A stretch of DNA of 64,000 nt from Pseudomonas azadiae. Lineage in GTDB: Bacteria; Pseudomonadota; Gammaproteobacteria; Pseudomonadales; Pseudomonadaceae. The stretch covers positions 62,001 through 126,000 of the forward strand of contig NZ_JAHSTY010000002.1 in assembly GCF_019145355.1 (NCBI RefSeq), in the 5' to 3' direction. How positions within the stretch are numbered: position 1 is the stretch's first letter; the number at the start of each line of letters is the position of its first letter. A model generated the notes under the pieces. It searched no databases and had not been told where the DNA came from. It saw only the letters and a program-made list of their open reading frames with translations. Shown piece by piece: positions 1-64,000 of the stretch. A program made the translations under genes and the position numbers.

Positions 1-398
<398 letters not shown>

Positions 399-480
399 TC
401 GATAAGTGATAAAAAGTCGGCGGATTGCGTCGTAAAACTCACGAGAGTGTGGGTTTTGGCGCTAATCTGAGGACTATCAT

Positions 481-510
481 GCACAAGCCTGGTTCTTCCA
501 GGCTTCGTGC
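481..510. other. Strong hairpin between eno and ftsB
   Basis: The arms GCACAAGCCTGG and CCAGGCTTCGTGC pair around a TTCTT loop with a single bulged base. No T-run follows, so it is not a textbook rho-independent terminator. It may stabilise the eno mRNA 3' end or reduce read-through into ftsB. Confidence 0.45.
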
Positions 511-569
511 TATCAGTTGCTTTGAAAGTTTTGCATGGCTGTCTTTTTTCACTGGATACCCGATATTCG

Positions 570-848
570 ATGCGCAGTCCCAATTGGTTGTTCCTCGTCT
601 TGCTCTTGTTGCTGGCTGGCCTGCAATACCGCCTATGGGTGGGTAATGGCAGCTTTGCGCAGGTAAAAGACCTGACCGAGCAAATTGCTGCACAGCACGC
701 CGAAAACGAAGTCCTGCTGGAGCGTAACCGCGTCCTCGATGCCGAAGTGCTTGAGCTGAAAAAAGGTACGGAGACCGTTGAAGAGCGGGCTCGTCATGAA
801 TTGGGCATGGTCAAGGAGGGCGAAACCCTCTACCAGTTGGCCCAATGA
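570..848 (+). CDS. ftsB: Cell division protein FtsB
   Basis: A 92-residue bitopic membrane protein of the divisome that forms a trimer with FtsL and FtsQ. A short cytoplasmic N-terminus (MRSPNW) precedes one transmembrane helix at about residues 5-22. The periplasmic part is a coiled coil (QVKDLTEQIAAQHAENEVLLERN) followed by EERARHELGMVKEGET, the conserved FtsB tail. The start at 570 gives the usual family length; an earlier in-frame start at 507 would add a non-family extension. The last four bases overlap ispD (ATGA), which suggests translational coupling. The ftsB-ispD order is common in gammaproteobacteria. Confidence 0.95.
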   Translation: MRSPNWLFLVLLLLLAGLQYRLWVGNGSFAQVKDLTEQIAAQHAENEVLLERNRVLDAEVLELKKGTETVEERARHELGMVKEGETLYQLAQ

Positions 849-1552
849 GCAACAGCTTGCCGGCCTTCTGGGCCGTGATTCCTGCCGCGGGCGTCGGTGC
901 CCGTATGGCGGCGGACCGTCCCAAGCAATATTTGCAACTGGGCGGGCGCACTATTCTCGAACACAGCCTTGGCTGTTTTCTCGATCATCCATCGCTCAAG
1001 GGCCTGGTGCTCAGCCTGGCTGGCGATGATCCCTATTGGCCTACCCTGGCATGTGCCACAGACCCGCGCATCCAGCGTGCAGACGGCGGTTCGGAGCGTT
1101 CAGGCTCTGTGCTCAACGCGTTGTTGCACCTGCACGGGCAGGGTGCAAGCGATGACGATTGGGTGCTGGTGCATGATGCTGCACGGCCCAACCTCAGTCG
1201 GGATGACCTGGACAAGCTACTAAGCGAACTGGCCAACGACCCGGTCGGTGGCCTGCTGGCCGTGCCGGCCCGCGATACCCTCAAGCGCGTCGACAAGCAT
1301 GGCCGGGTCGTCGAGACCGTCGACCGCAGCTTGATCTGGCAGGCTTACACGCCGCAGATGTTCCGGCTCGGCGCATTGCATCGGGCCTTGGCCGACAGCC
1401 TGGTGGCGGACGCGGTGATCACCGATGAAGCGTCGGCCATGGAATGGTCCGGCCAGGCGCCGCGCCTGATTGAAGGGCGCTCGGACAATATCAAGGTGAC
1501 CCGGCCGGAGGATCTGGAGTGGCTCAGGTTGCGGTGGGCTAACCGGCGGTAG
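845..1552 (+). CDS. ispD: 2-C-methyl-D-erythritol 4-phosphate cytidylyltransferase
   Basis: A 235-residue cytosolic enzyme of the MEP isoprenoid pathway that joins MEP and CTP to form CDP-ME. The N-terminal nucleotide-binding loop AVIPAAGVGARMAADRPKQY, the VLVHDAARP motif (about residues 101-109) and the C-terminal GRSDNIKVTRPEDL are diagnostic. It overlaps ftsB by four bases. ispF, which acts two steps later, lies 3.2 kb downstream, separated from ispD by the LysR/frmA/fghA genes. The length is normal for the family. Confidence 0.97.
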   Translation: MSNSLPAFWAVIPAAGVGARMAADRPKQYLQLGGRTILEHSLGCFLDHPSLKGLVLSLAGDDPYWPTLACATDPRIQRADGGSERSGSVLNALLHLHGQGASDDDWVLVHDAARPNLSRDDLDKLLSELANDPVGGLLAVPARDTLKRVDKHGRVVETVDRSLIWQAYTPQMFRLGALHRALADSLVADAVITDEASAMEWSGQAPRLIEGRSDNIKVTRPEDLEWLRLRWANRR

Positions 1553-1574
1553 CCAGTTGCACCGCGTCGACTTC

Positions 1575-1657
1575 ATCGCAGGCAAGCCAGCTCCCACCTT
1601 CGATCACCTTTTCCTCAGATAACTCGGTCAACTGTGGGAGTCGGGCTTGCCCGCGAT
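1575..1657. repeat. Pair of REP elements, outward orientation
   Basis: A reverse copy of the local REP (1575-1597, ending CCAGCTCCCAC) is followed by a diverged forward copy (1634-1657, beginning GTGGGAGTCGGGCTTG). This order is opposite to that of the four REPINs elsewhere in the window, and the right copy carries C/G changes typical of a second REP subtype. It lies between the convergent ispD and LysR genes and could act as a bidirectional transcript end. Confidence 0.75.
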
Positions 1658-1681
1658 GGGGCCGGTACAGGCAACCCATGA

Positions 1682-2578
1682 TCAACCGCTGTACTCCGGC
1701 CGCCCAGCCAACCCCTCCTTCAAGAAATCCACCAGCTTCCTGACCTTCGGCGACAAATGCCGCTGTTGCGGATACAGCGCCCACACCGCCGTATTCGGCG
1801 GCTGATGCGCCTGCAGCAACGACACCAGCGCGCCACTGTGCAGATGCTCCAGCACGTAATAATCCGGCAACTGGCACAACCCGACACCTTGCAACGCTGC
1901 GTCGAGCACCGCTTGCCCGCTGTTGCAGCGCCAGTTTCCTTGCACGCGCTGGGAAAATTCGCGCCCGTCCTGGGCCAGTTGCCAGATATCCGAGCTGCCG
2001 ATCAGGCAGTTATGCCGACTCAGTTCCGACACGCTATGGGGTCGACCATACCGCGTCAGGTAGGAGGGCGAAGCGCATACATACATGCGCCTCGGCGCCA
2101 GGCGGCTGGCGACCATGCGCGAATCCTGCAGGCGCCCCAAGCGGATCGCCAGGTCGAGGCCCTCGTGCACCAGGTCCAGTTGACGGTTGCTCAATTCAAT
2201 ATCCACGCGCAATTGCGGGTAAAGCCCCATGAACCGGGTGACCAGCGGCACGATAAAGCGCTCGCCGTAAGCCACGGCGCAGGTCATGCGCAGCATGCCC
2301 TTGGGTTCGCTGGCCAGGTCGCCCACCGCGCGCAGGGCCTCTTCGCGACCGTCCTGCAGCCGTTGGCAATGTTGCAGGAAGGTCTGGCCCGCTTCGGTCA
2401 GGGTGACCTTGCGCGTGCTGCGGTACAGCAGTCGCGTTTGCAGGCGCTCTTCAAGGCGCGCCACCTGCCGGCTGATATGGGACGACGACACGCCGAGCCG
2501 CTCCGCGGCAGCGGTGAATTGACTGCATTCGGCGACGGCGACGAACTCATCGATGCCTTCCCAGCGGTTCTCCAACAT
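1682..2578 (-). CDS. LysR-family transcriptional regulator next to frmA
   Basis: A 298-residue LysR-type regulator. The N-terminal winged helix-turn-helix (FVAVAECSQFTAAAERLGVSSSHISRQVARLEERL, about residues 12-46) is intact, followed by a periplasmic-binding-protein-like effector domain (about 90-295). It is divergent from frmA with about 110 bp between starts; that gap is AT-rich and contains the palindrome CTGTACAG near 2590. The geometry suggests that it controls frmA-fghA and itself, as is common for LysR proteins. The effector is unknown; formaldehyde or a glutathione adduct would be a guess from position only. Confidence 0.9.
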   Translation of the reverse strand: MLENRWEGIDEFVAVAECSQFTAAAERLGVSSSHISRQVARLEERLQTRLLYRSTRKVTLTEAGQTFLQHCQRLQDGREEALRAVGDLASEPKGMLRMTCAVAYGERFIVPLVTRFMGLYPQLRVDIELSNRQLDLVHEGLDLAIRLGRLQDSRMVASRLAPRRMYVCASPSYLTRYGRPHSVSELSRHNCLIGSSDIWQLAQDGREFSQRVQGNWRCNSGQAVLDAALQGVGLCQLPDYYVLEHLHSGALVSLLQAHQPPNTAVWALYPQQRHLSPKVRKLVDFLKEGLAGRPEYSG

Positions 2579-2603
2579 GATGATTGTCCCTGTACAGCAA
2601 TAA

Positions 2604-3800
<1,197 letters not shown>

Positions 3801-3808
3801 GGTCGGCC

Positions 3809-4654
3809 ATGAGTCTGGAAAACCTGTCGTGCCAGAAAAGCTTCGGCGGCTGGCATAAACGCTACAAGCATCATTCCGATGTGCTCGGTTGCGACATGAC
3901 TTTCGCCGTCTACCTGCCGCCGCAAGCGGAGCAGGGCGGCAAGCTGCCGGTGCTGTACTGGCTGTCGGGCCTGACCTGCACCGATGAAAACTTCATGCAG
4001 AAGGCCGGCGCCCAGCGCATGGCCGCCGAGCTCGGCTTGATCATCGTCGCGCCGGACACCAGCCCGCGTGGGCCAGGTGTACCGGGCGACCCGGATAACG
4101 CCTGGGATTTTGGCCTTGGCGCGGGTTTCTATCTGAATGCCACCCAGGAACCCTGGGCCAAGCACTATCGGATGCATGACTACGTGGTGCAGGAATTACC
4201 TGCATTGGTTGAAGCGCATTTCCCGGCTTCCGATAAGCGCGGCATCAGCGGCCACTCCATGGGGGGGCACGGCGCGCTGGTGTGTGCGCTGCGCAATCCC
4301 GGGCGTTACCAGTCGGTCTCGGCGTTTTCGCCGATCAACAACCCGATGGATTGCCCGTGGGGCCAGAAAGCTTTCTCCCGGTACCTGGGCGAAGAACGCT
4401 CCAAGTGGCGCGAATGGGACGCCTGCGTGCTGATCAGCGAAGCCTCGGAAAAACTGCCACTGTTGGTGGACCAGGGCGATCGCGACGATTTTCTAGCGGT
4501 GCAACTCAAGCCTGAAGCCCTGCAGCAAGCGGCCAAGGCGGCCAACCATCCGCTGGAACTGCGCCTGCAACCTGGCTATGACCATAGCTACTTCTTTATC
4601 GCCAGCTTCATCGAAGATCATTTGCGACACCATGGCCGTGCTTTGCTCGGTTAA
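3809..4654 (+). CDS. fghA: S-formylglutathione hydrolase
   Basis: A 281-residue alpha/beta hydrolase (esterase D family) that hydrolyses S-formylglutathione to formate and glutathione. The nucleophile elbow [10 protein letters not shown] (about residues 148-157) and the C-terminal [15 protein letters not shown] with the catalytic histidine are clear, as is the family N-terminus with [12 protein letters not shown]. It lies 8 bp after frmA and is almost certainly cotranscribed with it. A terminator follows directly, just before ispF. Confidence 0.96.
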
Positions 4655-4679
4655 TCCGGGGCAAAAGTAGGTAGAATCA

Positions 4680-4708
4680 CGCCCTGAATTAAATCGGGGC
4701 GTTTTTTT
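4680..4708 (+). terminator. Rho-independent terminator ending at the ispF start codon
   Basis: An 8-bp stem (CGCCCTGA / TCGGGGCG, one G-T pair, loop ATTAAA) is followed by seven Ts, and the ispF ATG is the next base. It should end the frmA-fghA transcript. The right arm GGGGCG is also the only purine-rich stretch in Shine-Dalgarno position for ispF, so terminator folding and ispF initiation would compete. Confidence 0.85.
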
Positions 4709-5182
4709 ATGCGTATTGGCCACGGCTACGATGTGCACCGTTTCGCTGAAGGCGATTTCATCACCCTGGGCGGTGTGCGTATCGCGCACCATCATGGGCT
4801 GCTGGCTCATTCCGACGGCGACGTTGTGCTGCATGCCTTGAGCGATGCCTTGCTCGGCGCGGCCGCGTTGGGCGATATCGGCAAGCACTTTCCGGACACT
4901 GACCCGACGTTCAAGGGCGCGGACAGCCGTGTCTTGCTGCGCCACGTGGTCGGCCTGATCCATGCCAAGGGCTGGAAGGTCGCCAATGTCGACAACACCA
5001 TCGTGGCCCAGGCGCCGAAAATGGCCCCTCATATCGAGTCGATGCGCGCGCTGATTGCCGCGGATCTGCAAATAGAACTGGATCAAGTGAACGTGAAAGC
5101 TACCACCACCGAAAAACTTGGGTTCACCGGTCGTGAGGAGGGCATCGCCGTGCACTCCGTTGCCTTGTTGCTGCGCGCATGA
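4709..5182 (+). CDS. ispF: 2-C-methyl-D-erythritol 2,4-cyclodiphosphate synthase
   Basis: A 157-residue homotrimeric enzyme of the MEP pathway that cyclises CDP-ME 2-phosphate. The metal ligands are in the N-terminal GHGYDVHRF motif and at [24 protein letters not shown] (about residues 34-60); the C-terminal [16 protein letters not shown] is the standard signature. The start codon directly follows a terminator T-run and lacks a separate ribosome-binding site. The last four bases overlap truD. Full family length. Confidence 0.97.
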
Positions 5183-6224
5183 ATGACTTGCAACTGCTAG
5201 GCCCGCGGGCTTATGGCGAGGCTTTGGGCAGCGCGGTGCTGAAGGCGACTGCCGAAGATTTCCAGGTCGACGAGGTGCTGGACATCCCCCTGAGCGGCGA
5301 GGGGGAGCACCTCTGGTTGTGGGTGGAAAAGCGGGGCCTTAATACCGAGGAAGCCGCGCGGCGGATCGCCAAGGCAGCCGGCGTGCCGTTGCGCACCGTC
5401 AGTTATGCCGGGCTCAAGGACCGCCAGGCGTTGACGCGCCAATGGTTCAGCGTGCAACTGCCCGGCAAGGCCGATCCGGACCTGAGTGCCGCGCAGAACG
5501 ACACCCTCAAGATCCTCAAGACCGCCCGCCACAAGCGCAAGCTGCAGCGGGGTGCGCATTCGGCCAATGGTTTTACCCTGCGCCTGACGCAGTTGGCCGG
5601 TGATACCGGCGCCATTGACGCGCGGTTGCGCTTGGTTGCCCAGCATGGCATCCCCAACTATTTCGGCACCCAGCGCTTCGGCCACAACGGCGGCAATGTC
5701 GTTGACGCCCGCGAGTGGGCTGCGCGCAAGGCCTTGCCGGAGCAGCGCAACGTGCGGTCGCGGCTGCTCTCCACCGCCCGAAGCTTGCTGTTCAACAAAG
5801 TGCTGGCGGCACGTGTGGCTGACGGTTCGTGGCAGCGTGCCCAGGTCGGCGACCTGCTGGCCTTTACCGACAGCCGCAGTTTTTTCCCGGCGGGGGAGGC
5901 TGAATGCAGCGACCCGCGCCTGGCAATCCTGGACCTGCATCCGACCGGGCCGCAGTGGGGCGAAGGCGATTCGCCTGCCGGTGGTGCGACCTTCGCGCTG
6001 GAACAGGCGGTTGCCGCCGGTGAGGCCGACCTGCGCGATTGGCTGGTGAATGCCGGCATGAGCCAGGAACGTCGCATTCTGCGACTGCCCATTGGCGGTT
6101 TGACGTGGCATTATCCCTCGCTGGACATTCTGCAATTGGAATTCGTCCTGCCGGCCGGATGCTTCGCCACTGTCTTGGTGCGCGAGCTTGTTGATCTGGT
6201 GCCGGTGGGGCAGACGGACAACCC

Positions 6225-6237
<13 letters not shown>
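5179..6237 (+). CDS. truD: tRNA pseudouridine(13) synthase
   Basis: A 352-residue pseudouridine synthase that modifies U13 in several tRNAs. The catalytic aspartate is in [17 protein letters not shown] (about residues 75-91). [14 protein letters not shown] (about 159-172) is the TruD signature and the TRUD insertion domain follows. It is in a tight chain with ispF (4 bp overlap) and surE (13 bp overlap), an arrangement conserved in Pseudomonas. Confidence 0.96.
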
Positions 6238-7651
<1,414 letters not shown>

Positions 7652-7660
7652 TCAATTTTT

Positions 7661-7682
7661 GCCAGCGGTGAATTCCGCTGGC
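7661..7682. other. Hairpin after pcm
   Basis: GCCAGCGG and CCGCTGGC form a perfect 8-bp stem with the loop TGAATT, ten bases after the pcm stop. The T-run lies upstream of the stem, not downstream, so it is a weak terminator for this strand. It sits at the start of the roughly 200-bp gap before nlpD. Confidence 0.45.
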
Positions 7683-7859
7683 GGGGATGTGTCTTACGTC
7701 GGGGTCTATTGAATCAACATCCTCGGCGCGGCGATTCAACACGCTGAATGTTTCGTTTCAAGCGTGTGCCCGTAAAACTCCAATGCCCAGTTATACTTGC
7801 GTCATATTTCAAGCCTGATACAGGCATTCCATGTTCAGCCACCACAAAGGGAGCGGCGG

Positions 7860-8696
7860 GTGAGTCTCACAGGTCTTGCGCAGCGTATGGGTAAAACAAG
7901 CTTTCATCGACTGGTGCTTGGCCTCGTCTTCAGTTCTGTGTTGGTAGGGTGTTCCAGTTCGCCAAGCAGCGGCGCGCGGGTGGTTGACCGCAATAACGCA
8001 GCGCCGCAACGACCGACGGTCACTACCGGACAATATGTGGTGCGCAAGGGCGACACGCTGTTTTCCATCGCCTTCCGTTACGGATGGGACTACAAGGCGC
8101 TCGCAGCTCGTAACAATATTCCCGTGCCCTATACGATCCATCCGGGCCAGACGATTCGCTTCGATGGACGCTCCGGTTCCGCGCCTACGGCAGTTGTGAC
8201 AAACACTGGATCTTCTCCGTCTTCTTCAAGCAAAACCACCATCATCACCCGCCCTGCAGGCACCGCCGCGCCGACGCCTTCGAGCAAGCCGGCACCCGCG
8301 CCGCTGCCACCTGCAGGGCCCGCGCCGACCGGCTGGGGATGGCCTTCCAACGGCGTGCTGATTGGAAAATTCTCTTCAAACGGCAGTTTGAATAAAGGCG
8401 TTGATATCGCCGGGGATTTGGGACAGCCTGTTTTAGCTGCGTCTGATGGGACAGTGGTGTACGCCGGGAGTGGTTTACGGGGCTACGGCGAGCTGGTCAT
8501 CATCAAACACAGCGATACCTACGTCAGTGCCTACGGTCATAACCGCAGGTTGTTGGTTCGGGAGGGACAGCAAGTCAAAGTCGGGCAGACAATTGCCGAA
8601 ATGGGATCAACGGGTACGGACCGGGTGAAACTGCACTTTGAGATTCGCCGTCAGGGGAAGCCTGTAGATCCGCTGCAATTTTTACCCCGTCGTTGA
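7860..8696 (+). CDS. nlpD: NlpD-type LysM/LytM lipoprotein (amidase activator)
   Basis: A 278-residue outer-membrane lipoprotein expected to activate the AmiC septal amidase. The GTG at 7860 with the GGGAGCGG site is chosen because it gives a clean lipoprotein signal with lipobox LVGC (cysteine about residue 31). A LysM domain (YVVRKGDTLFSIAFRYGWDY) is followed by a Pro/Ala/Ser-rich linker and a C-terminal LytM domain. The LytM domain looks catalytically degenerate: NKGVDIAG replaces the usual zinc-binding histidine motif, as in activator-type NlpD. Its 3' half carries the rpoS promoter region. Confidence 0.93.
   Translation: MSLTGLAQRMGKTSFHRLVLGLVFSSVLVGCSSSPSSGARVVDRNNAAPQRPTVTTGQYVVRKGDTLFSIAFRYGWDYKALAARNNIPVPYTIHPGQTIRFDGRSGSAPTAVVTNTGSSPSSSSKTTIITRPAGTAAPTPSSKPAPAPLPPAGPAPTGWGWPSNGVLIGKFSSNGSLNKGVDIAGDLGQPVLAASDGTVVYAGSGLRGYGELVIIKHSDTYVSAYGHNRRLLVREGQQVKVGQTIAEMGSTGTDRVKLHFEIRRQGKPVDPLQFLPRR
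8377..8390. promoter_or_regulatory. PsrA-type operator inside nlpD, rpoS promoter region
   Basis: CAAACGGCAGTTTG matches the published PsrA box (G/CAAAC-N2-4-GTTTG/C) exactly. It lies 416 bp upstream of the rpoS start codon. If the rpoS start site is about 370 bp upstream of the gene, as reported for P. aeruginosa, the box would be near -50, where PsrA activates. I could not assign -10/-35 hexamers with confidence. Confidence 0.7.
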
Positions 8697-8805
8697 TGTT
8701 GTTGTTGCCAGCCTGTTCCCTCACGTAGAAGGAACAGGCTCCAGCGTTGCCAAGGATAAGGGCGCCGCTTGAGCTTGAGGTCGAACTCACCAAAGGACTA
8801 TAACA

Positions 8806-9810
8806 ATGGCTCTCAGTAAAGAAGCGCCGGAGTTTGACATCGACGATGAGGTTCTCCTGATGGAGGCCGGTATCGATACGGAATCGATGTCGAATGAGGG
8901 ACCTGCTGTACCTTCAGTTCGCACCAAATCCAAGAACTCCACCGCGTTAAAGCAACACAAGTACATCGATTACACGCGGGCGCTCGATGCGACCCAGCTG
9001 TACCTCAATGAAATCGGTTTTTCCCCTCTGCTGACCCCCGAAGAAGAAGTCCATTTTGCGCGATTGTCGCAAAAGGGCGACCCGGCCGGGCGCAAGCGCA
9101 TGATTGAAAGCAACCTGCGCCTGGTGGTGAAAATCGCCCGACGCTATGTCAATCGTGGGCTGTCCCTGTTGGACTTGATCGAGGAGGGCAACCTGGGCCT
9201 GATCCGAGCCGTGGAGAAATTCGACCCCGAGCGGGGGTTCCGCTTCTCGACCTATGCCACCTGGTGGATCCGTCAGACCATCGAACGGGCGATCATGAAT
9301 CAGACCCGTACGATCCGGCTGCCGATCCATGTGGTCAAAGAGCTCAACGTCTACCTGCGGGCGGCACGTGAGCTGACCCAGAAACTGGATCACGAACCCT
9401 CGCCTGAAGAAATCGCCAACCTGCTGGAAAAACCGGTAGCGGAGGTCAAGCGCATGCTGGGCCTTAACGAGCGCGTGTCTTCTGTCGACGTCTCGCTGGG
9501 TCCGGATTCGGATAAAACCTTGCTGGACACCCTCACCGATGATCGCCCTACGGATCCTTGCGAGCTGTTACAGGATGATGATCTTTCCCAAAGTATTGAC
9601 CAGTGGCTGTCGGAGCTGACGGACAAGCAGCGTGAGGTGGTGATTCGCCGCTTCGGCCTGCGTGGCCATGAAAGCAGTACCCTGGAGGATGTAGGCCTGG
9701 AGATCGGGCTGACCCGTGAACGGGTGCGGCAGATCCAGGTGGAAGGGCTCAAGCGCTTGCGTGAGATCCTGGAGAAGAATGGCTTGTCGAGTGAGTCGTT
9801 GTTTCAATAA
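8806..9810 (+). CDS. rpoS: RNA polymerase sigma factor RpoS (sigma-38)
   Basis: A 334-residue stationary-phase and stress sigma factor. Region 1.2 ([15 protein letters not shown]), region 2 ([46 protein letters not shown], about residues 119-164), region 3, and the region 4.2 helix-turn-helix ([29 protein letters not shown]) are all present. An AAAGGA site precedes the ATG. It follows nlpD by 109 bp and is probably transcribed mainly from inside nlpD. Immediately downstream is a REPIN and then a cold-shock gene, not the rsmZ/fdxA pair I would expect in Pseudomonas. Confidence 0.98.
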
Positions 9811-9842
9811 CAACGCACGATGGGGTGTGGAAGCTGGGCTTG

Positions 9843-9930
9843 TGTGGGAGCTGGCTTGCCTGCGATAGCATCACCGCGGTGTATCTGGATACACCGAGGT
9901 GTCAGCATCGCAGGCAAGCCAGCTCCCACA
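9843..9930. repeat. REPIN (inverted REP pair) after rpoS
   Basis: Two near-perfect inverted copies of the local REP (arms about 24 bp, beginning TGTGGGAGCTGGCTTGC) flank a spacer that itself contains the inverted motif CGGTGT...ACACCG. The spacer start GATAGCATCACC is shared with the REPIN at 51361, so the two belong to one subfamily. It lies between rpoS and the convergent cold-shock gene. Confidence 0.9.
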
Positions 9931-9980
9931 TAAAGCGCTCTTCCACATTTTTTGTGCCTGTGTCATTAAATCCCAGGCAT

Positions 9981-10013
9981 AAAAAAACCCCGCTTTTAAG
10001 GGCGGGGTCTTTT
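9981..10013 (-). terminator. Terminator of the cold-shock gene (possibly bidirectional)
   Basis: The stem ACCCCGC / GCGGGGT has an A-run on the left (9981-9987) and a T-rich flank on the right. Read on the minus strand it is a GC stem followed by seven Us, 19 bp after the csp stop codon. Read on the plus strand it may also stop rpoS transcripts, though with fewer Us. Confidence 0.85.
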
Positions 10014-10031
10014 CGACTAAGTCAGTACAAG

Positions 10032-10241
10032 TTAGATAACTTGAACTTCTTCAGCTTGCATGCCTTTTTGACCGCGGGTAGCGATGAAAGAAACCTGTTG
10101 GCCTTCTTTCAGGCTTTTGAAGCCGTCGGATTGGATAGCTTTGAAGTGAACGAACAGGTCGTCACCGGATTGTGGAGTGATGAAGCCGAAGCCTTTTTCA
10201 TCGTTGAACCACTTAACGGTACCAGTTTGGCGATTAGACAT
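10032..10241 (-). CDS. CspA-family cold-shock protein
   Basis: A 69-residue single-strand nucleic-acid-binding protein made of one cold-shock domain. RNP1 (KGFGFI) and RNP2 (LFVHF) are present, as is the family N-terminus [13 protein letters not shown]. An AAGGAG ribosome-binding site lies 7 bp before the ATG. The upstream region to about 10400 is AT-rich and could be a long leader, as in many csp genes. Which csp paralogue it is cannot be told from sequence alone. Confidence 0.96.
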
Positions 10242-10517
10242 GGTGTAACTCCTTGAACAAAGTTAACTGCGACTCAGGAAAAGCCCTGGCCGAGACTGAG
10301 TGCAAAGAGCAGGAAAAATTCTTGGAGATGGTTGGATCGAAATTCAACATATCGTGTAGAGATTCTCAGTGACACAAGCAACACAGTGACGTCACCTTAA
10401 CCGTTTTTCCCGGATGTGCCAATGGTATTTCCGAAGGTTTCTCTATTTTCGTGACTGGCGGTGGTGTTTGCGCACACCGTTCGCAGCGACGCCAACCCCG
10501 GCACCACTGGCTGCGGC

Positions 10518-10650
10518 TGTAGTGAGCGGGCTTGCCCCGCGCTGGGTGGCGAAGCCGCCCCAATCAAGACACCGCCGAACTCCAGATAGAAGCAATCGCC
10601 TGGACTGGGGCGGCTTCGCCACCCAGCGCGGGGCAAGCCCGCTCACTACA
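10518..10650. repeat. Long inverted repeat, second repeat family (copy 1)
   Basis: A 133-bp element with long, nearly perfect arms. The outer arms read TGTAGTGAGCGGGCTTGC and its complement; the inner arms CTGGGTGGCGAAGCCGCCCC and its complement enclose a spacer of about 45 bp. A second copy lies at 26714-26862. Each arm contains the REP-like core GCGGGCTTGCCCCGC. It sits in the 527-bp gap between csp and dcd. Otherwise that gap holds only the csp leader (10242 to about 10400) and the dcd promoter. Confidence 0.9.
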
Positions 10651-10697
10651 GGGTTCTTGTTGCAGCGCGTGCATTCGTCAAAAAAGGCCCATGGCCT

Positions 10698-10726
10698 TTG
10701 AACCCCAACGTCCGCCCCGGTAAGAT
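10698..10726 (+). promoter_or_regulatory. Sigma-70 type promoter of dcd
   Basis: The -35 hexamer TTGAAC (10698-10703) and -10 hexamer TAAGAT (10721-10726) are spaced by exactly 17 bp. Transcription would begin about 10733, giving a leader of about 35 nt with an AGGACA ribosome-binding site before the dcd ATG. Confidence 0.65.
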
Positions 10727-10768
10727 GCCCCACAGAATTTTTCCACCTCGCTATTCAGGACACACGCC

Positions 10769-11335
10769 ATGAGCATCAAATCGGACAAGTGGATTCGCCG
10801 CATGGCGCAAGAGCACGGCATGATCGAACCGTTCGTCGAGCGCCAGGTTCGTGGCCAAGGCGATGCCCCTGTGATTTCCTACGGTGTCTCCAGCTACGGT
10901 TACGACGTGCGCTGCGCCGATGAATTCAAGGTGTTCACCAATATCAATTCGGCGATCGTCGATCCGAAGAACTTCGACGAAAAGAGCTTTGTCGACGTCA
11001 AGAGCGACGTGTGCATCATCCCGCCAAACTCCTTCGCCCTGGCACGTACCGTGGAGTTCTTCCGTATTCCCCGCGACGTGCTGACCATCTGCCTGGGTAA
11101 GAGCACCTACGCGCGTTGCGGCATTATCGTCAACGTGACACCGCTAGAGCCTGAGTGGGAAGGGCACGTGACCCTGGAGTTCTCCAACACCACCACGCTG
11201 CCGGCGAAAATCTATGCCAACGAAGGCGTGGCGCAGATGCTGTTCCTGCAGTCCGACGAGGCCTGTGAAGTGTCCTACAAAGACCGCGCGGGCAAATATC
11301 AGGGCCAGCGCGGCGTCACCCTCCCACGCGCTTGA
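10769..11335 (+). CDS. dcd: dCTP deaminase
   Basis: A 188-residue homotrimeric enzyme that deaminates dCTP to dUTP, feeding thymidylate synthesis. Family landmarks are [15 protein letters not shown] (about residues 41-55), [28 protein letters not shown] and the catalytic glutamate region [17 protein letters not shown], ending with [13 protein letters not shown]. It has its own sigma-70 promoter downstream of the long inverted repeat. Confidence 0.97.
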
Positions 11336-11398
11336 TCGAAAGGTCTTACGTAGTAAGGGAATTAGTCTGCATAAATCGACTCTATCTAGGTGTACTGC

Positions 11399-11423
11399 CT
11401 CGGCGCGTGTAAAACGCGCCGAG
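11399..11423 (+). other. Perfect 9-bp hairpin in the leader of the 65-aa gene
   Basis: CTCGGCGCG and CGCGCCGAG pair around the loop TGTAAAA, ending nine bases before the GAGGAG ribosome-binding site of the next gene. There is no U-run. A second small inverted repeat (CTTAC-GTA-GTAAG) lies at 11344-11356. The stem could terminate dcd poorly or act on translation of the small gene. Confidence 0.5.
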
Positions 11424-11443
11424 CCACGCTTGAGGAGTACCTT

Positions 11444-11641
11444 ATGAAGATCAACCCGCGAATCAGCGCAGAACTCGCCAGGCTTGAACCCAATCAGATC
11501 GGCGTTCTGGCCTGGTCCCTGATGGCCGACCCTGCTTATGCAGGCGGCATCCCCGGCCAACCTGAGCCGGATTACCCGCAGCCCACCGAGCCCGGTGAGC
11601 CGACCCTGCCGGATGAGCCGCCACCCGCGCCTGTCGCCTGA
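11444..11641 (+). CDS. Small proline-rich hypothetical protein
   Basis: A 65-residue protein with no function that I recognise. The ATG at 11444 has a strong GAGGAG site seven bases upstream, which favours it over the upstream in-frame ATG at 11390. The first half (ISAELARLEPNQIGVLAWSLMADPAYAGG) could form a helix; the second half is almost entirely Pro, Glu, Asp and Thr (PEPDYPQPTEPGEPTLPDEPPP) and is probably disordered. It ends three bases before the convergent pdeM stop. Confidence 0.7.
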   Translation: MKINPRISAELARLEPNQIGVLAWSLMADPAYAGGIPGQPEPDYPQPTEPGEPTLPDEPPPAPVA

Positions 11642-11644
11642 TAG

Positions 11645-12295
11645 TCAGCCCACTGGCCAGACTTCACGGTCGCCGATCACGAATATTCGGCGATCATTCT
11701 CCTGTTCGACCGCAAAGCCGCCGGTAAACGCACCAAACGCCGGCAGCAGGCTGACCCGCGGCCCGATCTGGAAGCATGGCAAGCGCAGGCTTTGCCGGCC
11801 CTTGCCGCGCAAGCGGTACACCGGATGCACATGCCCGGCCAACACGTGGTGGCTGGGATGCGCGTCCGGTTCGTGCTGCAGGGCGAAAGGGCCCATCAGC
11901 AGCGGCTCCGGGACGACCTCAATCCCCAGGTCGACCGGCGGGTCACCTGCGCGCTTATCGTGATTGCCGCGAATCAGGGTCATGTGCAGGTCCGGATTGA
12001 GCGCTCGCCAGGCTCTTAACGCGCTGAGCGTGCCGCTGGCGTGTGAGCCGGGGCCGTGCAGGAAGTCGCCGAGAAATATCACCTGCGTGCACGGATACGC
12101 CGACAGCACTCGGTCCAGCCGTTGCAGGTTCTCAGTGGTGGTCCCCTGTGGCACCGGTTGCCCGAGGCTGCGGTACGCTGAGGCCTTGCCGAAATGCGCA
12201 TCGGCAATCAACAGACACTGACGTGCTGGCCAATAGACGGCCTTGTCCGCCAGCAACCACAATTCTTCTCCCTCAAGTATGACCGAGCACACCAT
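11645..12295 (-). CDS. pdeM: Ligase-associated DNA damage response metallophosphoesterase (PdeM/MPE)
   Basis: A 216-residue calcineurin-like phosphoesterase. The metal-binding motifs occur in order: DAHFGK (about residue 31), LGDFLHG, RGNHD and the final GHVHP. The P. putida homologue is described as a Mn-dependent DNA nuclease encoded with Lhr-Core helicase, DNA ligase and exonuclease. Its ATG shares one base with the stop of the helicase gene (TGATG), so the two are translationally coupled. The ligase and exonuclease partners lie about 9 kb away in this genome. Confidence 0.9.
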   Translation of the reverse strand: MVCSVILEGEELWLLADKAVYWPARQCLLIADAHFGKASAYRSLGQPVPQGTTTENLQRLDRVLSAYPCTQVIFLGDFLHGPGSHASGTLSALRAWRALNPDLHMTLIRGNHDKRAGDPPVDLGIEVVPEPLLMGPFALQHEPDAHPSHHVLAGHVHPVYRLRGKGRQSLRLPCFQIGPRVSLLPAFGAFTGGFAVEQENDRRIFVIGDREVWPVG

Positions 12296-14775
12296 CAGCG
12301 CTTCCCGTTATCCGCGACCTTTTCCAGGTCCTTGACCATACGCGCGATGCGCTCCGAGAGTTTTTCCGAACTCATGCTTTCGCGCATGCGCTCCACCAGC
12401 AGCGGAAAGGCCAGGGGCGTAGGCCGTTCGATGAGATGCAGGTCCAGTTCCAGCGCCGATAGCGTGCGCAATGTCTCTTCCAGCCGACGAATATCCAGTT
12501 CGTCACGCAGGACTTCTTCCCCGGCCTGGGTCAGCAGCAGGTTCTGTGGGTCGTACTGCTTGAATACCTCAAAGAACAACCCGCTGGACGCTTGCACCTG
12601 ACGCGTACTTTTAGGCGCTCCCGGATAACCGGCAAACACCAGCCCGGCGATACGCGCGATTTCGCGAAAGCGGCGCAGGGCCAATTCACCGGCATTCAGG
12701 CTGGCGACGACATCCTCCAACAGGTTCTCGGGACTCAACAGGGCCTGGTTCAACAGTACTGGCCATTCCACCTCAGTGGCACTCAACAATTCCAGTCCGT
12801 AATCATTCACCGCAATCGAGAAGGTCACCGGCTGCGCCTGGCTCACGCGCCACGCCAACAGGCTCGCCAGCCCCAGGTGCACCTGGCGCCCGGCAAAAGG
12901 GTAGAGAAACAGGTGCCAGCCCTCGCGCGATTTCAGCGCCTCGGCCAACAAACGCCCGCGCGTCGGCAGCCCGGACCAGCGTAACTGCGTCTGCAGCAAC
13001 GGGTACACCGCCTGCATTTCCGGCCCTTCATAGCGCCCGTGCGCCGCCGCATCAAAGCGTTCCACCACGGCTTGAGCCAGTTCATTGGAAAGCGGCATGC
13101 GCCCGCCATTCCAGCGCGGCACGGCGGCTTTTTTCGCGGTGCTGCGACGTACATAAGCTGTCATGTTTTCCACGCGCACCAATTCCAGCAAGCGGCCGGC
13201 AAACAGGAAACCGTCTCCCGGTTTGAGCCGTGCGATAAAACCTTCCTCGACACTGCCGAGGTTTTTGCCACCACCGCCTTTGCTCCAGAATTTGAGCTGG
13301 ATGCTCGCATCACTGACGATGGTGCCCACGCTCATGCGATGCCGGCGCGCCAACCTCGCATCCGGAACCCGCCAGATACCGTGCTCGTCCGGTTCCACGC
13401 GACGGTAATCCGGGTAGGCGGTCAGCGACAGGCCACCATGGCGTACAAACCCCAAGGCCCAGGCCCAGTCGGCGTCGTTGAGGTCTTGATAGGCCCACGC
13501 GCCACGCACTTCCTGCAGCAATGCATCCGGCGTAAACCCACCGCCCAGCGCCATGCTGACCAAGTGCTGGACGAGTACATCCAATGGTTTGCGGGGCGAT
13601 TGACGGGCTTCGATGCGTCGCTGCGCAATCGCGTCCTGGGCGGCGGCGGCTTCGACCAGTTCCAGGCTGTGGGTTGGCACCAGCGTCACCCGTGAAGGTC
13701 GCCCCGGCGCATGCCCCGAGCGACCCGCACGTTGCATCAGGCGCGCCACGCCTTTGGCCGAGCCGATCTGCAACACCCGCTCGACCGGCAGGAAATCCAC
13801 CCCCAGGTCCAGGCTTGACGTGCATACGACAGCCTTGAGCTGACCTTCCTTGAGCGCTCTTTCCACCCAGTCACGGGTTTCCCGCGACAGGGAACCGTGG
13901 TGCAGCGCGATCACCCCGGCCCAATCGGCACGGGCCTCGAGCAACGCTTGATACCAGATTTCGGATTGCGCCCGCGTATTGGTAAACACCAGGCAACTGC
14001 TGCTGGCGTCCACTTCGGCCACCACTTGCGGCAGCATCTTCAAACCGATATGCCCGGCCCAGGGAAAGCGTTCGGTGACGGGTGGCAGCAGCGTGTCGAC
14101 CAGCAACTGTTTGGCGGTTTGCCCCTGCACGTTGACCCCTCCACCCTGTGGGACCAACACCTCTAAAGCGTGAGCCTGATTACCCAAGGTCGCCGAGATA
14201 CCCCAGACGATCAACCCGGGATGCCAACGCCGCAACCGTGCCAACGCCAGTTGCAGTTGCACGCCGCGTTTATTGCCGATCAGTTCGTGCCACTCATCCA
14301 CGACCACCATGCGCAGGTGTCCCAGGCTGGCCTCGCTGTCGGCGCGCGCGAGCATCAGCGTCAGGCTTTCGGGCGTGGTGACCAGGGCGGTGGGCTGGCG
14401 GCGGGTCTGCCGTGCGCGTTCGCTGCTGCTGGTATCGCCGGTGCGCAGGCCGACGCTCCAGGGAATCTGCAAGGCTTCAAGCGGCGCCTGGAGGGCGCGA
14501 GCGGTGTCGGCGGCGAGGGCGCGCATGGGGGTGATCCACAGCACGGTCAGCGGTTCGGCGGGCGGTTTGCGTTTACCGGTAACGGGCGCTCGACTGATGG
14601 CGAAACAATTGAGCGCGGCAAACCACAGTGCGTACGTCTTGCCGGCGCCGGTGCTGGCATGCAGCAAGCCCGAGCGGCCCGATTTGACCGCCGCCCAGAC
14701 ATCTTTCTGAAAGGTAAACGGCTTCCAGCCCTTGGCGGCAAACCATGTTTTGGCGAAATTGGGGGAAGTTGCCAT
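12295..14775 (-). CDS. Lhr-Core type DEXH-box DNA helicase (ligase-associated)
   Basis: An 826-residue superfamily 2 helicase of the Lhr-Core type found in ligase-associated repair clusters. Motif I is [12 protein letters not shown] (about residues 40-51), motif II DEWHEL, motif III ISATLG, and the motif VI region [15 protein letters not shown]. The C-terminal half is the winged-helix/beta-barrel Lhr core without the long C-terminal extension of classical Lhr, which accounts for the shorter length. Expected activity is ATP-dependent 3'-to-5' unwinding in DNA repair. pdeM follows directly. Confidence 0.9.
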
Positions 14776-14840
14776 ACAGCAGCTGATGCTCAGGAGGGCC
14801 TATCTCACAGACCCTCCGGGCACGCCAAAGGTTTAACCCG

Positions 14841-16253
14841 TCATGGCGGCCCGACGCGGCAATAGTACAAATCGCTGGCATTGGCTTGGCCCACCAGCGC
14901 GCAACTGGCGGACGTCGGCGGGGCCAGCGGCTGATCGCCCAGGCGGTGGACCCGATAAAAGTCTTGCGAAAGTGGCAGCTGTTCGGTGTGGCGTGCCCAG
15001 CCGCTGCTATAGAATTGCGCCGAGTAGGAGCGCGAGCCCGGATAGATCAAGTCGCCAGGCGCCGCCGCTTGTTGTGCCTTCCACAAGGCAACCACCGTTT
15101 TTTGGTTTTGCGGGCGATCATCGACCTTGCCGCTGATGAGCAGGGCGCAGCTCGCCACCGGCAGTGCCAGCGCCACGATCGTGATGACCGATGTGCGAAC
15201 CTTCCGGCAAATCACCTCGGCCAGCAGTAGCGCCCAGGCCGGCAGCGCGGGCAGCACGTAGGTCCAGAGGATGTTGGTCGACAGGGTAAAGAACAGCGGC
15301 GTTGAAATCGCCCATGTCAGCACAAAGATGAAATATTCACGCTGGCCCTGCAGCGAGGCACGCCATTTGACCAGCAACGGTAAGAACAGGGCCCAGGGTA
15401 CAAGCGCGCCCAGCAGGTGCACCCAGATCATCGCCAAGGGTTCGGCATGTGCGCTGCCGTAGAGATCACCCTGCCATTTGCTGATCACGTAGCGACTGAA
15501 ATGTTCGCCGACGATGAAGTATTCCAAGAACCCCGGCGTCTTTTGTTCCGCCAGCCAATACCAGGGCAAGGCCACGGCGCTCATCAAGGCGATGCCAGGC
15601 AGCCAAGGCAAACAGAGCAACCGGCGCCAGTGGCCAGTGAGCGCCAGCCAGAGGGCGGCCGGCAACGCAATCAACACCAGTGCCAAGGGGCCTTTGGTGA
15701 GCAGGCCCAGGCCCAATCCGAAAAAGCCGAGCAGCGCCCACCCTCGATCCGCGTGCGCCAACCCACGCCACAGGCCAAGGTGTGCGAGCAAAAGGGCGAA
15801 CGCCAGCGCGCCGTCGGTCAGGACCGCACCGCTTGCAAAGAAGCCCAGGGCGCACGTCGAATAGATAATGGCAGCGGTCAAGCCGACCGGCAGGCTGCGT
15901 TCGCGGGCGGCGAACTGCACGATGAGCAAGCAGCTCGCGGCATGCAACAGCCAGGAAGAAAAACGGCTGGCGAATTCGTTGATGCCCAACAGCCTCATGC
16001 TCAACGCTTGCAGCCAGAATGACAGCGGGGGTTTGCCCCAGAACGGTACGCCATGATCGAACATCGGCGTGATCCAGTCATTGGACACCAGCATCTTGCG
16101 GGCGATTTCCGCGTAGCGGGCTTCCGATGTGTCCATGATCGGATACAGGCCGAGCGTACCCAGGCGCACCAGCAGCACCGTCAACAGGATCGCCCAGAGC
16201 AAACGTATGGACGCGGGAGGGTTCATGCCGGCAGTTTTCATGGAAGGATTCAT
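14841..16253 (-). CDS. PMT/ArnT-like GT-C fold glycosyltransferase
   Basis: A 470-residue multi-pass inner-membrane protein of the dolichyl-phosphate-mannose mannosyltransferase type. After the first membrane segment comes MDTSEARYAEIARKML, which holds the acidic catalytic residues, and PFWGKPPLSFWLQ, typical of ArnT-like lipid A and glycan transferases. About ten hydrophobic segments follow. It is some 80 residues shorter than ArnT and lacks arn pathway neighbours, so aminoarabinose transfer is unlikely. With the GT2 and GtrA genes just upstream it looks like the terminal transferase of a polyprenyl-phosphate sugar cassette. It overlaps the GT2 stop by four bases. Confidence 0.85.
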   Translation of the reverse strand: MNPSMKTAGMNPPASIRLLWAILLTVLLVRLGTLGLYPIMDTSEARYAEIARKMLVSNDWITPMFDHGVPFWGKPPLSFWLQALSMRLLGINEFASRFSSWLLHAASCLLIVQFAARERSLPVGLTAAIIYSTCALGFFASGAVLTDGALAFALLLAHLGLWRGLAHADRGWALLGFFGLGLGLLTKGPLALVLIALPAALWLALTGHWRRLLCLPWLPGIALMSAVALPWYWLAEQKTPGFLEYFIVGEHFSRYVISKWQGDLYGSAHAEPLAMIWVHLLGALVPWALFLPLLVKWRASLQGQREYFIFVLTWAISTPLFFTLSTNILWTYVLPALPAWALLLAEVICRKVRTSVITIVALALPVASCALLISGKVDDRPQNQKTVVALWKAQQAAAPGDLIYPGSRSYSAQFYSSGWARHTEQLPLSQDFYRVHRLGDQPLAPPTSASCALVGQANASDLYYCRVGPP

Positions 16254-17143
16254 GGTTGATGACGTCTATGCAGGGCGTTGGGCCTTGGATTGACCACCGT
16301 CAGTACCCGGCCGACGTATTCGCCGACCACGGCGGTACCCAGGCACAGCAGCAGAATTGATTGCGCCAGAAGATGCGCTTGGGTCAGTTCGCCCAACGTT
16401 GCGTCCACGGCGATCCACAGTGAGCCAAGCAGAAAACTGCTGACACTCAGGTAGCTGTACATCCGCAACGGGCGGGTGGAAAAGGCGAGAATCGAGTCCA
16501 CGCACAGGTCCAGCAACGACAGTGGGCTCCACTTGGTCCTGCCCGCCTGGCGCGGCTTGCGGTCGTAGTTCACTTGGGTGCTCGGGTAACCAAGCCAACT
16601 GACCAGCAGCTTCAACACCCCCGCGTTGTCATCCATGGCTCGAATGGCGGCCAGGGCGTTCGGCCCGATGAGCCTGAAATCACTGACTTGCTGTGGCACT
16701 TCGAAGTCGTCGATCAACTGGTCCATCGTGGCGTAATAGAGCTGCGCGGCCATACGCTTGGCCCAGGAGTCGCAGCGCCGCGAGCGACGTTGCATGTTCA
16801 CGATCTCATAGCCCTTTCGCCATTCCTGCACCATCAGCGGGATTAATTCCGGCGGGTCCTGCAGGTCGCAGTCCATGATGATCACCGCGCCGCCCTGCAC
16901 GGCGTTGATACCTGCGCGCATGGCCGCTTCCTTGCCGAAGTTGCGACTCAAATGCAGGCAGGTGACGCGAGGGTGCTGGGAAAACTGATCGATGATTCCG
17001 GCTGTCTGGTCTTGGCTGCCGTCATTGATATAAAGCACTTCGGTGTTGGTATTTAACCGTTCAATGATTGCCATCAGGCGCGAATGAAATTCCGTTATAA
17101 CGCACTGCTCGTTAAAGCAAGGGACCAGTATCGTAAGTTTCAT
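16250..17143 (-). CDS. Polyprenyl-phosphate glycosyltransferase, GT2 family (GtrB/DPM1-like)
   Basis: A 297-residue membrane-anchored GT2 enzyme that would load a sugar from a nucleotide donor onto undecaprenyl phosphate. It has TILVPCFNEQ at the N-terminus, YINDGSQDQT, the metal-binding DCDLQDPPELI, and two C-terminal membrane segments, as in GtrB. The ATG at 17143 (MKLTILVPC) matches the family; an in-frame ATG at 17185 would add 14 residues and overlap gtrA. It lies between the gtrA-like gene (13-bp gap) and the PMT-like transferase. Confidence 0.88.
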   Translation of the reverse strand: MKLTILVPCFNEQCVITEFHSRLMAIIERLNTNTEVLYINDGSQDQTAGIIDQFSQHPRVTCLHLSRNFGKEAAMRAGINAVQGGAVIIMDCDLQDPPELIPLMVQEWRKGYEIVNMQRRSRRCDSWAKRMAAQLYYATMDQLIDDFEVPQQVSDFRLIGPNALAAIRAMDDNAGVLKLLVSWLGYPSTQVNYDRKPRQAGRTKWSPLSLLDLCVDSILAFSTRPLRMYSYLSVSSFLLGSLWIAVDATLGELTQAHLLAQSILLLCLGTAVVGEYVGRVLTVVNPRPNALHRRHQP

Positions 17144-17156
17144 GGCTGGCAACGGT

Positions 17157-17543
17157 TCAGCGTAAAGGCGCGCGCTTGATGTCATGTTTGAATACCCACA
17201 AGTGATTAATCGTAACGCCCTGAAGGGTCACGGCTGCCGTTGCCACTATTTGCGCAATTAATGCGGGTGCGCCCCAGTGGGTCAGTAAGTTGACAATCAG
17301 TGTGTTGGATAAAACCTGGCTGGTGGCGGTTATCAGGAATCGCCAGGAATTGCAGTTGCGCTGTGCAAAGACCCAATGCCTGGACAGGCAGAAGGCGACC
17401 ATCGCCCCCGTAACGGCTGCGCAGAGCGTGGAGGAAGTTGGGCCGTAGTAAGGCAGCAAACAGACAAACACCACGAAATGAACCAACGTGGCAATGACGC
17501 CCGCGCCCAAGTAACGAATGAATAATCGAAGTTTTTTTTGCAT
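17157..17543 (-). CDS. GtrA-family membrane protein (putative glycolipid flippase)
   Basis: A 128-residue protein with four hydrophobic segments typical of GtrA (PF04138): FIRYLGAGVIATLVHFVVFVCLL near the N-terminus and a C-terminal NHLWVFKH. GtrA proteins are thought to flip polyprenyl-linked sugars to the periplasm. The start at 17543 (MQKKLRLF) is preferred; an ATG at 17582 would add 13 residues. It is the first gene of the cassette and divergent from the response regulator gene across an AT-rich gap. Confidence 0.88.
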   Translation of the reverse strand: MQKKLRLFIRYLGAGVIATLVHFVVFVCLLPYYGPTSSTLCAAVTGAMVAFCLSRHWVFAQRNCNSWRFLITATSQVLSNTLIVNLLTHWGAPALIAQIVATAAVTLQGVTINHLWVFKHDIKRAPLR

Positions 17544-17657
17544 GGTCAAAGTGTATAAAATCAAATGTGAACCAGTTGTCACGTCATGAAATGAAATTTG
17601 TGTTCGTGCTTTGAAGGAATTTTCTTAATTGTTTGTATGACTGTGGAGTTTGTACTA
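17544..17657. promoter_or_regulatory. AT-rich divergent control region, gtrA-like / two-component system
   Basis: A 114-bp gap between divergent start codons, clearly richer in A/T than its surroundings (for example TGTATAAAATCAAATG and GAATTTTCTTAATTG). It probably carries both promoters and possibly response-regulator sites. I could not pick out a convincing direct repeat. Confidence 0.5.
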
Positions 17658-18335
17658 GTGGAAATATTACTAGTGGAAGATGACCATGAATTGGCGGGGT
17701 CGCTGGGGGATTATCTCGGCGAGTTTGGCTATGAAGTAGACTTCGCGCGCGATGGCCGAAGTTGCTTGGAGCGTGTGCAGCAGCAGGCATACGACCTCAT
17801 TGTTTTGGATGTCGCGATGCCTCGGATGAGCGGTTTTGACACCTGTCGGCAATTGCGGCGCGAGCAGAACCACACCCCCGTTATATTCCTGACCGCGCGT
17901 GACGCACTGCCCGATAAACAAGAGGGTTACGAGGCGGGCGGCGACGATTATCTGGTCAAGCCCTTCGAGCCCCAGGAGTTGCTATGGCGCATCCGCGCGT
18001 TGATCCGGCGAGGCTCGCCGCGCCAGCCGCGCTGCGCAAAACAACTGGGCGACCTGGTGATCGATCCGGTCTCGCAGGCGTTGATCCACAACGGTGTGGT
18101 CACGGTGTTGCCCGCGTTGCCGTTCAGCTTGCTCAACCTGTTGGCCGATGAGGCACCGGAACCCGTCAGCCGGCGCAGACTGGAGACGGCGTTGTGGCCC
18201 GATGGCGATCCGCCGGACAGTGACGCATTGCGCACCTATATCTACCGGCTCCGGCAAGCCCTGGGCAAACCCTACGGTAACGATCTGATTCGCACCGTCC
18301 ACGGAAAGGGCTATCGCCTTGCGATTCCCTACTGA
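17658..18335 (+). CDS. OmpR/PhoB-family response regulator
   Basis: A 225-residue two-component response regulator. The receiver domain shows the acidic pair EDD near residue 7, the phosphoacceptor D51 in LIVLDVAMPRMSG, the TAR motif and the conserved KPF lysine. The C-terminal winged helix (about 130-225) ends with RTHVHGKGYRL-like sequence (IRTVHGKGYRLAIPY). The GTG at 17658 preceded by GGAG is chosen because MEILLVEDDHE fits the family; an ATG at 17637 is also possible. The kinase gene overlaps its 3' end by 17 bp. Confidence 0.9.
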   Translation: MEILLVEDDHELAGSLGDYLGEFGYEVDFARDGRSCLERVQQQAYDLIVLDVAMPRMSGFDTCRQLRREQNHTPVIFLTARDALPDKQEGYEAGGDDYLVKPFEPQELLWRIRALIRRGSPRQPRCAKQLGDLVIDPVSQALIHNGVVTVLPALPFSLLNLLADEAPEPVSRRRLETALWPDGDPPDSDALRTYIYRLRQALGKPYGNDLIRTVHGKGYRLAIPY

Positions 18336-19524
18336 TTCCTTCTTTGCGCGAATCCTTTGCGCGCTGCTGCCGTTCATGGCAACCATCACCGTGTTTTACA
18401 GCGCCCTGATCTGGGCCACCGTCAATCTGACGGAGGACTACATCATTGCCAGTTATCTGAAGCTTGAGGCCCAGGCGTTCGAGGAACGGCACGCCCTGCA
18501 AGGGGCGACTACCGCCATGCCCAACAGCATCTACCTTCAAGGCTACTGGTCGGGGGATGTTGACGTGCCTGGCTTTGCGCGGCCATTGCCCGCAGGCCAT
18601 CATGAAGTGGATGGCGAGGATGTGCATGTGTTCGTGAGTCAGGTGCCGGGGGCGTCGCAGCGCTTGATTCTGGTGCTGAACGAGTCCGAGCTCAGTCAGA
18701 CCGAAGGCTACCGCGCGCAGATTTTCGGCTTGTTGTGCGCACTGGCCGGGTTGATCCTGATCCTGGGGACAGTTCTGGCCATCGCGATTGCCCGCGCCAT
18801 CGCCCAGCCTGTCAGCCAGTTGGCGGCGGACATGGCGGCTGCACCGCGAGCGTCATTCCGATTCAGTGGGTTCGACCGCCAGGATGAAATCGGTACGTTG
18901 AGCCGCACGCTGTCGTCCCTGGTGACCCAGCAGAACGCCGCGCTGCAGCGCGAGCGGGCGTTTACCCGGCACGTCAGCCATGAGTTGCGTACCCCCTTGA
19001 GCATCTTGAACAACAGCCTGGCGATCCTGCGCTTGCCGGGGTGTGATGCGCAAAAGCATGCTCGCAGCCTGCTGCGCATGGAGGGCGCGCTGGCCGGGAT
19101 GAAGATGACCATCGAGCTGTTTTTATCCCTGGCCCGTGAACCGCGTAAAGTGCCCCATGAGGCGATTGACCTGGCCGCTGTCGTCACCGAGCAGATCGAA
19201 AAATACCAGCAGCTCTACCCCCTTGCGGCAGGCGCGCTGGTGTATGCCGGTGCACCGGCAATCACCTTGCAGGTCCATGAAGCCATCGCCCGCAGCGTGG
19301 TGCAGAACCTGCTCGGCAACGCCGTCCAGCACGGTGCCGGAAAGATCCGGGTGATCCTCACCGGGCAGCGTCTGGTGATCATCAATAACCGTGTGGCACA
19401 GCTGACGTCACCAGGCTTCGGCTTTGGCCTGGAAATCGTCGCCCGCGCCTGCACGCACGCCGGCTGGCGCCTTGAAACCCGGCGCACCCTTCATACGTTC
19501 CGGGCGCACGTCACGTTCACTTGA
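18319..19524 (+). CDS. Membrane sensor histidine kinase with divergent ATP-binding boxes
   Basis: A 401-residue sensor kinase starting at a TTG preceded by AAGGG. Two membrane segments (about residues 10-35 and 136-160) flank a periplasmic sensor of about 100 residues; a HAMP linker follows, then the H-box HVSHELRTP with phosphoacceptor H221. The N-box (NLLGNAVQH) is present, but the G1 box reads VIINNRVA where most kinases have DxGxG, and the G2 box is GFGFGLEIV. The C-terminal domain is compact. The final 8 bp overlap the convergent ABC ATPase gene. The signal is unknown; the nearby gtr-like cassette is a plausible target. Confidence 0.87.
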   Translation: MRFPTDSFFARILCALLPFMATITVFYSALIWATVNLTEDYIIASYLKLEAQAFEERHALQGATTAMPNSIYLQGYWSGDVDVPGFARPLPAGHHEVDGEDVHVFVSQVPGASQRLILVLNESELSQTEGYRAQIFGLLCALAGLILILGTVLAIAIARAIAQPVSQLAADMAAAPRASFRFSGFDRQDEIGTLSRTLSSLVTQQNAALQRERAFTRHVSHELRTPLSILNNSLAILRLPGCDAQKHARSLLRMEGALAGMKMTIELFLSLAREPRKVPHEAIDLAAVVTEQIEKYQQLYPLAAGALVYAGAPAITLQVHEAIARSVVQNLLGNAVQHGAGKIRVILTGQRLVIINNRVAQLTSPGFGFGLEIVARACTHAGWRLETRRTLHTFRAHVTFT

Positions 19525-20281
19525 GGTTGCCGCTGAGGAACTGCTGCAAGCGCTCGCTCCTGGGATTGCCCAGCACCTCTTGCGGCGCGCCTTGTTCTTC
19601 CACCAGGCCCTGGTGCAGGAACAGCACTTGGCTCGACACCTTGCGTGCAAAGCTCATCTCGTGGGTCACCATGATCATGGTGCGGCCTTCCTCGGCCAAG
19701 CCCTGGATCACTTTCAACACTTCGCCCACCAGCTCCGGGTCGAGGGCCGAGGTGGGTTCGTCGAACAGCATCACCTCCGGTTCCATGGCCAGCGCGCGGG
19801 CGATGGCGACGCGTTGCTGCTGGCCTCCGGAGAGGAACGCCGGGTACTGATCGGCCACGCGCGCCGGCAGGCCGACCTTGTCGAGGTAGAGACGGGCACG
19901 GTCCTCGGCGTCCTTCTTGCTGCACCCCAGCACTCGACGCGGGGCCATGGTGATATTTTCCAGCACGCTCATGTGGCTCCACAGGTTGAAGTGCTGGAAT
20001 ACCATGGCCAGCCGCGTGCGCAGGCGCTGCAGTTCGGCTTCATCGGCCACGCGCATGCCATGGCGGTCGCTGACCATGCGGATCACCTGACCATCGAGGC
20101 TCATGGCGCCATCATTGGGAGTTTCCAGGAAGTTGATGCAGCGCAAAAAGGTGCTCTTGCCCGAGCCGCTGGCGCCGATCAGGCTGATCACGTCACCGGT
20201 CTTGGCCTTGAGCGAAACACCTTTGAGCACCTCATTGTCGCCATAGCTTTTATGCAGGCCTTCAACGGTCAATTTGTACAT
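19517..20281 (-). CDS. ABC transporter ATP-binding protein, polar amino-acid family (HisP/AotP-like)
   Basis: A 254-residue ATPase that powers import of basic amino acids. It has Walker A GASGSGKST, the Q-loop, the signature LSGGQQQRVAIARALAMEP, Walker B VMLFDEPTSALDPE and the H-loop MVTHEMSFA. The ATG at 20281 (MYKLTVEGLHKSYG) is used instead of an in-frame ATG at 20344. It is the last gene of a five-gene operon: binding protein, two permeases, an AotO-like hydrolase, ATPase. No argR gene follows, unlike the aot operon of P. aeruginosa as I recall it. Confidence 0.93.
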   Translation of the reverse strand: MYKLTVEGLHKSYGDNEVLKGVSLKAKTGDVISLIGASGSGKSTFLRCINFLETPNDGAMSLDGQVIRMVSDRHGMRVADEAELQRLRTRLAMVFQHFNLWSHMSVLENITMAPRRVLGCSKKDAEDRARLYLDKVGLPARVADQYPAFLSGGQQQRVAIARALAMEPEVMLFDEPTSALDPELVGEVLKVIQGLAEEGRTMIMVTHEMSFARKVSSQVLFLHQGLVEEQGAPQEVLGNPRSERLQQFLSGNLK

Positions 20282-20294
20282 GGGGCGTGCATCC

Positions 20295-21413
20295 TCAAGG
20301 CGAAAGTAGATAGCCGCTGCGGTAGGCCTCGGTGCCTGCGACATGGGCGATGACCATCCCGGCAGTGGCCATGCGGCGCAGCGAACGGGCGTAAAGCAGG
20401 CCGGCCTTGCGGCAGTGCACGGGCGTTACGCGGTCGGAAATGGGGTCGATGATTTCGGCGATTAATTGCCCGGCCTCCAGGTACTCGCCGGGCAGGGCGC
20501 TGAACACCAGCAGGCCGCCCACCGGGGTCGCCACCGGTTCAACACCGGCCAGCGGCGTGGCCGGGCTGGGCAGGTCGGGCAGCGGTGCGGCATCGCCGGC
20601 AATGGCGCCGAAGCGAATCAGGTAATTGATGATCGCCTGGCAGTCGAGGCTGGCCAGGCCGTGGTTGACGTCACCTTGCCCGCGCAGTTCGACGGTCACC
20701 GAAAAGCTGCCCATGGGGATCGGGAAGCGCTCGCCGAAGCGTTGCTGCAATTGCCACCACACCAGGGTGAAACACTCATCGAAGGATTGGCCGCCGGAAT
20801 CGGTGGCCAGCAAGTTCGCCTGCGAACCGATATACCGCGCCAGCGGCTCCACCTGCGGCCACGCCTCGGGTGTGGTGTACAGGTGCGCCACGGCTTCGAA
20901 GTCGCAATGCAGGTCCAGCACCATGTCGGCATTGCAGGCCAGGCGTTGCAGCACCAGGCGCTGGGAGTGCAGTTGGGTGTCGGCGGTTTGCGCGGCGAGG
21001 GCGGCGGCCAGCGCGGTGCGGATCAGTGCGACGTTGCGCCGGGGATCTGCCCCGAGCAGATCTTCGACATGGTTGCCTACTTCTTCACTGAGGTCGATAA
21101 ACAGCCGATTGAAGTTCTGCCCGCTTTCCAGCTCGTAGCGGCCCAGCGGGATATCCATCAATACCTGTTCCAGGCCCACCGGGTTGGCGATGGGCACCAG
21201 CACAATCTCGCTGCGCAAGCGCCCGGCGGCCGCCAGCTCCGCCAGGCGCGCCTTCAAGTGCCAGGCCACCAGCATGCCCGGCAGTTCATCGGCATGCAGC
21301 GAGGACTGGATGTAAATCTTGCCTTCGGCCTGCTCCGGGCCGAAGTGAAAACTGTGAATCTGCCGCGCCGTGCCGGGCACCGGGGCGATCAGTTCATGGA
21401 CGTGATGCCGCAT
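20295..21413 (-). CDS. AotO-like succinylglutamate desuccinylase/aspartoacylase family protein
   Basis: A 372-residue M14-type zinc hydrolase. The zinc ligands are visible in SSLHADELPG (HxxE type, about residue 39) and VLDLHCDFEA; the C-terminal part resembles the beta-barrel of the AstE/aspartoacylase family. In P. aeruginosa a homologue, AotO, sits in the aot transport operon and is not needed for uptake; its substrate is unclear. Here it lies between the second permease (26-bp gap) and the ATPase (13-bp gap), so it may deacylate an imported amino-acid derivative. Confidence 0.85.
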   Translation of the reverse strand: MRHHVHELIAPVPGTARQIHSFHFGPEQAEGKIYIQSSLHADELPGMLVAWHLKARLAELAAAGRLRSEIVLVPIANPVGLEQVLMDIPLGRYELESGQNFNRLFIDLSEEVGNHVEDLLGADPRRNVALIRTALAAALAAQTADTQLHSQRLVLQRLACNADMVLDLHCDFEAVAHLYTTPEAWPQVEPLARYIGSQANLLATDSGGQSFDECFTLVWWQLQQRFGERFPIPMGSFSVTVELRGQGDVNHGLASLDCQAIINYLIRFGAIAGDAAPLPDLPSPATPLAGVEPVATPVGGLLVFSALPGEYLEAGQLIAEIIDPISDRVTPVHCRKAGLLYARSLRRMATAGMVIAHVAGTEAYRSGYLLSP

Positions 21414-21439
21414 GAATGCTCCTGAAAATGAAAGGCGCC

Positions 21440-22150
21440 TTAATGGCTCGGCCCGAGAAACGCCAGCCAGCGGCGCTCCGCCAGACGAAACAGACCCACC
21501 AAAGCAAAGGTCACGCTCAGGTAGATCAGCGCGGCGATACCGAATGATTGAAAGGTCATGAAAGTGGCCGAGTTGGCATCCCGCGCCACCTTGAGGATGT
21601 CCGGAATCGTCGCGGTGAAGGCCACGGTGGTCGAGTGCAGCATCAGGATCACTTCATTGCTGTAGTAAGGCAACGAGCGGCGCAGCGCCGATGGCATGAT
21701 CACGTAGGCGTACAACTTCCAGCCGCTCAAGCCGTAGGCCTTGGCCGCTTCGACCTCACCGTGGGCCATGCTGCGAATCGCCCCGGCGAAAATCTCCGTG
21801 GTGTAGGCGCAGGTGTTAAGGGCGAAGGCCAGGATGGTGCAATTCATTGCGTCGCGAAAGAACGCATTCAGCAACGGTTGTTCGCGCACGGCGGCGATGC
21901 TGTAGATGCCGGTGTAGCAGATCAGCAGCTGGATATAGAGCGGTGTGCCACGGAACAGATAGGTATAGAACTGCACCGGCCAACGCACCAGGCGCTTGCG
22001 CGACACACGGGCGATGGACAACGGGATCGACACCAGAAAGCCGATGATCAGGGCGGCGGTGAGCAGCCACATCGTCATGGCGAGGCCGGTGATGTGCTGG
22101 CCGTCGCTATAAAGGAAGGGGCGCCAGTATTCCTGCAAGAGTTCGATCAT
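21440..22150 (-). CDS. Amino-acid ABC transporter permease (HisM/AotM-like)
   Basis: A 236-residue inner-membrane permease with about five hydrophobic segments. It carries the polar amino-acid permease signature (FRGTPLYIQLL) and the EAA loop EVEAAKAYGLSGWKLYAYVIMPSALRRSLP that docks on the ATPase. It overlaps the upstream permease by four bases (ATGA). The two permeases would form the HisQM-type heterodimer channel. Confidence 0.93.
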   Translation of the reverse strand: MIELLQEYWRPFLYSDGQHITGLAMTMWLLTAALIIGFLVSIPLSIARVSRKRLVRWPVQFYTYLFRGTPLYIQLLICYTGIYSIAAVREQPLLNAFFRDAMNCTILAFALNTCAYTTEIFAGAIRSMAHGEVEAAKAYGLSGWKLYAYVIMPSALRRSLPYYSNEVILMLHSTTVAFTATIPDILKVARDANSATFMTFQSFGIAALIYLSVTFALVGLFRLAERRWLAFLGPSH

Positions 22151-22875
22151 CGCACGGCCTCCCGGGCGCCAGCGGAGTAGCGACGTTCAAGGCGACGCAG
22201 GACGAAGTTGGACGCGCTGGTGATCAACAGATAGATCAGTGCGGCGAGTACCAGGAAATAGAACAACTGGTAGGTGCTCTTGCCCGCATCCTGCGCGGCT
22301 TTGACCAGATCGGCCAGGCCGATGATCGACACCAGGGCCGTGGCCTTGAGCATCACCATCCAGTTATTGCCGATGCCCGGCAGGGCAAAGCGCATCATTT
22401 GCGGAAAGGTCACGTAGCGAAACCGCTGGCCGCGCTTGAGGCCATAGGCCGTGGCGGCTTCCAGTTGGCCGCGCGGTACTGCGAGGATCGCGCCGCGAAA
22501 GGTTTCGGTGAAGTAGGCACCGTAGATAAAGCCCAGGGTGATGACCCCGGCACTGAAGGGGTCGATCTCGATGTATTCCCACTCCATGAAATCGGTAAAA
22601 CCGGTGAGCCAGGTTTGCAGGCTGTAGAAGATCAGCAGCATCAGCACCAGGTCGGGTACACCGCGAATTAACGTGGTGTAGAGCTGGGCGGGGATACGCA
22701 GGAAGGGCAGGCTGGACAATTTGGCGCTGGCGCCGAGCAGGCCGAGCAATACGCTGACGGCCAGGGACAGCACCGACAACTTTATGGTCATCCAGGTGCC
22801 TTGCAGCAACAGCGGGCCGAAACCCTTCAAGCTGAACGCGCTCAGCCCGAGGGTTTGCAACAGATCTTCGAACAT
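22147..22875 (-). CDS. Amino-acid ABC transporter permease (HisQ/AotQ-like)
   Basis: A 242-residue permease, partner of the preceding entry. It shows LIRGVPDLVLMLLIFYS and the EAA loop QLEAATAYGLKRGQRFRYVTFPQMMRFALPG. The C-terminus ends in a basic tail (RRLERRYSAGAREAVR). It follows the binding-protein gene by 57 bp, a usual distance for a stem that lowers permease expression relative to binding protein. Confidence 0.93.
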   Translation of the reverse strand: MFEDLLQTLGLSAFSLKGFGPLLLQGTWMTIKLSVLSLAVSVLLGLLGASAKLSSLPFLRIPAQLYTTLIRGVPDLVLMLLIFYSLQTWLTGFTDFMEWEYIEIDPFSAGVITLGFIYGAYFTETFRGAILAVPRGQLEAATAYGLKRGQRFRYVTFPQMMRFALPGIGNNWMVMLKATALVSIIGLADLVKAAQDAGKSTYQLFYFLVLAALIYLLITSASNFVLRRLERRYSAGAREAVR

Positions 22876-22932
22876 AAATCAGGACCTATGGCGATAAAAA
22901 AGCGCCCCTGCGTGGGAGGGGCGCCCCGGGCA

Positions 22933-23712
22933 TTATTTGCCGCTGTACAGGTTCAGATCGCCAAAGTGTTTCTTCTGGATGGTGGCGTAGGTGCCATCAT
23001 CGTGTAACGCTTTGATACCTTTATCCAAAAGCGCCTTCAACTCAGTGTTACCTTGTTTGATACCGATGGCGGTTTTCGACGGCAGCAATGGGTCGTCGAT
23101 GGCGGCGCCCACTTCGTAGCCGGCACCGGCTGGCGACTTCAAAAAGCCCAGTTCGGCTTGCAGCATGTCTTGCACGGAAGCATCGAGACGGCCGGAAGTC
23201 AGGTCGGCATACACCTGATCCTGGTTGGCGTAGGCCTTGGTGGTCACACCGGCTTTATCCAGTACGGCCTTGGCATAGGCTTCCTGGATGGTGCCTTGCT
23301 CGTAGCCCACGGATTTGCCCTTGAGCGACTCCGGCGTCGAGTAGCCGGCGCCTTTCTTGAACACCAGGGAAGTAGGGCCGGAGAACAGCTCGTTGGAGAA
23401 GTCGATGGCCTTCTCACGCACCGGGGTCACGGTCATGGACGAAATCACGCCGTCGAATTTGTTGGCCTTGAGACCTGGAATCATGCCGTCGAAATCGCTT
23501 TCGACCCACTTGCATTTCACTTTCAGCTCGGCACAGATCGCATTGCCCAAATCTATATCGAAGCCCACCAGGCTGCCGTCGGCCGCCTTGGATTCAAACG
23601 GCGCGTAGGACAGATCGACACCAAAACGCAGTTCCTTGTATTCCTTGGCCAGCGCGGTACCGGCGGCCATGCACAGAGCCAGTGCAGAAAGGGTCAGCAA
23701 TGCTTTTTTCAT
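22933..23712 (-). CDS. Periplasmic amino-acid binding protein (HisJ/LAO/AotJ-like)
   Basis: A 259-residue solute-binding protein. A signal peptide (MKKALLTLSALALCMAAGTALA) is followed by the mature start KEYKELRFGVDLSYAPFE and the family block GFDIDLGNAICAELKVKCKWVESDFDGMIPGL. Basic amino acids (Arg, Orn, Lys, His) are the expected ligands. The ATG at 23712 gives the correct signal peptide; an in-frame start at 23733 does not. It is first in the operon, with about 250 bp of upstream sequence for regulation. Confidence 0.93.
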   Translation of the reverse strand: MKKALLTLSALALCMAAGTALAKEYKELRFGVDLSYAPFESKAADGSLVGFDIDLGNAICAELKVKCKWVESDFDGMIPGLKANKFDGVISSMTVTPVREKAIDFSNELFSGPTSLVFKKGAGYSTPESLKGKSVGYEQGTIQEAYAKAVLDKAGVTTKAYANQDQVYADLTSGRLDASVQDMLQAELGFLKSPAGAGYEVGAAIDDPLLPSKTAIGIKQGNTELKALLDKGIKALHDDGTYATIQKKHFGDLNLYSGK

Positions 23713-23923
23713 TATGTAATCCCTGGAAACCAAGATGAGCGCTTGTGGCGCGTTTAGGACCGTTACCGAACGGTGTCAGACGCATCACCGGAAGCAATTT
23801 CTGCACCATAGTTCCGAATGGGTGGTTTAAAAGGTGGGATAAGGGCGTTGTGAGCGTAGGCTATGCCCGAAAATGGGCGGTGAAAAATCAGCGCACCATT
23901 TCAGGTCGCATGAAGATTTAAAA

Positions 23924-23953
23924 CTGTGGGAGCTGGCTTGCCAGGTCCCACAG
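23924..23953. repeat. Degenerate REP hairpin downstream of the ligase gene
   Basis: CTGTGGGA pairs with TCCCACAG, and the inner CTGGC pairs with GCCAG around TT. It is a shortened version of the local REP and lies 12 bp after the ligase stop codon, where it could protect or end that transcript. The rest of the gap to the binding-protein gene (about 23713-23920) holds no gene that I can see. Confidence 0.6.
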
Positions 23954-23965
23954 GGGGAATCGTGT

Positions 23966-25600
23966 TCAGGCCAGCAGATCTTGCAGGGTAGCCAGGTTGT
24001 CGGCTTCTTCCACCGACTTATCCTGGCGCCAGCGCAGCATCCGTGGAAACCGCACCGCAATCCCGCTCTTGTGCCGCTTGGACAGGGCAATCCCCTCAAA
24101 GCCCAGCTCAAACACCATGCTCGGCGTCACGCTGCTTACCGGCCCGAATTTTTCCACCGTGGTCTTGCGCACAATGGCGTCGACCTTGCGCATCTCTTCA
24201 TCGGTCAGCCCTGAATACGCCTTCGCGAACGGTACCAAGGTGCGTTCGCTGCCGGGCGGGCCGTCCCACACCGCGAAGGTGTAATCGCTGTAGAGACTGG
24301 CGCGTCGACCGTGGCCGCGTTGGGCGTAGATCAGCACTGCGTCGACGCTGAACGGGTCGACTTTCCACTTCCACCACAGGCCCATGTCCTTGGTGCGACC
24401 CACGCCGTAGAGACCCTGGCGGTCCTTGATCATCATGCCTTCCACGCCGAGGCTGCGTGAGGCTTCGCGTTGTTCGGCGAGGTCCTGCCAGCTGCTGCCC
24501 GTCAGCAAGGGTGATACGCGCAACACGGGCTGGTTGCACTGGGCGATCACCTGTTCAAGTTGCGTGCGGCGCACAGCCTGGGTGTGGTTGCGCCAATCAT
24601 CATTGGCATATTCCAGTAAGTCGTATGCCAGGACTGCGACGGGAGCATCCTCAAGCACCTTTTTGCTCAGGGTCTTGCGGCCGATCCGCTGCTGCAGAAG
24701 CGCGAAAGGTTGCACCGCGTCTTTCCACACGACGATCTCACCGTCGATCACCGTGCCATCGGGCAACCCGCTCACCAGGCTGTGAAGTTCGGGGAAGCGT
24801 TCCGTCACCAGTTCTTCGCCGCGTGACCAGACCCACAGGCGGCCCTCACGTTTCACCAGTTGCGCGCGGATGCCATCGTACTTCCACTCCACCTGCCAAT
24901 TCGCGGGAGGGCCGAGCAAGGTGTCGAATTGCTCCACCGGTTGCGCCAACCCATGCGCAAGAAAAAACGGATAAGGCTGCCCGCCACGTTGCGCATGTTC
25001 ATCGGACGATTCGGCGGCGATCAGCTTCAGGTAGCCCTCGGGTGTAGGACGGTTGGACAAGTCGGTGTAGCCCACCAGCCGCTGCGCCACGCGCTTGCTG
25101 TCCAGGTCGGCCATTGCGGCGAGGGCACGGGTGACCAACAGCTTGGACACACCGACGCGGAAACTGCCGGTGATCAACTTGATGCACACCATCAGGCTGG
25201 GCTGGTCCAGTTGCGCCCATAACGCGGGTAGGCGTTCAGCCAGTTCCAAGGGCGGCAGGCCACGCAGCGGCAGGAGTTTTTCCTCCAGCCACACCGCCAG
25301 GCCGTCCTGCGAGGTGTAGGTCGACTCCGGTAACAACAGGGAAATGGTCTCCGCCAAGTCACCCACGGACTGGTAGCTTTCTTCGAACAGCCACGGCTCG
25401 ATGCCGGACGCTTCGGTGGCCATGTCCCGCAGCAGACGCGTGGGCACCAATTGCCGAGGCCGACCGCCGGACAAGAAATACACGGCCCACGCGGCATCGT
25501 CCGGTGCCGCTTGCCGGAAGTAGGTCTGCAACGCGGCAAGCTTGGCGTTGCTGGAGGTGGTGGCGTCGAGGTTGGCGTACAGTTCGGCAAAGGCCTTCAT
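23966..25600 (-). CDS. ATP-dependent DNA ligase (repair-cluster LigC type)
   Basis: A 544-residue ATP-dependent DNA ligase. The adenylation motif is EWKYDGIRAQL with the nucleophilic lysine at about residue 240; the later motifs DGEIVVWK and MIKDRQGLYGVGRTKDMGLWWKWK are intact. The N-terminal 190 residues form a DNA-binding domain, and the C-terminal part is an OB fold ending with FPRMLRWRQDK. It overlaps the exonuclease gene by four bases. In P. putida it belongs to a four-gene cluster with Lhr-Core helicase, metallophosphoesterase and exonuclease. Confidence 0.93.
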   Translation of the reverse strand: MKAFAELYANLDATTSSNAKLAALQTYFRQAAPDDAAWAVYFLSGGRPRQLVPTRLLRDMATEASGIEPWLFEESYQSVGDLAETISLLLPESTYTSQDGLAVWLEEKLLPLRGLPPLELAERLPALWAQLDQPSLMVCIKLITGSFRVGVSKLLVTRALAAMADLDSKRVAQRLVGYTDLSNRPTPEGYLKLIAAESSDEHAQRGGQPYPFFLAHGLAQPVEQFDTLLGPPANWQVEWKYDGIRAQLVKREGRLWVWSRGEELVTERFPELHSLVSGLPDGTVIDGEIVVWKDAVQPFALLQQRIGRKTLSKKVLEDAPVAVLAYDLLEYANDDWRNHTQAVRRTQLEQVIAQCNQPVLRVSPLLTGSSWQDLAEQREASRSLGVEGMMIKDRQGLYGVGRTKDMGLWWKWKVDPFSVDAVLIYAQRGHGRRASLYSDYTFAVWDGPPGSERTLVPFAKAYSGLTDEEMRKVDAIVRKTTVEKFGPVSSVTPSMVFELGFEGIALSKRHKSGIAVRFPRMLRWRQDKSVEEADNLATLQDLLA

Positions 25601-26601
25601 GTGCTGGGTTCCTCTTCGTCATCGCCGTATTCGGTGACGAAGCCTTGGGCATCCAGGCCTTTCTCGCGCAGATGACGCACCAGAACGCCGACAGAACCGT
25701 GGGTAACCATCACCCGCTCCGCGCCGGTTTGCTCGATGGCCCACAACAGGCCGGGCCAGTCGGCGTGGTCCGACAGCACAAAGCCCCGGTCCACACCGCG
25801 CCGCCGCCGAGTGCCGCGCAAGCGCATCCAGCCGCTGGCGAATGCGTCGCTGTAGTCGCCGAAGCGCTTGATCCAACTGCTGCCGCCCGCGGACGGCGGG
25901 GCGATGATCAAGGCTTGGCGCAACAGCGGATCAGTCTTGTTGAAGTCACCGGCGTAGAGGGTTTCTGGGATGTAGACACCGGCCTCGCGGTACACCCGGT
26001 TCAGCGGTTCGACCGCGCCGTGACTGAGGATCGGGCCGATGCTGGCGTCGATGCCATGCAGGATGCGCTGGGCCTTGCCGAAGGAGTAACAGAACAACAC
26101 GCTGGCTTTGCCTGCCGCGATATTCGCCTGCCACCACTCGTTGATCCCGGCGAAGATCTGCGCCTGGGGCTGCCAGCGATAGATCGGTAGGCCGAAGGTG
26201 GACTCGGTGATGAACGTGTGGCAGCGCACCGGTTCGAACGGCGCGCAGGTGCCGTCGGGCTCGACCTTGTAGTCGCCGGACGCGACCCAGACTTTGCCTT
26301 TGTATTCCAGGCGCACCTGGGCCGAACCGAGCACGTGCCCGGCCGGGTGAAAACTTAAGGTCACGCCGTGGTGAACCAATTGCTCGCCGTAGGCCAGGGT
26401 TTGCAGGTTGATGTCCTGGCCCAGGCGCGAGCGCAGGATGCCTTCGCCGGGCGCGGCGGCGAGGTAATGCTCGTTGCCGGTGCGGGCGTGGTCGCCGTGG
26501 GCGTGAGTGATGACCGAACGTTCAACCGGGCGCCAGGGATCGATGTAGAAATCACCGGCGGGGCAGTAAAGGCCTTCGGGCCGGGCGATGACAAGGTCCA
26601 T
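25597..26601 (-). CDS. Ligase-associated MBL-fold exonuclease
   Basis: A 334-residue metallo-beta-lactamase/beta-CASP type nuclease. The zinc motif THAHGDHARTG is at about residue 34, with further ligands in HPAGHVLGSAQ and in LSDHADWPGLL. Homologues are annotated as ligase-associated DNA damage response exonuclease and resemble mRNA 3'-processing factors. It is the promoter-proximal gene of the exonuclease-ligase pair. A 298-bp gap full of repeats lies upstream. Confidence 0.9.
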   Translation of the reverse strand: MDLVIARPEGLYCPAGDFYIDPWRPVERSVITHAHGDHARTGNEHYLAAAPGEGILRSRLGQDINLQTLAYGEQLVHHGVTLSFHPAGHVLGSAQVRLEYKGKVWVASGDYKVEPDGTCAPFEPVRCHTFITESTFGLPIYRWQPQAQIFAGINEWWQANIAAGKASVLFCYSFGKAQRILHGIDASIGPILSHGAVEPLNRVYREAGVYIPETLYAGDFNKTDPLLRQALIIAPPSAGGSSWIKRFGDYSDAFASGWMRLRGTRRRRGVDRGFVLSDHADWPGLLWAIEQTGAERVMVTHGSVGVLVRHLREKGLDAQGFVTEYGDDEEEPST

Positions 26602-26682
26602 GGGGTGACCGGGGCGGTGGGCTTGTTACTTATGAGGCGGGGCTGGGCGCAGAAGTTCTATCGGAATGCATGCAGGACACAG

Positions 26683-26705
26683 GCGGGAGCTGGCTTGCCT
26701 GCGAT
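26683..26705 (+). repeat. Single REP copy
   Basis: A solitary forward REP (GCGGGAGCTGGCTTGCCTGC, then GAT) eight bases left of the second long inverted repeat. A remnant of a reverse arm (GCAGCTCCCACATT) lies at about 26879-26892 on the other side. The long inverted repeat may therefore have landed inside an older REPIN. Confidence 0.7.
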
Positions 26706-26713
26706 GAACAACC

Positions 26714-26862
26714 TGTAGTGAGCGGGCTTGCCCCGCGCTGGGCGGCGAAGCCGCCCCGATAAAGCCACCGCCGAGTTCCAGATAGAGCCAGGTCGCCTGG
26801 GTTGGGGCGGCTTCGCCACCCAGCGCGGGCGGTGCGACGATTCGACAAGCCCGCTCACTACA
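26714..26862. repeat. Long inverted repeat, second repeat family (copy 2, interrupted)
   Basis: Second copy of the element at 10518. The left arm begins TGTAGTGAGCGGGCTTGC and the right arm ends GCCCGCTCACTACA. The right arm differs from copy 1 by an extra run of about 15 bases (GGTGCGACGATTCGA) inserted after CCCAGCGCGGGC, which breaks the outer stem. The central GCCGCCCC/GGGGCGGC stem is intact. The 26602-26899 gap holds only these repeats and the quiP terminator region. Confidence 0.88.
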
Positions 26863-26899
26863 CGGGATTTGTCAGCCGCAGCTCCCACATTAAATCCGC

Positions 26900-29341
26900 T
26901 TATTTGCCGGGCGTCAGGGTAAGCCTTGCCTTGCCATACACCTTTTCAAAGTTCTGCGGCTGCATCGGGAAGCTCAGGTATTGCGCCTTGAGCGACGGGT
27001 CGATGCCATTGGCATAATTCGGGCTGGCAGGGTTGCCGGACTGGCCGATGCCACCCTGGCCCACCATCGGTTCCACCTGGCCGAAGTCGACAATCATGCG
27101 CAGCGCCGGTACCTGGCTGGTGTTGAAGTCCTGGCCCCAGCGGTACGGCGCCGGGTTCAAGGTGTTGTGATCACCGCCCGACGCCAGCGGGCCGCGAATC
27201 ACCTGGCCATCGGCGCTTTTCCAGGTGGTCATGTGCAATTTGCCCCACTGCCAGGCTTTGTGATCGGCACCCAGTTGGCTGTCCCCGGCGCTGATCGCGG
27301 CGGCCAGGCTGCGGGCGAGGATCGCCGGCTTGTCTTCTTTCTGCGGGGTTCGCACGTCGTCCCAGAACGGGCTGTCTTCACGTCCCAACAGGTGGTCGGC
27401 CTGGGCGGCGTAGGACAGGCTGGCGTTGCTGACAAACGCTTTCCAGCTCGCGCTGTTTTCCGGACCCAGTTCGTCGAGGAAGATCTGCCGGGTGCTTTCC
27501 TGCAGGAACAGTTCGTAGAGCGCGGCATCGGCGGAGGTTGCCAGCAGCCGGCCGTCGAAGGCCATCAGGCGATTCAGCGCTTCGCGCGCCTTGGCCTGCT
27601 CGGCAGCCGGCAGCGCGTCGATCGCCTGTTTCAGCGGCTGGGCCATGCCCGGCGCCTGGAACATGGTCTTGAGCTTGGCGGCGAAGGGGGTGGTCTGATC
27701 GTATTGCATGGCGATCATGCTGCGGCTGTCATGCTTGCCGGCATTGGCCAGTTGCGCCAGGCGCTCGCTGCGCTCCGGCGCATCCCAGGAATTGGACAAC
27801 TGCATGCCGTAGCCGCGCGGCGCGGTACGCTGGTTGGCGGTGCCGATCCAGCCTTGGGCCGGGTCCTGGTCATAGGGGTGCAGCATTGCGTCGGCGTAAC
27901 CGTCCCAGTCAAAGCGCGTGTCCCAACCCGGCGATGGCAGCAAGCCTTCGCCTTCGCGGCGGTTGGGGAAACGGCCGGTGACTTGCCAGCCGATGCTGCT
28001 GGCGTCGGCGAACACCATATTCAGCGCTATGGCGCGAATCTCACGGGTCGCGTCCGAGGCCTTGCCGGCGTTTTGCGCACGGGACAGGTCGAAGAACGCA
28101 TCCAGGCTCTTGTCGTCTTTGAAGTCGGCGGTCTGCAGGGCCAGGCCTAGGCCGGTGGTCAGTGCCTGGCTGCTGTTGAGCAGGGCGCCATGCCGGGTTT
28201 CGTACACCACTTCACGAATCGAGCGCTGGCCCTTGATGAAGAAGGTCTCGTTACGTACGCCCGCAGGGAGCCATTTGCCGTTGTTCTCGTAGTACAACGC
28301 GCTGCCCTGGCGCCTGACTTTTTCCAGAAACAGGTCTTGGGTATCGCCTTTGACCGTGCTCATGCTCCACGCGACTTTGCCGTTGAAGCCGGACAGCAGG
28401 GTCGGCAGACCGGCAATCGAGGCGCCGACGGCCTGATATTTCGGTGCGCGGATTTGTACATAGCTCCAGGGCGACGGTGCCAGCGGCTGGGCGGCGAGAT
28501 CGCCTGCCAGCAGGCTTTTACCGCTGCGGCTGCGTTGCGGGCCAATGGCCCAGTTGCTCGAGGTGCTCACTGCCAGCGAGTTGAGGCTGGCCAACTGCTG
28601 GCTGACCGCATCCAGCCCGGCCAGGCCCGTGACCTGGCCCAGGTTCACGCCCTTGAGTTTCTCGGCCTCGGCCAGGGGGATCGATTCATCCGGCGCGCTG
28701 GGCGTGAGCCAGGCGAGTTTGTCGACGCCGACTTTCTGTGCCAGCACCAGGGAGGAAATTTCTTCCTGCAGGTTGGCCGATTCGCTGAAATTCAGCAGGC
28801 AGAACAGCAGCGCCGAATCTTCCGGCTTCCAGTACTCGGGCGTGTAGCCGGTCTGGGCCAGGTCCGGCGGCAGCTTGTCGCGGTAGCGGAACAGGTAGGC
28901 GTTGACGCCACGGGCATACACTTCAAAGAAGCGCTTGAGGCGTGGCGAGGAGGCGTTATAGAGCTCGCCGGCGCTTTTTTTCAGGTTGACCGCGCGCATG
29001 AACCGGTCGACGTCCAGCACTTCAGGGCCGGACATCTCCGCCAGGCGGCCCTGGGCCAAAAGGCGCAGGGTGACCATCTGGGTGATGCGATCACTGGCGT
29101 GCACATAACCGAGGCTGAACAACGCGTCATGGAAGGTGTTGCTTTCGATCAACGGCATGCCTTGGGCATTGCGTTGCACGGAAACATTCTGTGCCAGGCC
29201 CTTGATCGGCTGCACGCCGGCAATCGGCGGCAGGGTGTCCTGGGTGCTCTGGAGCTGGCAACCGGCCAGGCCTAACGCACTGGCCACTGCCGCGGCTACG
29301 CCGAACCGGGGAAGAAAATGTGAGAGGGCTGGCGAGGCCAT
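26900..29341 (-). CDS. quiP: QuiP-type penicillin/acyl-homoserine-lactone acylase
   Basis: An 813-residue Ntn-hydrolase of the penicillin acylase family, very similar by eye to P. aeruginosa QuiP, which removes long acyl chains from homoserine lactones. The N-terminus [12 protein letters not shown] is followed by a lipobox LAGC (Cys28). The alpha chain would end before Ser262 in [16 protein letters not shown], the autocatalytic nucleophile that begins the beta chain. Later blocks include [21 protein letters not shown] and the C-terminal GGDHNTLNP. The product is probably secreted or membrane-anchored in the periplasm. Confidence 0.9.
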
Positions 29342-29457
29342 GGCAAAGCTCCTGCGGGGGGTAGCGTCAGTAAAGGCGCTACGTTAGTGAGCGCGGCGAA
29401 ACGACGCAAGCGGGAGTTTTGGCAATTACATGAGAACTTGAAACAGACACTGATCAA

Positions 29458-29545
29458 TGTGGGAGCTGGCTTGCCTGCGATGGCGGCGGTTCAGTGACTG
29501 ATGGGCTACTGGCAGAGCGCTATCGCAGGCAAGCCAGCTCCCACA
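29458..29545. repeat. REPIN upstream of quiP
   Basis: Inverted REP pair with arms TGTGGGAGCTGGCTTGCC... and its complement, separated by about 40 bp (GGCGGCGGTTCAGTG...). The spacer resembles that of the copy at 44568 rather than those at 9843 and 51361. It lies between the quiP start and the SEC-C gene. Confidence 0.9.
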
Positions 29546-29563
29546 CTGACCGCATTCAAGAGG

Positions 29564-29776
29564 TTATGCCCCGTGGCACTTCTTGAATTTCTTCTCGCTG
29601 CCGCACGGGCAAGGGTCGTTGCGACCCACGTCCTTCAGGGCGTTGCGCACCGGTTCCTGGTGAGCGTGGCCGCAGTTCGGGCCGTGGACATGGCCGTGCT
29701 CGTGGTCGTGGCTGTGATCATGGTGATCGTGATCGTGGTTGCAGTCAGGACCATGGACATGGGGTTGCTGAGTCAT
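29564..29776 (-). CDS. Small His-rich SEC-C motif protein
   Basis: A 70-residue protein. The first 40 residues are mostly His, Asp and Gly ([16 protein letters not shown]..., 17 or more histidines); the C-terminus is a zinc-binding SEC-C motif [18 protein letters not shown] as found at the end of SecA. It probably binds divalent metals, like the tails of SlyD or nickel chaperones. Its ATG overlaps the stop of the lipoprotein gene by four bases. A related SEC-C protein (YchJ) lies 500 bp upstream. Confidence 0.85.
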
Positions 29777-30255
29777 CGATGTCGCTCCGGAATAAAATCG
29801 CCGGGGATTATCTCGCCATTGTGGTTCACCTGCACGTCATAACCGATGAATAATCCGGTTTTCAGTTCGCCTTCCAGGCGATACGGCACGGGGCGGTCGG
29901 GTTTCTTCAGCATCTGCACCACATCGCGGATCTGCGGCCAGAGGTTGGTACGCACCGATACGCGAAAAAACTTATGACCACGCGGCGGTACGGTCAGCCA
30001 CTCGTCGGACTCACCTTCGGTCAACACGAAGTTGCCCAGGGAAACCTTGTAGATCAGGCCGCGCACGGTCAGGTCGGCGTCGTCGCGGTTGTCCACGCGA
30101 AAGTACAGCTTGAATTTCTGTTCCAGCAACTTGGCGCGCACCACCTCGACCTTCACCAGCGAGACATGGGGCGGTGGCGAATCGTCCTCGAACCATGACG
30201 CGCAGCCGGTCAGGCCGAGGGTTAACGCCAGCATCAAGCTGTACATCCGGAGCAT
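29773..30255 (-). CDS. LEA type 2-like outer-membrane lipoprotein
   Basis: A 160-residue predicted lipoprotein with signal [18 protein letters not shown] (lipobox LTGC). The mature part ([44 protein letters not shown]...) has the alternating pattern of a LEA14/WHy beta-sandwich domain. No molecular role is known. The ATG at 30255 gives the signal peptide; an in-frame start at 30321 would hide it. It lies between two SEC-C genes in a compact minus-strand cluster. Confidence 0.82.
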
Positions 30256-30272
30256 GGCGTCAGTCCTGTGGG

Positions 30273-30743
30273 TTAGAGGTAGCTGGAACAACACTTCTTG
30301 AATTTCTGCCCACTGCCGCACAGGCAGGCATCGTTGCGTCCGGCCTTCACTTCCACCGTCGGATCAATGAAGTACCAGCGTCCATCATTCTGTACGAAAG
30401 AGGAGCGCTCGCGGTGGCTATGTTCACCGGTAGCGTCATGCCAGCGTGCAGTGAAGGTCACGAAGGCGTGTTCGGGCTGGCCACCGAACACTTCGGAGCT
30501 TTCCACTTCAAGGCCAAGCCAGGTGCTCTGTGCGCTCCAGGCAGCGATGGCATTGCGATCCAGGCCGGCTTGTTGCGCCGGGAGCGTCGTGGCGACCAGG
30601 TAGTCCACCAGGCCCAGCACGTAGGCGCTGTAGCGTGAACGCATCAGCGCGGCGGCGCAGGGCGCCGGGTGCCCGGCGTGATAATGGCCGCAGCAGGCAT
30701 CCAGCAGGTTGCCACTGCCGCAGGGGCAAATGGATGTACTCAT
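30273..30743 (-). CDS. YchJ-family SEC-C protein
   Basis: A 156-residue protein of the UPF0225/YchJ family. It has SEC-C cysteine motifs at both ends ([17 protein letters not shown] near residue 6 and [14 protein letters not shown] at the C-terminus), with an NTF2-like middle domain ([20 protein letters not shown]...). The function is unknown. The ATG at 30743 ([11 protein letters not shown]) matches the family; an upstream in-frame start would add 28 unrelated residues. It lies four bases after the next gene upstream on this strand. Confidence 0.88.
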
Positions 30744-30747
30744 CGGG

Positions 30748-31245
30748 TTACCACCAATACTTTCCGAAATTTTCCGGGTTGGCCCAGAAGCGGGCGTTGA
30801 GCCAGTCCGGCACCTGTTTATAGTCAAGCAGATCGTAGGTAAACAGCGTCAGGACCTGCTCATCACGCTGGAAACGTTCGCCGGCCTGCAGGGCCAGGGA
30901 GAAGAAGTCAGTGTCTTTCCAGTCGCAGGCGGCCAGGTCCACCAGCACCGCGATGCGGCTGGCATTGAGGTTGCGGATGCCACCCAGCAGCGTCAAGCCC
31001 TGTGGTTTCGACAGGTGCTCCAGGCAGTCCACCACCAGCGCCAGATCAAACCGTTGCGCGGCAAGCGCTGCGGGCAGCGCGCCCGGAGCCGCGACGGACA
31101 CTTGGGTCTGCGGGTGGGCTTGTTGAAAAGCCTCCAGCGCCGGAAACTGGCTGGCGCCCAACAGCAGCAGGCGTTTTGGCTGGTGCAGATCAAGCAAGGC
31201 GGCCAGGGCTTGCTGGGGAGTACGGGCAGAAATACCGGCGGTCAT
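30748..31245 (-). CDS. DUF6231-like small protein with a methyltransferase-like pattern
   Basis: A 165-residue protein with no firm function. [27 protein letters not shown] followed by [29 protein letters not shown] resembles a degenerate Rossmann methyltransferase fold in which the SAM-binding GxGxG is missing. I recall such proteins as DUF6231 in Pseudomonas. The C-terminal [19 protein letters not shown] is rich in aromatics. It precedes the YchJ gene by four bases and is probably the first gene of this short operon. Confidence 0.7.
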
Positions 31246-31442
31246 CAGAGATCCTCACATCAGGAGACTAGAGACTAGCGCGGCTAAGCGTGCGGGCCTA
31301 GCGCGGTTGACTGCGAAAAGGTCTGCAGCGTGGACATTCCTCCCTTTATTAACTTTTTTGATCCTTCACTGGCAAAGCGCCTGTGGAAGTCGTTACTGTG
31401 CGTCCAAAGAAAAAACTAGAAATGAAAAATTAGGGGAGCCCC

Positions 31443-32204
31443 ATGATGCGTAAGGTTTTACTGTTGGCCCTGCTGGTCAGCCCCGTTGTTCTGGCCCAGA
31501 GCGTCAGTGTCGAAACCAATTCGTTGATGCGCCTGCCCAGCAGCACCAGCGTGCTGCAACTGGAACGACTGGATGTGGCGGACTACGGCACCTTGCTGAT
31601 TCCCGCGACCATCAGCCAGGTCACGGTGGATGAGCTGCATCTTGGGCGCGATGCGCGCATCGCCATTGTGCCGGGTAACACCGCGCTTCAATTGCAGGTA
31701 CGTCATGCGCAGCTGGACCAGGGCAGCCAGATCACCTCGCGCGGCGCGCCCGGCACCCACGAAAAGCCGGCCAAGGCCGGGCGTGACCTGACCTTGCGCA
31801 TCGATTCGCTGAACGCTGAAGAACTTTCCGTAGACGCCCGTGGCGGTGCCGGTGCCAAAGGCTATGCCGGTCTGGACGGCGCCAATGGCGAAGACCCGGG
31901 CTGCACCTGGGGCTCGGCGGGGCGTGGTTTTAACGGCGACAACGGTGGCGATGGCCTGCCGGGGGCGGCGGGCGCGACCGTGCGGGTTGAATTGCCACGG
32001 GACTTCCCTGCGGGGCAGATCAAGGTTTGGGTTGACGGTGGGCCTGGCGGTTTGGCCGGTACTGCGGGTAAACCGGGCAAAGGCGGGCAATCCAAAGGCT
32101 GTGTCGTGTACCGCGCCGGCGGAGGCGAGAAGGGCCGCCCAGGCTTGGAAGGGCAACCTGGACCGGCGGGGCCAGCGGGTTCCGTGACCATTCAGCGGCT
32201 TTGA
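31443..32204 (+). CDS. Secreted glycine-rich, collagen-like protein
   Basis: A 253-residue protein with a signal peptide (MMRKVLLLALLVSPVVLAQ). Residues 20-120 are a beta-rich domain (LERLDVADYGTLLIPATISQVTVDELHLG). The rest is dominated by Gly-X-Y like tracts (GGAGAKGYAGLDGANGED, GDNGGDGLPGAAG, GGPGGLAGTAGKPGKGG, GRPGLEGQPGPAGPAG) around two cysteines. It is probably an extracellular or outer-membrane filament-forming protein. An AGGGGAG site precedes the tandem ATGs at 31443. No partner gene is adjacent, and the 200-bp gap upstream shows nothing else. Confidence 0.75.
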   Translation: MMRKVLLLALLVSPVVLAQSVSVETNSLMRLPSSTSVLQLERLDVADYGTLLIPATISQVTVDELHLGRDARIAIVPGNTALQLQVRHAQLDQGSQITSRGAPGTHEKPAKAGRDLTLRIDSLNAEELSVDARGGAGAKGYAGLDGANGEDPGCTWGSAGRGFNGDNGGDGLPGAAGATVRVELPRDFPAGQIKVWVDGGPGGLAGTAGKPGKGGQSKGCVVYRAGGGEKGRPGLEGQPGPAGPAGSVTIQRL

Positions 32205-32218
32205 GTCGCCTGGCCTGA

Positions 32219-32246
32219 CGCCATCGCGGGCAAGCCCGCGATGGCG
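32219..32246. repeat. Compact REP-type palindrome
   Basis: CGCCATCGCGGGC and GCCCGCGATGGCG form a long perfect stem sharing a few loop bases. It lies 14 bp after the collagen-like gene and 14 bp before the convergent CopD stop, a typical place for a bidirectional REP terminator. Confidence 0.75.
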
Positions 32247-32260
32247 GTGTCCGAGTCGCC

Positions 32261-32725
32261 TCAGAACATCGGCCGAGCCGAAGCGATTGCCACCACCAGC
32301 AACCCCACAATCAAATTGATCCCCACCAACCTGCGAATCTGCCCCAGCACCGCGGCCCCCGCCGGCCAGTCCTCAGCGGCCACCGCGTTGCGCAACGCCG
32401 GAAGCTTCAACGCCTGGACACGGATAAACAACGCCGTCATCACCAGATACAAACCCATCATCACCTGCACATAACGCGGCGCGGTCTCAAACCCGTTGAA
32501 GCGCAGATGCAGCAGGCCGATGCCGCTGATCGGCAAAACGGCCACCGCAATCCACACCCATACGAAAAAACGTTGAAACACATTCGCCCATAGCGTTAGC
32601 CGGGCAGGGCCTTCAAGTGCCGCCCCGGCGGCGGGGCGCAGGATCATCCAGGCGAAAAACATGCCGCCGACCCACACCAGGGCGGCCAATACATGCAGCG
32701 TATAAGCGAGGTTAAACACGGTCAT
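32261..32725 (-). CDS. CopD-domain membrane protein
   Basis: A 154-residue inner-membrane protein with four hydrophobic helices and the motif HVLAALVWVGGMFFAWMILRP typical of the CopD copper-resistance domain. Conserved histidine and tryptophan residues in helix 1 could bind copper or haem. It stands alone without copC or copAB. The cellular role is uncertain; copper import or redox functions have been proposed for single CopD proteins. Confidence 0.85.
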   Translation of the reverse strand: MTVFNLAYTLHVLAALVWVGGMFFAWMILRPAAGAALEGPARLTLWANVFQRFFVWVWIAVAVLPISGIGLLHLRFNGFETAPRYVQVMMGLYLVMTALFIRVQALKLPALRNAVAAEDWPAGAAVLGQIRRLVGINLIVGLLVVAIASARPMF

Positions 32726-32824
32726 TGAAGTACTCCGTTCTGCGCGGGATTAATTAGCGGGGTATGATAGCGGCCGATCCGAACCACTGAAAATTTATCC
32801 AGCGTTTTTTGCGCCCGACTATCC

Positions 32825-34969
32825 ATGATCAGCACTGAACTCAAAACCACGATCCAGGGTGCCTATTCGCGTTTTCTCGAAGCCAAGAGCTTGAAACCGC
32901 GCTACGGCCAACGCCTGATGATCGCCGAAGTGGCCAAGGTCCTCGGGGATATCGACACCGACGACGAAGGCCGCCGCGAGGGCGAGCCCGCGGTCGTGGC
33001 CGTCGAGGCCGGCACCGGTACCGGCAAGACCGTGGCCTACAGCCTGGCCGCAATCCCGACCGCCAAGGCCGCCGGCAAGCGCCTGGTGATCGCCACCGCC
33101 ACCGTCGCCCTGCAGGAGCAGATTGTCTACAAAGACTTGCCTGACCTCATGCGCAACAGTGGCCTGAACTTCACCTTCGCCCTGGCCAAAGGCCGCGGCC
33201 GTTACATGTGCCTGTCCAAGCTCGACGTGCTCTTGCAGGAAGGCCATGCGCAAACCGCCACGGCGTCGCTGTTCGAGGAGGAAGGCTTCAAGATCGAAGT
33301 CGATGAAGTCAGCCAGAAGCTGTTCACCAGCATGATCGAGAAGCTCGCCGGCAATAAGTGGGATGGCGACCGCGACAGCTGGCCCACCGCCCTGGAAGAC
33401 GCCGATTGGGCGCGCCTGACCACCGACCACAGTCAGTGCACCAACCGCCATTGCCCCAACTTCGGCCAATGCGCCTTCTACAAGGCGCGCGAAGGCATGG
33501 GCAAGGTCGATGTGATCGTCACCAACCACGACATGGTCCTGGCCGACCTGGCCCTGGGCGGCGGCGCCGTATTGCCGGACCCGCGCGACACCCTCTACGT
33601 CTTCGACGAAGGCCATCACCTGCCGGACAAGGCTATCGGCCATTTTGCCCACTACACGCGCCTGCGTTCCACCGCCGACTGGCTGGAAACCACCGCCAAG
33701 AACCTCACCAAGTTGCTGGCCCAGCACCCGCTGCCCGGCGACCTGGGCAAGCTGATCGAGCAAGTGCCGGAGCTGGCACGGGAAATCAAGACCCAACAGC
33801 AGTTCATGTTCAGCGCCTGCGAGCAGGTGGCCGATTTCAAGCCCGGTGAAGACGTCGAAGGCCGTGAGCGGCCACGTCATCGATTTGTCGGCGGGTTGAT
33901 CCCCGAGCATATGCGCGAGATGGGCATCGAGTTGAAGAAAGGCTTCTCACGCCTGACCGACCTGTTCACCCGCCTCACCGACCTGCTCAAAGAGGGTATG
34001 GATGGCGAGGTCAACATCGGCATCGCCAGCAACCAGGCCGAGGAATGGTACCCGCTGTTCGGCAGCCTGTTGTCCCGCTCCCAGGGCAACTGGGAGCTGT
34101 GGACCGCCTTCACCGTCGAAGACCCGGAAGACAACCCGCCCATGGCCCGCTGGCTGACGCTGTCGGAAAGCGGCGCGCTGTTTGACATCGAGGTCAACGC
34201 CAGCCCGATCCTGGCGGCGGAAATGCTGCGGCGCAATCTGTGGAACGTGGCCTACGGCTGCCTGGTAACTTCGGCCACGCTGACGGCCCTGGGTACTTTC
34301 GACCGGTTCCGCATGCGCGCCGGCCTGCCGAAAAAGGCCGTCACCGCGGTGGTGCCGAGCCCGTTCCATCACGCCGACGCAGGCGTACTACGGGTGCCGG
34401 ACCTCAAGGCCGACCCACGGGACGCGCCAGCGCACACCGCTGCAATCATTCGTGACCTGCCGGGGTTGGTGGAAGGCTCGCGCGGCACTCTGGTGCTGTT
34501 TTCGTCGCGCAAACAGATGCAGGACGTGTTCGACGGCCTCGACCGCGACTGGCGCAAACAGGTGTTTATCCAGGGCAACCTGTCCAAGCAGGAAACCCTG
34601 AACAAGCACAAGGCGCGAGTCGACGGCGGAGACTCCAGCGTGCTGTTCGGCCTGGCGAGTTTCGCCGAAGGGGTGGACTTGCCCGGCGCCTACTGCGAAC
34701 ACGTGGTGATTGCCAAGATCCCGTTTTCGGTGCCGGACGATCCCGTCGAGGCCGCGCTGGCCGAGTGGATTGAAGCGCGGGGCGGTAATCCGTTCATGGA
34801 AATCTCGGTGCCGGATGCTTCGTTGAAGCTGGTCCAGGCCTGCGGTCGCTTGCTGCGCACCGAAGAAGACCGGGGCACCATCACCTTGCTCGACCGCCGT
34901 CTGGTCACCCAGCGCTATGGCAAGGCCATCCTCAACGCCTTGCCGCCGTTCAGGCGCGAAATTTCTTAA
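32825..34969 (+). CDS. dinG: ATP-dependent DNA helicase DinG
   Basis: A 714-residue XPD-like superfamily 2 helicase that unwinds DNA 5' to 3' and resolves R-loops. It shows Walker A EAGTGTGKTVAYS (about residues 61-73), the DEGHH box, and the iron-sulfur cluster cysteines (GRYMC, CTNRHCPNFGQC). The C-terminal motifs FASFAEGVDLPG-like (LASFAEGVDLPG) and QACGRLLRTEEDRG complete the set. The length is typical for the gene. It has its own promoter region of about 100 bp between divergent genes. Confidence 0.96.
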   Translation: MISTELKTTIQGAYSRFLEAKSLKPRYGQRLMIAEVAKVLGDIDTDDEGRREGEPAVVAVEAGTGTGKTVAYSLAAIPTAKAAGKRLVIATATVALQEQIVYKDLPDLMRNSGLNFTFALAKGRGRYMCLSKLDVLLQEGHAQTATASLFEEEGFKIEVDEVSQKLFTSMIEKLAGNKWDGDRDSWPTALEDADWARLTTDHSQCTNRHCPNFGQCAFYKAREGMGKVDVIVTNHDMVLADLALGGGAVLPDPRDTLYVFDEGHHLPDKAIGHFAHYTRLRSTADWLETTAKNLTKLLAQHPLPGDLGKLIEQVPELAREIKTQQQFMFSACEQVADFKPGEDVEGRERPRHRFVGGLIPEHMREMGIELKKGFSRLTDLFTRLTDLLKEGMDGEVNIGIASNQAEEWYPLFGSLLSRSQGNWELWTAFTVEDPEDNPPMARWLTLSESGALFDIEVNASPILAAEMLRRNLWNVAYGCLVTSATLTALGTFDRFRMRAGLPKKAVTAVVPSPFHHADAGVLRVPDLKADPRDAPAHTAAIIRDLPGLVEGSRGTLVLFSSRKQMQDVFDGLDRDWRKQVFIQGNLSKQETLNKHKARVDGGDSSVLFGLASFAEGVDLPGAYCEHVVIAKIPFSVPDDPVEAALAEWIEARGGNPFMEISVPDASLKLVQACGRLLRTEEDRGTITLLDRRLVTQRYGKAILNALPPFRREIS

Positions 34970-35057
34970 GCCACCGTGGGCGAATGCGCCCACTTCGTGG
35001 TCTACCTCGATTATGTCATCAGGCCATTTACCGGCCGTCTGGGAGAACCTTGTCTGT

Positions 35058-37355
35058 ATGATTCGCACGCTGCCCGCTCTTTTTGCCCTGCTGTTCACCG
35101 CGCCATTGATGGCTGCGCCCGCCGGGCAACAGACCTTGTTCAACTTCGTCCGGCCTGCCGATGTGGTCAAGGTGGCGACCCAGGACGCCAGCCTGCCGCA
35201 ATACAATGCCGAACAGACTGCCGAAGGCGAAGTGCTGCGCCGCATCACCTTCAGCCCGGCTGCCGAACCGAGCCTGGTGCTCAGCCCGCAAACCGGCACC
35301 TGGGACTGGTCCCAGTCGGGCGCGATGAGCCTGCGCATACAAAGTGCAATGGACTGGGCGTTGACCCTCTACGTCAAGGTGCAGAGCGCTGACGGCCGTA
35401 CCTTGGTCAGCCGCATCGACCTGCCTGCGGGCCCGGCCCAGACCCTGTTGGTCCCGCTGCAAGCCAACTCGCCGTTGAGCCAGGGCATGAAGGCTGGCCC
35501 GCCGATGCCGATCACCGTGGACGGCCAGCGCGTATTGCTGGCCAGCAGCGCCGGTGAAATCGACCGCGGCCAAGTGGTCTCGGTGACCTTGTCGATGATC
35601 AGGCCCAATGCCGCCCAAAGCATCCTGCTGGAGCGCTTTGGCGTGCAGGACAGCGAGCCGGTGTTGAAAGCGGCCTACAGCGAGTTGGTGGACGCCTATG
35701 GTCAATCCACCCGCGCGCGCTGGCCCGAAAAAGTCAGCAACGACGAACAGCTCAAGACCGCCGCGGCCAAAGAGCAGCAACAGCTCCAGAGCTGGCTGGC
35801 GACGCGGGATAAAGCCGCGTTGGACCCCTATGGCGGCTGGAACAAAGGCCCGGCGTTCGAGCCCAGCGGTTTTTTCCGCACCGAGAAGCGCGACGGGCGC
35901 TGGTACCTGGTGACGCCGGATGGTCATCCGTTCTATTCCTTGGGCGTCAACACCGTGGCGCCGGACAACAGCCAGACTTACGTGGCCGGCCGGGAATGGA
36001 TGTTTGCCGCGTTGCCCAAGGCGGGCGAGCCTTTCGACAAGTACTACGGCAGCGGCGACAACCGCACCGGCAACGGCGCGGGCGAGGGCCGCAGCTTTGG
36101 CGCCGGACGTTGGTATGACTTCTATGGCGCCAACCTGCAGCGTACTTACGGCGGCGAGGGTTTCGACCAGAAGCGCTGGGTCGCGCACACCCTTGACCGC
36201 CTGCAGGCCTGGGGTTTCAACACCGTGGGCAACTGGAGCGAACCGGACCTGGCGAGCGCCGACCGCGTGCCGTACACCTTGCCGCTGTCGATCGTCGGCG
36301 ACTACGCCAGCATCAGCACCGGCACCGATTGGTGGGGCGGCATGCCTGACCCGTTTGACCCGCGCTTCGCCATGGCCACCGAGCGCGCCGTGGCCATTGC
36401 TGCCCGCGATCACCGTGACGACCCGTGGCTGATCGGTTTCTTCGCCGATAACGAGCTGGCGTGGGCCGGCCCAGGCGATGCGCCGAAATCGCGCTACGCC
36501 CTGGCGTACGGCACGTTGCGCATGACCACCGATGTCCCGGCCAAGCGCGCGTTTCTCAAGCAACTGCGCGACAAATACCGTAACGAAGAAGGCCTGTCCA
36601 AGGCCTGGGGTATTCACTTGGCCGGTTGGGAGCTGTTGGAGGACCCTGGCTTCGAACCGCCGATGCCTGACCCTGAACACCCTGAAATAGAAGCTGACTT
36701 CAAACACTTCCAGAAGACCTTTGCGGACGCCTACTTCAAAACCATCTCCGACTCGCTCAAATGGCACGCGCCCAATCAACTGCTGCTGGGCGGCCGTTTT
36801 GCGGTGAGCACGCCTGAAGCCGTGGCGTCCTGTGCGCAGTATTGCGATGTACTGAGCTTCAACATGTACACCCTCAAGCCCCAGGACGGTTACGACTTCG
36901 CGGCCTTGCGTGCGTTGGATAAACCGGTGCTGATCACCGAATTCAATTTTGGCTCGGCCGACCGGGGGCCGTTCTGGGGCGGCGTGACGCAGTTGGCCAA
37001 GGAAGAAGATCGTGGCGCGGCGTATGCCAACTTCCTCAAGCAGGCCATGGCCGAGCCGTCGATTGTCGGCGTGCATTGGTTCCAGTACCTGGACCAACCC
37101 GTGACCGGGCGTTTGCTGGACGGCGAGAACGGCCATTTCGGCCTGGTGGGCATCACCGACCTACCGTTCCAGGGCTTCGTCGACAGCGTGCGCAAGAGCA
37201 ACTTGGCAGCGGTTGATCAACTGGGCAAGGAAGCGCAGAAGGCCAAGGCTGTCGGAGCCGTGCATGAAAGCGAAGGGGGCAGGGCCGGCCAAGAAGGCAA
37301 AGGCCCGGGGCAGGGCGCCGGGCATGCCGGTGGGCATGCTGGGAATGGTCATTGA
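35058..37355 (+). CDS. Secreted GH50-like glycoside hydrolase (agarase-type fold)
   Basis: A 765-residue protein with a signal peptide (MIRTLPALFALLFTAPLMAAPAG). An N-terminal beta-sandwich (to about 230) precedes a TIM-barrel with the likely acid/base Glu in FFADNELAWAG and the nucleophile Glu in VLITEFNFGSADRG, a spacing and context like GH50 beta-agarases. Pseudomonads are not known agar degraders, so the true substrate is probably another beta-galactoside or a self-made exopolysaccharide. The last 30 residues are Gly/His/Lys-rich (EGKGPGQGAGHAGGHAGNGH). The start at 35058 is chosen for the signal peptide. Confidence 0.8.
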   Translation: MIRTLPALFALLFTAPLMAAPAGQQTLFNFVRPADVVKVATQDASLPQYNAEQTAEGEVLRRITFSPAAEPSLVLSPQTGTWDWSQSGAMSLRIQSAMDWALTLYVKVQSADGRTLVSRIDLPAGPAQTLLVPLQANSPLSQGMKAGPPMPITVDGQRVLLASSAGEIDRGQVVSVTLSMIRPNAAQSILLERFGVQDSEPVLKAAYSELVDAYGQSTRARWPEKVSNDEQLKTAAAKEQQQLQSWLATRDKAALDPYGGWNKGPAFEPSGFFRTEKRDGRWYLVTPDGHPFYSLGVNTVAPDNSQTYVAGREWMFAALPKAGEPFDKYYGSGDNRTGNGAGEGRSFGAGRWYDFYGANLQRTYGGEGFDQKRWVAHTLDRLQAWGFNTVGNWSEPDLASADRVPYTLPLSIVGDYASISTGTDWWGGMPDPFDPRFAMATERAVAIAARDHRDDPWLIGFFADNELAWAGPGDAPKSRYALAYGTLRMTTDVPAKRAFLKQLRDKYRNEEGLSKAWGIHLAGWELLEDPGFEPPMPDPEHPEIEADFKHFQKTFADAYFKTISDSLKWHAPNQLLLGGRFAVSTPEAVASCAQYCDVLSFNMYTLKPQDGYDFAALRALDKPVLITEFNFGSADRGPFWGGVTQLAKEEDRGAAYANFLKQAMAEPSIVGVHWFQYLDQPVTGRLLDGENGHFGLVGITDLPFQGFVDSVRKSNLAAVDQLGKEAQKAKAVGAVHESEGGRAGQEGKGPGQGAGHAGGHAGNGH

Positions 37356-37437
37356 TTGAGTGCTGACGGGTTCCCAAAACCCACAAGGGCTGGAACAATG
37401 TCGGCCACTTTTTGCTGTGTTTTCCGAGGGTGTTCAG

Positions 37438-38583
37438 GTGCAGATCCAAGGTCATTACGCACTCCAGTTCGAAGCGGTACGTGAAGCGTTTGCCGCGTTG
37501 TTCGATGACCCGCAGGAGCGGGGTGCCGGGCTCTGCATCCAGATCGGCGGTGAAACCGTCGTCGACCTGTGGGCCGGCACCGCTGACAAGGACGGTCTCG
37601 AGGCCTGGCACAGCGACACCATCGTCAACCTGTTCTCCTGCACCAAGACCTTTACTGCCGTGACGGCCCTGCAACTGGTTGCCGAAGGCAAATTGCAGCT
37701 GGACGCACCGGTCGCTCACTACTGGCCGGAGTTCGCCGCCGCCGGCAAGGAAGCCGTCACCCTGCGTCACTTGCTCTGCCACCAGGCCGGGTTGCCGGCG
37801 ATCCGCGAGATGTTGCCTGTCGAGGCGCTGTACGACTGGCAACTGATGGTCGATACCCTGGCGGCCGAAGCCCCGTGGTGGACACCGGGCCAAGGCCACG
37901 GCTATGAGGCGATCACCTACGGCTGGCTGGTGGGCGAGTTGCTGCGGCGCGCCGATGGGCGCGGACCGGGAGAGTCCATCGTGGCGCGGGTAGCGCGGCC
38001 ACTGGGGTTGGATTTCCATGTAGGCCTGGCGGATGCAGAGTTTTATCGCGTGGCGCATATTGCGCGCAGCAAAGGCAATATGGGTGATGAAGCCGCACAA
38101 CGTTTATTGCAAGTAATGATGCGTGAACCTGCGGCCATGACGACGCGTGCATTTGCCAATCCACCGTCCATTCTGACCAGCACTAATAAACCTGAATGGC
38201 GGCGCATGCAGCAGCCGGCGGCAAATGGCCACGGCAATGCGCGCAGCCTGGCGGGGTTTTATAGTGGACTATTGGACGGTAGTTTGCTGGAAGCCGACAT
38301 GCTCGAACAGTTGACCCGTGAACACAGTGTCGGGCCGGATAAAACATTACTGACCCAAACCCGTTTTGGCCTGGGCTGCATGTTGGACCAGCCGCAGTTG
38401 CCCAATGCCACCTTCGGCCTGGGGCCGCGTGCTTTCGGGCATCCCGGCGCAGGCGGTTCGGTAGGGTTTGCCGACCCGGAGCACGATGTAGCGTTTGGTT
38501 TCGTGACTAATACATTGGGCCCTTACGTACTTATGGACCCACGGGCGCAGAAGTTGGTCGGAATATTGGCCGGTTGTCTGTAA
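37438..38583 (+). CDS. Class C beta-lactamase-like serine hydrolase (EstB-type esterase)
   Basis: A 381-residue serine hydrolase of the family VIII esterase/class C beta-lactamase fold. The nucleophile is in the SxxK motif NLFSCTKTF; the second motif lies around HGYEAITYGWLVGELL, and HPGAGGSVGFADPE stands in for the KTG box. No signal peptide is present, so it is cytosolic. The GTG at 37438 (MQIQGHYALQF, with a GAGGG site) fits known EstB-like starts better than the in-frame ATG at 37360. Physiological substrate unknown; esterase activity on short acyl esters is expected. Confidence 0.85.
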   Translation: MQIQGHYALQFEAVREAFAALFDDPQERGAGLCIQIGGETVVDLWAGTADKDGLEAWHSDTIVNLFSCTKTFTAVTALQLVAEGKLQLDAPVAHYWPEFAAAGKEAVTLRHLLCHQAGLPAIREMLPVEALYDWQLMVDTLAAEAPWWTPGQGHGYEAITYGWLVGELLRRADGRGPGESIVARVARPLGLDFHVGLADAEFYRVAHIARSKGNMGDEAAQRLLQVMMREPAAMTTRAFANPPSILTSTNKPEWRRMQQPAANGHGNARSLAGFYSGLLDGSLLEADMLEQLTREHSVGPDKTLLTQTRFGLGCMLDQPQLPNATFGLGPRAFGHPGAGGSVGFADPEHDVAFGFVTNTLGPYVLMDPRAQKLVGILAGCL

Positions 38584-38726
38584 ACCCCTTGCTGTTTCAC
38601 ATTTTTTTGTTACAAAGGCAACTATAAGAAGGCGCTGAACGAAATGATGTAACTTAAATGTTCTGTAAGCGTCTGTTTAACGGGTCACCCGGACCCCCGT
38701 TTCTTTTCTCATTTTGTGGATATCTC

Positions 38727-39917
38727 ATGTTATCGAACAAGTCCTTGGCGCTGGCGCTATGTCTCACTATTACCGGTTGCGCACAAACTCCACAAAATGA
38801 TGCCGGCGGGCATTGGTGGTCATTTGGGTCAGACAAGGCGGCTGCCAAGGACGCAGTGACCCAAACCGACGCCAAGCCGGATGCCAAGCCCGCCGCCGGC
38901 GCCAAGCCTGCTGCGCCTGCCACTGCTGCAGCCGCGCCTGCCACTGCCGCAGCGACTGCCCCCGCGCCTGCCGACGCCGCGCCTGCGCCAGCGGCCAAGG
39001 CCGACACGGGTTTCAACTGGTGGCCGTTTTCCTCCAAGAGCGCCGACGACAAGGAAGCCGTTGCCAAGGCCGACTTGAAAGCTGACCTCAAGGCTGCCGA
39101 TCCAGGCCCTGTGGTCGCCAAGACCGACACCGAGACCCATTGGTGGTGGCCGTTCGAAAGCAAGCCAAAGCCGCTGGCCAAGGTTGATGTCAGCAACGTG
39201 CCGATGCCCGACCCGAAAATCACCCAAGCTTGGCTGGACGACTACGAGCCACGTCTGCGCGCTGCCATCAAGGACAGCAACCTGCAGCTGGAACGTCGCG
39301 ACAACGTGCTCGTCGTGATTGCCCCGGTAGACGGCTCCTACAATCCGAAACGCCCGGCCATGTTGCTGCCGGTCACCCTGGGTCCGTTCACGCGTGTGGC
39401 CAAGGCTGTTGAAGCCGACCCGAAGACGGCCGTTCTGGTGCTGGGCCACGTCGATGCCACCGGCACCGCCCCGGCCAGCCAGGCGTTGACCAAGGAGCGC
39501 GCGCAATCCATCGCCTCGATCTTCAGCCTCAGCGGCCTCAAGCAAGACCGTTTGATGCTGCGCGGCATGGGCGACCTGATGCCACGTGCCGCCAACGACA
39601 GCAACCAGGGTCGCGCCCTGAACCGTCGTATGGAAATCATGTTCACCCAGCGCTCGACCATGTTGGCACTGTTGAGCAACTACAATTCCGGCAAGACGCC
39701 GCCTGTGGCTGAAATGGTTGCCGTGCAGAATGTTCCTGCCCCGGCGCCTGCCGCCAAGGCCCCGGCCAAAAAAGCGGCTGCCAGCAAGGCAACCAGCAAG
39801 AAAGCCGCTGCCAAGCCAGCCGCCAAAAAGGCCCCGGCCAAGCCTGCTGCCAAGAAGCCGGCTGCGGCCAAAGCCAAGGCTGATGCGCCCGCGCCGAGTG
39901 ACCAGGCGAAAAACTGA
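38727..39917 (+). CDS. OmpA-domain lipoprotein with WWPF repeats and Lys/Ala-rich tail
   Basis: A 396-residue predicted outer-membrane lipoprotein (signal MLSNKSLALALCLTITGC). Three degenerate repeats around aromatic motifs (GGHWWSFGSDK, FNWWPFSSKS, THWWWPFESKPK) alternate with Ala/Pro/Lys-rich stretches. An OmpA-like peptidoglycan-binding domain follows (VLVLGHVDATG...RALNRRMEIMF, about residues 240-320). The last 60 residues are a histone-H1/AlgP-like PAKKA repeat (KKAAAKPAAKKAPAKP). The ATG at 38727 is preferred over 38658 because it gives the lipobox. It precedes pdxH by 27 bp. Confidence 0.82.
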   Translation: MLSNKSLALALCLTITGCAQTPQNDAGGHWWSFGSDKAAAKDAVTQTDAKPDAKPAAGAKPAAPATAAAAPATAAATAPAPADAAPAPAAKADTGFNWWPFSSKSADDKEAVAKADLKADLKAADPGPVVAKTDTETHWWWPFESKPKPLAKVDVSNVPMPDPKITQAWLDDYEPRLRAAIKDSNLQLERRDNVLVVIAPVDGSYNPKRPAMLLPVTLGPFTRVAKAVEADPKTAVLVLGHVDATGTAPASQALTKERAQSIASIFSLSGLKQDRLMLRGMGDLMPRAANDSNQGRALNRRMEIMFTQRSTMLALLSNYNSGKTPPVAEMVAVQNVPAPAPAAKAPAKKAAASKATSKKAAAKPAAKKAPAKPAAKKPAAAKAKADAPAPSDQAKN

Positions 39918-39944
39918 TCCGCTGAACCAGAAGGATAAAGCCGC

Positions 39945-40592
39945 ATGACCCAGGCACTGGCCGATATGCGCCGTGACTACACACGGGACGGTTTGAGCGA
40001 GGCCCAGGCCCCGAGCGAACCGTTTGCCTTGTTCCACCAATGGTTCGCCGATGCGGTGAAAACCGAGCAGCCACCGGTGGAAGCCAATGCCATGACCTTG
40101 GCCACGGTCGACCAGGACGGTCGTCCGCACTGCCGCATCCTGTTGCTCAAGGGCCTGGATGCGCAGGGCTTTACCTTCTTTACCAATTACCAGAGTGCCA
40201 AGGGCCAACAGCTCGCGGCGCGGCCGTTTGCGGCCATGACCTTCTTCTGGCCGACTCTGGAGCGCCAAGTACGCATCGAGGGGCGGGTGGTCAAGGTCAC
40301 GCCTGAGGAATCGGACGCTTATTATCAGGTCCGCCCGCTGGGCAGCCGCCTGGGCGCCTGGGCTTCGCCGCAGAGCCAGGTCATTCGTGACCGCGAAGCA
40401 TTGCAGGACCTGCTCAAGGCCACCGAGCAGCGTTTCAGCGACACCCAGCCCGATTGCCCCGAGCACTGGGGTGGCTATCGTTTGCTGCCCGAGCGCATCG
40501 AGTTCTGGCAAGGCCGCGCCAGCCGCCTGCACGATCGCCTGAACTATCGCCTGCAAGGGGCCGATTGGACACGTGAGCGCCTGGCGCCCTGA
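39945..40592 (+). CDS. pdxH: Pyridoxamine 5'-phosphate oxidase
   Basis: A 215-residue FMN-dependent enzyme that makes pyridoxal 5'-phosphate from PNP or PMP. Family blocks: [12 protein letters not shown] at the N-terminus, [50 protein letters not shown] and the C-terminal [23 protein letters not shown]. An AGAAGGA site precedes the ATG. Full length. Probably cotranscribed with the preceding lipoprotein gene. Confidence 0.97.
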
Positions 40593-40821
40593 GCTGCACC
40601 TTTCGTCACTTTGCCTGAATGTTGCCGATCACTTCGAAGTCTCTATAAGGGGCTTCGGGCGACTGCTGCGCGGCGTCGTCCAGCCAATGCGACCGTTCGT
40701 CGAGTTTTGTGGTGCGCGCAGTCTGTACTCAGGCTGAATGAACGCAATTTTCTGCGGTGCTTGCCGTGACAGGCGTCAAGCTGCAGCGTTTAATGAACAC
40801 CTGTCCTTTGGAGTTGATGCT

Positions 40822-41286
40822 ATGCGTAAGTCTGTTTTACTGGTTGCCTGCTTTACCACCCTGTCGTTGTTGTTGGGTGGCTGCGCCTCGAGTCTGACCG
40901 GCGACTCATACTCCCGTGACGAAGCGCGTCGTGTACAAACCGTGCGCATGGGCACCATCGAGTCCCTGCGCCCGGTGAAAATCGAAGGCACCAAGACCCC
41001 AATCGGCGGCGCTGCCGGCGCGGTCATCGGCGGTGTTGGCGGCAGCGCCATCGGCGGCGGGCGTGGCAGCATCGTTACCGCAGTGATCGGCGCTGTCGCC
41101 GGCGGCCTGCTGGGTTCGGCCACTGAAGAAGGCCTGACCCGCACGCAGGGCGTGGAAATCACCGTTCGCGAAGACGACGGCAGCACGCGCGCCTATGTGC
41201 AGGCCGTGCAGGAGAACGAAATCTTCCGCATTGGTGACCGTGTGCGCATCATGACGGTTGATGGTACGAGCCGCGTTACGCGTTAA
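40822..41286 (+). CDS. Glycine-zipper outer-membrane lipoprotein (SlyB/PcP family)
   Basis: A 154-residue lipoprotein (signal MRKSVLLVACFTTLSLLLGGC). The central glycine zipper (PIGGAAGAVIGGVGGSAIGGGRGSIVTAVIGAVAGGLLG, about residues 54-92) could insert in the membrane; the C-terminal beta domain ends with RVRIMTVDGTSRVTR. SlyB-like proteins stabilise the outer membrane and are often PhoP-controlled. The ATG at 40822 follows a TTTGGAG site. A strong terminator follows 20 bp after the stop. Confidence 0.88.
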   Translation: MRKSVLLVACFTTLSLLLGGCASSLTGDSYSRDEARRVQTVRMGTIESLRPVKIEGTKTPIGGAAGAVIGGVGGSAIGGGRGSIVTAVIGAVAGGLLGSATEEGLTRTQGVEITVREDDGSTRAYVQAVQENEIFRIGDRVRIMTVDGTSRVTR

Positions 41287-41305
41287 GCGCGGGGTGTAGA
41301 AACAC

Positions 41306-41339
41306 AACCCCCAACCGGGTGACCGGTTTGGGGGTTTTT
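41306..41339 (+). terminator. Rho-independent terminator of the SlyB-like gene
   Basis: AACCCCCAACCGG pairs with CCGGTTTGGGGGTT (one bulged T), followed by a T-run. It lies 20 bp after the stop codon at 41286. Confidence 0.9.
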
Positions 41340-41410
41340 GGTTTATGGGGCCAATATTCCAGGACGGTATTGGGGGTTGAGTGTCGGCGACTGAGTAGGG
41401 CAAAAAACGG

Positions 41411-41449
41411 GCAATAAAAAACCGCCTTAGTAGGGCGGTTTTTTATTGC
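41411..41449. terminator. Perfect 16-bp bidirectional terminator
   Basis: GCAATAAAAAACCGCC (41411-41426) and its exact complement (41434-41449) flank a seven-base loop. A and T runs on either side of the GC core make it functional in both directions. It is 70 bp beyond the SlyB terminator and insulates the small-ORF region that begins at 41481. Confidence 0.88.
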
Positions 41450-41480
41450 AAACCCGATTTTCATCAAGGCTTGCATCCTC

Positions 41481-41495
41481 TAGGACGCAATGACA
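41481..41495 (+). repeat. 15-bp direct repeat, copy 1, spanning a start codon
   Basis: TAGGACGCAATGACA, identical to 41797-41811. Both copies contain an AGGA Shine-Dalgarno core, a four-base spacer and an ATG that opens a small ORF. The shared stretch is a translation initiation region, not random intergenic sequence. The copies are 316 bp apart. Confidence 0.8.
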
Positions 41496-41585
41496 TGGAC
41501 GGATACTACTGTTGCTCGGCGTTCGCCACAAGATGCGGCGATGAGCGGTGATCAACCTTTCTTATACATTTCTTGTCGGCGGTGA
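41490..41585 (+). CDS. Putative 31-aa small protein (sORF-a)
   Basis: ATG to TGA, 31 residues (MTWTDTTVARRSPQDAAM..., ending FLYISCRR). The AGGA site four bases before the ATG is part of the 15-bp direct repeat. I do not recognise the peptide. It is Thr/Arg-rich, not membrane-like, with a single Cys near the end. Support is the duplicated initiation site only; codon usage is not decisive at this length. The 41287-42050 gap holds this, sORF-b, sORF-c, a candidate structured leader and three terminators. Confidence 0.4.
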   Translation: MTWTDTTVARRSPQDAAMSGDQPFLYISCRR

Positions 41586-41705
41586 TTGCAAAAAAGCGAA
41601 ATAACTTGAGCAACGTTTTTTGGCGTTCTTGCGCCGTTGGACACACTTCAACCCGCACGCTCAGTTAGTATCGACCCCGTTCTGCGATCGTCATTCTGTA
41701 CGTGT

Positions 41706-41789
41706 GCTGGGTATCTACGCAGGTTTTGGACCGACCGCCACGGGCTAGTAATCCGTGCCGGATTCATGCGGAAGGCCCATTAACCCAGC
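41706..41789 (+). ncRNA. Candidate structured leader RNA upstream of sORF-b/c
   Basis: GCTGGGT (41706-41712) pairs with ACCCAGC (41783-41789), closing a domain of 84 nt. Inside, CCG-C-CACGG and CCGTG-C-CGG (41735-41761) form a hairpin with a 1x1 internal loop and nine-base loop GCTAGTAAT. A long-range stem enclosing a hairpin just 16 nt before a start codon is a riboswitch-like or sRNA-like layout. It does not match any riboswitch consensus that I know. Confidence 0.4.
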
Positions 41790-41796
41790 CGCCTCA

Positions 41797-41811
41797 TAGG
41801 ACGCAATGACA
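41797..41811 (+). repeat. 15-bp direct repeat, copy 2, spanning a start codon
   Basis: Second copy of TAGGACGCAATGACA. Here it initiates sORF-b. Flanking bases (CCTCA/CCTCT) are also similar on the left, so the conserved unit is about 20 bp. Confidence 0.8.
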
Positions 41812-41886
41812 GCATCCAAAGGCTCACATGTTCCGGTAAGTGCGCTGGAGGTAAGGCCCAACATTTGGAGGGCCGAGTATGTCTAA
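41806..41886 (+). CDS. Putative 26-aa leader peptide (sORF-b)
   Basis: ATG to TAA, 26 residues (MTASKGSHVPVSALEV, ending NIWRAEYV). It uses the AGGACGCAATG initiation site of the direct repeat. Its stop codon overlaps the start of sORF-c by eight bases in the +1 frame, so ribosomes finishing sORF-b would be placed on the sORF-c start. That is the layout of a translationally coupled leader peptide. Not recognised. Confidence 0.45.
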   Translation: MTASKGSHVPVSALEVRPNIWRAEYV

Positions 41887-41977
41887 GTTTGCACGACGTA
41901 CGTGGAACCTCGTAGTGAATGCCCTGCGTGTTTATCACGTCTGGACGTTCCTGCGGGACAGCTTCGATGACCTGTAA
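41879..41977 (+). CDS. Putative 32-aa small protein (sORF-c)
   Basis: ATG to TAA, 32 residues (MSKFARRTWNLVVNALRV..., ending TFLRDSFDDL). It has the strongest initiation signal in the region: TTGGAGG with eight bases to the ATG. The peptide has a basic N-terminus, an amphipathic or membrane-binding middle with two Trp and several Val/Leu, and an acidic C-terminus. A canonical terminator follows 15 bp after the stop. The combined site, length and terminator make a real small gene likely; its function is unknown. Confidence 0.65.
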   Translation: MSKFARRTWNLVVNALRVYHVWTFLRDSFDDL

Positions 41978-41992
41978 GGTCTGAAGAAGTGG

Positions 41993-42029
41993 AGCCGCCT
42001 CGGTGTACGCCGAGGCGGCTTTTTGGTTT
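41993..42029 (+). terminator. Terminator of the small-ORF unit
   Basis: AGCCGCCTCGG and CCGAGGCGGCT (perfect 11 bp, loop TGTACG) are followed by TTTTTGGTTTTT. It lies 15 bp after sORF-c and 22 bp before the convergent nhaA stop. Confidence 0.92.
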
Positions 42030-42050
42030 TTGGCTCGTCAGTTCACACTG

Positions 42051-43238
42051 TCAAACTGAAGGTATAGCCTTCTTGCGACTCGCCAGCGCCGTCACCGCAT
42101 ACCCGATACACGCTGCCAGTATCGACCCGGTCAGAATGCCCATCCGGTCTTCTCCGGCAAACTCACTGGCTCCCGGCACAAATGCCAGGGACCCGACAAA
42201 CAGGCTCATGGTAAAGCCGATGCCGCACAGGATCGCCACGCCAAACACCTGGCCCCAATTCGCGCCGCTGGGCAGGGCGGCAATGCCGGTCTTGATGGCC
42301 AGCCAGGTGAGGCCAAACACGCCGATGGTCTTGCCGATCAGCAGGCCTGCGGCGATGCCCATCGGTACATGGTGGGTAAAGCTTTCCAGGCTGACGCCGG
42401 TCAGGGACACGCCCGCGTTGGCGAAGGCGAACAACGGCAGGATGCCGTAGGCCACCCACGGGTGCAGGGCGTGTTCCAGGGTGAGCAGCGGCGACGGCTC
42501 GGCGTTTTTGGTGCGCATCGGGATGCAGAACGCCAATGTCACGCCGGCGAGCGTCGCGTGAACGCCGCTCTTGAGTACGCACACCCACAGGATCAGCCCG
42601 ATGATCAGGTAGGGCCCGAGCTTGATCACGCCCAGTCGGTTCATCGCGATCAACGCAATCAGGCAGGCCCCCGCACCGGCCAGGGCGGCGCCGGACAAGT
42701 CGGCGGAATAGAACACGGCGATGACGATGATCGCGCCCAGGTCATCGATGATGGCCAGGGTCATCAGGAACAGCTTGAGCGATACCGGTACGCGCTTGCC
42801 CAGCAAGGCCAGCACACCGAGGGCGAAGGCAATGTCGGTGGCCATGGGGATCGCCCAGCCCGACAGCGCGGCAGGGTAGTCCTTGTTAATCGCCCAATAG
42901 ATCAGCGCCGGCACCACCATGCCGCCGATGGCTGCCGCGCCAGGCAGCACTACCTGCGACGGCTTGGACAGGTGGCCGTCGAGCAGCTCGCGCTTGACCT
43001 CAAGGCCGATCAACAGGAAGAACAAGGCCATCAGGCCATCGTTGATCCATAGTAGTGCCGGTTTGGCGATTTTCAATGCGCCAATCTGCGCCACTACCGG
43101 TACGTCGAGAAACGCGCCGTACAGGTGCGACAAGGGCGAATTGTTAATGATCAAGGCCAGTGCCGCAGCTGCGATCAACAATAGACCGCTGGCGGCTTCC
43201 AGCTGGAAGAAACGGGTGAAAGTGCTACGCAGAGGCAA
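42051..43238 (-). CDS. nhaA: Na+/H+ antiporter NhaA
   Basis: A 395-residue inner-membrane antiporter exchanging two protons for one sodium ion. The N-terminus [27 protein letters not shown] and the ion-binding pair in [14 protein letters not shown] (the Asp-Asp motif in the TM5 equivalent) are diagnostic; [27 protein letters not shown] is the C-terminal block. The length equals E. coli NhaA within a few residues. No nhaR gene is adjacent; a palindrome at 43308 upstream could be an operator. Confidence 0.96.
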
Positions 43239-43307
43239 GGGACGCTCTCCAATCCAAGATTCAATAGGTGGGTACCCTAACCCGTACCGTTAGTTGTTAA
43301 AACAAAA

Positions 43308-43330
43308 GTTATATTCTTATTTGTTATAAC
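43308..43330. promoter_or_regulatory. Inverted repeat upstream of nhaA
   Basis: GTTATA and TATAAC are separated by 11 bases in an AT-rich island within the 217-bp gap between nhaA and the PLP enzyme gene. It could be a regulator site or a promoter element. No protein assignment is possible. Confidence 0.35.
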
Positions 43331-43455
43331 CAGAGGTCCGCGATGACGCTTCGGCTAAGCCCGGCAATTGTGTGTCTTATTGAGTCGGCACTGTATCTGT
43401 CTGGCGTGTAGGAAACCCCCTAAAATCGGGGCTTACACCCTCAGAGAAACACGCC

Positions 43456-44550
43456 ATGAGCGACCACCGTCCCTGGGCCCGCGAAGCCATTCGTATCATT
43501 GAAGCAGACTTCCAGCGCAGCGCCGACACGCACCTGATCCCCTTGCCGCTGCCAGGTTTGCCGGGCACCGAGCTGTACTTCAAGGATGAGTCCAGTCACC
43601 CGACCGGCAGCCTCAAGCATCGGCTGGCGCGTTCATTGTTTCTGTACGCGCTGTGCAATGGCTGGCTCAAGCCCGGCGCCCCGGTGATCGAAGCGTCCAG
43701 CGGTTCGACGGCGATTTCCGAAGCCTATTTCGCCCGTCTGCTCGGCCTGCCCTTTATTGCGGTGATGCCGGCGACCACCTCCCAGGAGAAGATCGCGCAA
43801 ATTGCCTTCTATGGCGGTAGAAGCCACCTGGTACAGGACCCGACGCAGATTTATGCTGAATCTGAACGCCTGGCACGGGAAAGCGGCGGTCACTTCATGG
43901 ATCAGTTCACCTACGCCGAACGCGCGACCGACTGGCGGGCCAACAACAATATTGCCGAATCGATCTTCCAGCAGATGCGTTTTGAGCAGTATCCGGAACC
44001 GAGCTGGTTGATCTCCAGCCCCGGTACCGGCGGCACCACCGCGACCCTGGGTCGTTATGTGCGTTATCGCCAGCATTGCACGCGCGTGCTGTGTGCCGAT
44101 GCCGAGCGTTCGGTGTTCTTTGATTTCTACCAGAGCGGCGACGCGAGCCTGCGTCTGGACTGTGGTTCGCGCATCGAAGGCATTGGCCGGCCACGGGTTG
44201 AAGCGTCGTTCCTGCCGGCGGTGATCGATGCAATGGTCAAGGTGCCGGATGCGCTCTCGCTGGCGGCCATGCATTACCTGGCCGAACGGCTGGGTCGCCG
44301 GGTCGGCGGCTCCAGCGGGACCAACCTGATTGGCGCGCTGGTAGCGGCGCAGCAGATGAAGGCAGCGGGAGAGTCGGGATCGATCGTGGCGATCCTGTGC
44401 GATGGGGGCGAGCGGTATGCCACAACCTATTACGACCAGGCGTGGTTGGCGGGGCAGGGGTATGAACTGGATGGTTTGATCAAAGAGGTTGCGGCGAGTG
44501 TGGAGCGTGGTGAGCCGCTGCCGAACAGCATCCAGCGCGCCAACATCTGA
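43456..44550 (+). CDS. PLP-dependent cysteine synthase-family enzyme
   Basis: A 364-residue fold-type II PLP enzyme. The PLP lysine is in [18 protein letters not shown] (about residue 55), the substrate loop [13 protein letters not shown] follows, and [19 protein letters not shown] is the glycine-rich phosphate cup. Such proteins are annotated as cysteine synthase-like but several act as cysteine desulfhydrases. It has no cys gene neighbours. The exact reaction cannot be read from sequence; sulfur amino-acid metabolism is the best guess. Confidence 0.88.
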
Positions 44551-44567
44551 CACCACACAAAACCAAA

Positions 44568-44656
44568 TGTGGGAGCAGGCTTGCCTGCGAATGCGGAGTG
44601 TCAGTCGCAGAGTGTATCGACTGAACCACCGCAATCGCAGGCAAGCCAGCTCCCAC
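44568..44656. repeat. REPIN after the PLP enzyme gene
   Basis: Inverted REP pair with arms TGTGGGAGCAGGCTTGCC... and its complement (one mismatch) around a 45-bp spacer that itself holds imperfect inverted motifs (GCGGAGTG...; the reverse arm spacer ends CACCGCA). It sits between convergent genes. Confidence 0.9.
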
Positions 44657-44685
44657 ATTTGATAGGTGTTGTCAGCAAAGAACTA

Positions 44686-46299
44686 TCAGGCCTCGATGCC
44701 CAACATATCCCGCGCCAACGCCTCGGCAATCCGGATCCCATCCACGCCCGCCGACAGAATCCCGCCGGCATAACCCGCACCTTCACCGGCCGGGAACAGG
44801 CCTTTCACGTTCAAGCTCTGCATCGATTCATTTCGGGTAATCCGCAGCGGCGATGAGGTGCGCGTCTCGATACCGGTCAACACCGCATCGTGCAGCGAGT
44901 AGCCCTTGATCTGCTTCTCGAACGCGGGCAGTGCTTCGCGGATCGCCTCGATGGCGAACGCCGGCAAGGCCAGGGCCAAGTCACCCAGGGACACGCCGGG
45001 CTTGTAGGAAGGTTCCACACTGCCAATAGCCGTGGACGGCTTGCCTGCAATGAAATCACCGACTAACTGCGCCGGGGCGTCGTAATTGCTGCCGCCGAGG
45101 AGGTAGGCGTGGGATTCCAGGCGTTCCTGCAGCTCGATCCCCGCCAGCGGACCGCCCGGGTAATCCACCTCAGGGGTGATGCCGACCACGATGCCGGAGT
45201 TGGCATTGCGTTCGTTACGCGAGTACTGGCTCATGCCGTTGGTCACGACGCGGTTCGGCTCGGACGTCGCCGCCACCACGGTGCCGCCTGGGCACATGCA
45301 GAAGCTGTAGACCGAGCGGCCGTTCCTGGCGTGGTGCACCAGTTTGTAGTCTGCGGCCCCCAATTTCGGGTGCCCGGCGTATTTGCCCAGGCGCGCGGCG
45401 TCGATCAACGACTGCGGGTGTTCGATACGAAAACCTACCGAGAACGGCTTGGCTTCCATGTACACGCCACGGCCGTGGAGCATGCGGAAGGTATCGCGGG
45501 CGCTGTGGCCCAAGGCCAGGATCACATGCCTGGAAAGGATCTGTTCGCCGCCATCGACGACCACGCCGTTCAACTGCCCGTCTTCGATCAGCACGTCGGT
45601 AACCCGCTGTTCGAAGCGCACTTCACCGCCCAGGGCGATGATCTGCTCACGCATGTTTTCTACCACGCCGGTCAGGCGGAAGGTGCCGATGTGCGGCTTG
45701 CTGACGTAGAGGATTTCTTCCGGCGCACCGGCCTTGACGAACTCGTGCAGGACTTTGCGGCCGTGGAACTTCGGGTCCTTGATCTGGCTGTAGAGCTTGC
45801 CGTCGGAAAACGTCCCGGCACCGCCTTCACCAAACTGCACATTGGACTCAGGGTTCAGCACGCTTTTGCGCCACAGGCCCCAGGTGTCCTTGGTGCGCTG
45901 GCGCACTTCCTTGCCGCGCTCGAGGATGATCGGCTTGAAGCCCATTTGCGCCAGCAACAGCCCGGCAAAGATGCCGCACGGGCCAAAACCCACCACGATC
46001 GGACGTTCGACCAGACCTTCCGGCGCCTGGCCCACCACTTTATAGCTGACATCCGGCGCCGGGTTGACGTTGCGGTCATCGGCAAACTTGAGCAGCAGGG
46101 CGGCTTCGCCCTTCACGTTCAAATCGATGGTGTAGATGAAGCACAGCTCCGAGGATTTCTTGCGCGCATCGTAGCTGCGTTTGAACAGGGTGAAATCGAG
46201 CAGGTCATCACTGGCGATGCCCAGGCGCTGCAGGATCGCAGGGCGCAGGTCTTCTTCGGGATGGTCGATGGGCAGCTTGAGTTCGGTGATTCGTAACAT
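44686..46299 (-). CDS. FAD-dependent dehydrogenase, COG2509-like
   Basis: A 537-residue flavoprotein of an uncharacterised family. After an N-terminal domain of about 95 residues comes the dinucleotide motif VVGFGPCGIFAGLLLAQMGFKPIILERG, then NVQFGEGGAGTFSDGKL and, at the C-terminus, GLFPAGEGAGYAGGILSAGVDGIRIAEAL, the second FAD contact. The substrate is unknown; a cytosolic role as a dehydrogenase or reductase is inferred. It stands alone, with its own upstream region. Confidence 0.88.
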   Translation of the reverse strand: MLRITELKLPIDHPEEDLRPAILQRLGIASDDLLDFTLFKRSYDARKKSSELCFIYTIDLNVKGEAALLLKFADDRNVNPAPDVSYKVVGQAPEGLVERPIVVGFGPCGIFAGLLLAQMGFKPIILERGKEVRQRTKDTWGLWRKSVLNPESNVQFGEGGAGTFSDGKLYSQIKDPKFHGRKVLHEFVKAGAPEEILYVSKPHIGTFRLTGVVENMREQIIALGGEVRFEQRVTDVLIEDGQLNGVVVDGGEQILSRHVILALGHSARDTFRMLHGRGVYMEAKPFSVGFRIEHPQSLIDAARLGKYAGHPKLGAADYKLVHHARNGRSVYSFCMCPGGTVVAATSEPNRVVTNGMSQYSRNERNANSGIVVGITPEVDYPGGPLAGIELQERLESHAYLLGGSNYDAPAQLVGDFIAGKPSTAIGSVEPSYKPGVSLGDLALALPAFAIEAIREALPAFEKQIKGYSLHDAVLTGIETRTSSPLRITRNESMQSLNVKGLFPAGEGAGYAGGILSAGVDGIRIAEALARDMLGIEA

Positions 46300-46405
46300 G
46301 ACAGGATCCGGTAGGCGGCGGGCTGAGTGGCCGGCTGTTTTGCAAACCGGCGATTATAAGCCCCAATGGCCGTTTCCCGTCATGTTAAAACAGCGCAGTG
46401 CCCAG

Positions 46406-47077
46406 TCAGTCGTCGCGCGAACCGCCAAACGAGGCGCAGCCCCGTTGCACCTGGCCGTTAACCCGCAACTCGGCGGTCATGTGCTGCAGGCTGCCGCTGA
46501 CGCTGTCGATGCAACGTTGCGGGGCGACCCACAATTCGACGTGCTGGTTGTTGGCTTCGGTCATCAGGTTGAAGCGGCCGTCACCGATCTGCTCTTCCAC
46601 ATAGGGCACCGCCAGGGGTGGCTGGCCTTCGCGCTGCAGTACCATGCCCTTGGCCGTGACGTTCATCGCCCAGGCTGGATTGTGGCCGTTGGCGCGCAGG
46701 ATCATGCGCTTGAAATCCGGGTCGGCGCAGGCCGAGGTCGAGCGCTCGACGCGGTAGAGCTGCTGCAGGTCGACGCTGCCCTGGGTGCCGCTGGCGACCC
46801 CGGAGAATTTGCCACGCAGGTCGGCGAACAACGCACCTTGCTGGCCGGCCAGGGACGCCGCTTCCTGCAGGATGCTGGTGCCGCCCGTGTCGTTGACCAC
46901 GTAGTTGCGTTTGTCATTGCACGGCTGGAACAGCAGCTTATCGCCGACCGCCGTGAGTTCGCCCTGCATGCGGGTCAGCCCGGCCAGAGACGGCGTGGCC
47001 GGCTCCTTGTCGAACATCTGGCAGGCGGCGAACAGGGGGAACAAGGCAAACAGAGCAAGGGTATGGGCGGCACGCAT
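46406..47077 (-). CDS. COG3650-like predicted lipoprotein
   Basis: A 223-residue predicted lipoprotein with signal MRAAHTLALFALFPLFAAC (lipobox FAAC). The repeated sequence around GDKLLFQPCNDKRNYVV, and a C-terminal domain (HVELWVAPQRCIDSVSGSLQHMTAELRVNGQVQRGCASFGG), resemble META/MliC-type small beta-barrels. Two pairs of cysteines could form disulfides. The ATG at 47077 gives the signal peptide. Function unknown. Confidence 0.8.
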   Translation of the reverse strand: MRAAHTLALFALFPLFAACQMFDKEPATPSLAGLTRMQGELTAVGDKLLFQPCNDKRNYVVNDTGGTSILQEAASLAGQQGALFADLRGKFSGVASGTQGSVDLQQLYRVERSTSACADPDFKRMILRANGHNPAWAMNVTAKGMVLQREGQPPLAVPYVEEQIGDGRFNLMTEANNQHVELWVAPQRCIDSVSGSLQHMTAELRVNGQVQRGCASFGGSRDD

Positions 47078-47173
47078 GATCGGGTCTCCAGACAAGTGCC
47101 GCCACGTTACGCAGGCCGGCGTCGCATCACAACCCCGCCCGGCAGCTTAAGGCGATTCTGACAGACGCCGGGT

Positions 47174-47773
47174 TCAGCCGACGATAAAGGTCTGACCCGT
47201 TTGCAGGCCTTCGACACTTTTTGCGTAGGCCAACGCCACGTCGGCGCCTGCTGCCGGTTTGAAGCCGCGGAAGTACGGCGCATAGCTGCCCATGGCTTCG
47301 AGCAGGACCGTCGGGCTCACCGAATTGACGCGCAGTCCTCTAGGCAACTCGAGCGCCGCCGCCTTGACGAAGGCATCCAGCGCGCCGTTGACCAGGGCCG
47401 CCGAGGCGCCGGTGCGGATCGGGTCGCGGTTGAGAATGCCGCTGGTGAAGGTGAACGAGGCGCCGTCGTTGGCGTACTCACGACCGATCAACAGCAGGTT
47501 GACCTGGCCCATCAGCTTGTCACGCAGGCCCAATTCAAAATCGTCTTCGCTCATGTCGCCCAGCGCCACGAAGTTCACGCTGCCCGCCGCGCAGACCAGC
47601 GCGTCGAATCGGCCGGTCTGCTCAAACAGTCTGCGGATCGACGTGCTATCGCTGATATCCACTTGATAGTCACCGCTGCTGCGGCCGATGCCGATCACTT
47701 CGTGACGCTGGGCCAGCTCGGCCTTGACGGCCGTGCCGACGGTGCCGCTGGCGCCAATCAACAGGATTTTCAT
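47174..47773 (-). CDS. Short-chain dehydrogenase family protein lacking the YxxxK pair
   Basis: A 199-residue SDR-like protein. The cofactor motif LLIGASGTVGTAV opens the protein and VCAAGSVNFV is the usual NNAG counterpart. In the place of the catalytic Tyr-x-x-x-Lys it has GASAALVNGALDAF, with no tyrosine or lysine, so it is not a classical SDR; it may be a reductase with another mechanism or a sensor. It is divergent from a LysR gene, which probably controls it. Confidence 0.85.
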   Translation of the reverse strand: MKILLIGASGTVGTAVKAELAQRHEVIGIGRSSGDYQVDISDSTSIRRLFEQTGRFDALVCAAGSVNFVALGDMSEDDFELGLRDKLMGQVNLLLIGREYANDGASFTFTSGILNRDPIRTGASAALVNGALDAFVKAAALELPRGLRVNSVSPTVLLEAMGSYAPYFRGFKPAAGADVALAYAKSVEGLQTGQTFIVG

Positions 47774-47850
47774 GGTGTTGTTCCTCCGGGTGAATGAAGG
47801 CTCAGTCTAGAGTGGCTTTTTCGCTGGATAAACGCACTAATAGGCAACCT

Positions 47851-47871
47851 TTGGTTTTCATTTGGAAACAA
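47851..47871. promoter_or_regulatory. Candidate LysR-type binding site
   Basis: TTGGTTT and AAACAA form an imperfect inverted repeat around an eight-base centre, immediately before the LysR start (47875) and within the 101-bp gap shared with the divergent SDR gene. The position suits autoregulation. No experimental basis. Confidence 0.3.
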
Positions 47872-47874
47872 TCC

Positions 47875-48783
47875 ATGAGCGAGATGGATGATCTGGCGGC
47901 CTTTGCCGTGCTGATCGACGCCGGCAGTTTTACCGTGGCTGCGGAGCGATTGGGCTGCAGCAAAGGGCAGTTATCCAAGCGCATCAGCCAACTGGAGGCG
48001 CGGTTCAGCGTGGTACTGCTGCACCGCACCACGCGCAAACTCAGCCTGACGGCAGCCGGTGCGGCGTTGCTGCCCCAGGCCCAGGTTCTGGTGGTACAGG
48101 TGGAGCGCGCCCGTCAGGCATTGGCCCGGCTCAAGGACGATCTGGTCGGAGCGGTACGTATGACCGTTCCGGTGTCGTTGGGCGAAACCTTCTTCGACGG
48201 CTTGCTGCTCGAATTTTCCAAGCACTACCCGCAGGTGCAGATCGAGTTGGAACTCAATAATAGCTATCGCGATCTGGCGCGGGACGGCTTCGACTTGGGG
48301 GTACGCTCAGGCGCGATTGAAAACGAGCGCCTGGTGGCCAAGCCATTGCTGGCCTGGCATGAGGTGACCTGCGCGAGCCCGGCCTACCTGGAGCAATACG
48401 GCGAACCTGGGACGCCGGCCGACCTGGCCGCCCACACCTGCCTGCTCAACAGCCACTACAGCGGCCGTGAAGAGTGGCTGTACCACCAGCAGCACGAGCT
48501 GTTGCGGGTGCGGGTCAGCGGCACCTTCGCCTCCAACCATTACAACCTGTTGAAAAAGGCGGCGTTGGTGGGCGCCGGTATCGCACGCCTGCCGTCCTAC
48601 CTGTTGCCGACGGAATTGGCTGACGGCCGCTTGCGCTGGCTCCTGCGCGATTATCAGACGCGGAGCATGCCGATGTACCTGGTGCATCCCTATCAGGGCG
48701 GCCTGCCGCGTCGCACCCAGGTGTTGGCCGATTACCTGGTGGACTGGTTCAAGCGCAGCGGCGAGGCCTTGGATCGGCTTTAA
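47875..48783 (+). CDS. LysR-family transcriptional regulator (divergent from SDR gene)
   Basis: A 302-residue LysR protein of the CrgA-like class. The HTH region FAVLIDAGSFTVAAERLGCSKGQLSKRISQLEARF is at about residues 8-42; the effector domain follows. The ATG at 47875 (MSEMDDLAAF) gives the family length; an upstream in-frame start at 47794 would add 27 residues. It overlaps the convergent DoxX gene by four bases at the 3' end. The probable target is the adjacent SDR gene. Confidence 0.9.
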   Translation: MSEMDDLAAFAVLIDAGSFTVAAERLGCSKGQLSKRISQLEARFSVVLLHRTTRKLSLTAAGAALLPQAQVLVVQVERARQALARLKDDLVGAVRMTVPVSLGETFFDGLLLEFSKHYPQVQIELELNNSYRDLARDGFDLGVRSGAIENERLVAKPLLAWHEVTCASPAYLEQYGEPGTPADLAAHTCLLNSHYSGREEWLYHQQHELLRVRVSGTFASNHYNLLKKAALVGAGIARLPSYLLPTELADGRLRWLLRDYQTRSMPMYLVHPYQGGLPRRTQVLADYLVDWFKRSGEALDRL

Positions 48784-49265
48784 GCGTAGCGACGCGCGAT
48801 CAAGTGATCGATGGACAGTCGCCCCGGACCCTTCGCCACCAGTAGCAACAGCAGCGCAAGCCAGGTGCCGTGGGTCGGGTAGGCATCCGGGTAGACGAAC
48901 AGCTGAATCACAAGCGTCATGCCGATCAGGGCCAAGGCCGAAAAGCGCGTGGCGAAGCCAACCAGGATCAGCACCGGGAAAAAGTGCTCGGCAAAGGCCG
49001 CCATGTGCGCTGCCACCTCCGGTGACAGCAAAGGCACGTGGTATTCGCTGCGAAATAGCGGCAATGTCGAAGCTGCCAGTTTCGGTTCACTCAGTTGGAA
49101 GGTGCCGCTGATGATATCCACCGCGAAACCTTCCACTTTGGTCTGCCCGGATTTCCAGAATACCGCGGCCATCGAAAACCGTGCGAGAAAGGCAATCAGG
49201 CTGTAAGGGATTTGCTCGAAGAGTGCGATGACCCGATTGACCAGGCCCGATGGACGAGTGTTCAT
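48780..49265 (-). CDS. DoxX-family membrane protein of the bufferin-like operon
   Basis: A 161-residue inner-membrane protein with four hydrophobic segments. SLIAFLARFSMAAVFWKSGQTKVEGFA at the N-terminus and HMAAFAEHFFPVLILVGFATRFSALALIG in the middle are typical of DoxX/DUF-type quinone-interacting proteins. It is the last gene of the DUF2282-DUF692-DUF2063-DoxX operon and overlaps the DUF2063 gene by four bases. DoxX proteins recur in bufferin clusters; they may supply redox equivalents. The role here is inferred from context. Confidence 0.88.
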   Translation of the reverse strand: MNTRPSGLVNRVIALFEQIPYSLIAFLARFSMAAVFWKSGQTKVEGFAVDIISGTFQLSEPKLAASTLPLFRSEYHVPLLSPEVAAHMAAFAEHFFPVLILVGFATRFSALALIGMTLVIQLFVYPDAYPTHGTWLALLLLLVAKGPGRLSIDHLIARRYA

Positions 49266-50038
49266 GGCGATACCTTTTGTGCTGGATGCAGATGAGTGAT
49301 GGCGTTGTGGCTGATCAGCAACGTCAGGCAGTGGTGCAGATCGAACTCGGCACTTGCTTCAAGCGCATGCTCCACGGCTTTTTCCAACGGACTGCCCTGG
49401 GCCAGGCTGTTGATAAACGTCACAGAGCCACTGTCGATGACGAACACCCTGACCTCCAGCCCCTGGCGCAATACCAGCGCAGCCTGGGCGTGCCAGGGGT
49501 TCAGGGTGGCCAGGGCACCTTCGGATTGATGCGCGGCCCATACCGCCACCACCGCGTAGGCAGAATTCAAGGTGGCAAGGGATGGATGCAGCTGCACGCG
49601 CAATTTTCCGACGTTTGTCTGGCCTTGCATGGCGTGAAGAATCGCCTGCTGGTCCAGCTGCTCGGTGTCCGCTGCGTGGTAGGCACGCACACGCAGCCGC
49701 TCCAGGCGTGCGATATCGGCCAGGTAGGGCACGCTGGTGGCAGGCTCGAAGTCTTGGATAAACGCTGGAAACGCACTGCCGTACTCGCTGATCAGCGGGC
49801 TGGCGGGAGGGCAAGCCTGTACGAACAGGCCGGCCATTGCGCGGAAAAATTCCTTGCCCACCAGTTGCAATGTCACGGGATAGGCCGCCGCCAGCGCGTC
49901 GATCAACGAACGGTGCACATTATTGCGATACACCGAAAATCGACTGTTCGGATCGGCTCCGTTGCGGCTGAACACGCCATCGGGGCAGGCCTGCTCAGGC
50001 GACAGTAAGGCTGCGGCAAAGTCGGCATAAAGGCTCAT
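49262..50038 (-). CDS. DUF2063 protein, BufC-like partner of the MNIO enzyme
   Basis: A 258-residue protein. The N-terminal DUF2063 domain ([45 protein letters not shown]) is followed by a less conserved C-terminal domain. The name putative DNA-binding domain is historical; in RiPP clusters these proteins assist the DUF692 enzyme with the precursor peptide. The ATG at 50038 overlaps the DUF692 stop by four bases. Coupled downstream to the DoxX gene by another four-base overlap. Confidence 0.87.
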
Positions 50039-50910
50039 GGGGCCATCTGCGACAGATGCCACTCGGCCTGGTGCGCCTCGGCCAGCAATACGCTGAATGC
50101 CGGCACCTGGTTATCCCGTTCGATCAACGTTGGCAACGGACCGACTTGCGCCAGTACCTTTTCGTACAGTTGCCACACGGCGTTATCGATCGGAGCGCCG
50201 TGATCATCAATCAGCAGGCGATCACCGAGGCTGTCAGTGTCTTCGGCAAAACCGGCCAGATGAATCTCACCCACCCTGTGCAATGGCAGTGCGTCGAGGT
50301 AGGAAAGCGGATCGCGCTGATGATTGACGCAGGACACGTAGACGTTGTTCACGTCCAGCAGCAAACCGCAGCCGGTGCGACGGATGATTTCGCTGATGAA
50401 GTCGGTCTCGTCCAGGGTTGAACCCTCCAATTGCAGGTAGGTCGACGGGTTTTCCAGCAGCATTGGCCGCTTGAGGGTGCTCTGTACCTGATCAACGTGT
50501 TCGCACACCCGTTGCAGGGTGGCGTTGTCGTAGGCCAGGGGCAGCAGGTCATTGAGGAACACCGGGCCATGGCTCGACCAAGCCAAGTGTTCAGAGAAAG
50601 CGTGGGGTTGGTAGCGCTCGATCAACCTGGCCAACCGTGCCAGGTGCGCAGGGTCCGGCGGGCCTTCGCCGCCGATGGACAGGCCTACGCCATGCAACGA
50701 CAGCGGGTATTGCTCGCGGATCAAGTTCAAATAATGATGAAACGGGCCGCCGGCCACCATGTAGTTTTCGGCGTGCACTTCAAAAAAACCGATGTCGGGC
50801 GAAGTTTCGAGCACTTCAGTGAAGTGCTCATGCTTGAGCCCCAGCCCGGCCCGGCGAGGGAGGCCGGGCGCCTGAGCCTGGGCGATGGCTCGCAAGGATG
50901 AAAGGGTCAT
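50035..50910 (-). CDS. DUF692 multinuclear iron oxidative enzyme, BufB-like
   Basis: A 291-residue MNIO (DUF692) TIM-barrel enzyme, which uses two or three irons to modify cysteines of RiPP precursors. Metal-binding and active-site blocks are all visible: [65 protein letters not shown] and LIERD. The adjacent DUF2282 gene 25 bp upstream encodes the likely substrate. Copper-binding bufferins are the best-known products of such pairs. Length and motifs are normal for the family. Confidence 0.93.
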
Positions 50911-50935
50911 CGTCAGTACTCAGGTTTCCCGTGGG

Positions 50936-51232
50936 TCAGGACTTGGCCGTGAAGGCCGCTTCCTGGCCGAAACCGGTCGGCGAGGTGGAGCTAGGCGTTT
51001 TGAGGCAGGTGCCGGCGGGGACGAGTTTCCAGGCATTGGCCTGGTCTTTGGTTTTCGAGGAGCCGGCGCAGGACGTGCCAGCGCCAGCGGCGCAGTCGTT
51101 CTTGCCGGCTTCGGCGACACCGAAGCATTTCTGCATGTCATCGGCAGCGTGGGCGGTGGTGGTCAGGGCGGACAGGCTCAGGGCGGAGCCGAGGGCCAGG
51201 ACGAGAGTGGCGGCGGACAGTTTGGTGGTCAT
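50936..51232 (-). CDS. DUF2282 bufferin-like RiPP precursor (BufA1 type)
   Basis: A 98-residue exported peptide with a Sec signal ([20 protein letters not shown]..., cleavage about AHA-A at residue 29). The mature part has four cysteines (C36, C47, C55, C76) in the DUF2282 pattern [25 protein letters not shown]. In bufferins such cysteines are oxidised to heterocycles and bind copper in the periplasm. The ATG at 51232 follows a GGAG site; a longer in-frame start would bury the signal. It is the first gene of the operon. Confidence 0.9.
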
Positions 51233-51281
51233 GGTGTGTCTCCAGTAGTGGCGGGCGTGTTTGCCTGCTTGGACCACTAGA

Positions 51282-51304
51282 GACGGCGGGGTGAACTTTG
51301 TTAC
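51282..51304 (-). promoter_or_regulatory. Candidate ECF-sigma promoter of the bufferin-like operon
   Basis: On the minus strand GTAAC and CGTC lie 14 bases apart, resembling ECF sigma -35 (AAC) and -10 (CGTC) elements, though the spacing is about two bases short of most consensus sites. A start near 51274 would give a leader of about 42 nt. Metal-stress ECF control would fit the operon; the evidence is weak. Confidence 0.3.
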
Positions 51305-51360
51305 ACGTCTGCCGAAAATAATTTCGGGTTTCACCAATTATCAGGTTCGCACACAACAAA

Positions 51361-51447
51361 TGTGGGGGCTGGCTTGCCTGCGATAGCATCACCTCGGTGT
51401 TACTGAAAACTCGAGGTGTCTGTATCGCAGGCAAGCCAGCTCCCACA
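51361..51447. repeat. REPIN between the bra and buf-like operons
   Basis: Inverted REP pair (TGTGGGGGCTGGCTTGCC... and its complement). The spacer GATAGCATCACCTCGGTGT...GAGGTGTC is almost the same as that of the REPIN at 9843. It follows the braG stop by 32 bp. Confidence 0.9.
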
Positions 51448-51478
51448 TTTTTGATTGGGTTCCTACAGCAACCGTTTC

Positions 51479-52180
51479 TTAACCGCCCAGGTAAGCCTCA
51501 CGCACTTTCGGATCCGTCAGCAACTGCTCGCCGGTGCCCTGCATGACCACTCGGCCGTTTTCCAGCACATAGGCACGATCAGCGATCTTCAGCGCCTGGT
51601 TGGCATTCTGCTCCACCAGAAATACTGTCACACCGTCCTTGCGCAGCTGTTCGATGATGTCGAAGATCTGCTGGATGATGATCGGGGCCAAGCCCAGGGA
51701 AGGTTCGTCCAGCAGCAGCAGCTTGGGTTTGCTCATCAACGCGCGACCGATGGCGAGCATCTGCTGTTCGCCGCCGGACATGGTGCCGCCGCGTTGACTG
51801 AAGCGTTCCTTGAGGCGCGGGAACAGGTGCAGCACCTTGTCCATCTGCTCCTGATAGTCGCCCTTGTCGGTAAAAAAACCGCCCATGGCCAGGTTCTCCT
51901 CCACGGTCAGGCGCGAGAATACGCGACGGCCTTCCGGCACCACCGCGATGCTCTTGCGCATGATGTGCGACGACTGCTGGCCCACCAGTTCTTCACCCAT
52001 GTAGCGGATGCTGCCACTGTGGGCCTGGGGCGAACCGCACAGGGTCATCAACAGGGTCGACTTGCCGGCGCCGTTGGCGCCGATCAGCGTGACGATTTCA
52101 CCCTGGCGAACCTCCACGTTGACGCTGTGCAGCGCCTGGATCTTGCCGTAGAAAGTGGAAACGTTTTCGAATTGCAGCAT
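51479..52180 (-). CDS. braG: Branched-chain amino-acid ABC transporter ATPase (LivF type)
   Basis: A 233-residue ATPase for import of Leu, Ile and Val. Walker A GANGAGKSTLLMTLCG, signature MSGGEQQMLAIGRALMSKPKLLLLDEPSLGLAP and the H-loop VFLVEQNANQAL are present; the last is typical of LivF. It is the final gene of the braC-DEFG run and is separated from braF by one base. Confidence 0.95.
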   Translation of the reverse strand: MLQFENVSTFYGKIQALHSVNVEVRQGEIVTLIGANGAGKSTLLMTLCGSPQAHSGSIRYMGEELVGQQSSHIMRKSIAVVPEGRRVFSRLTVEENLAMGGFFTDKGDYQEQMDKVLHLFPRLKERFSQRGGTMSGGEQQMLAIGRALMSKPKLLLLDEPSLGLAPIIIQQIFDIIEQLRKDGVTVFLVEQNANQALKIADRAYVLENGRVVMQGTGEQLLTDPKVREAYLGG

Positions 52181-52181
52181 T

Positions 52182-52949
52182 TTACGCTTCCCCCAGATAG
52201 GCTTTGATCACTTCGGGATTGTCACGGATCTGCTCCGGACTCCCGCTGGCCAAAGGCGTGCCCTGGTTGATCACGACAATGTGGTCGGAAATGCTCATGA
52301 CCAGTTTCATGTCGTGTTCGATCAACAGCACGGTGGCGTTGTTTTCCTCGCGCAGCACGCTGATCAGCGCCTTGAGGTCTTCGGTTTCCCTGGGGTTCAG
52401 GCCGGCGGCCGGTTCGTCGAGCATAAGGATGCGCGGGCGGGTCATCATGCAGCGGGCGATTTCCAGGCGACGTTGCTGACCATAGGCCAAGGTGCCGGCC
52501 GGACGGTTGGCAAACTCGGTGAGGTTGACCTTGTCCAGCCAGTACTCGGCGTATTCCATGGCCTCGCGCTCGCTTTTGCGGAACGCCGGGGTCTTGAACA
52601 AGCCTGCGAAGAAGTTGGTGTTCAAGTGACGGTGCTGGGCGATCAACAGGTTCTCGACCGCCGTCATGTCCTTGAACAAGCGCACGTTCTGGAAGGTCCG
52701 CACCACGCCTTTGCGAGCAATTTCGTGACCGGCCAGGCCCTGGATCGGCTGGCCGTCCAACAGGATGCTGCCGCCGCTCGGCTTGTAGAAGCCGGTGAGG
52801 CAGTTGAACACCGTGGTCTTGCCGGCACCGTTGGGGCCGATGAGCGCCACGACCTGTTTCTCTTTAACGGTCAGGGCCACGCCATTGACCGCCAGCAAGC
52901 CGCCGAAGCGCATGCTCAAGTTTTCGACTTTCAGGATCTCGCGGCTCAT
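52182..52949 (-). CDS. braF: Branched-chain amino-acid ABC transporter ATPase (LivG type)
   Basis: A 255-residue ATPase partner of braG. It shows Walker [19 protein letters not shown], signature [35 protein letters not shown] and H-loop [16 protein letters not shown]. LivG-type proteins characteristically have the [13 protein letters not shown] form of the signature. It overlaps braE by four bases. Confidence 0.95.
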
Positions 52950-54199
52950 TTGCGCAGCTCCATGTGTGGACGTTGCATGGGCAGCAGGCCTTGAGGGCGC
53001 CAGATCATCATCAGCACCATGAGGGCGCCGAACATCAACATGCGGTATTCACTGAACTCGCGCATCATTTCCGGCAGCAGGATCATCACGATCGCCGCCA
53101 GGATCACGCCCAGTTGCGAGCCCATGCCACCCAGTACCACGATGGCGAGGATGATCGCCGACTCGATAAAGGTGAATGACTCCGGCGTCACCAGCCCTTG
53201 GCGCGCGGCGAAGAAGCTGCCGGCGAAACCGGCGAACGCAGCACCCAGGGTAAAGGCGGAGAGCTTGATGATGGTCGGGTTCAGGCCCAGTGCGCGGCAG
53301 GCGATCTCATCTTCGCGCAGCGCTTCCCACGCGCGGCCGATCGGCATGCGCAGCAGGCGATTGATCACGAACAGTGCGGCCAGTGCCAGCAGCAGCGCCA
53401 CCAGGTACAGGAACACCACTTTGCTTACAGGGTTATAGGCAATCCCGAAGTATTCGTGGAAGGTCTGCATGCCCTCTGCGGCGGTGCGGTCGAACGACAG
53501 CCCGAAGAACGTCGGCTTGGGGATGCTGCTGATACCGTTGGGGCCACCGGTGATATCGGTGAGGTTACGCAGGAACAGGCGGATGATTTCCCCAAAGCCC
53601 AGGGTCACGATCGCCAGGTAGTCGCCGCGCAGGCGCAGTACCGGGAAGCCCAGCAGGAAGCCGAACGTGGCCGCCGCCATGCCCGCCAGTGGCAGGCAGA
53701 TCCAGAAGCTCCAGCCCAGGTAATGCGAGAGCAGCGCGTAGGTGTAGGCACCCACGGCATAAAAACCCACATAACCCAGGTCGAGCAGGCCGGCCAGGCC
53801 GACCACGATGTTCAGGCCCAGGCCCAGCAACACGTAGATCAGGATCAGGGTGGCGATATCGACTGCGCCGCGCGAGCCGAAGAACGGCCAGATCAGCGCG
53901 GCCACGATCAGGCCGATGATGATGTAGCGCTGGGTACGCGGCAGGGTCAGGAATTGGCTGACCTTAGGCGATACCAACGGGCGACGGTTGCCCTTGAACA
54001 AGGCCCCGACCTGCTGGGTGAACAGCACGCGCAGGAACATCAGCACCGAGCACAGGGCGATGATGGTCAGGGTCACGGGACCGGTGCCATGCACTTCCAG
54101 ATTGATGCCGACAATGCTGAGCTTGAGGCCCAGTACCGGAAAGGCCACGGCCCATACCAGCAAGGCGCTGAAAAACGCCGATTTAAGATATCTGCTCAT
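52946..54199 (-). CDS. braE: Branched-chain amino-acid ABC transporter permease (LivM type)
   Basis: A 417-residue permease with about ten hydrophobic segments and an N-terminal extension of about 90 residues typical of gammaproteobacterial LivM. Recognisable blocks are [57 protein letters not shown] and [37 protein letters not shown]. It overlaps both neighbours by four bases. Confidence 0.95.
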
Positions 54200-55119
54200 A
54201 CTTTCTCAACCTCCGGACGGCCCAGGATGCCGGTCGGACGGAACAACAGCACCAGAACCAACAGGCCGAACGCCACGACGTCCTTGTACTGGTCGCCGAA
54301 GATATCGGCGCCAAAGGCCTCGGCAACACCCAGCACCAGGCCGCCGAGCATCGCGCCCGGAATGCTGCCGATGCCGCCCAATACCGCCGCAGTAAAGGCC
54401 TTGAGGCCCACCAGGAAACCGGCGTTGGGGTTGATCACGCCGTACTGCATGCTCAGCAATACCGCCGCGACGGCCGCCAGTGCGGCACCGATCACGAAGG
54501 TCAGGGCGATGATGTTGTTGGTGTTGATGCCCAGCAGGTTGGCCATCTTGATGTCTTCGGCGCAAGCCCGGCAGGCGCGCCCCAGACGGGAGCGGGAGAT
54601 GAACAGGGTCAGGCCCAGCATGGCCACCAGGGTGACGACGAAGACCAGGATCTGCATGTAGGAAACCAGCACTTCCTGCGCGCCACCCGGGCCGAAGGAG
54701 AAACTCCCCGGGATCAGGTTGGGGATGGATTTGTCCTTGGAATCCTGGGACAGCAATACGGTGTTCTGCAGGAAAATCGACATGCCGATGGCGGAAATCA
54801 GCGGGATCAGGCGGTTGCTGCCACGCAAGGGGCGATAGGCAACGCGCTCGATACTGTAGCCATAGGCACTGGTCACGATGATCGACGCAAGGAACGCGGC
54901 GGTCATTAACAGCGGCAGGGAGTGGATCCCCATCATGGCCAACCCGGCAAGGGCGATAAAGGCCACATAGGAACCAATCATGTACACCTCGCCATGGGCG
55001 AAGTTGATCATTCCAATGATGCCGTAAACCATTGTGTAGCCAATGGCTATCAAGGCATAGGTGCTGCCAATGGTCAGGCCATTAACCAGCTGTTGGAAAA
55101 AATGATAGAGCTCAGGCAT
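54196..55119 (-). CDS. braD: Branched-chain amino-acid ABC transporter permease (LivH type)
   Basis: A 307-residue permease that pairs with braE. Markers are [41 protein letters not shown] at the N-terminus and [31 protein letters not shown] toward the end. It is separated from braC by 226 bp that contains an intrinsic terminator, so the permease genes would be expressed at a lower level than the binding protein. Confidence 0.95.
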
Positions 55120-55298
55120 TACAGCGCTCCTAAAAACCCGATACGCATTTCACTGGTGGAGTCATTTCCGGCCCGTGCCCTGTTCTATGACCAGGTTGCA
55201 CACAGCGTTTGCCAGCGAACCGCTGGTGACGGTTTTAAGATTTTCAGGTGAGCCAGCACCCGGATCGCGGGTGACAGGCCCATAAACCTCGTAAAACA

Positions 55299-55324
55299 AA
55301 GCCCACTGCTCTCACAGTGGGCTT
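55299..55324 (-). terminator. Intercistronic terminator/attenuator between braC and braD
   Basis: AAGCCCACTG and CAGTGGGCTT form a perfect 10-bp stem (six-base loop). Read on the minus strand it is followed by TGTTTTA, a weak U-tract. A second small stem (CACCCG-gatcg-CGGGTG) lies at about 55258-55274. Partial read-through would set the ratio of binding protein to permeases. Confidence 0.8.
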
Positions 55325-55345
55325 GCAGGGCCAGTAACGCCTGGC

Positions 55346-56473
55346 TTACTGAGGGGATACTTCGGTTTTCGGTTTGCCGAAGTGCCATTCGTAAACCACG
55401 AATTTGAAGTCCTTCAGGTCGCCCTTGGCGTCGAAGCTCAGGTCGCCGGTTGGGGTCTTGAAGGTACCCGCGTGAATGGCTTCGGCCACTTTGGCGGTGT
55501 CTTCGCTTTTGGCGGCTTTGATGCCACCGGCGATGACTTCAATGGCCGAGTAGGCCGGGAATACGAACGGACCGGTTGGGTCCTGCTTGTTCTTGGCGAA
55601 CGCTTCGACGATGGCTTTGTTGGCAGGGTCGGTGTCGAAGGATTTAGGCAGGGTTACCAGCAGGCCTTCGGAAGCGCCCTGGGCGATTTGCGAGATGGAA
55701 TCGTTGCCGACACCCTCTGGGCCCATGAACTTGGCGTTCAGGCCTTTTTCCTTGGCTTGGCGCAGGATCAGGCCCAGCTCAGGGTGGTAGCCGCCGTAGT
55801 AGACGAAGTCGACATTGGCTTGCTTGAGTTTCTGGATGATCGAAGAGAAGTCCTTGTCACCGGCGTTGAGGCCTTCGAAGACGGCAACCTTGGTGCCTTT
55901 TTCTTCGAGGGTTTTCTTCACGGCGCTGGCGATGCCTTCACCGTATTGCTGCTTGTCGTGCAGGACGGCAACGATCTTCGGCTTCACGTGGTCGGCGATG
56001 TAGTTGCCGGCTGCTGGGCCTTGGGCGCTGTCCAGGCCGATGGTGCGGAAGATCAGCTTGTAGCCACGGGCGGTGATTTCCGGGCTGGTGGCGGCCGGGG
56101 TAATCATGATCACGCCTTCGTCTTCGTAGATATCGGACGCAGGCTGAGTGGAGCTCGAGCAGAGGTGGCCGACCACGAACTTGACGCCGTCGTTGACCAC
56201 TTTGTTGGCAACGGCAACGGCTTGTTTAGGATCGCAGGCGTCGTCGTATTCCTTGGCCTCAAGCATCTTGCCGTCAACGCCGCCCTTGGCGTTGATGTCG
56301 GCGATGGCTTGCTTGGCACCCATGAATTGCATGTCGCCGTATTGCGTCACCGGGCCGGTCTTAGGGCCGGCGATGCCGATCTTGATGGTATCGGCGGCGA
56401 ACGAATGGCCGGCAACCCCAGCCAGGACCATAGCGGCAAACAGTTTGGAAATCTGCTTAGTAGCCTTGTTCAT
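55346..56473 (-). CDS. braC: Branched-chain amino-acid periplasmic binding protein
   Basis: A 375-residue solute-binding protein (LivJ/BraC). The signal peptide (MNKATKQISKLFAAMVLAGVAGHSFA) precedes DTIKIGIAGPKTGPVTQYGDMQFMGAKQAIADIN, the family start. Two cysteines (DDACDPKQ and GHLCSSS) would form the conserved disulfide. It captures Leu, Ile, Val and possibly Ala or Thr. The upstream 341 bp (56474-56814) hold the promoter, a 16-bp palindrome and nothing coding. Confidence 0.95.
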   Translation of the reverse strand: MNKATKQISKLFAAMVLAGVAGHSFAADTIKIGIAGPKTGPVTQYGDMQFMGAKQAIADINAKGGVDGKMLEAKEYDDACDPKQAVAVANKVVNDGVKFVVGHLCSSSTQPASDIYEDEGVIMITPAATSPEITARGYKLIFRTIGLDSAQGPAAGNYIADHVKPKIVAVLHDKQQYGEGIASAVKKTLEEKGTKVAVFEGLNAGDKDFSSIIQKLKQANVDFVYYGGYHPELGLILRQAKEKGLNAKFMGPEGVGNDSISQIAQGASEGLLVTLPKSFDTDPANKAIVEAFAKNKQDPTGPFVFPAYSAIEVIAGGIKAAKSEDTAKVAEAIHAGTFKTPTGDLSFDAKGDLKDFKFVVYEWHFGKPKTEVSPQ

Positions 56474-56575
56474 AGTGCTCCACTCTTACTGTTGTATTTT
56501 TTATAGTTCTAGCGGCCTTGTGAGCTGCAGAACCGGATCGGATATCCCGGATATCCCCCCGGCAGTGCCCTGGCA

Positions 56576-56591
56576 ACTGTACCGGTACAGT
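56576..56591. promoter_or_regulatory. Perfect 16-bp palindrome upstream of braC
   Basis: ACTGTACCGGTACAGT is perfectly self-complementary and lies 103 bp upstream of the braC start in the gap between braC and the divergent DUF2288 gene. Its form (TGTAC-CG-GTACA) is that of a dimeric repressor or GntR/MocR-type operator. The protein is not known. Confidence 0.5.
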
Positions 56592-56814
56592 GTAGAGCGC
56601 CGGTTGATCGCTTGAAAAGCTGGCTGCTGGGGGCAACACCCAAGTGTGTCGCTTAAATGAAAGAAAAAGACAGAATTGCGGCGGGGTGATGCCAGAGTTC
56701 CAGGCAATCCTTGGCTTTGCTGACACTTTCTCTCGATGACTCAATTGCAACTGGGTTTTTCTACCTCGGCCGCGACGTTATGATTGCGCCGATTTTTTCC
56801 CAAGGTGAACTCCC

Positions 56815-57126
56815 ATGACGCAAGAACCTAGCACCCTCTATGCCAAGCTGCTCGGTGAAACCGCCGAAATATCCTGGAAGGAGCTTGAGCCGTTCTTTGC
56901 CAAGGGTGCCCTATTGTGGGTCGACGCCCGACTGGATTTGATCGAGGCCGCCGAAGGAATGGCCGAAGACAAGCGTGACAAAGTCGCCGCCTGGCTGGCC
57001 TCGGGCAACTTGGCCGAAGTGTCTGCCACGCGGGCGCTGGACCTGGTGGAGCGCGATCCGAGCTTATGGGCGGTGGTGGTTTCGCCGTGGATACTGATCC
57101 AGGAAAGGGCAGTGCCTGCGCAGTAA
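56815..57126 (+). CDS. DUF2288 protein
   Basis: A 103-residue cytosolic protein of unknown function (DUF2288). It is all-helical in appearance, with the family blocks ISWKELEPFFAKGALLWVD and WVDARLDLIEAAEGMAEDKRDKVAAWLASG. An AAGGTGA site precedes the ATG. It is divergent from braC. The following 250 bp (57127-57378) have no gene that I can support. Confidence 0.85.
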   Translation: MTQEPSTLYAKLLGETAEISWKELEPFFAKGALLWVDARLDLIEAAEGMAEDKRDKVAAWLASGNLAEVSATRALDLVERDPSLWAVVVSPWILIQERAVPAQ

Positions 57127-57378
57127 GCCCCGAAACGGTGCGCGATGTTGCGCTTTGAAAGTGTGTAGCGGAGTAACCGCTGCGCCCGTGCTGGCATCTT
57201 GCCGTGAAGAAAGATCACAGCCGAGGATGACGCGCACGGCATGGGAACAGTTTTCGCTCCGCTCAAAATGCGGGAAAATTGTTTCTCTGTGTAAACAAAA
57301 GCCCGGCAATTTTCAGATCATAAGGGTAGGAAGGGCCCAAATCCGGTAAAGTTCGCCGCTTGTCATCCGGAGCTCGTC

Positions 57379-58470
57379 ATGCCGTCAGCGCTGCCCCTCT
57401 CAGCAAAACCCTCGCACCAGTTGCTTTACCTTATCTACGGTCAACAAGAAGTTTACCGGCGCGAAGCCAAGTTCAGCATTCTCACCGCCCTGGCGCAGCT
57501 CAAGCCCGGCGAGTCGCTGTGCATCCGGGTCATGACTGACCGGCCTCAGGATTTCACCGGCTGGCCGGTGGAAACCCTGGCGCTGGACGAGCAGACCCTG
57601 ACCCGGTGGCAGGGTGACAACGGTTATACCCACCGGCGCAAGGCCTGTGCGATTGCGCAGGGATTGAAGCTGGCGGACAAGACGCTGTTTGTCGATACCG
57701 ACACATTGTTCCTCAAGTCCCCGCAGGGCGTATTCGAACTCATCGCGCCTGGCCAGTATGTGATGGACGAATTCGAATACGACTGGAGCTATGTCTGCAA
57801 TCGCCCGGATTACCTCAAGCTGGGCACGCACCTGCGCGCCCATGGCGTGTCTGCGAGCAACAGCTTCAGGCTCTACAACAGCGGCCTGTGCGGTGTGTGT
57901 GACACGGATACGGCGCTGCTCGACACCTCGATCAGCCTGATCGACGCATGGACCGAGGGTTCGTTCGACATCCACACCATCGAGCAAGTCGCCATTTCCT
58001 TCGCGATGCATGGCAAGACGGTCCGCGAGTCCAGCAAGTGGGTCTATCACTATTACGCCGAGAAGCGCTTCTTCCACGCCATGCAGGCGCATTTTTTCAA
58101 CCTTTATGGTGAAGCCTTCGGTCCCGAATTGGTCGCGCGTTGCCTGGACGTACCTCAGGTCAAGCCCACGCCTTCCGCCTGGCAGCGGCTGCTGATCAAA
58201 TGGAAGCTGCGCAATCAGCGCAAACATCTGAAGAGGGTTGGCCGCGACTTGCTCTATGGCAGCGCGGCGCCTGAGAACCCTTATTACGATGTGTGTCGAC
58301 AGGGCTGGTGGGAATCGGCCTCGCGTGAAATCCACAGATGGGATAAGGCTGAGCAGGAGGCGTTCTTCGGTACGCACGAGGCGGCGTGGCCCAAGCAGTT
58401 GCCCCGGCCTGCAAAGGCCGCCGACGAGCACGCCATCGTCGCCTACCTGCACCAACGACGGGCCCAATGA
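57379..58470 (+). CDS. GT-A fold glycosyltransferase-like protein
   Basis: A 363-residue cytosolic protein. The stretch GYTHRRKACAIAQGLKLADKTLFVDTDTLFLKSPQGVFELI (about residues 90-125) contains a DxD motif (DTDT) in the context used by GT8-like enzymes to bind metal and nucleotide sugar; LYNSGLCGVCDTD and a later HTIEQVAISFAMHG also fit a GT-A fold. The C-terminal third is basic and helical. No carbohydrate genes are adjacent; it is convergent to the tubulin-like gene. Substrate unknown. Confidence 0.72.
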   Translation: MPSALPLSAKPSHQLLYLIYGQQEVYRREAKFSILTALAQLKPGESLCIRVMTDRPQDFTGWPVETLALDEQTLTRWQGDNGYTHRRKACAIAQGLKLADKTLFVDTDTLFLKSPQGVFELIAPGQYVMDEFEYDWSYVCNRPDYLKLGTHLRAHGVSASNSFRLYNSGLCGVCDTDTALLDTSISLIDAWTEGSFDIHTIEQVAISFAMHGKTVRESSKWVYHYYAEKRFFHAMQAHFFNLYGEAFGPELVARCLDVPQVKPTPSAWQRLLIKWKLRNQRKHLKRVGRDLLYGSAAPENPYYDVCRQGWWESASREIHRWDKAEQEAFFGTHEAAWPKQLPRPAKAADEHAIVAYLHQRRAQ

Positions 58471-58474
58471 GGCC

Positions 58475-58500
58475 GCGACGGCGCCTGAGGGCGCCGTCGC
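58475..58500. terminator. Bidirectional hairpin between convergent genes
   Basis: GCGACGGCGCC and GGCGCCGTCGC pair perfectly (11 bp, loop TGAG). It starts four bases after the GT-like stop and ends six bases before the stop of the tubulin-like gene. No T-run, so it may stop transcription through stem stability or protect the 3' ends. Confidence 0.65.
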
Positions 58501-58506
58501 ATGGCT

Positions 58507-60684
58507 TCAGCCGGTCTTGCCAGTGTGGTTGTTCAGCGAAATAACCTTGGTTTTGCCAATGCGATGGCGGTAGATCTCACGCAGGTACTTGATCGCCTTC
58601 TTCACGCAGTCCCGTGACAGGCGAATATCGTTGATCGACACAAACTTGTCCTTGTCGTTGATCAGCTCGCGGTACTTCTTCTCATACATCGGCTTGATCG
58701 CGTACCAGTTGGTATCGAGGATCTTTGCCGGGTTCTCGAACTCATTGAGCAGTTCGTCGATGCGGTCTTCGTCGAAGTCCTCGTGGATGATGAAATCCAG
58801 GATCGAGTTGTCCAGCGTGTCGTCAAAGCGGTACGGGTTGCGCGCAAAGCAGCGTTTGATAAACGCCACGATCAAGGTGAGGAAGTCGTCCGACAGGCAC
58901 GGGCTTTTCGCGATCAGGGTGGTCAGCGACAGGTTGGCCGAGGCGCCGATCACCAGGGCGTAGCGCTTGAGGGTGGTGTTGGGGAACAGGCTGTTGAGGT
59001 GAGTCTTGAGCCGGTTCAGGTCCATATAGGACAGCTTGTAGTCCTTGGGCAAGGACACGATGGACACCACCGACGAGCAGTTCTTGAAGAAGTGCAGGTC
59101 ATGCAGCGCCGCTGCGTCGTAACCGGAGTTCTTGTACTGCTCCAGGGACGCCTTGTAGCGCTTGGACTCGATCGGCAGCAGGCTGATGCCTTCGATGGCC
59201 TGGGTGACCTTGTTGAAGTGCGGCAGGTCGATGGAACGGAAGAACAGGTCATCGATGTTCAGGCGCTGTGGTTCTTTTTCGAACACCTTGAATTTGTCGC
59301 TGGACGGTGCCGGCGTTTCGGGAACCACGGACTCGGCGTAGGCAATCGCCACCGGGCCGGCCAGGCTCATGAACAGGTCGTTGGCATCCAAGCGGATGGT
59401 TTCGCCGATGTCGATACCGGCGCGCCGGAAGTAGTTCTGGTCGTAGTCGGTGGTCACGGCCTGGGCGGTGAGGATGTTGAAGATCTGCTGGGAGATGTAC
59501 TGGTTGGCGTGTTTTTCCATGGCATTGACGTCAATGTTCTGGATATTGCCGTCATCGCTTTCTTCGGCATAACGCATGATGTCGTTGGAGATCAGCATCA
59601 TCGCGTTCCACGGGCGGATACGCCCTTTCACACTGGCTTCGCTGCTGTCTTCATTATCGAAGTTGTATGAGAAGTCCCATTCTTCCGAGAGGTATTTGCA
59701 CAGCAGCCGTCCGGCGTTGATGTGCAGCGCTTCGGACATTTCGCTGCGGTGGTCGGAGATATTCGGCAGCACGCAGATGCCGCTGGTGAAGATCGGCTCG
59801 AATACAAAGGCGTGGCCGCTCTTGCTGTCGTGCTCGTCGGCGGGCTTGGTGTCGAACGTCTTGTTCATGTACGAATGCTGCTGCGCCAGGCCGAATTCGG
59901 AGGCCATGCCCGAGCCAGTACCGCCGCCGGCGCTGAAGATCGAGAAGTACAGGCGCGACTGGTTGGCCTTGATGCCGCAGGAGTCGATCAGGTACGAGTG
60001 GATCATCTTCCAGTCGGGGCTGGAAAAACGCTGGGTGTCTTTGTTGAGGATGATCTTGGCCAGGTACTGCCCCAGGATCGGCGCGTTACCGGCGCCGCCG
60101 GCATGGACTTCCGACAGGTCCATGATTTTCATCTTGCTGTAGTCGCGCAGGAAACCGCTTTTTTCGCCCTTGCGCGAGAAGCGGATGCGCCCGGCGATGT
60201 CTTTGTCCAGGTCGCCCAGCATCACCAGCGGTTCCACCAGGAACACCGGTTTGCTCGCCTTGCCGCTGCCCAGGCGCAAGTTGTTGCGTAGCCACTGGGC
60301 CGGGCTGTAGCCCTTGTCCGGCGACTTGTCTTCGTTGCTGAATTCGTTCAAGTAGAACTTGCGCGCGTTGTACACCAGTTCCGCCACGTCCAGCGCGATG
60401 TTCGACCCGCAGCGGCCCAGGCCGATCAGGCACACCGAGGGAAATTCCTGTTCGCTGCGCGGGTCGCTGTCATCTTCCAGATGGGGCGGGCGCGGGAACA
60501 CCATGTCGCGCAGGCCGTCGAGGTTTTCGAGGATGCGGTCGGTATTGGTTTCGGTGAAGTACAGGTATTGCTGGGTGGCCAGCGGGCGGGCAGTGCTCAA
60601 TGACTTTGAACCTGAGGGATTGTCCGCAGGCGCTGGGAGCAACACGTCGGATACCACGGTGGCAGAGCTATTTTTAGAGGTCAT
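58507..60684 (-). CDS. Large chromosomal tubulin/FtsZ-like GTPase
   Basis: A 725-residue protein. Residues 84-95 (VCLIGLGRCGSN) resemble the first nucleotide loop of FtsZ/tubulins, HAGGAGN (194-200) a T3-like loop, and FSAGGGTGSGMASEFG (250-265) matches the tubulin/FtsZ signature GGGTG(S/T)G. The protein is twice FtsZ length: about 80 N-terminal residues of low complexity precede the GTPase fold and about 460 residues follow, with a very basic end (YLREIYRHRIGKTK). It resembles the Tubulin_2 type of family rather than FtsZ. The ATG at 60684 (MTSKNSS) is preferred over a GTG at 60789. It lies alone, next to a c-di-GMP gene. GTP binding and assembly are inferred. Confidence 0.75.
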   Translation of the reverse strand: MTSKNSSATVVSDVLLPAPADNPSGSKSLSTARPLATQQYLYFTETNTDRILENLDGLRDMVFPRPPHLEDDSDPRSEQEFPSVCLIGLGRCGSNIALDVAELVYNARKFYLNEFSNEDKSPDKGYSPAQWLRNNLRLGSGKASKPVFLVEPLVMLGDLDKDIAGRIRFSRKGEKSGFLRDYSKMKIMDLSEVHAGGAGNAPILGQYLAKIILNKDTQRFSSPDWKMIHSYLIDSCGIKANQSRLYFSIFSAGGGTGSGMASEFGLAQQHSYMNKTFDTKPADEHDSKSGHAFVFEPIFTSGICVLPNISDHRSEMSEALHINAGRLLCKYLSEEWDFSYNFDNEDSSEASVKGRIRPWNAMMLISNDIMRYAEESDDGNIQNIDVNAMEKHANQYISQQIFNILTAQAVTTDYDQNYFRRAGIDIGETIRLDANDLFMSLAGPVAIAYAESVVPETPAPSSDKFKVFEKEPQRLNIDDLFFRSIDLPHFNKVTQAIEGISLLPIESKRYKASLEQYKNSGYDAAALHDLHFFKNCSSVVSIVSLPKDYKLSYMDLNRLKTHLNSLFPNTTLKRYALVIGASANLSLTTLIAKSPCLSDDFLTLIVAFIKRCFARNPYRFDDTLDNSILDFIIHEDFDEDRIDELLNEFENPAKILDTNWYAIKPMYEKKYRELINDKDKFVSINDIRLSRDCVKKAIKYLREIYRHRIGKTKVISLNNHTGKTG

Positions 60685-60888
60685 TGTGCGCCATGTGCCT
60701 GGGCGGATGGCTAAAGAAATCAAGGGGCCATCACGCAATGGGTGTTCGCGACTTTTCAGTGCGTCCTTGTCCTGGACGAGCGGGTTCACCCCCTGATGTG
60801 TTCAGGGAAACCCAGGCCGGACTCTGATGGATCGGCCGTTCGTCGGGGTTCTTTAGGCAAATGATGGCGAAATGCCAAAGTTTAGGCG

Positions 60889-63144
60889 TCAGCGAATTGG
60901 CCCTGCCATGGAGGTGGGGCTGTCGCGGCTCGGGGTGGGCTCTGATGCCGAGCTGGTGTCCTTTGCAGCCGACGCGCCAGGCAGGTTGCGCAAGTTGATA
61001 CCCTGGATCACGCCGATGATATCGCTGGCCGCCACCGCCGGGCTCAGCAGGTAGCCCTGGACGAAATCACAGCCATGCTTGAGCAACAGCTCGAACTGCG
61101 CCTGGGTTTCCACGCCTTCGGTGACCACCTGCAAGTGCAGGGTGTGGGCCATGCCGATAATCGCCTGGACGATCTCGATATCGGCCATCGACTTGGGAAT
61201 ATCCTGGATAAACGAGCGGTCGATCTTCAAGGTATTGAGTGGCAGTCGTTTGAGGTAGGCGAGGGACGAGTAGCCGGTGCCAAAGTCGTCGATCGCCAGC
61301 GATACGCCCAGCGCGCGGATTTGCCGCAGCAGTGCCAGGGTGCTGCTGATGTTGCCCATCAGCGCATGTTCAGTCACTTCCAGTTCCAGGCGGGTGGCGG
61401 CAATGCCACTCAAGCGCAGCGCGTCTTCGATTTCGTCCGCCAGCTCATCGCGGGCCAGGTTCAGGGCCGAACAGTTCACCGACATGGTCAGTTCCGTGTA
61501 GCCACGGTCAGACAGCAGGCTCAGGTCATGACAGGCCTGGCGCAGCACCCAATGATCCAGCTCGGCGATCAGCCCGTTGCTTTCAGCGATGCCGAGAAAC
61601 CGGTCCGGTCCCAGCAGCCCATGCTGGGGGTGTTGCCAGCGCACCAAGGCTTCCAGCCGCGTGACCTTGCCCTGCTTCATGTCGAAGATCGGCTGATAGA
61701 ACAGCACCAGTTGATTGCGCGCGCGCAGGGCGCCGCGCAGTTCCTCTTCCAGTTGCAATTCCAGGGACGCGCGGGTTTTCAGGTTGGAGCTGAAGAAGTT
61801 CAGGCTGTTGCGCCCCATGTCCTTGGATTGGTACAGCGCCAGGTCGGCGGTTTTCAGCAGCTCCTCGCAGGTCAGGCCATCATCGGGGAACAGGCTGATG
61901 CCGATGCTGGTGGTCATCACCATGCGCCGTCCGGCCAGTTCGATGGGCTCTTTCATCTGCTGCATGATGCGCTGAGCCAGGTGCCGGGCTTCGTCGCGGT
62001 GGTGGATGCTGATCAAGATGCAGAACTCATCGCCGCCAAACCGCGCAACCACATCGGCGTGGCTGCGCACCGAGCCTTTGATATGCCCGGCCAAGACAGT
62101 GAGCAACTGGTCGCCGGCGTCATGCCCAAGGCTGTCGTTGATGCGTTTGAAGTGGTCGATATCAAGGAAGATCACCGCCATCATGCCGTGGGAGGCGGTT
62201 TTATCGGCGAGCTTCTCCGCGAAGATCTGGTTGAAGCCCCTGCGATTCAGCAGGCTGGTCAGGGCGTCGTAGTGGGCCACTTGCTGCAGTGAGGCGCGAG
62301 CCTGGTCGAGTTCGCTGAGCAGGGCATTAACCCGGCGCAAATCACGTTCCTTGTGTTGCAGCTTCTTGTCGGCCAAGGCGGCGCTGATGCTGCTGCCGAT
62401 CACCAGCAGGGTGATGACGGCCACCGACAGGCCCAGTTGGATGGGGTTATTGCCCGCCGGCAACGACAGGTCCGCGCCGGTGGGAACGATCAGTTGCATC
62501 GCCGCCATGCCGGTAAAGTGCATGCTCAGTATGCCCGCGCCCAGCACCAGGCTGGCGGCGTATTTGAGCAGTTGATGGAACACGCCGGTACCGGTGCGCA
62601 AGTAGCTCGACAGCAACAAGGCCGCGAGGCTTGAGCCCATGGCGATACCCACCGAAGCCATGAACAGCCCCGGCTCAAAATACACCTGGGCCTGGGAACG
62701 CATGGCCGACATGCCCACGTAGTGCATCAAGGCGATGCCAAGCCCCATCCAGACCGACGCGAGCAAATACTGATGCAAGCGCAGGGTGGAATGACTGAGG
62801 GTCTGCATGGCGAACAACGAAGCGATCAGGGCGATCAGCAAGGACACGAACGTCATCACCAATTCGTAGTGGATCGCAATGGGCGCCTGGAAGGCCAGCA
62901 TGCTGATGAAGTGGGTTGACCAGATTCCGCCCGCCAGGCAACCGGCGCCGAGCCAGCGCCAGTGGCGCCGCGCGGTGGGGTCCTCGACATGGCCGACGCG
63001 TTCAGCCATGTCCAGCGTACCGAAACCCGCCGCGCAGGCGACCAGATAGGCCAGTAGCACCAGGAACGGGTTATGACTGCAATTGAGCAATAAATGCCCG
63101 TGTTCTGGAAGCTCAGTAAAAAAATGCAGACCCAGCCATTCCAT
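60889..63144 (-). CDS. MHYT-GGDEF-EAL c-di-GMP turnover protein (MucR-like)
   Basis: A 751-residue inner-membrane protein. The MHYT sensor (seven helices; STHFISMLAF, LMHYVGMSAM and SMHFTGMAAM are the three metal-binding motifs) is followed by a GGDEF domain with intact RFGGDEF (about residue 375) and an EAL domain (LEALVRWQHPQ, then the DDFGTGYSSL block). Both activities look possible. The architecture matches P. aeruginosa MucR, which regulates alginate through c-di-GMP, and also NbdA, so the orthologue is not certain. The ATG at 63144 with an AGGG site is preferred over 63159. Confidence 0.9.
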   Translation of the reverse strand: MEWLGLHFFTELPEHGHLLLNCSHNPFLVLLAYLVACAAGFGTLDMAERVGHVEDPTARRHWRWLGAGCLAGGIWSTHFISMLAFQAPIAIHYELVMTFVSLLIALIASLFAMQTLSHSTLRLHQYLLASVWMGLGIALMHYVGMSAMRSQAQVYFEPGLFMASVGIAMGSSLAALLLSSYLRTGTGVFHQLLKYAASLVLGAGILSMHFTGMAAMQLIVPTGADLSLPAGNNPIQLGLSVAVITLLVIGSSISAALADKKLQHKERDLRRVNALLSELDQARASLQQVAHYDALTSLLNRRGFNQIFAEKLADKTASHGMMAVIFLDIDHFKRINDSLGHDAGDQLLTVLAGHIKGSVRSHADVVARFGGDEFCILISIHHRDEARHLAQRIMQQMKEPIELAGRRMVMTTSIGISLFPDDGLTCEELLKTADLALYQSKDMGRNSLNFFSSNLKTRASLELQLEEELRGALRARNQLVLFYQPIFDMKQGKVTRLEALVRWQHPQHGLLGPDRFLGIAESNGLIAELDHWVLRQACHDLSLLSDRGYTELTMSVNCSALNLARDELADEIEDALRLSGIAATRLELEVTEHALMGNISSTLALLRQIRALGVSLAIDDFGTGYSSLAYLKRLPLNTLKIDRSFIQDIPKSMADIEIVQAIIGMAHTLHLQVVTEGVETQAQFELLLKHGCDFVQGYLLSPAVAASDIIGVIQGINLRNLPGASAAKDTSSASEPTPSRDSPTSMAGPIR

Positions 63145-63282
63145 AGCATGCCCTGTCATAGCGTCACGTCACTGCCAGAGGCGATGACCTATGCGGTCGA
63201 GTATAGAAGCCTGGCGGAATTTTCCATCGCTAATGGCACTTTGCTTTGAATTATTTTGGCATCTACCGCATAGCGCCGGGTG

Positions 63283-63648
63283 CTAAGCGCTGATGGGCAG
63301 CTCCAGTTCGAAAGGGGCTTCCAGGGGCGCCAGGCCAAAGGCGGCGCGAGCAGCGTCACAATCGACATTCTGCACGCCCTGGCTCCAGGACGAATCAAAC
63401 TCGCGGCAGACACTGGAGCGTTCTTCGTAAATCGTGCAACGGGTTGCTTGGCCCACTTCACCCTCGAGGCTGCAGCAGCGCGCGGGTTTCTGGTCGGTGC
63501 CGATCATGGCCACGCGGGTGTGGTTGATCTGCACCACCAGGTCGTCGGGCACCGTGCCCCCTGACGAGGCGCACTCACCCCAGAAGAAAGACACACGAAA
63601 GTATGAACAGCAGGCACCGCAATTCAGACACGGACTGGCTTCGGACAT
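63283..63648 (-). CDS. YkgJ-family cysteine cluster protein
   Basis: A 121-residue protein with the zinc or iron-sulfur binding cluster CLNCGACCSYFRV at the N-terminus and further cysteines (RCCSLEG, RCTIYEERSSVCREF) typical of the YkgJ/CxxCxxCC family. Function unknown. The ATG at 63648 (MSEASPCLNCG) is chosen; an upstream in-frame ATG at 63657 adds three residues. The 250-bp gap to the next gene shows no feature other than promoter-like AT bias. Confidence 0.85.
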   Translation of the reverse strand: MSEASPCLNCGACCSYFRVSFFWGECASSGGTVPDDLVVQINHTRVAMIGTDQKPARCCSLEGEVGQATRCTIYEERSSVCREFDSSWSQGVQNVDCDAARAAFGLAPLEAPFELELPISA

Positions 63649-63899
63649 GGGCGTCATCGATTAGGAAGGTAAGTAGGGGGACTACGGGAAGGCTCGCCAT
63701 TCTATCCGGGCCATGGCCGTTGGGAAGGGGGGCATGTACTTATATTTTCGTAGGCAAAGTGCCGCAGCGCCGGGTCAAATCATGCCCTATCAGCTTTACG
63801 AATCATTACAGACAAGCGCCCTTCGCCTGACTATGTTGCAGGTACCGGGCGGGATGCATCGGGCATCGCAGCTCTCATAACAATAAAAGAGACGGACCC

Positions 63900-64000
63900 A
63901 TGCAGAACTCGACCCAAGCGGCGAATGCCTGGCGCATTCTGTTCCTGCTGTTCCTCGCCAACCTCTTCAACTTCTTCGACCGTACCATCCCGGCGATCAT
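63900..64000 (+). CDS. MFS transporter, N-terminal fragment (3' end outside window)
   Basis: The first 33 residues of a membrane transporter: MQNSTQAANAW then RILFLLFLANLFNFFDRTIPAII, the first helix with the FDR motif typical of major facilitator superfamily anion/carboxylate symporters. An AAAAGAGACGG site precedes the ATG. The substrate cannot be judged from this fragment. Confidence 0.8.
   Translation, partial: MQNSTQAANAWRILFLLFLANLFNFFDRTIPAI

Follow-up and report, generated by a model that had tools for sequence, protein, structure and literature searches.

An FtsZl2-type protein of the tubulin/FtsZ superfamily in Pseudomonas azadiae: a probable accessory filament protein encoded in addition to normal FtsZ

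The stretch of Pseudomonas azadiae DNA analysed here (64,000 nucleotides; 'the window') encodes, on the minus strand at 58507..60684, a 725-aa protein of the tubulin/FtsZ superfamily that fits the published family FtsZl2. The most probable reading, to which we give a probability of roughly 70%, is that of an accessory, GTP-dependent filament protein that works beside the normal FtsZ of the cell and not in division. The computed basis consists of conserved superfamily motifs, the lack of a recurring partner gene, purifying selection, the presence of a second FtsZ and a discordant gene tree; from these we infer GTP binding, assembly, tethering and a cellular role. The protein is a member of a known family and nothing categorically new.

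The assignment of the gene rests on its open reading frame, its homologues and sub-threshold Pfam matches. The frame runs from an ATG at 60684 to the stop at 58507; an alternative GTG upstream, at 60789, would lengthen the product to 760 aa. The preliminary description of this DNA called the gene chromosomal, and the evidence agrees: the host contig is 2.36 Mb long, and tblastn searches of 72,556 plasmid records and 50,697 phage records gave zero matches to the protein. The same description drew attention to three loops, GLGRCGSN (residues 88–95), HAGGAGN (194–200) and SAGGGTGSGM (251–260), and all three lie at those positions in the printed sequence. Their conservation was counted in 280 sequences, namely the window protein and 279 listed homologues that are 56–98% identical to it. 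The T1 loop (60400..60423, minus strand) reads G.GRCGSN, and the T3-like loop (60085..60105, minus strand) HAGG[AS]GN, in 280 of 280. HAGGAGN lies opposite GLGAGANPEVGR of FtsZ in an hhalign path of low confidence. The T4 signature loop (59905..59934, minus strand) reads SAGGGTGSG in 279, the sole exception being P0044, with SAGGGTGSR; loss of GGGTGSG from orthologues, a check proposed at the outset, is therefore not what is seen.

Two further elements, absent from the initial list of loops, complete the series. A T6-like SND (residues 366–368; 59581..59589, minus strand; 279/280) was matched manually to IPNE of FtsZ, and the T7 loop RLDAND (residues 431–436; 59377..59394, minus strand) to NVDFAD of the genome's own FtsZ. 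RLDANDL (431–437) is intact in all 280 sequences, and D433 and D436 within it are the candidate catalytic acids. Between T6 and T7, manual alignment with FtsZ places the presumed core helix H7 at approximately residues 389–410 (59455..59520, minus strand), where it overlaps a helix (386–411) predicted at low confidence in a full-length AlphaFold2 model. T1, T3, T4, T6 and T7 stand in the order found in FtsZ. Motif conservation alone is no proof, because the 280 sequences are fairly close relatives. On these motifs, membership of the tubulin/FtsZ superfamily is borne out, and the original tubulin/FtsZ observation is confirmed as real.

The family FtsZl2 goes back to Makarova and Koonin (Biol Direct 2010; PMC2875224), who defined it from PFL_1302 of P. 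fluorescens Pf-5. According to the accessible text of that paper, T1, T4, T6 and T7 are all present, unlike in FtsZl1; the C-terminal region, of ~300 aa and mixed alpha/beta, had no relative that could be found in 2010; and the family, defined without a coiled-coil domain, has no associated genes. It is reported there from Pseudomonas and Marinomonas, alongside normal FtsZ, is described as restricted to Proteobacteria, and is predicted to form filaments; Pseudomonas fluorescens, Marinomonas sp. and Chromobacterium violaceum are among the entries in the species key of the alignment figure. We file the window protein under FtsZl2 because its testable features agree with this description: the genus, the GGGTGSG loop, T1, T4, T6 and T7 together with H7, a C-terminal region of ~300 aa, members in both Pseudomonas and Marinomonas, and no associated genes. 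No difference was found from PFL_1302, which was compared through its published description, and it is from this match that we infer orthology. The proposal that the protein represents a new class of bacterial tubulin-like GTPase cannot stand, since FtsZl2 had already been published in 2010. UniRef, too, already names four of the relatives (P0107, P0207, P0222 and P0253) 'Tubulin like' or 'Tubulin-like protein', and a 2023 survey (PMC9871819), in its accessible part, counts Tubulin_2-type proteins among divergent FtsZ-like sequences. The open-licence PMC literature yielded no functional work on FtsZl2: 'FtsZl2' in PMC7327170 is part of the mutant name FtsZL272E and not the family, and the other open-licence papers that contain 'FtsZl' speak, in their accessible text, of FtsZl1. 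What the present analysis adds to the account of 2010 is a probable FtsZ-type C-terminal domain, signs of transfer, measures of selection, a history of the locus and the rejection of a GGDEF link.

Tubulin_2 and Tubulin are the two best Pfam matches of the window protein, and both take in the T4 loop. Both are sub-threshold: Tubulin_2, over residues 197–380, has E=0.0012 and 18.6 bits against a cut-off of 27, and Tubulin has E=0.0024 and 18.6 bits against a cut-off of 33. Among 53 aligned members, 51 reach Tubulin and 48 reach Tubulin_2 at E<=0.1 (best 3.1e-5). Whole-genome searches with the Tubulin model (E<=1) and with the Tubulin_2 model (default limit) did not list the FtsZl2-type gene; NCBIfam, PADLOC and PHROGs held no match for the protein, and phmmer against PDB sequences gave nothing relevant. 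Profiles of the family were compared by hhalign with 30 gammaproteobacterial FtsZ and three Tubulin_2 proteins, using stop-to-stop frames, whose translations include surplus residues. When the full-length family and FtsZ profiles were set against each other, the T4 loop was the only local alignment (P 0.011–0.012), and eight sub-regions of the family set against three of FtsZ gave none beyond T4.

Structure prediction was more informative for the C-terminal region than for the whole. The full-length AlphaFold2 model (53 sequences, the window protein and 52 of 200 relatives) reached a mean pLDDT of 42 and a pTM of 0.29, likely because the relatives are too alike, and fold searches with this low-scoring model returned no coherent match. 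A model of residues 470–725, built with 85 of the 279 relatives, reached a mean pLDDT of 71 and a pTM of 0.49. The best structural matches of residues ~472–584 in this model (58933..59271, minus strand) are FtsZ, with scores that are weak but consistent; a search of the 470–725 model against a viral fold library gave no tubulin among the named entries of the 50 best matches (best E 0.067). Residues ~594–708 (58561..58905, minus strand) form, by predicted secondary structure, a helical C-terminal extension, towards the end of which lies a basic amphipathic segment, and the highest hydrophobic moment of the protein (0.75, with a mean hydrophobicity of -0.30) falls at 687–704. The part that follows T7 comprises 289 aa and is mixed alpha/beta in the 470–725 model. 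It seems, then, that the C-terminal region combines an FtsZ-type C-terminal domain with a helical extension behind it. A 'large C-terminal domain' had been proposed for the protein: a large region is indeed there, but on these weak scores it is probably made up of the FtsZ-type domain, for about half, and the extension.

The genome also encodes an ordinary FtsZ, of 401 aa, on another contig; this is its one Tubulin match above the cut-off. FtsZ was likewise found in 20 of 20 other carriers of the tubulin-like gene that were tested. The window protein is distinct from normal FtsZ, as had been claimed, and because an ordinary FtsZ accompanies it in its own genome and in these carriers, we take it not to be the division protein; with a normal FtsZ available, it probably serves mainly for something other than division. 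The two proteins share the T1-T3-T4-T6-T7 order and, probably, a type of C-terminal domain, FtsZ giving the best structural matches for that part of the window protein. They differ in length (725 versus 401 aa), in the long inserts and helical extension of the window protein, in locus, and in that the window protein reaches the Tubulin model only below the cut-off. With FtsZl1 and the Tubulin_2 proteins it shares the weak match over 197–380, and both are chromosomal, large and distinct from FtsZ. FtsZl1, in the accessible text of PMC2875224, had 1051 aa in its first example, a coiled coil, and vWA and other genes adjoining. The Tubulin_2 proteins found here lie in open frames of 1111–1540 aa, whereas the window protein stays under the Tubulin_2 cut-off; none of its four neighbours scanned with Pfam is a vWA, GTPase or kinase gene. 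TubZ and PhuZ are shorter and are borne on plasmids or phages; the window protein differs from them in having no relatives in plasmid or phage records.

Read against FtsZ, the protein would consist of a variable tail (residues 1–40); a GTP-binding domain with T1, T3, T4 and long inserts (~78–300); a middle part with T6, the core helix H7 and T7 (~364–445); and the putative FtsZ-type C-terminal domain and helical extension, with its basic amphipathic segment. In FtsZ and tubulin, T7 acts across the subunit interface, on the GTP of the neighbouring subunit. By analogy, GTP would be held between two subunits, and the T7 acids D433 and D436 of one would complete the site of the next, so that GTP would bring about head-to-tail assembly, and hydrolysis disassembly, as in FtsZ and TubZ. 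The helical extension would probably tether or bundle the polymer, to the membrane or to another part of the cell, and the protein would act by itself, as an accessory cytoskeletal element with no partner gene. A GTP-dependent polymer is the most likely arrangement because the invariant T7 fits hydrolysis of the neighbouring subunit's GTP. The same invariance, 280 of 280 for a loop that in FtsZ and tubulin acts at the interface, weighs against the principal alternative, a tubulin-fold GTPase that does not polymerize and serves as a nucleotide-dependent switch or scaffold, its inserts and extension blocking or replacing the filament interfaces. Its long inserts (165 residues from T1 to T4, versus 88 in the genome's own FtsZ) would suit such a protein, as would strong conservation over most of the protein (mean column identity 67%), as expected of many fixed contacts. 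We regard a switch or scaffold of this kind as unlikely, though the nearest competitor to the filament.

At E<=1e-3 a protein search found 661 relatives and listed the best 120; with two further searches, started from divergent members, 279 distinct listed proteins were obtained altogether. The named ones among them come from Pseudomonas, Ectopseudomonas, Atopomonas, Cellvibrio, Rheinheimera, Arsukibacterium, Alishewanella, Alkalimonas, Marinomonas, Celerinatantimonas, Agarivorans and Corallincola. All named matches, among those listed, are gammaproteobacterial, and the genome searches covered this same class. The gene occurs in 42 of the 59 Pseudomonas-genus genomes sampled (the window's own included), in 2 of 36 other genomes of the order, and in 16 of 293 genomes of an order-wide sample that overlaps with the former two. 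Nine of 121 genomes of family f20 carry it, and 2 of 369 in a class-wide sample are true carriers, one of these being the window's own genome. P. fluorescens FW300-N2E3 is among the carriers (L096). Another class-level match, in G331, was dropped as it lay in an unrelated protein, which we take from its sequence to be GlnE-like. At six f26 loci (L116, L118, L120, L121, L124 and L125), one or two in-frame stops were reported at the tubulin matches; ORF calls there give open frames of 674–702 aa, and these are probably stops at the edges of the matches.

The gene seems to have been passed, on its own, from one gammaproteobacterial lineage to another. Identity of the protein to its relatives, set against identity of FtsZ, gives 76 versus 66% for the genome G129, 68–70 versus 59–60% for five f26 genomes, 74–75 versus 70–73% for four f20 genomes and 78–88 versus 84–94% for eight Pseudomonas; two f14 genomes give 59 versus 66% (G071) and 59 versus 71% (G537, for part of FtsZ). 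This comparison is only a hint of transfer, because the variable linker of FtsZ lowers the FtsZ figures. Better evidence comes from a midpoint-rooted tree of 56 rows: 44 of the 279 listed relatives (chosen because they are named), the window protein and 11 genome loci. G129, which belongs to another order, lies inside a Pseudomonas clade (19 rows, 100/99); it is a single genome bin with 3% contamination, flagged for a long branch. Cellvibrio is placed with Rheinheimera and its allies (14 rows, 100/99), and Paraglaciecola falls among Marinomonas (4 rows, 100/99). Celerinatantimonas is probably also inside Marinomonas, though only via a fork of 88/85, and Atopomonas, which may be misplaced, stands far from the other Pseudomonas-type rows and joins P0121, a very long branch.

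The gene is under strong purifying selection. Against the window sequence, at 79 of 80 loci (L031–L109; genes cut by contig ends left out), its median dN/dS is 0.060, close to that of livH (0.056; 72 loci) and lower than those of braC (0.112; 73 loci), the convergent 363-aa ORF (0.169; 7 loci), the MHYT-GGDEF-EAL gene (0.182; 70 loci) and the DUF2288 gene (0.191; 73 loci). Such slow evolution would be unexpected for a defence gene, and it counts against another reading, that of a single-gene anti-phage or conflict system, which might, for instance, poison phage tubulin spindles or FtsZ after infection. A patchy distribution (one of 368 class genomes besides the window's own, and the low frequency in f20), apparent transfers between lineages and the lack of a fixed partner gene are what such a system might display. 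Yet PADLOC and PHROGs hold no match; no relative was found on plasmids, in phages or in viral contigs, where a two-pattern scan gave 90 pattern matches, none of them a relative; and the braC/DUF2288 locus carries the gene in Pseudomonas that differ markedly in identity (L031, L061, L097, L131 and L142). The same genomic site has in fact been retained in many Pseudomonas despite the apparent transfers. A conflict system we therefore judge improbable. For the filament reading, presence in 42 of 59 Pseudomonas genomes, and constraint like that of livH and greater than that of braC, indicate that the gene matters to the cells, and because a partnerless gene has been kept after transfer, a filament that needs no other component, and that may have its own C-terminal tether, is suggested. 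A bolder form of this reading, which we offer tentatively and with less than even confidence, is that of a self-sufficient, horizontally transferable, chromosomal cytoskeletal polymer of Gammaproteobacteria, whose subunit would be of complete FtsZ type with inserts built in; it would provide both filament and C-terminal tether from one gene and serve a conserved function other than division in the majority of the Pseudomonas genomes sampled. FtsZl2 has been named since 2010, and a partnerless chromosomal tubulin relative in Pseudomonas, which is easy to handle in the laboratory, makes a tractable subject for bacterial cytoskeleton research, with a probable cytoskeletal role that can be tested.

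In Pseudomonas loci with landmarks (genes called with a basic ORF-picking routine instead of a gene finder), the tubulin-like gene sits between an MFS gene, with rapA beyond it, and braC/livH; rapA, braC and livH are names that we presume from the sequences. Upstream of it in the window lie a gene for an MHYT-GGDEF-EAL protein (60889..63159, minus strand) and one for a CxxCxxCC zinc/iron-chelating protein (63283–63657, minus strand); on the other side are a convergent 363-aa ORF with no Pfam match (57379..58470, plus strand) and a DUF2288 gene (56815–57126, plus strand), the domains having been assigned by Pfam. The 363-aa ORF was detected at 7 of 79 orthologous loci and is perhaps a recent addition. 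Scans for promoters (1, versus 0.7 in shuffles) and terminators (4, versus 3.0) were little above the shuffled controls.

The MHYT-GGDEF-EAL neighbour had suggested a link to c-di-GMP or envelope functions, the tubulin-like protein being then a control protein that works with the adjoining GGDEF-EAL gene. GGDEF-EAL genes do lie no more than two genes away in three lineages (Pseudomonas, the Marinomonas family and G129), and near the window species the MHYT-GGDEF-EAL gene was detected at 70 of the 79 orthologous loci. Association of this kind fails, however, when loci with and without the tubulin-like gene are compared. Twenty loci without it were drawn from 20 of the 21 listed Pseudomonas genomes that lack the gene: braC and DUF2288 are present at 17, and an MHYT-GGDEF-EAL homologue (48–88% identity; the 48% homologue, in L217, may be another gene) at 11. 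At L205 and L206 only ~345 bp separate this homologue from DUF2288, a clean empty site; none of the locus anchors was found at L218, L219 or L221. Conversely, the tubulin-like gene stands without the MHYT-GGDEF-EAL gene at L097, L098, L108, L131 and L142, five of seven tubulin-bearing control loci picked to include such cases. Because both genes occur independently in Pseudomonas, we regard the MHYT-GGDEF-EAL gene as a resident of the locus, not as a fixed partner or a part of the system.

Loci in other lineages lead the same way. Among ten loci of f26 (Marinomonas), seven have an ammonium-transporter-PAS-GGDEF-EAL gene near the tubulin-like gene and on the same strand, downstream at L129, L139, L141 and L165 and upstream at L161, L162 and L164; it was not found at L140, L160 or L163. 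Its Pfam domains were read in L129, to which the other copies are 70–80% identical. In G129 a PAS/GAF-GGDEF-EAL gene lies two genes downstream; directly downstream there is a 640-aa ORF with no Pfam match (L130, 5001–6923). The three GGDEF proteins differ in their sensors, which are MHYT in the first, an ammonium transporter with PAS in the second and PAS/GAF in the third, and within three called genes on each side, as far as the contigs reach, GGDEF-EAL is absent from all f20 loci (9 of 9), all f14 loci (2 of 2) and all outlying Pseudomonas loci (6 of 6). Six f20 neighbours were scanned: five are an ABC transporter, PhyH, a sugar transferase, a symporter and a decarboxylase, and the sixth has no match. 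Across lineages, the loci compared have no partner gene in common, although within Pseudomonas, as within Marinomonas, the locus as such is conserved. A c-di-GMP partnership is rejected on this synteny, and a role as a control protein for the adjoining gene is very improbable.

Two close Pseudomonas relatives without the tubulin-like gene carry something else at its site. In L203 (3428–7660) and L204 (3492–7727), a single ORF of 1410–1411 aa with a ToxA_N domain (the N-terminal domain of dermonecrotic toxins) sits between DUF2288 and the MHYT-GGDEF-EAL gene, as though different single genes could occupy this position.
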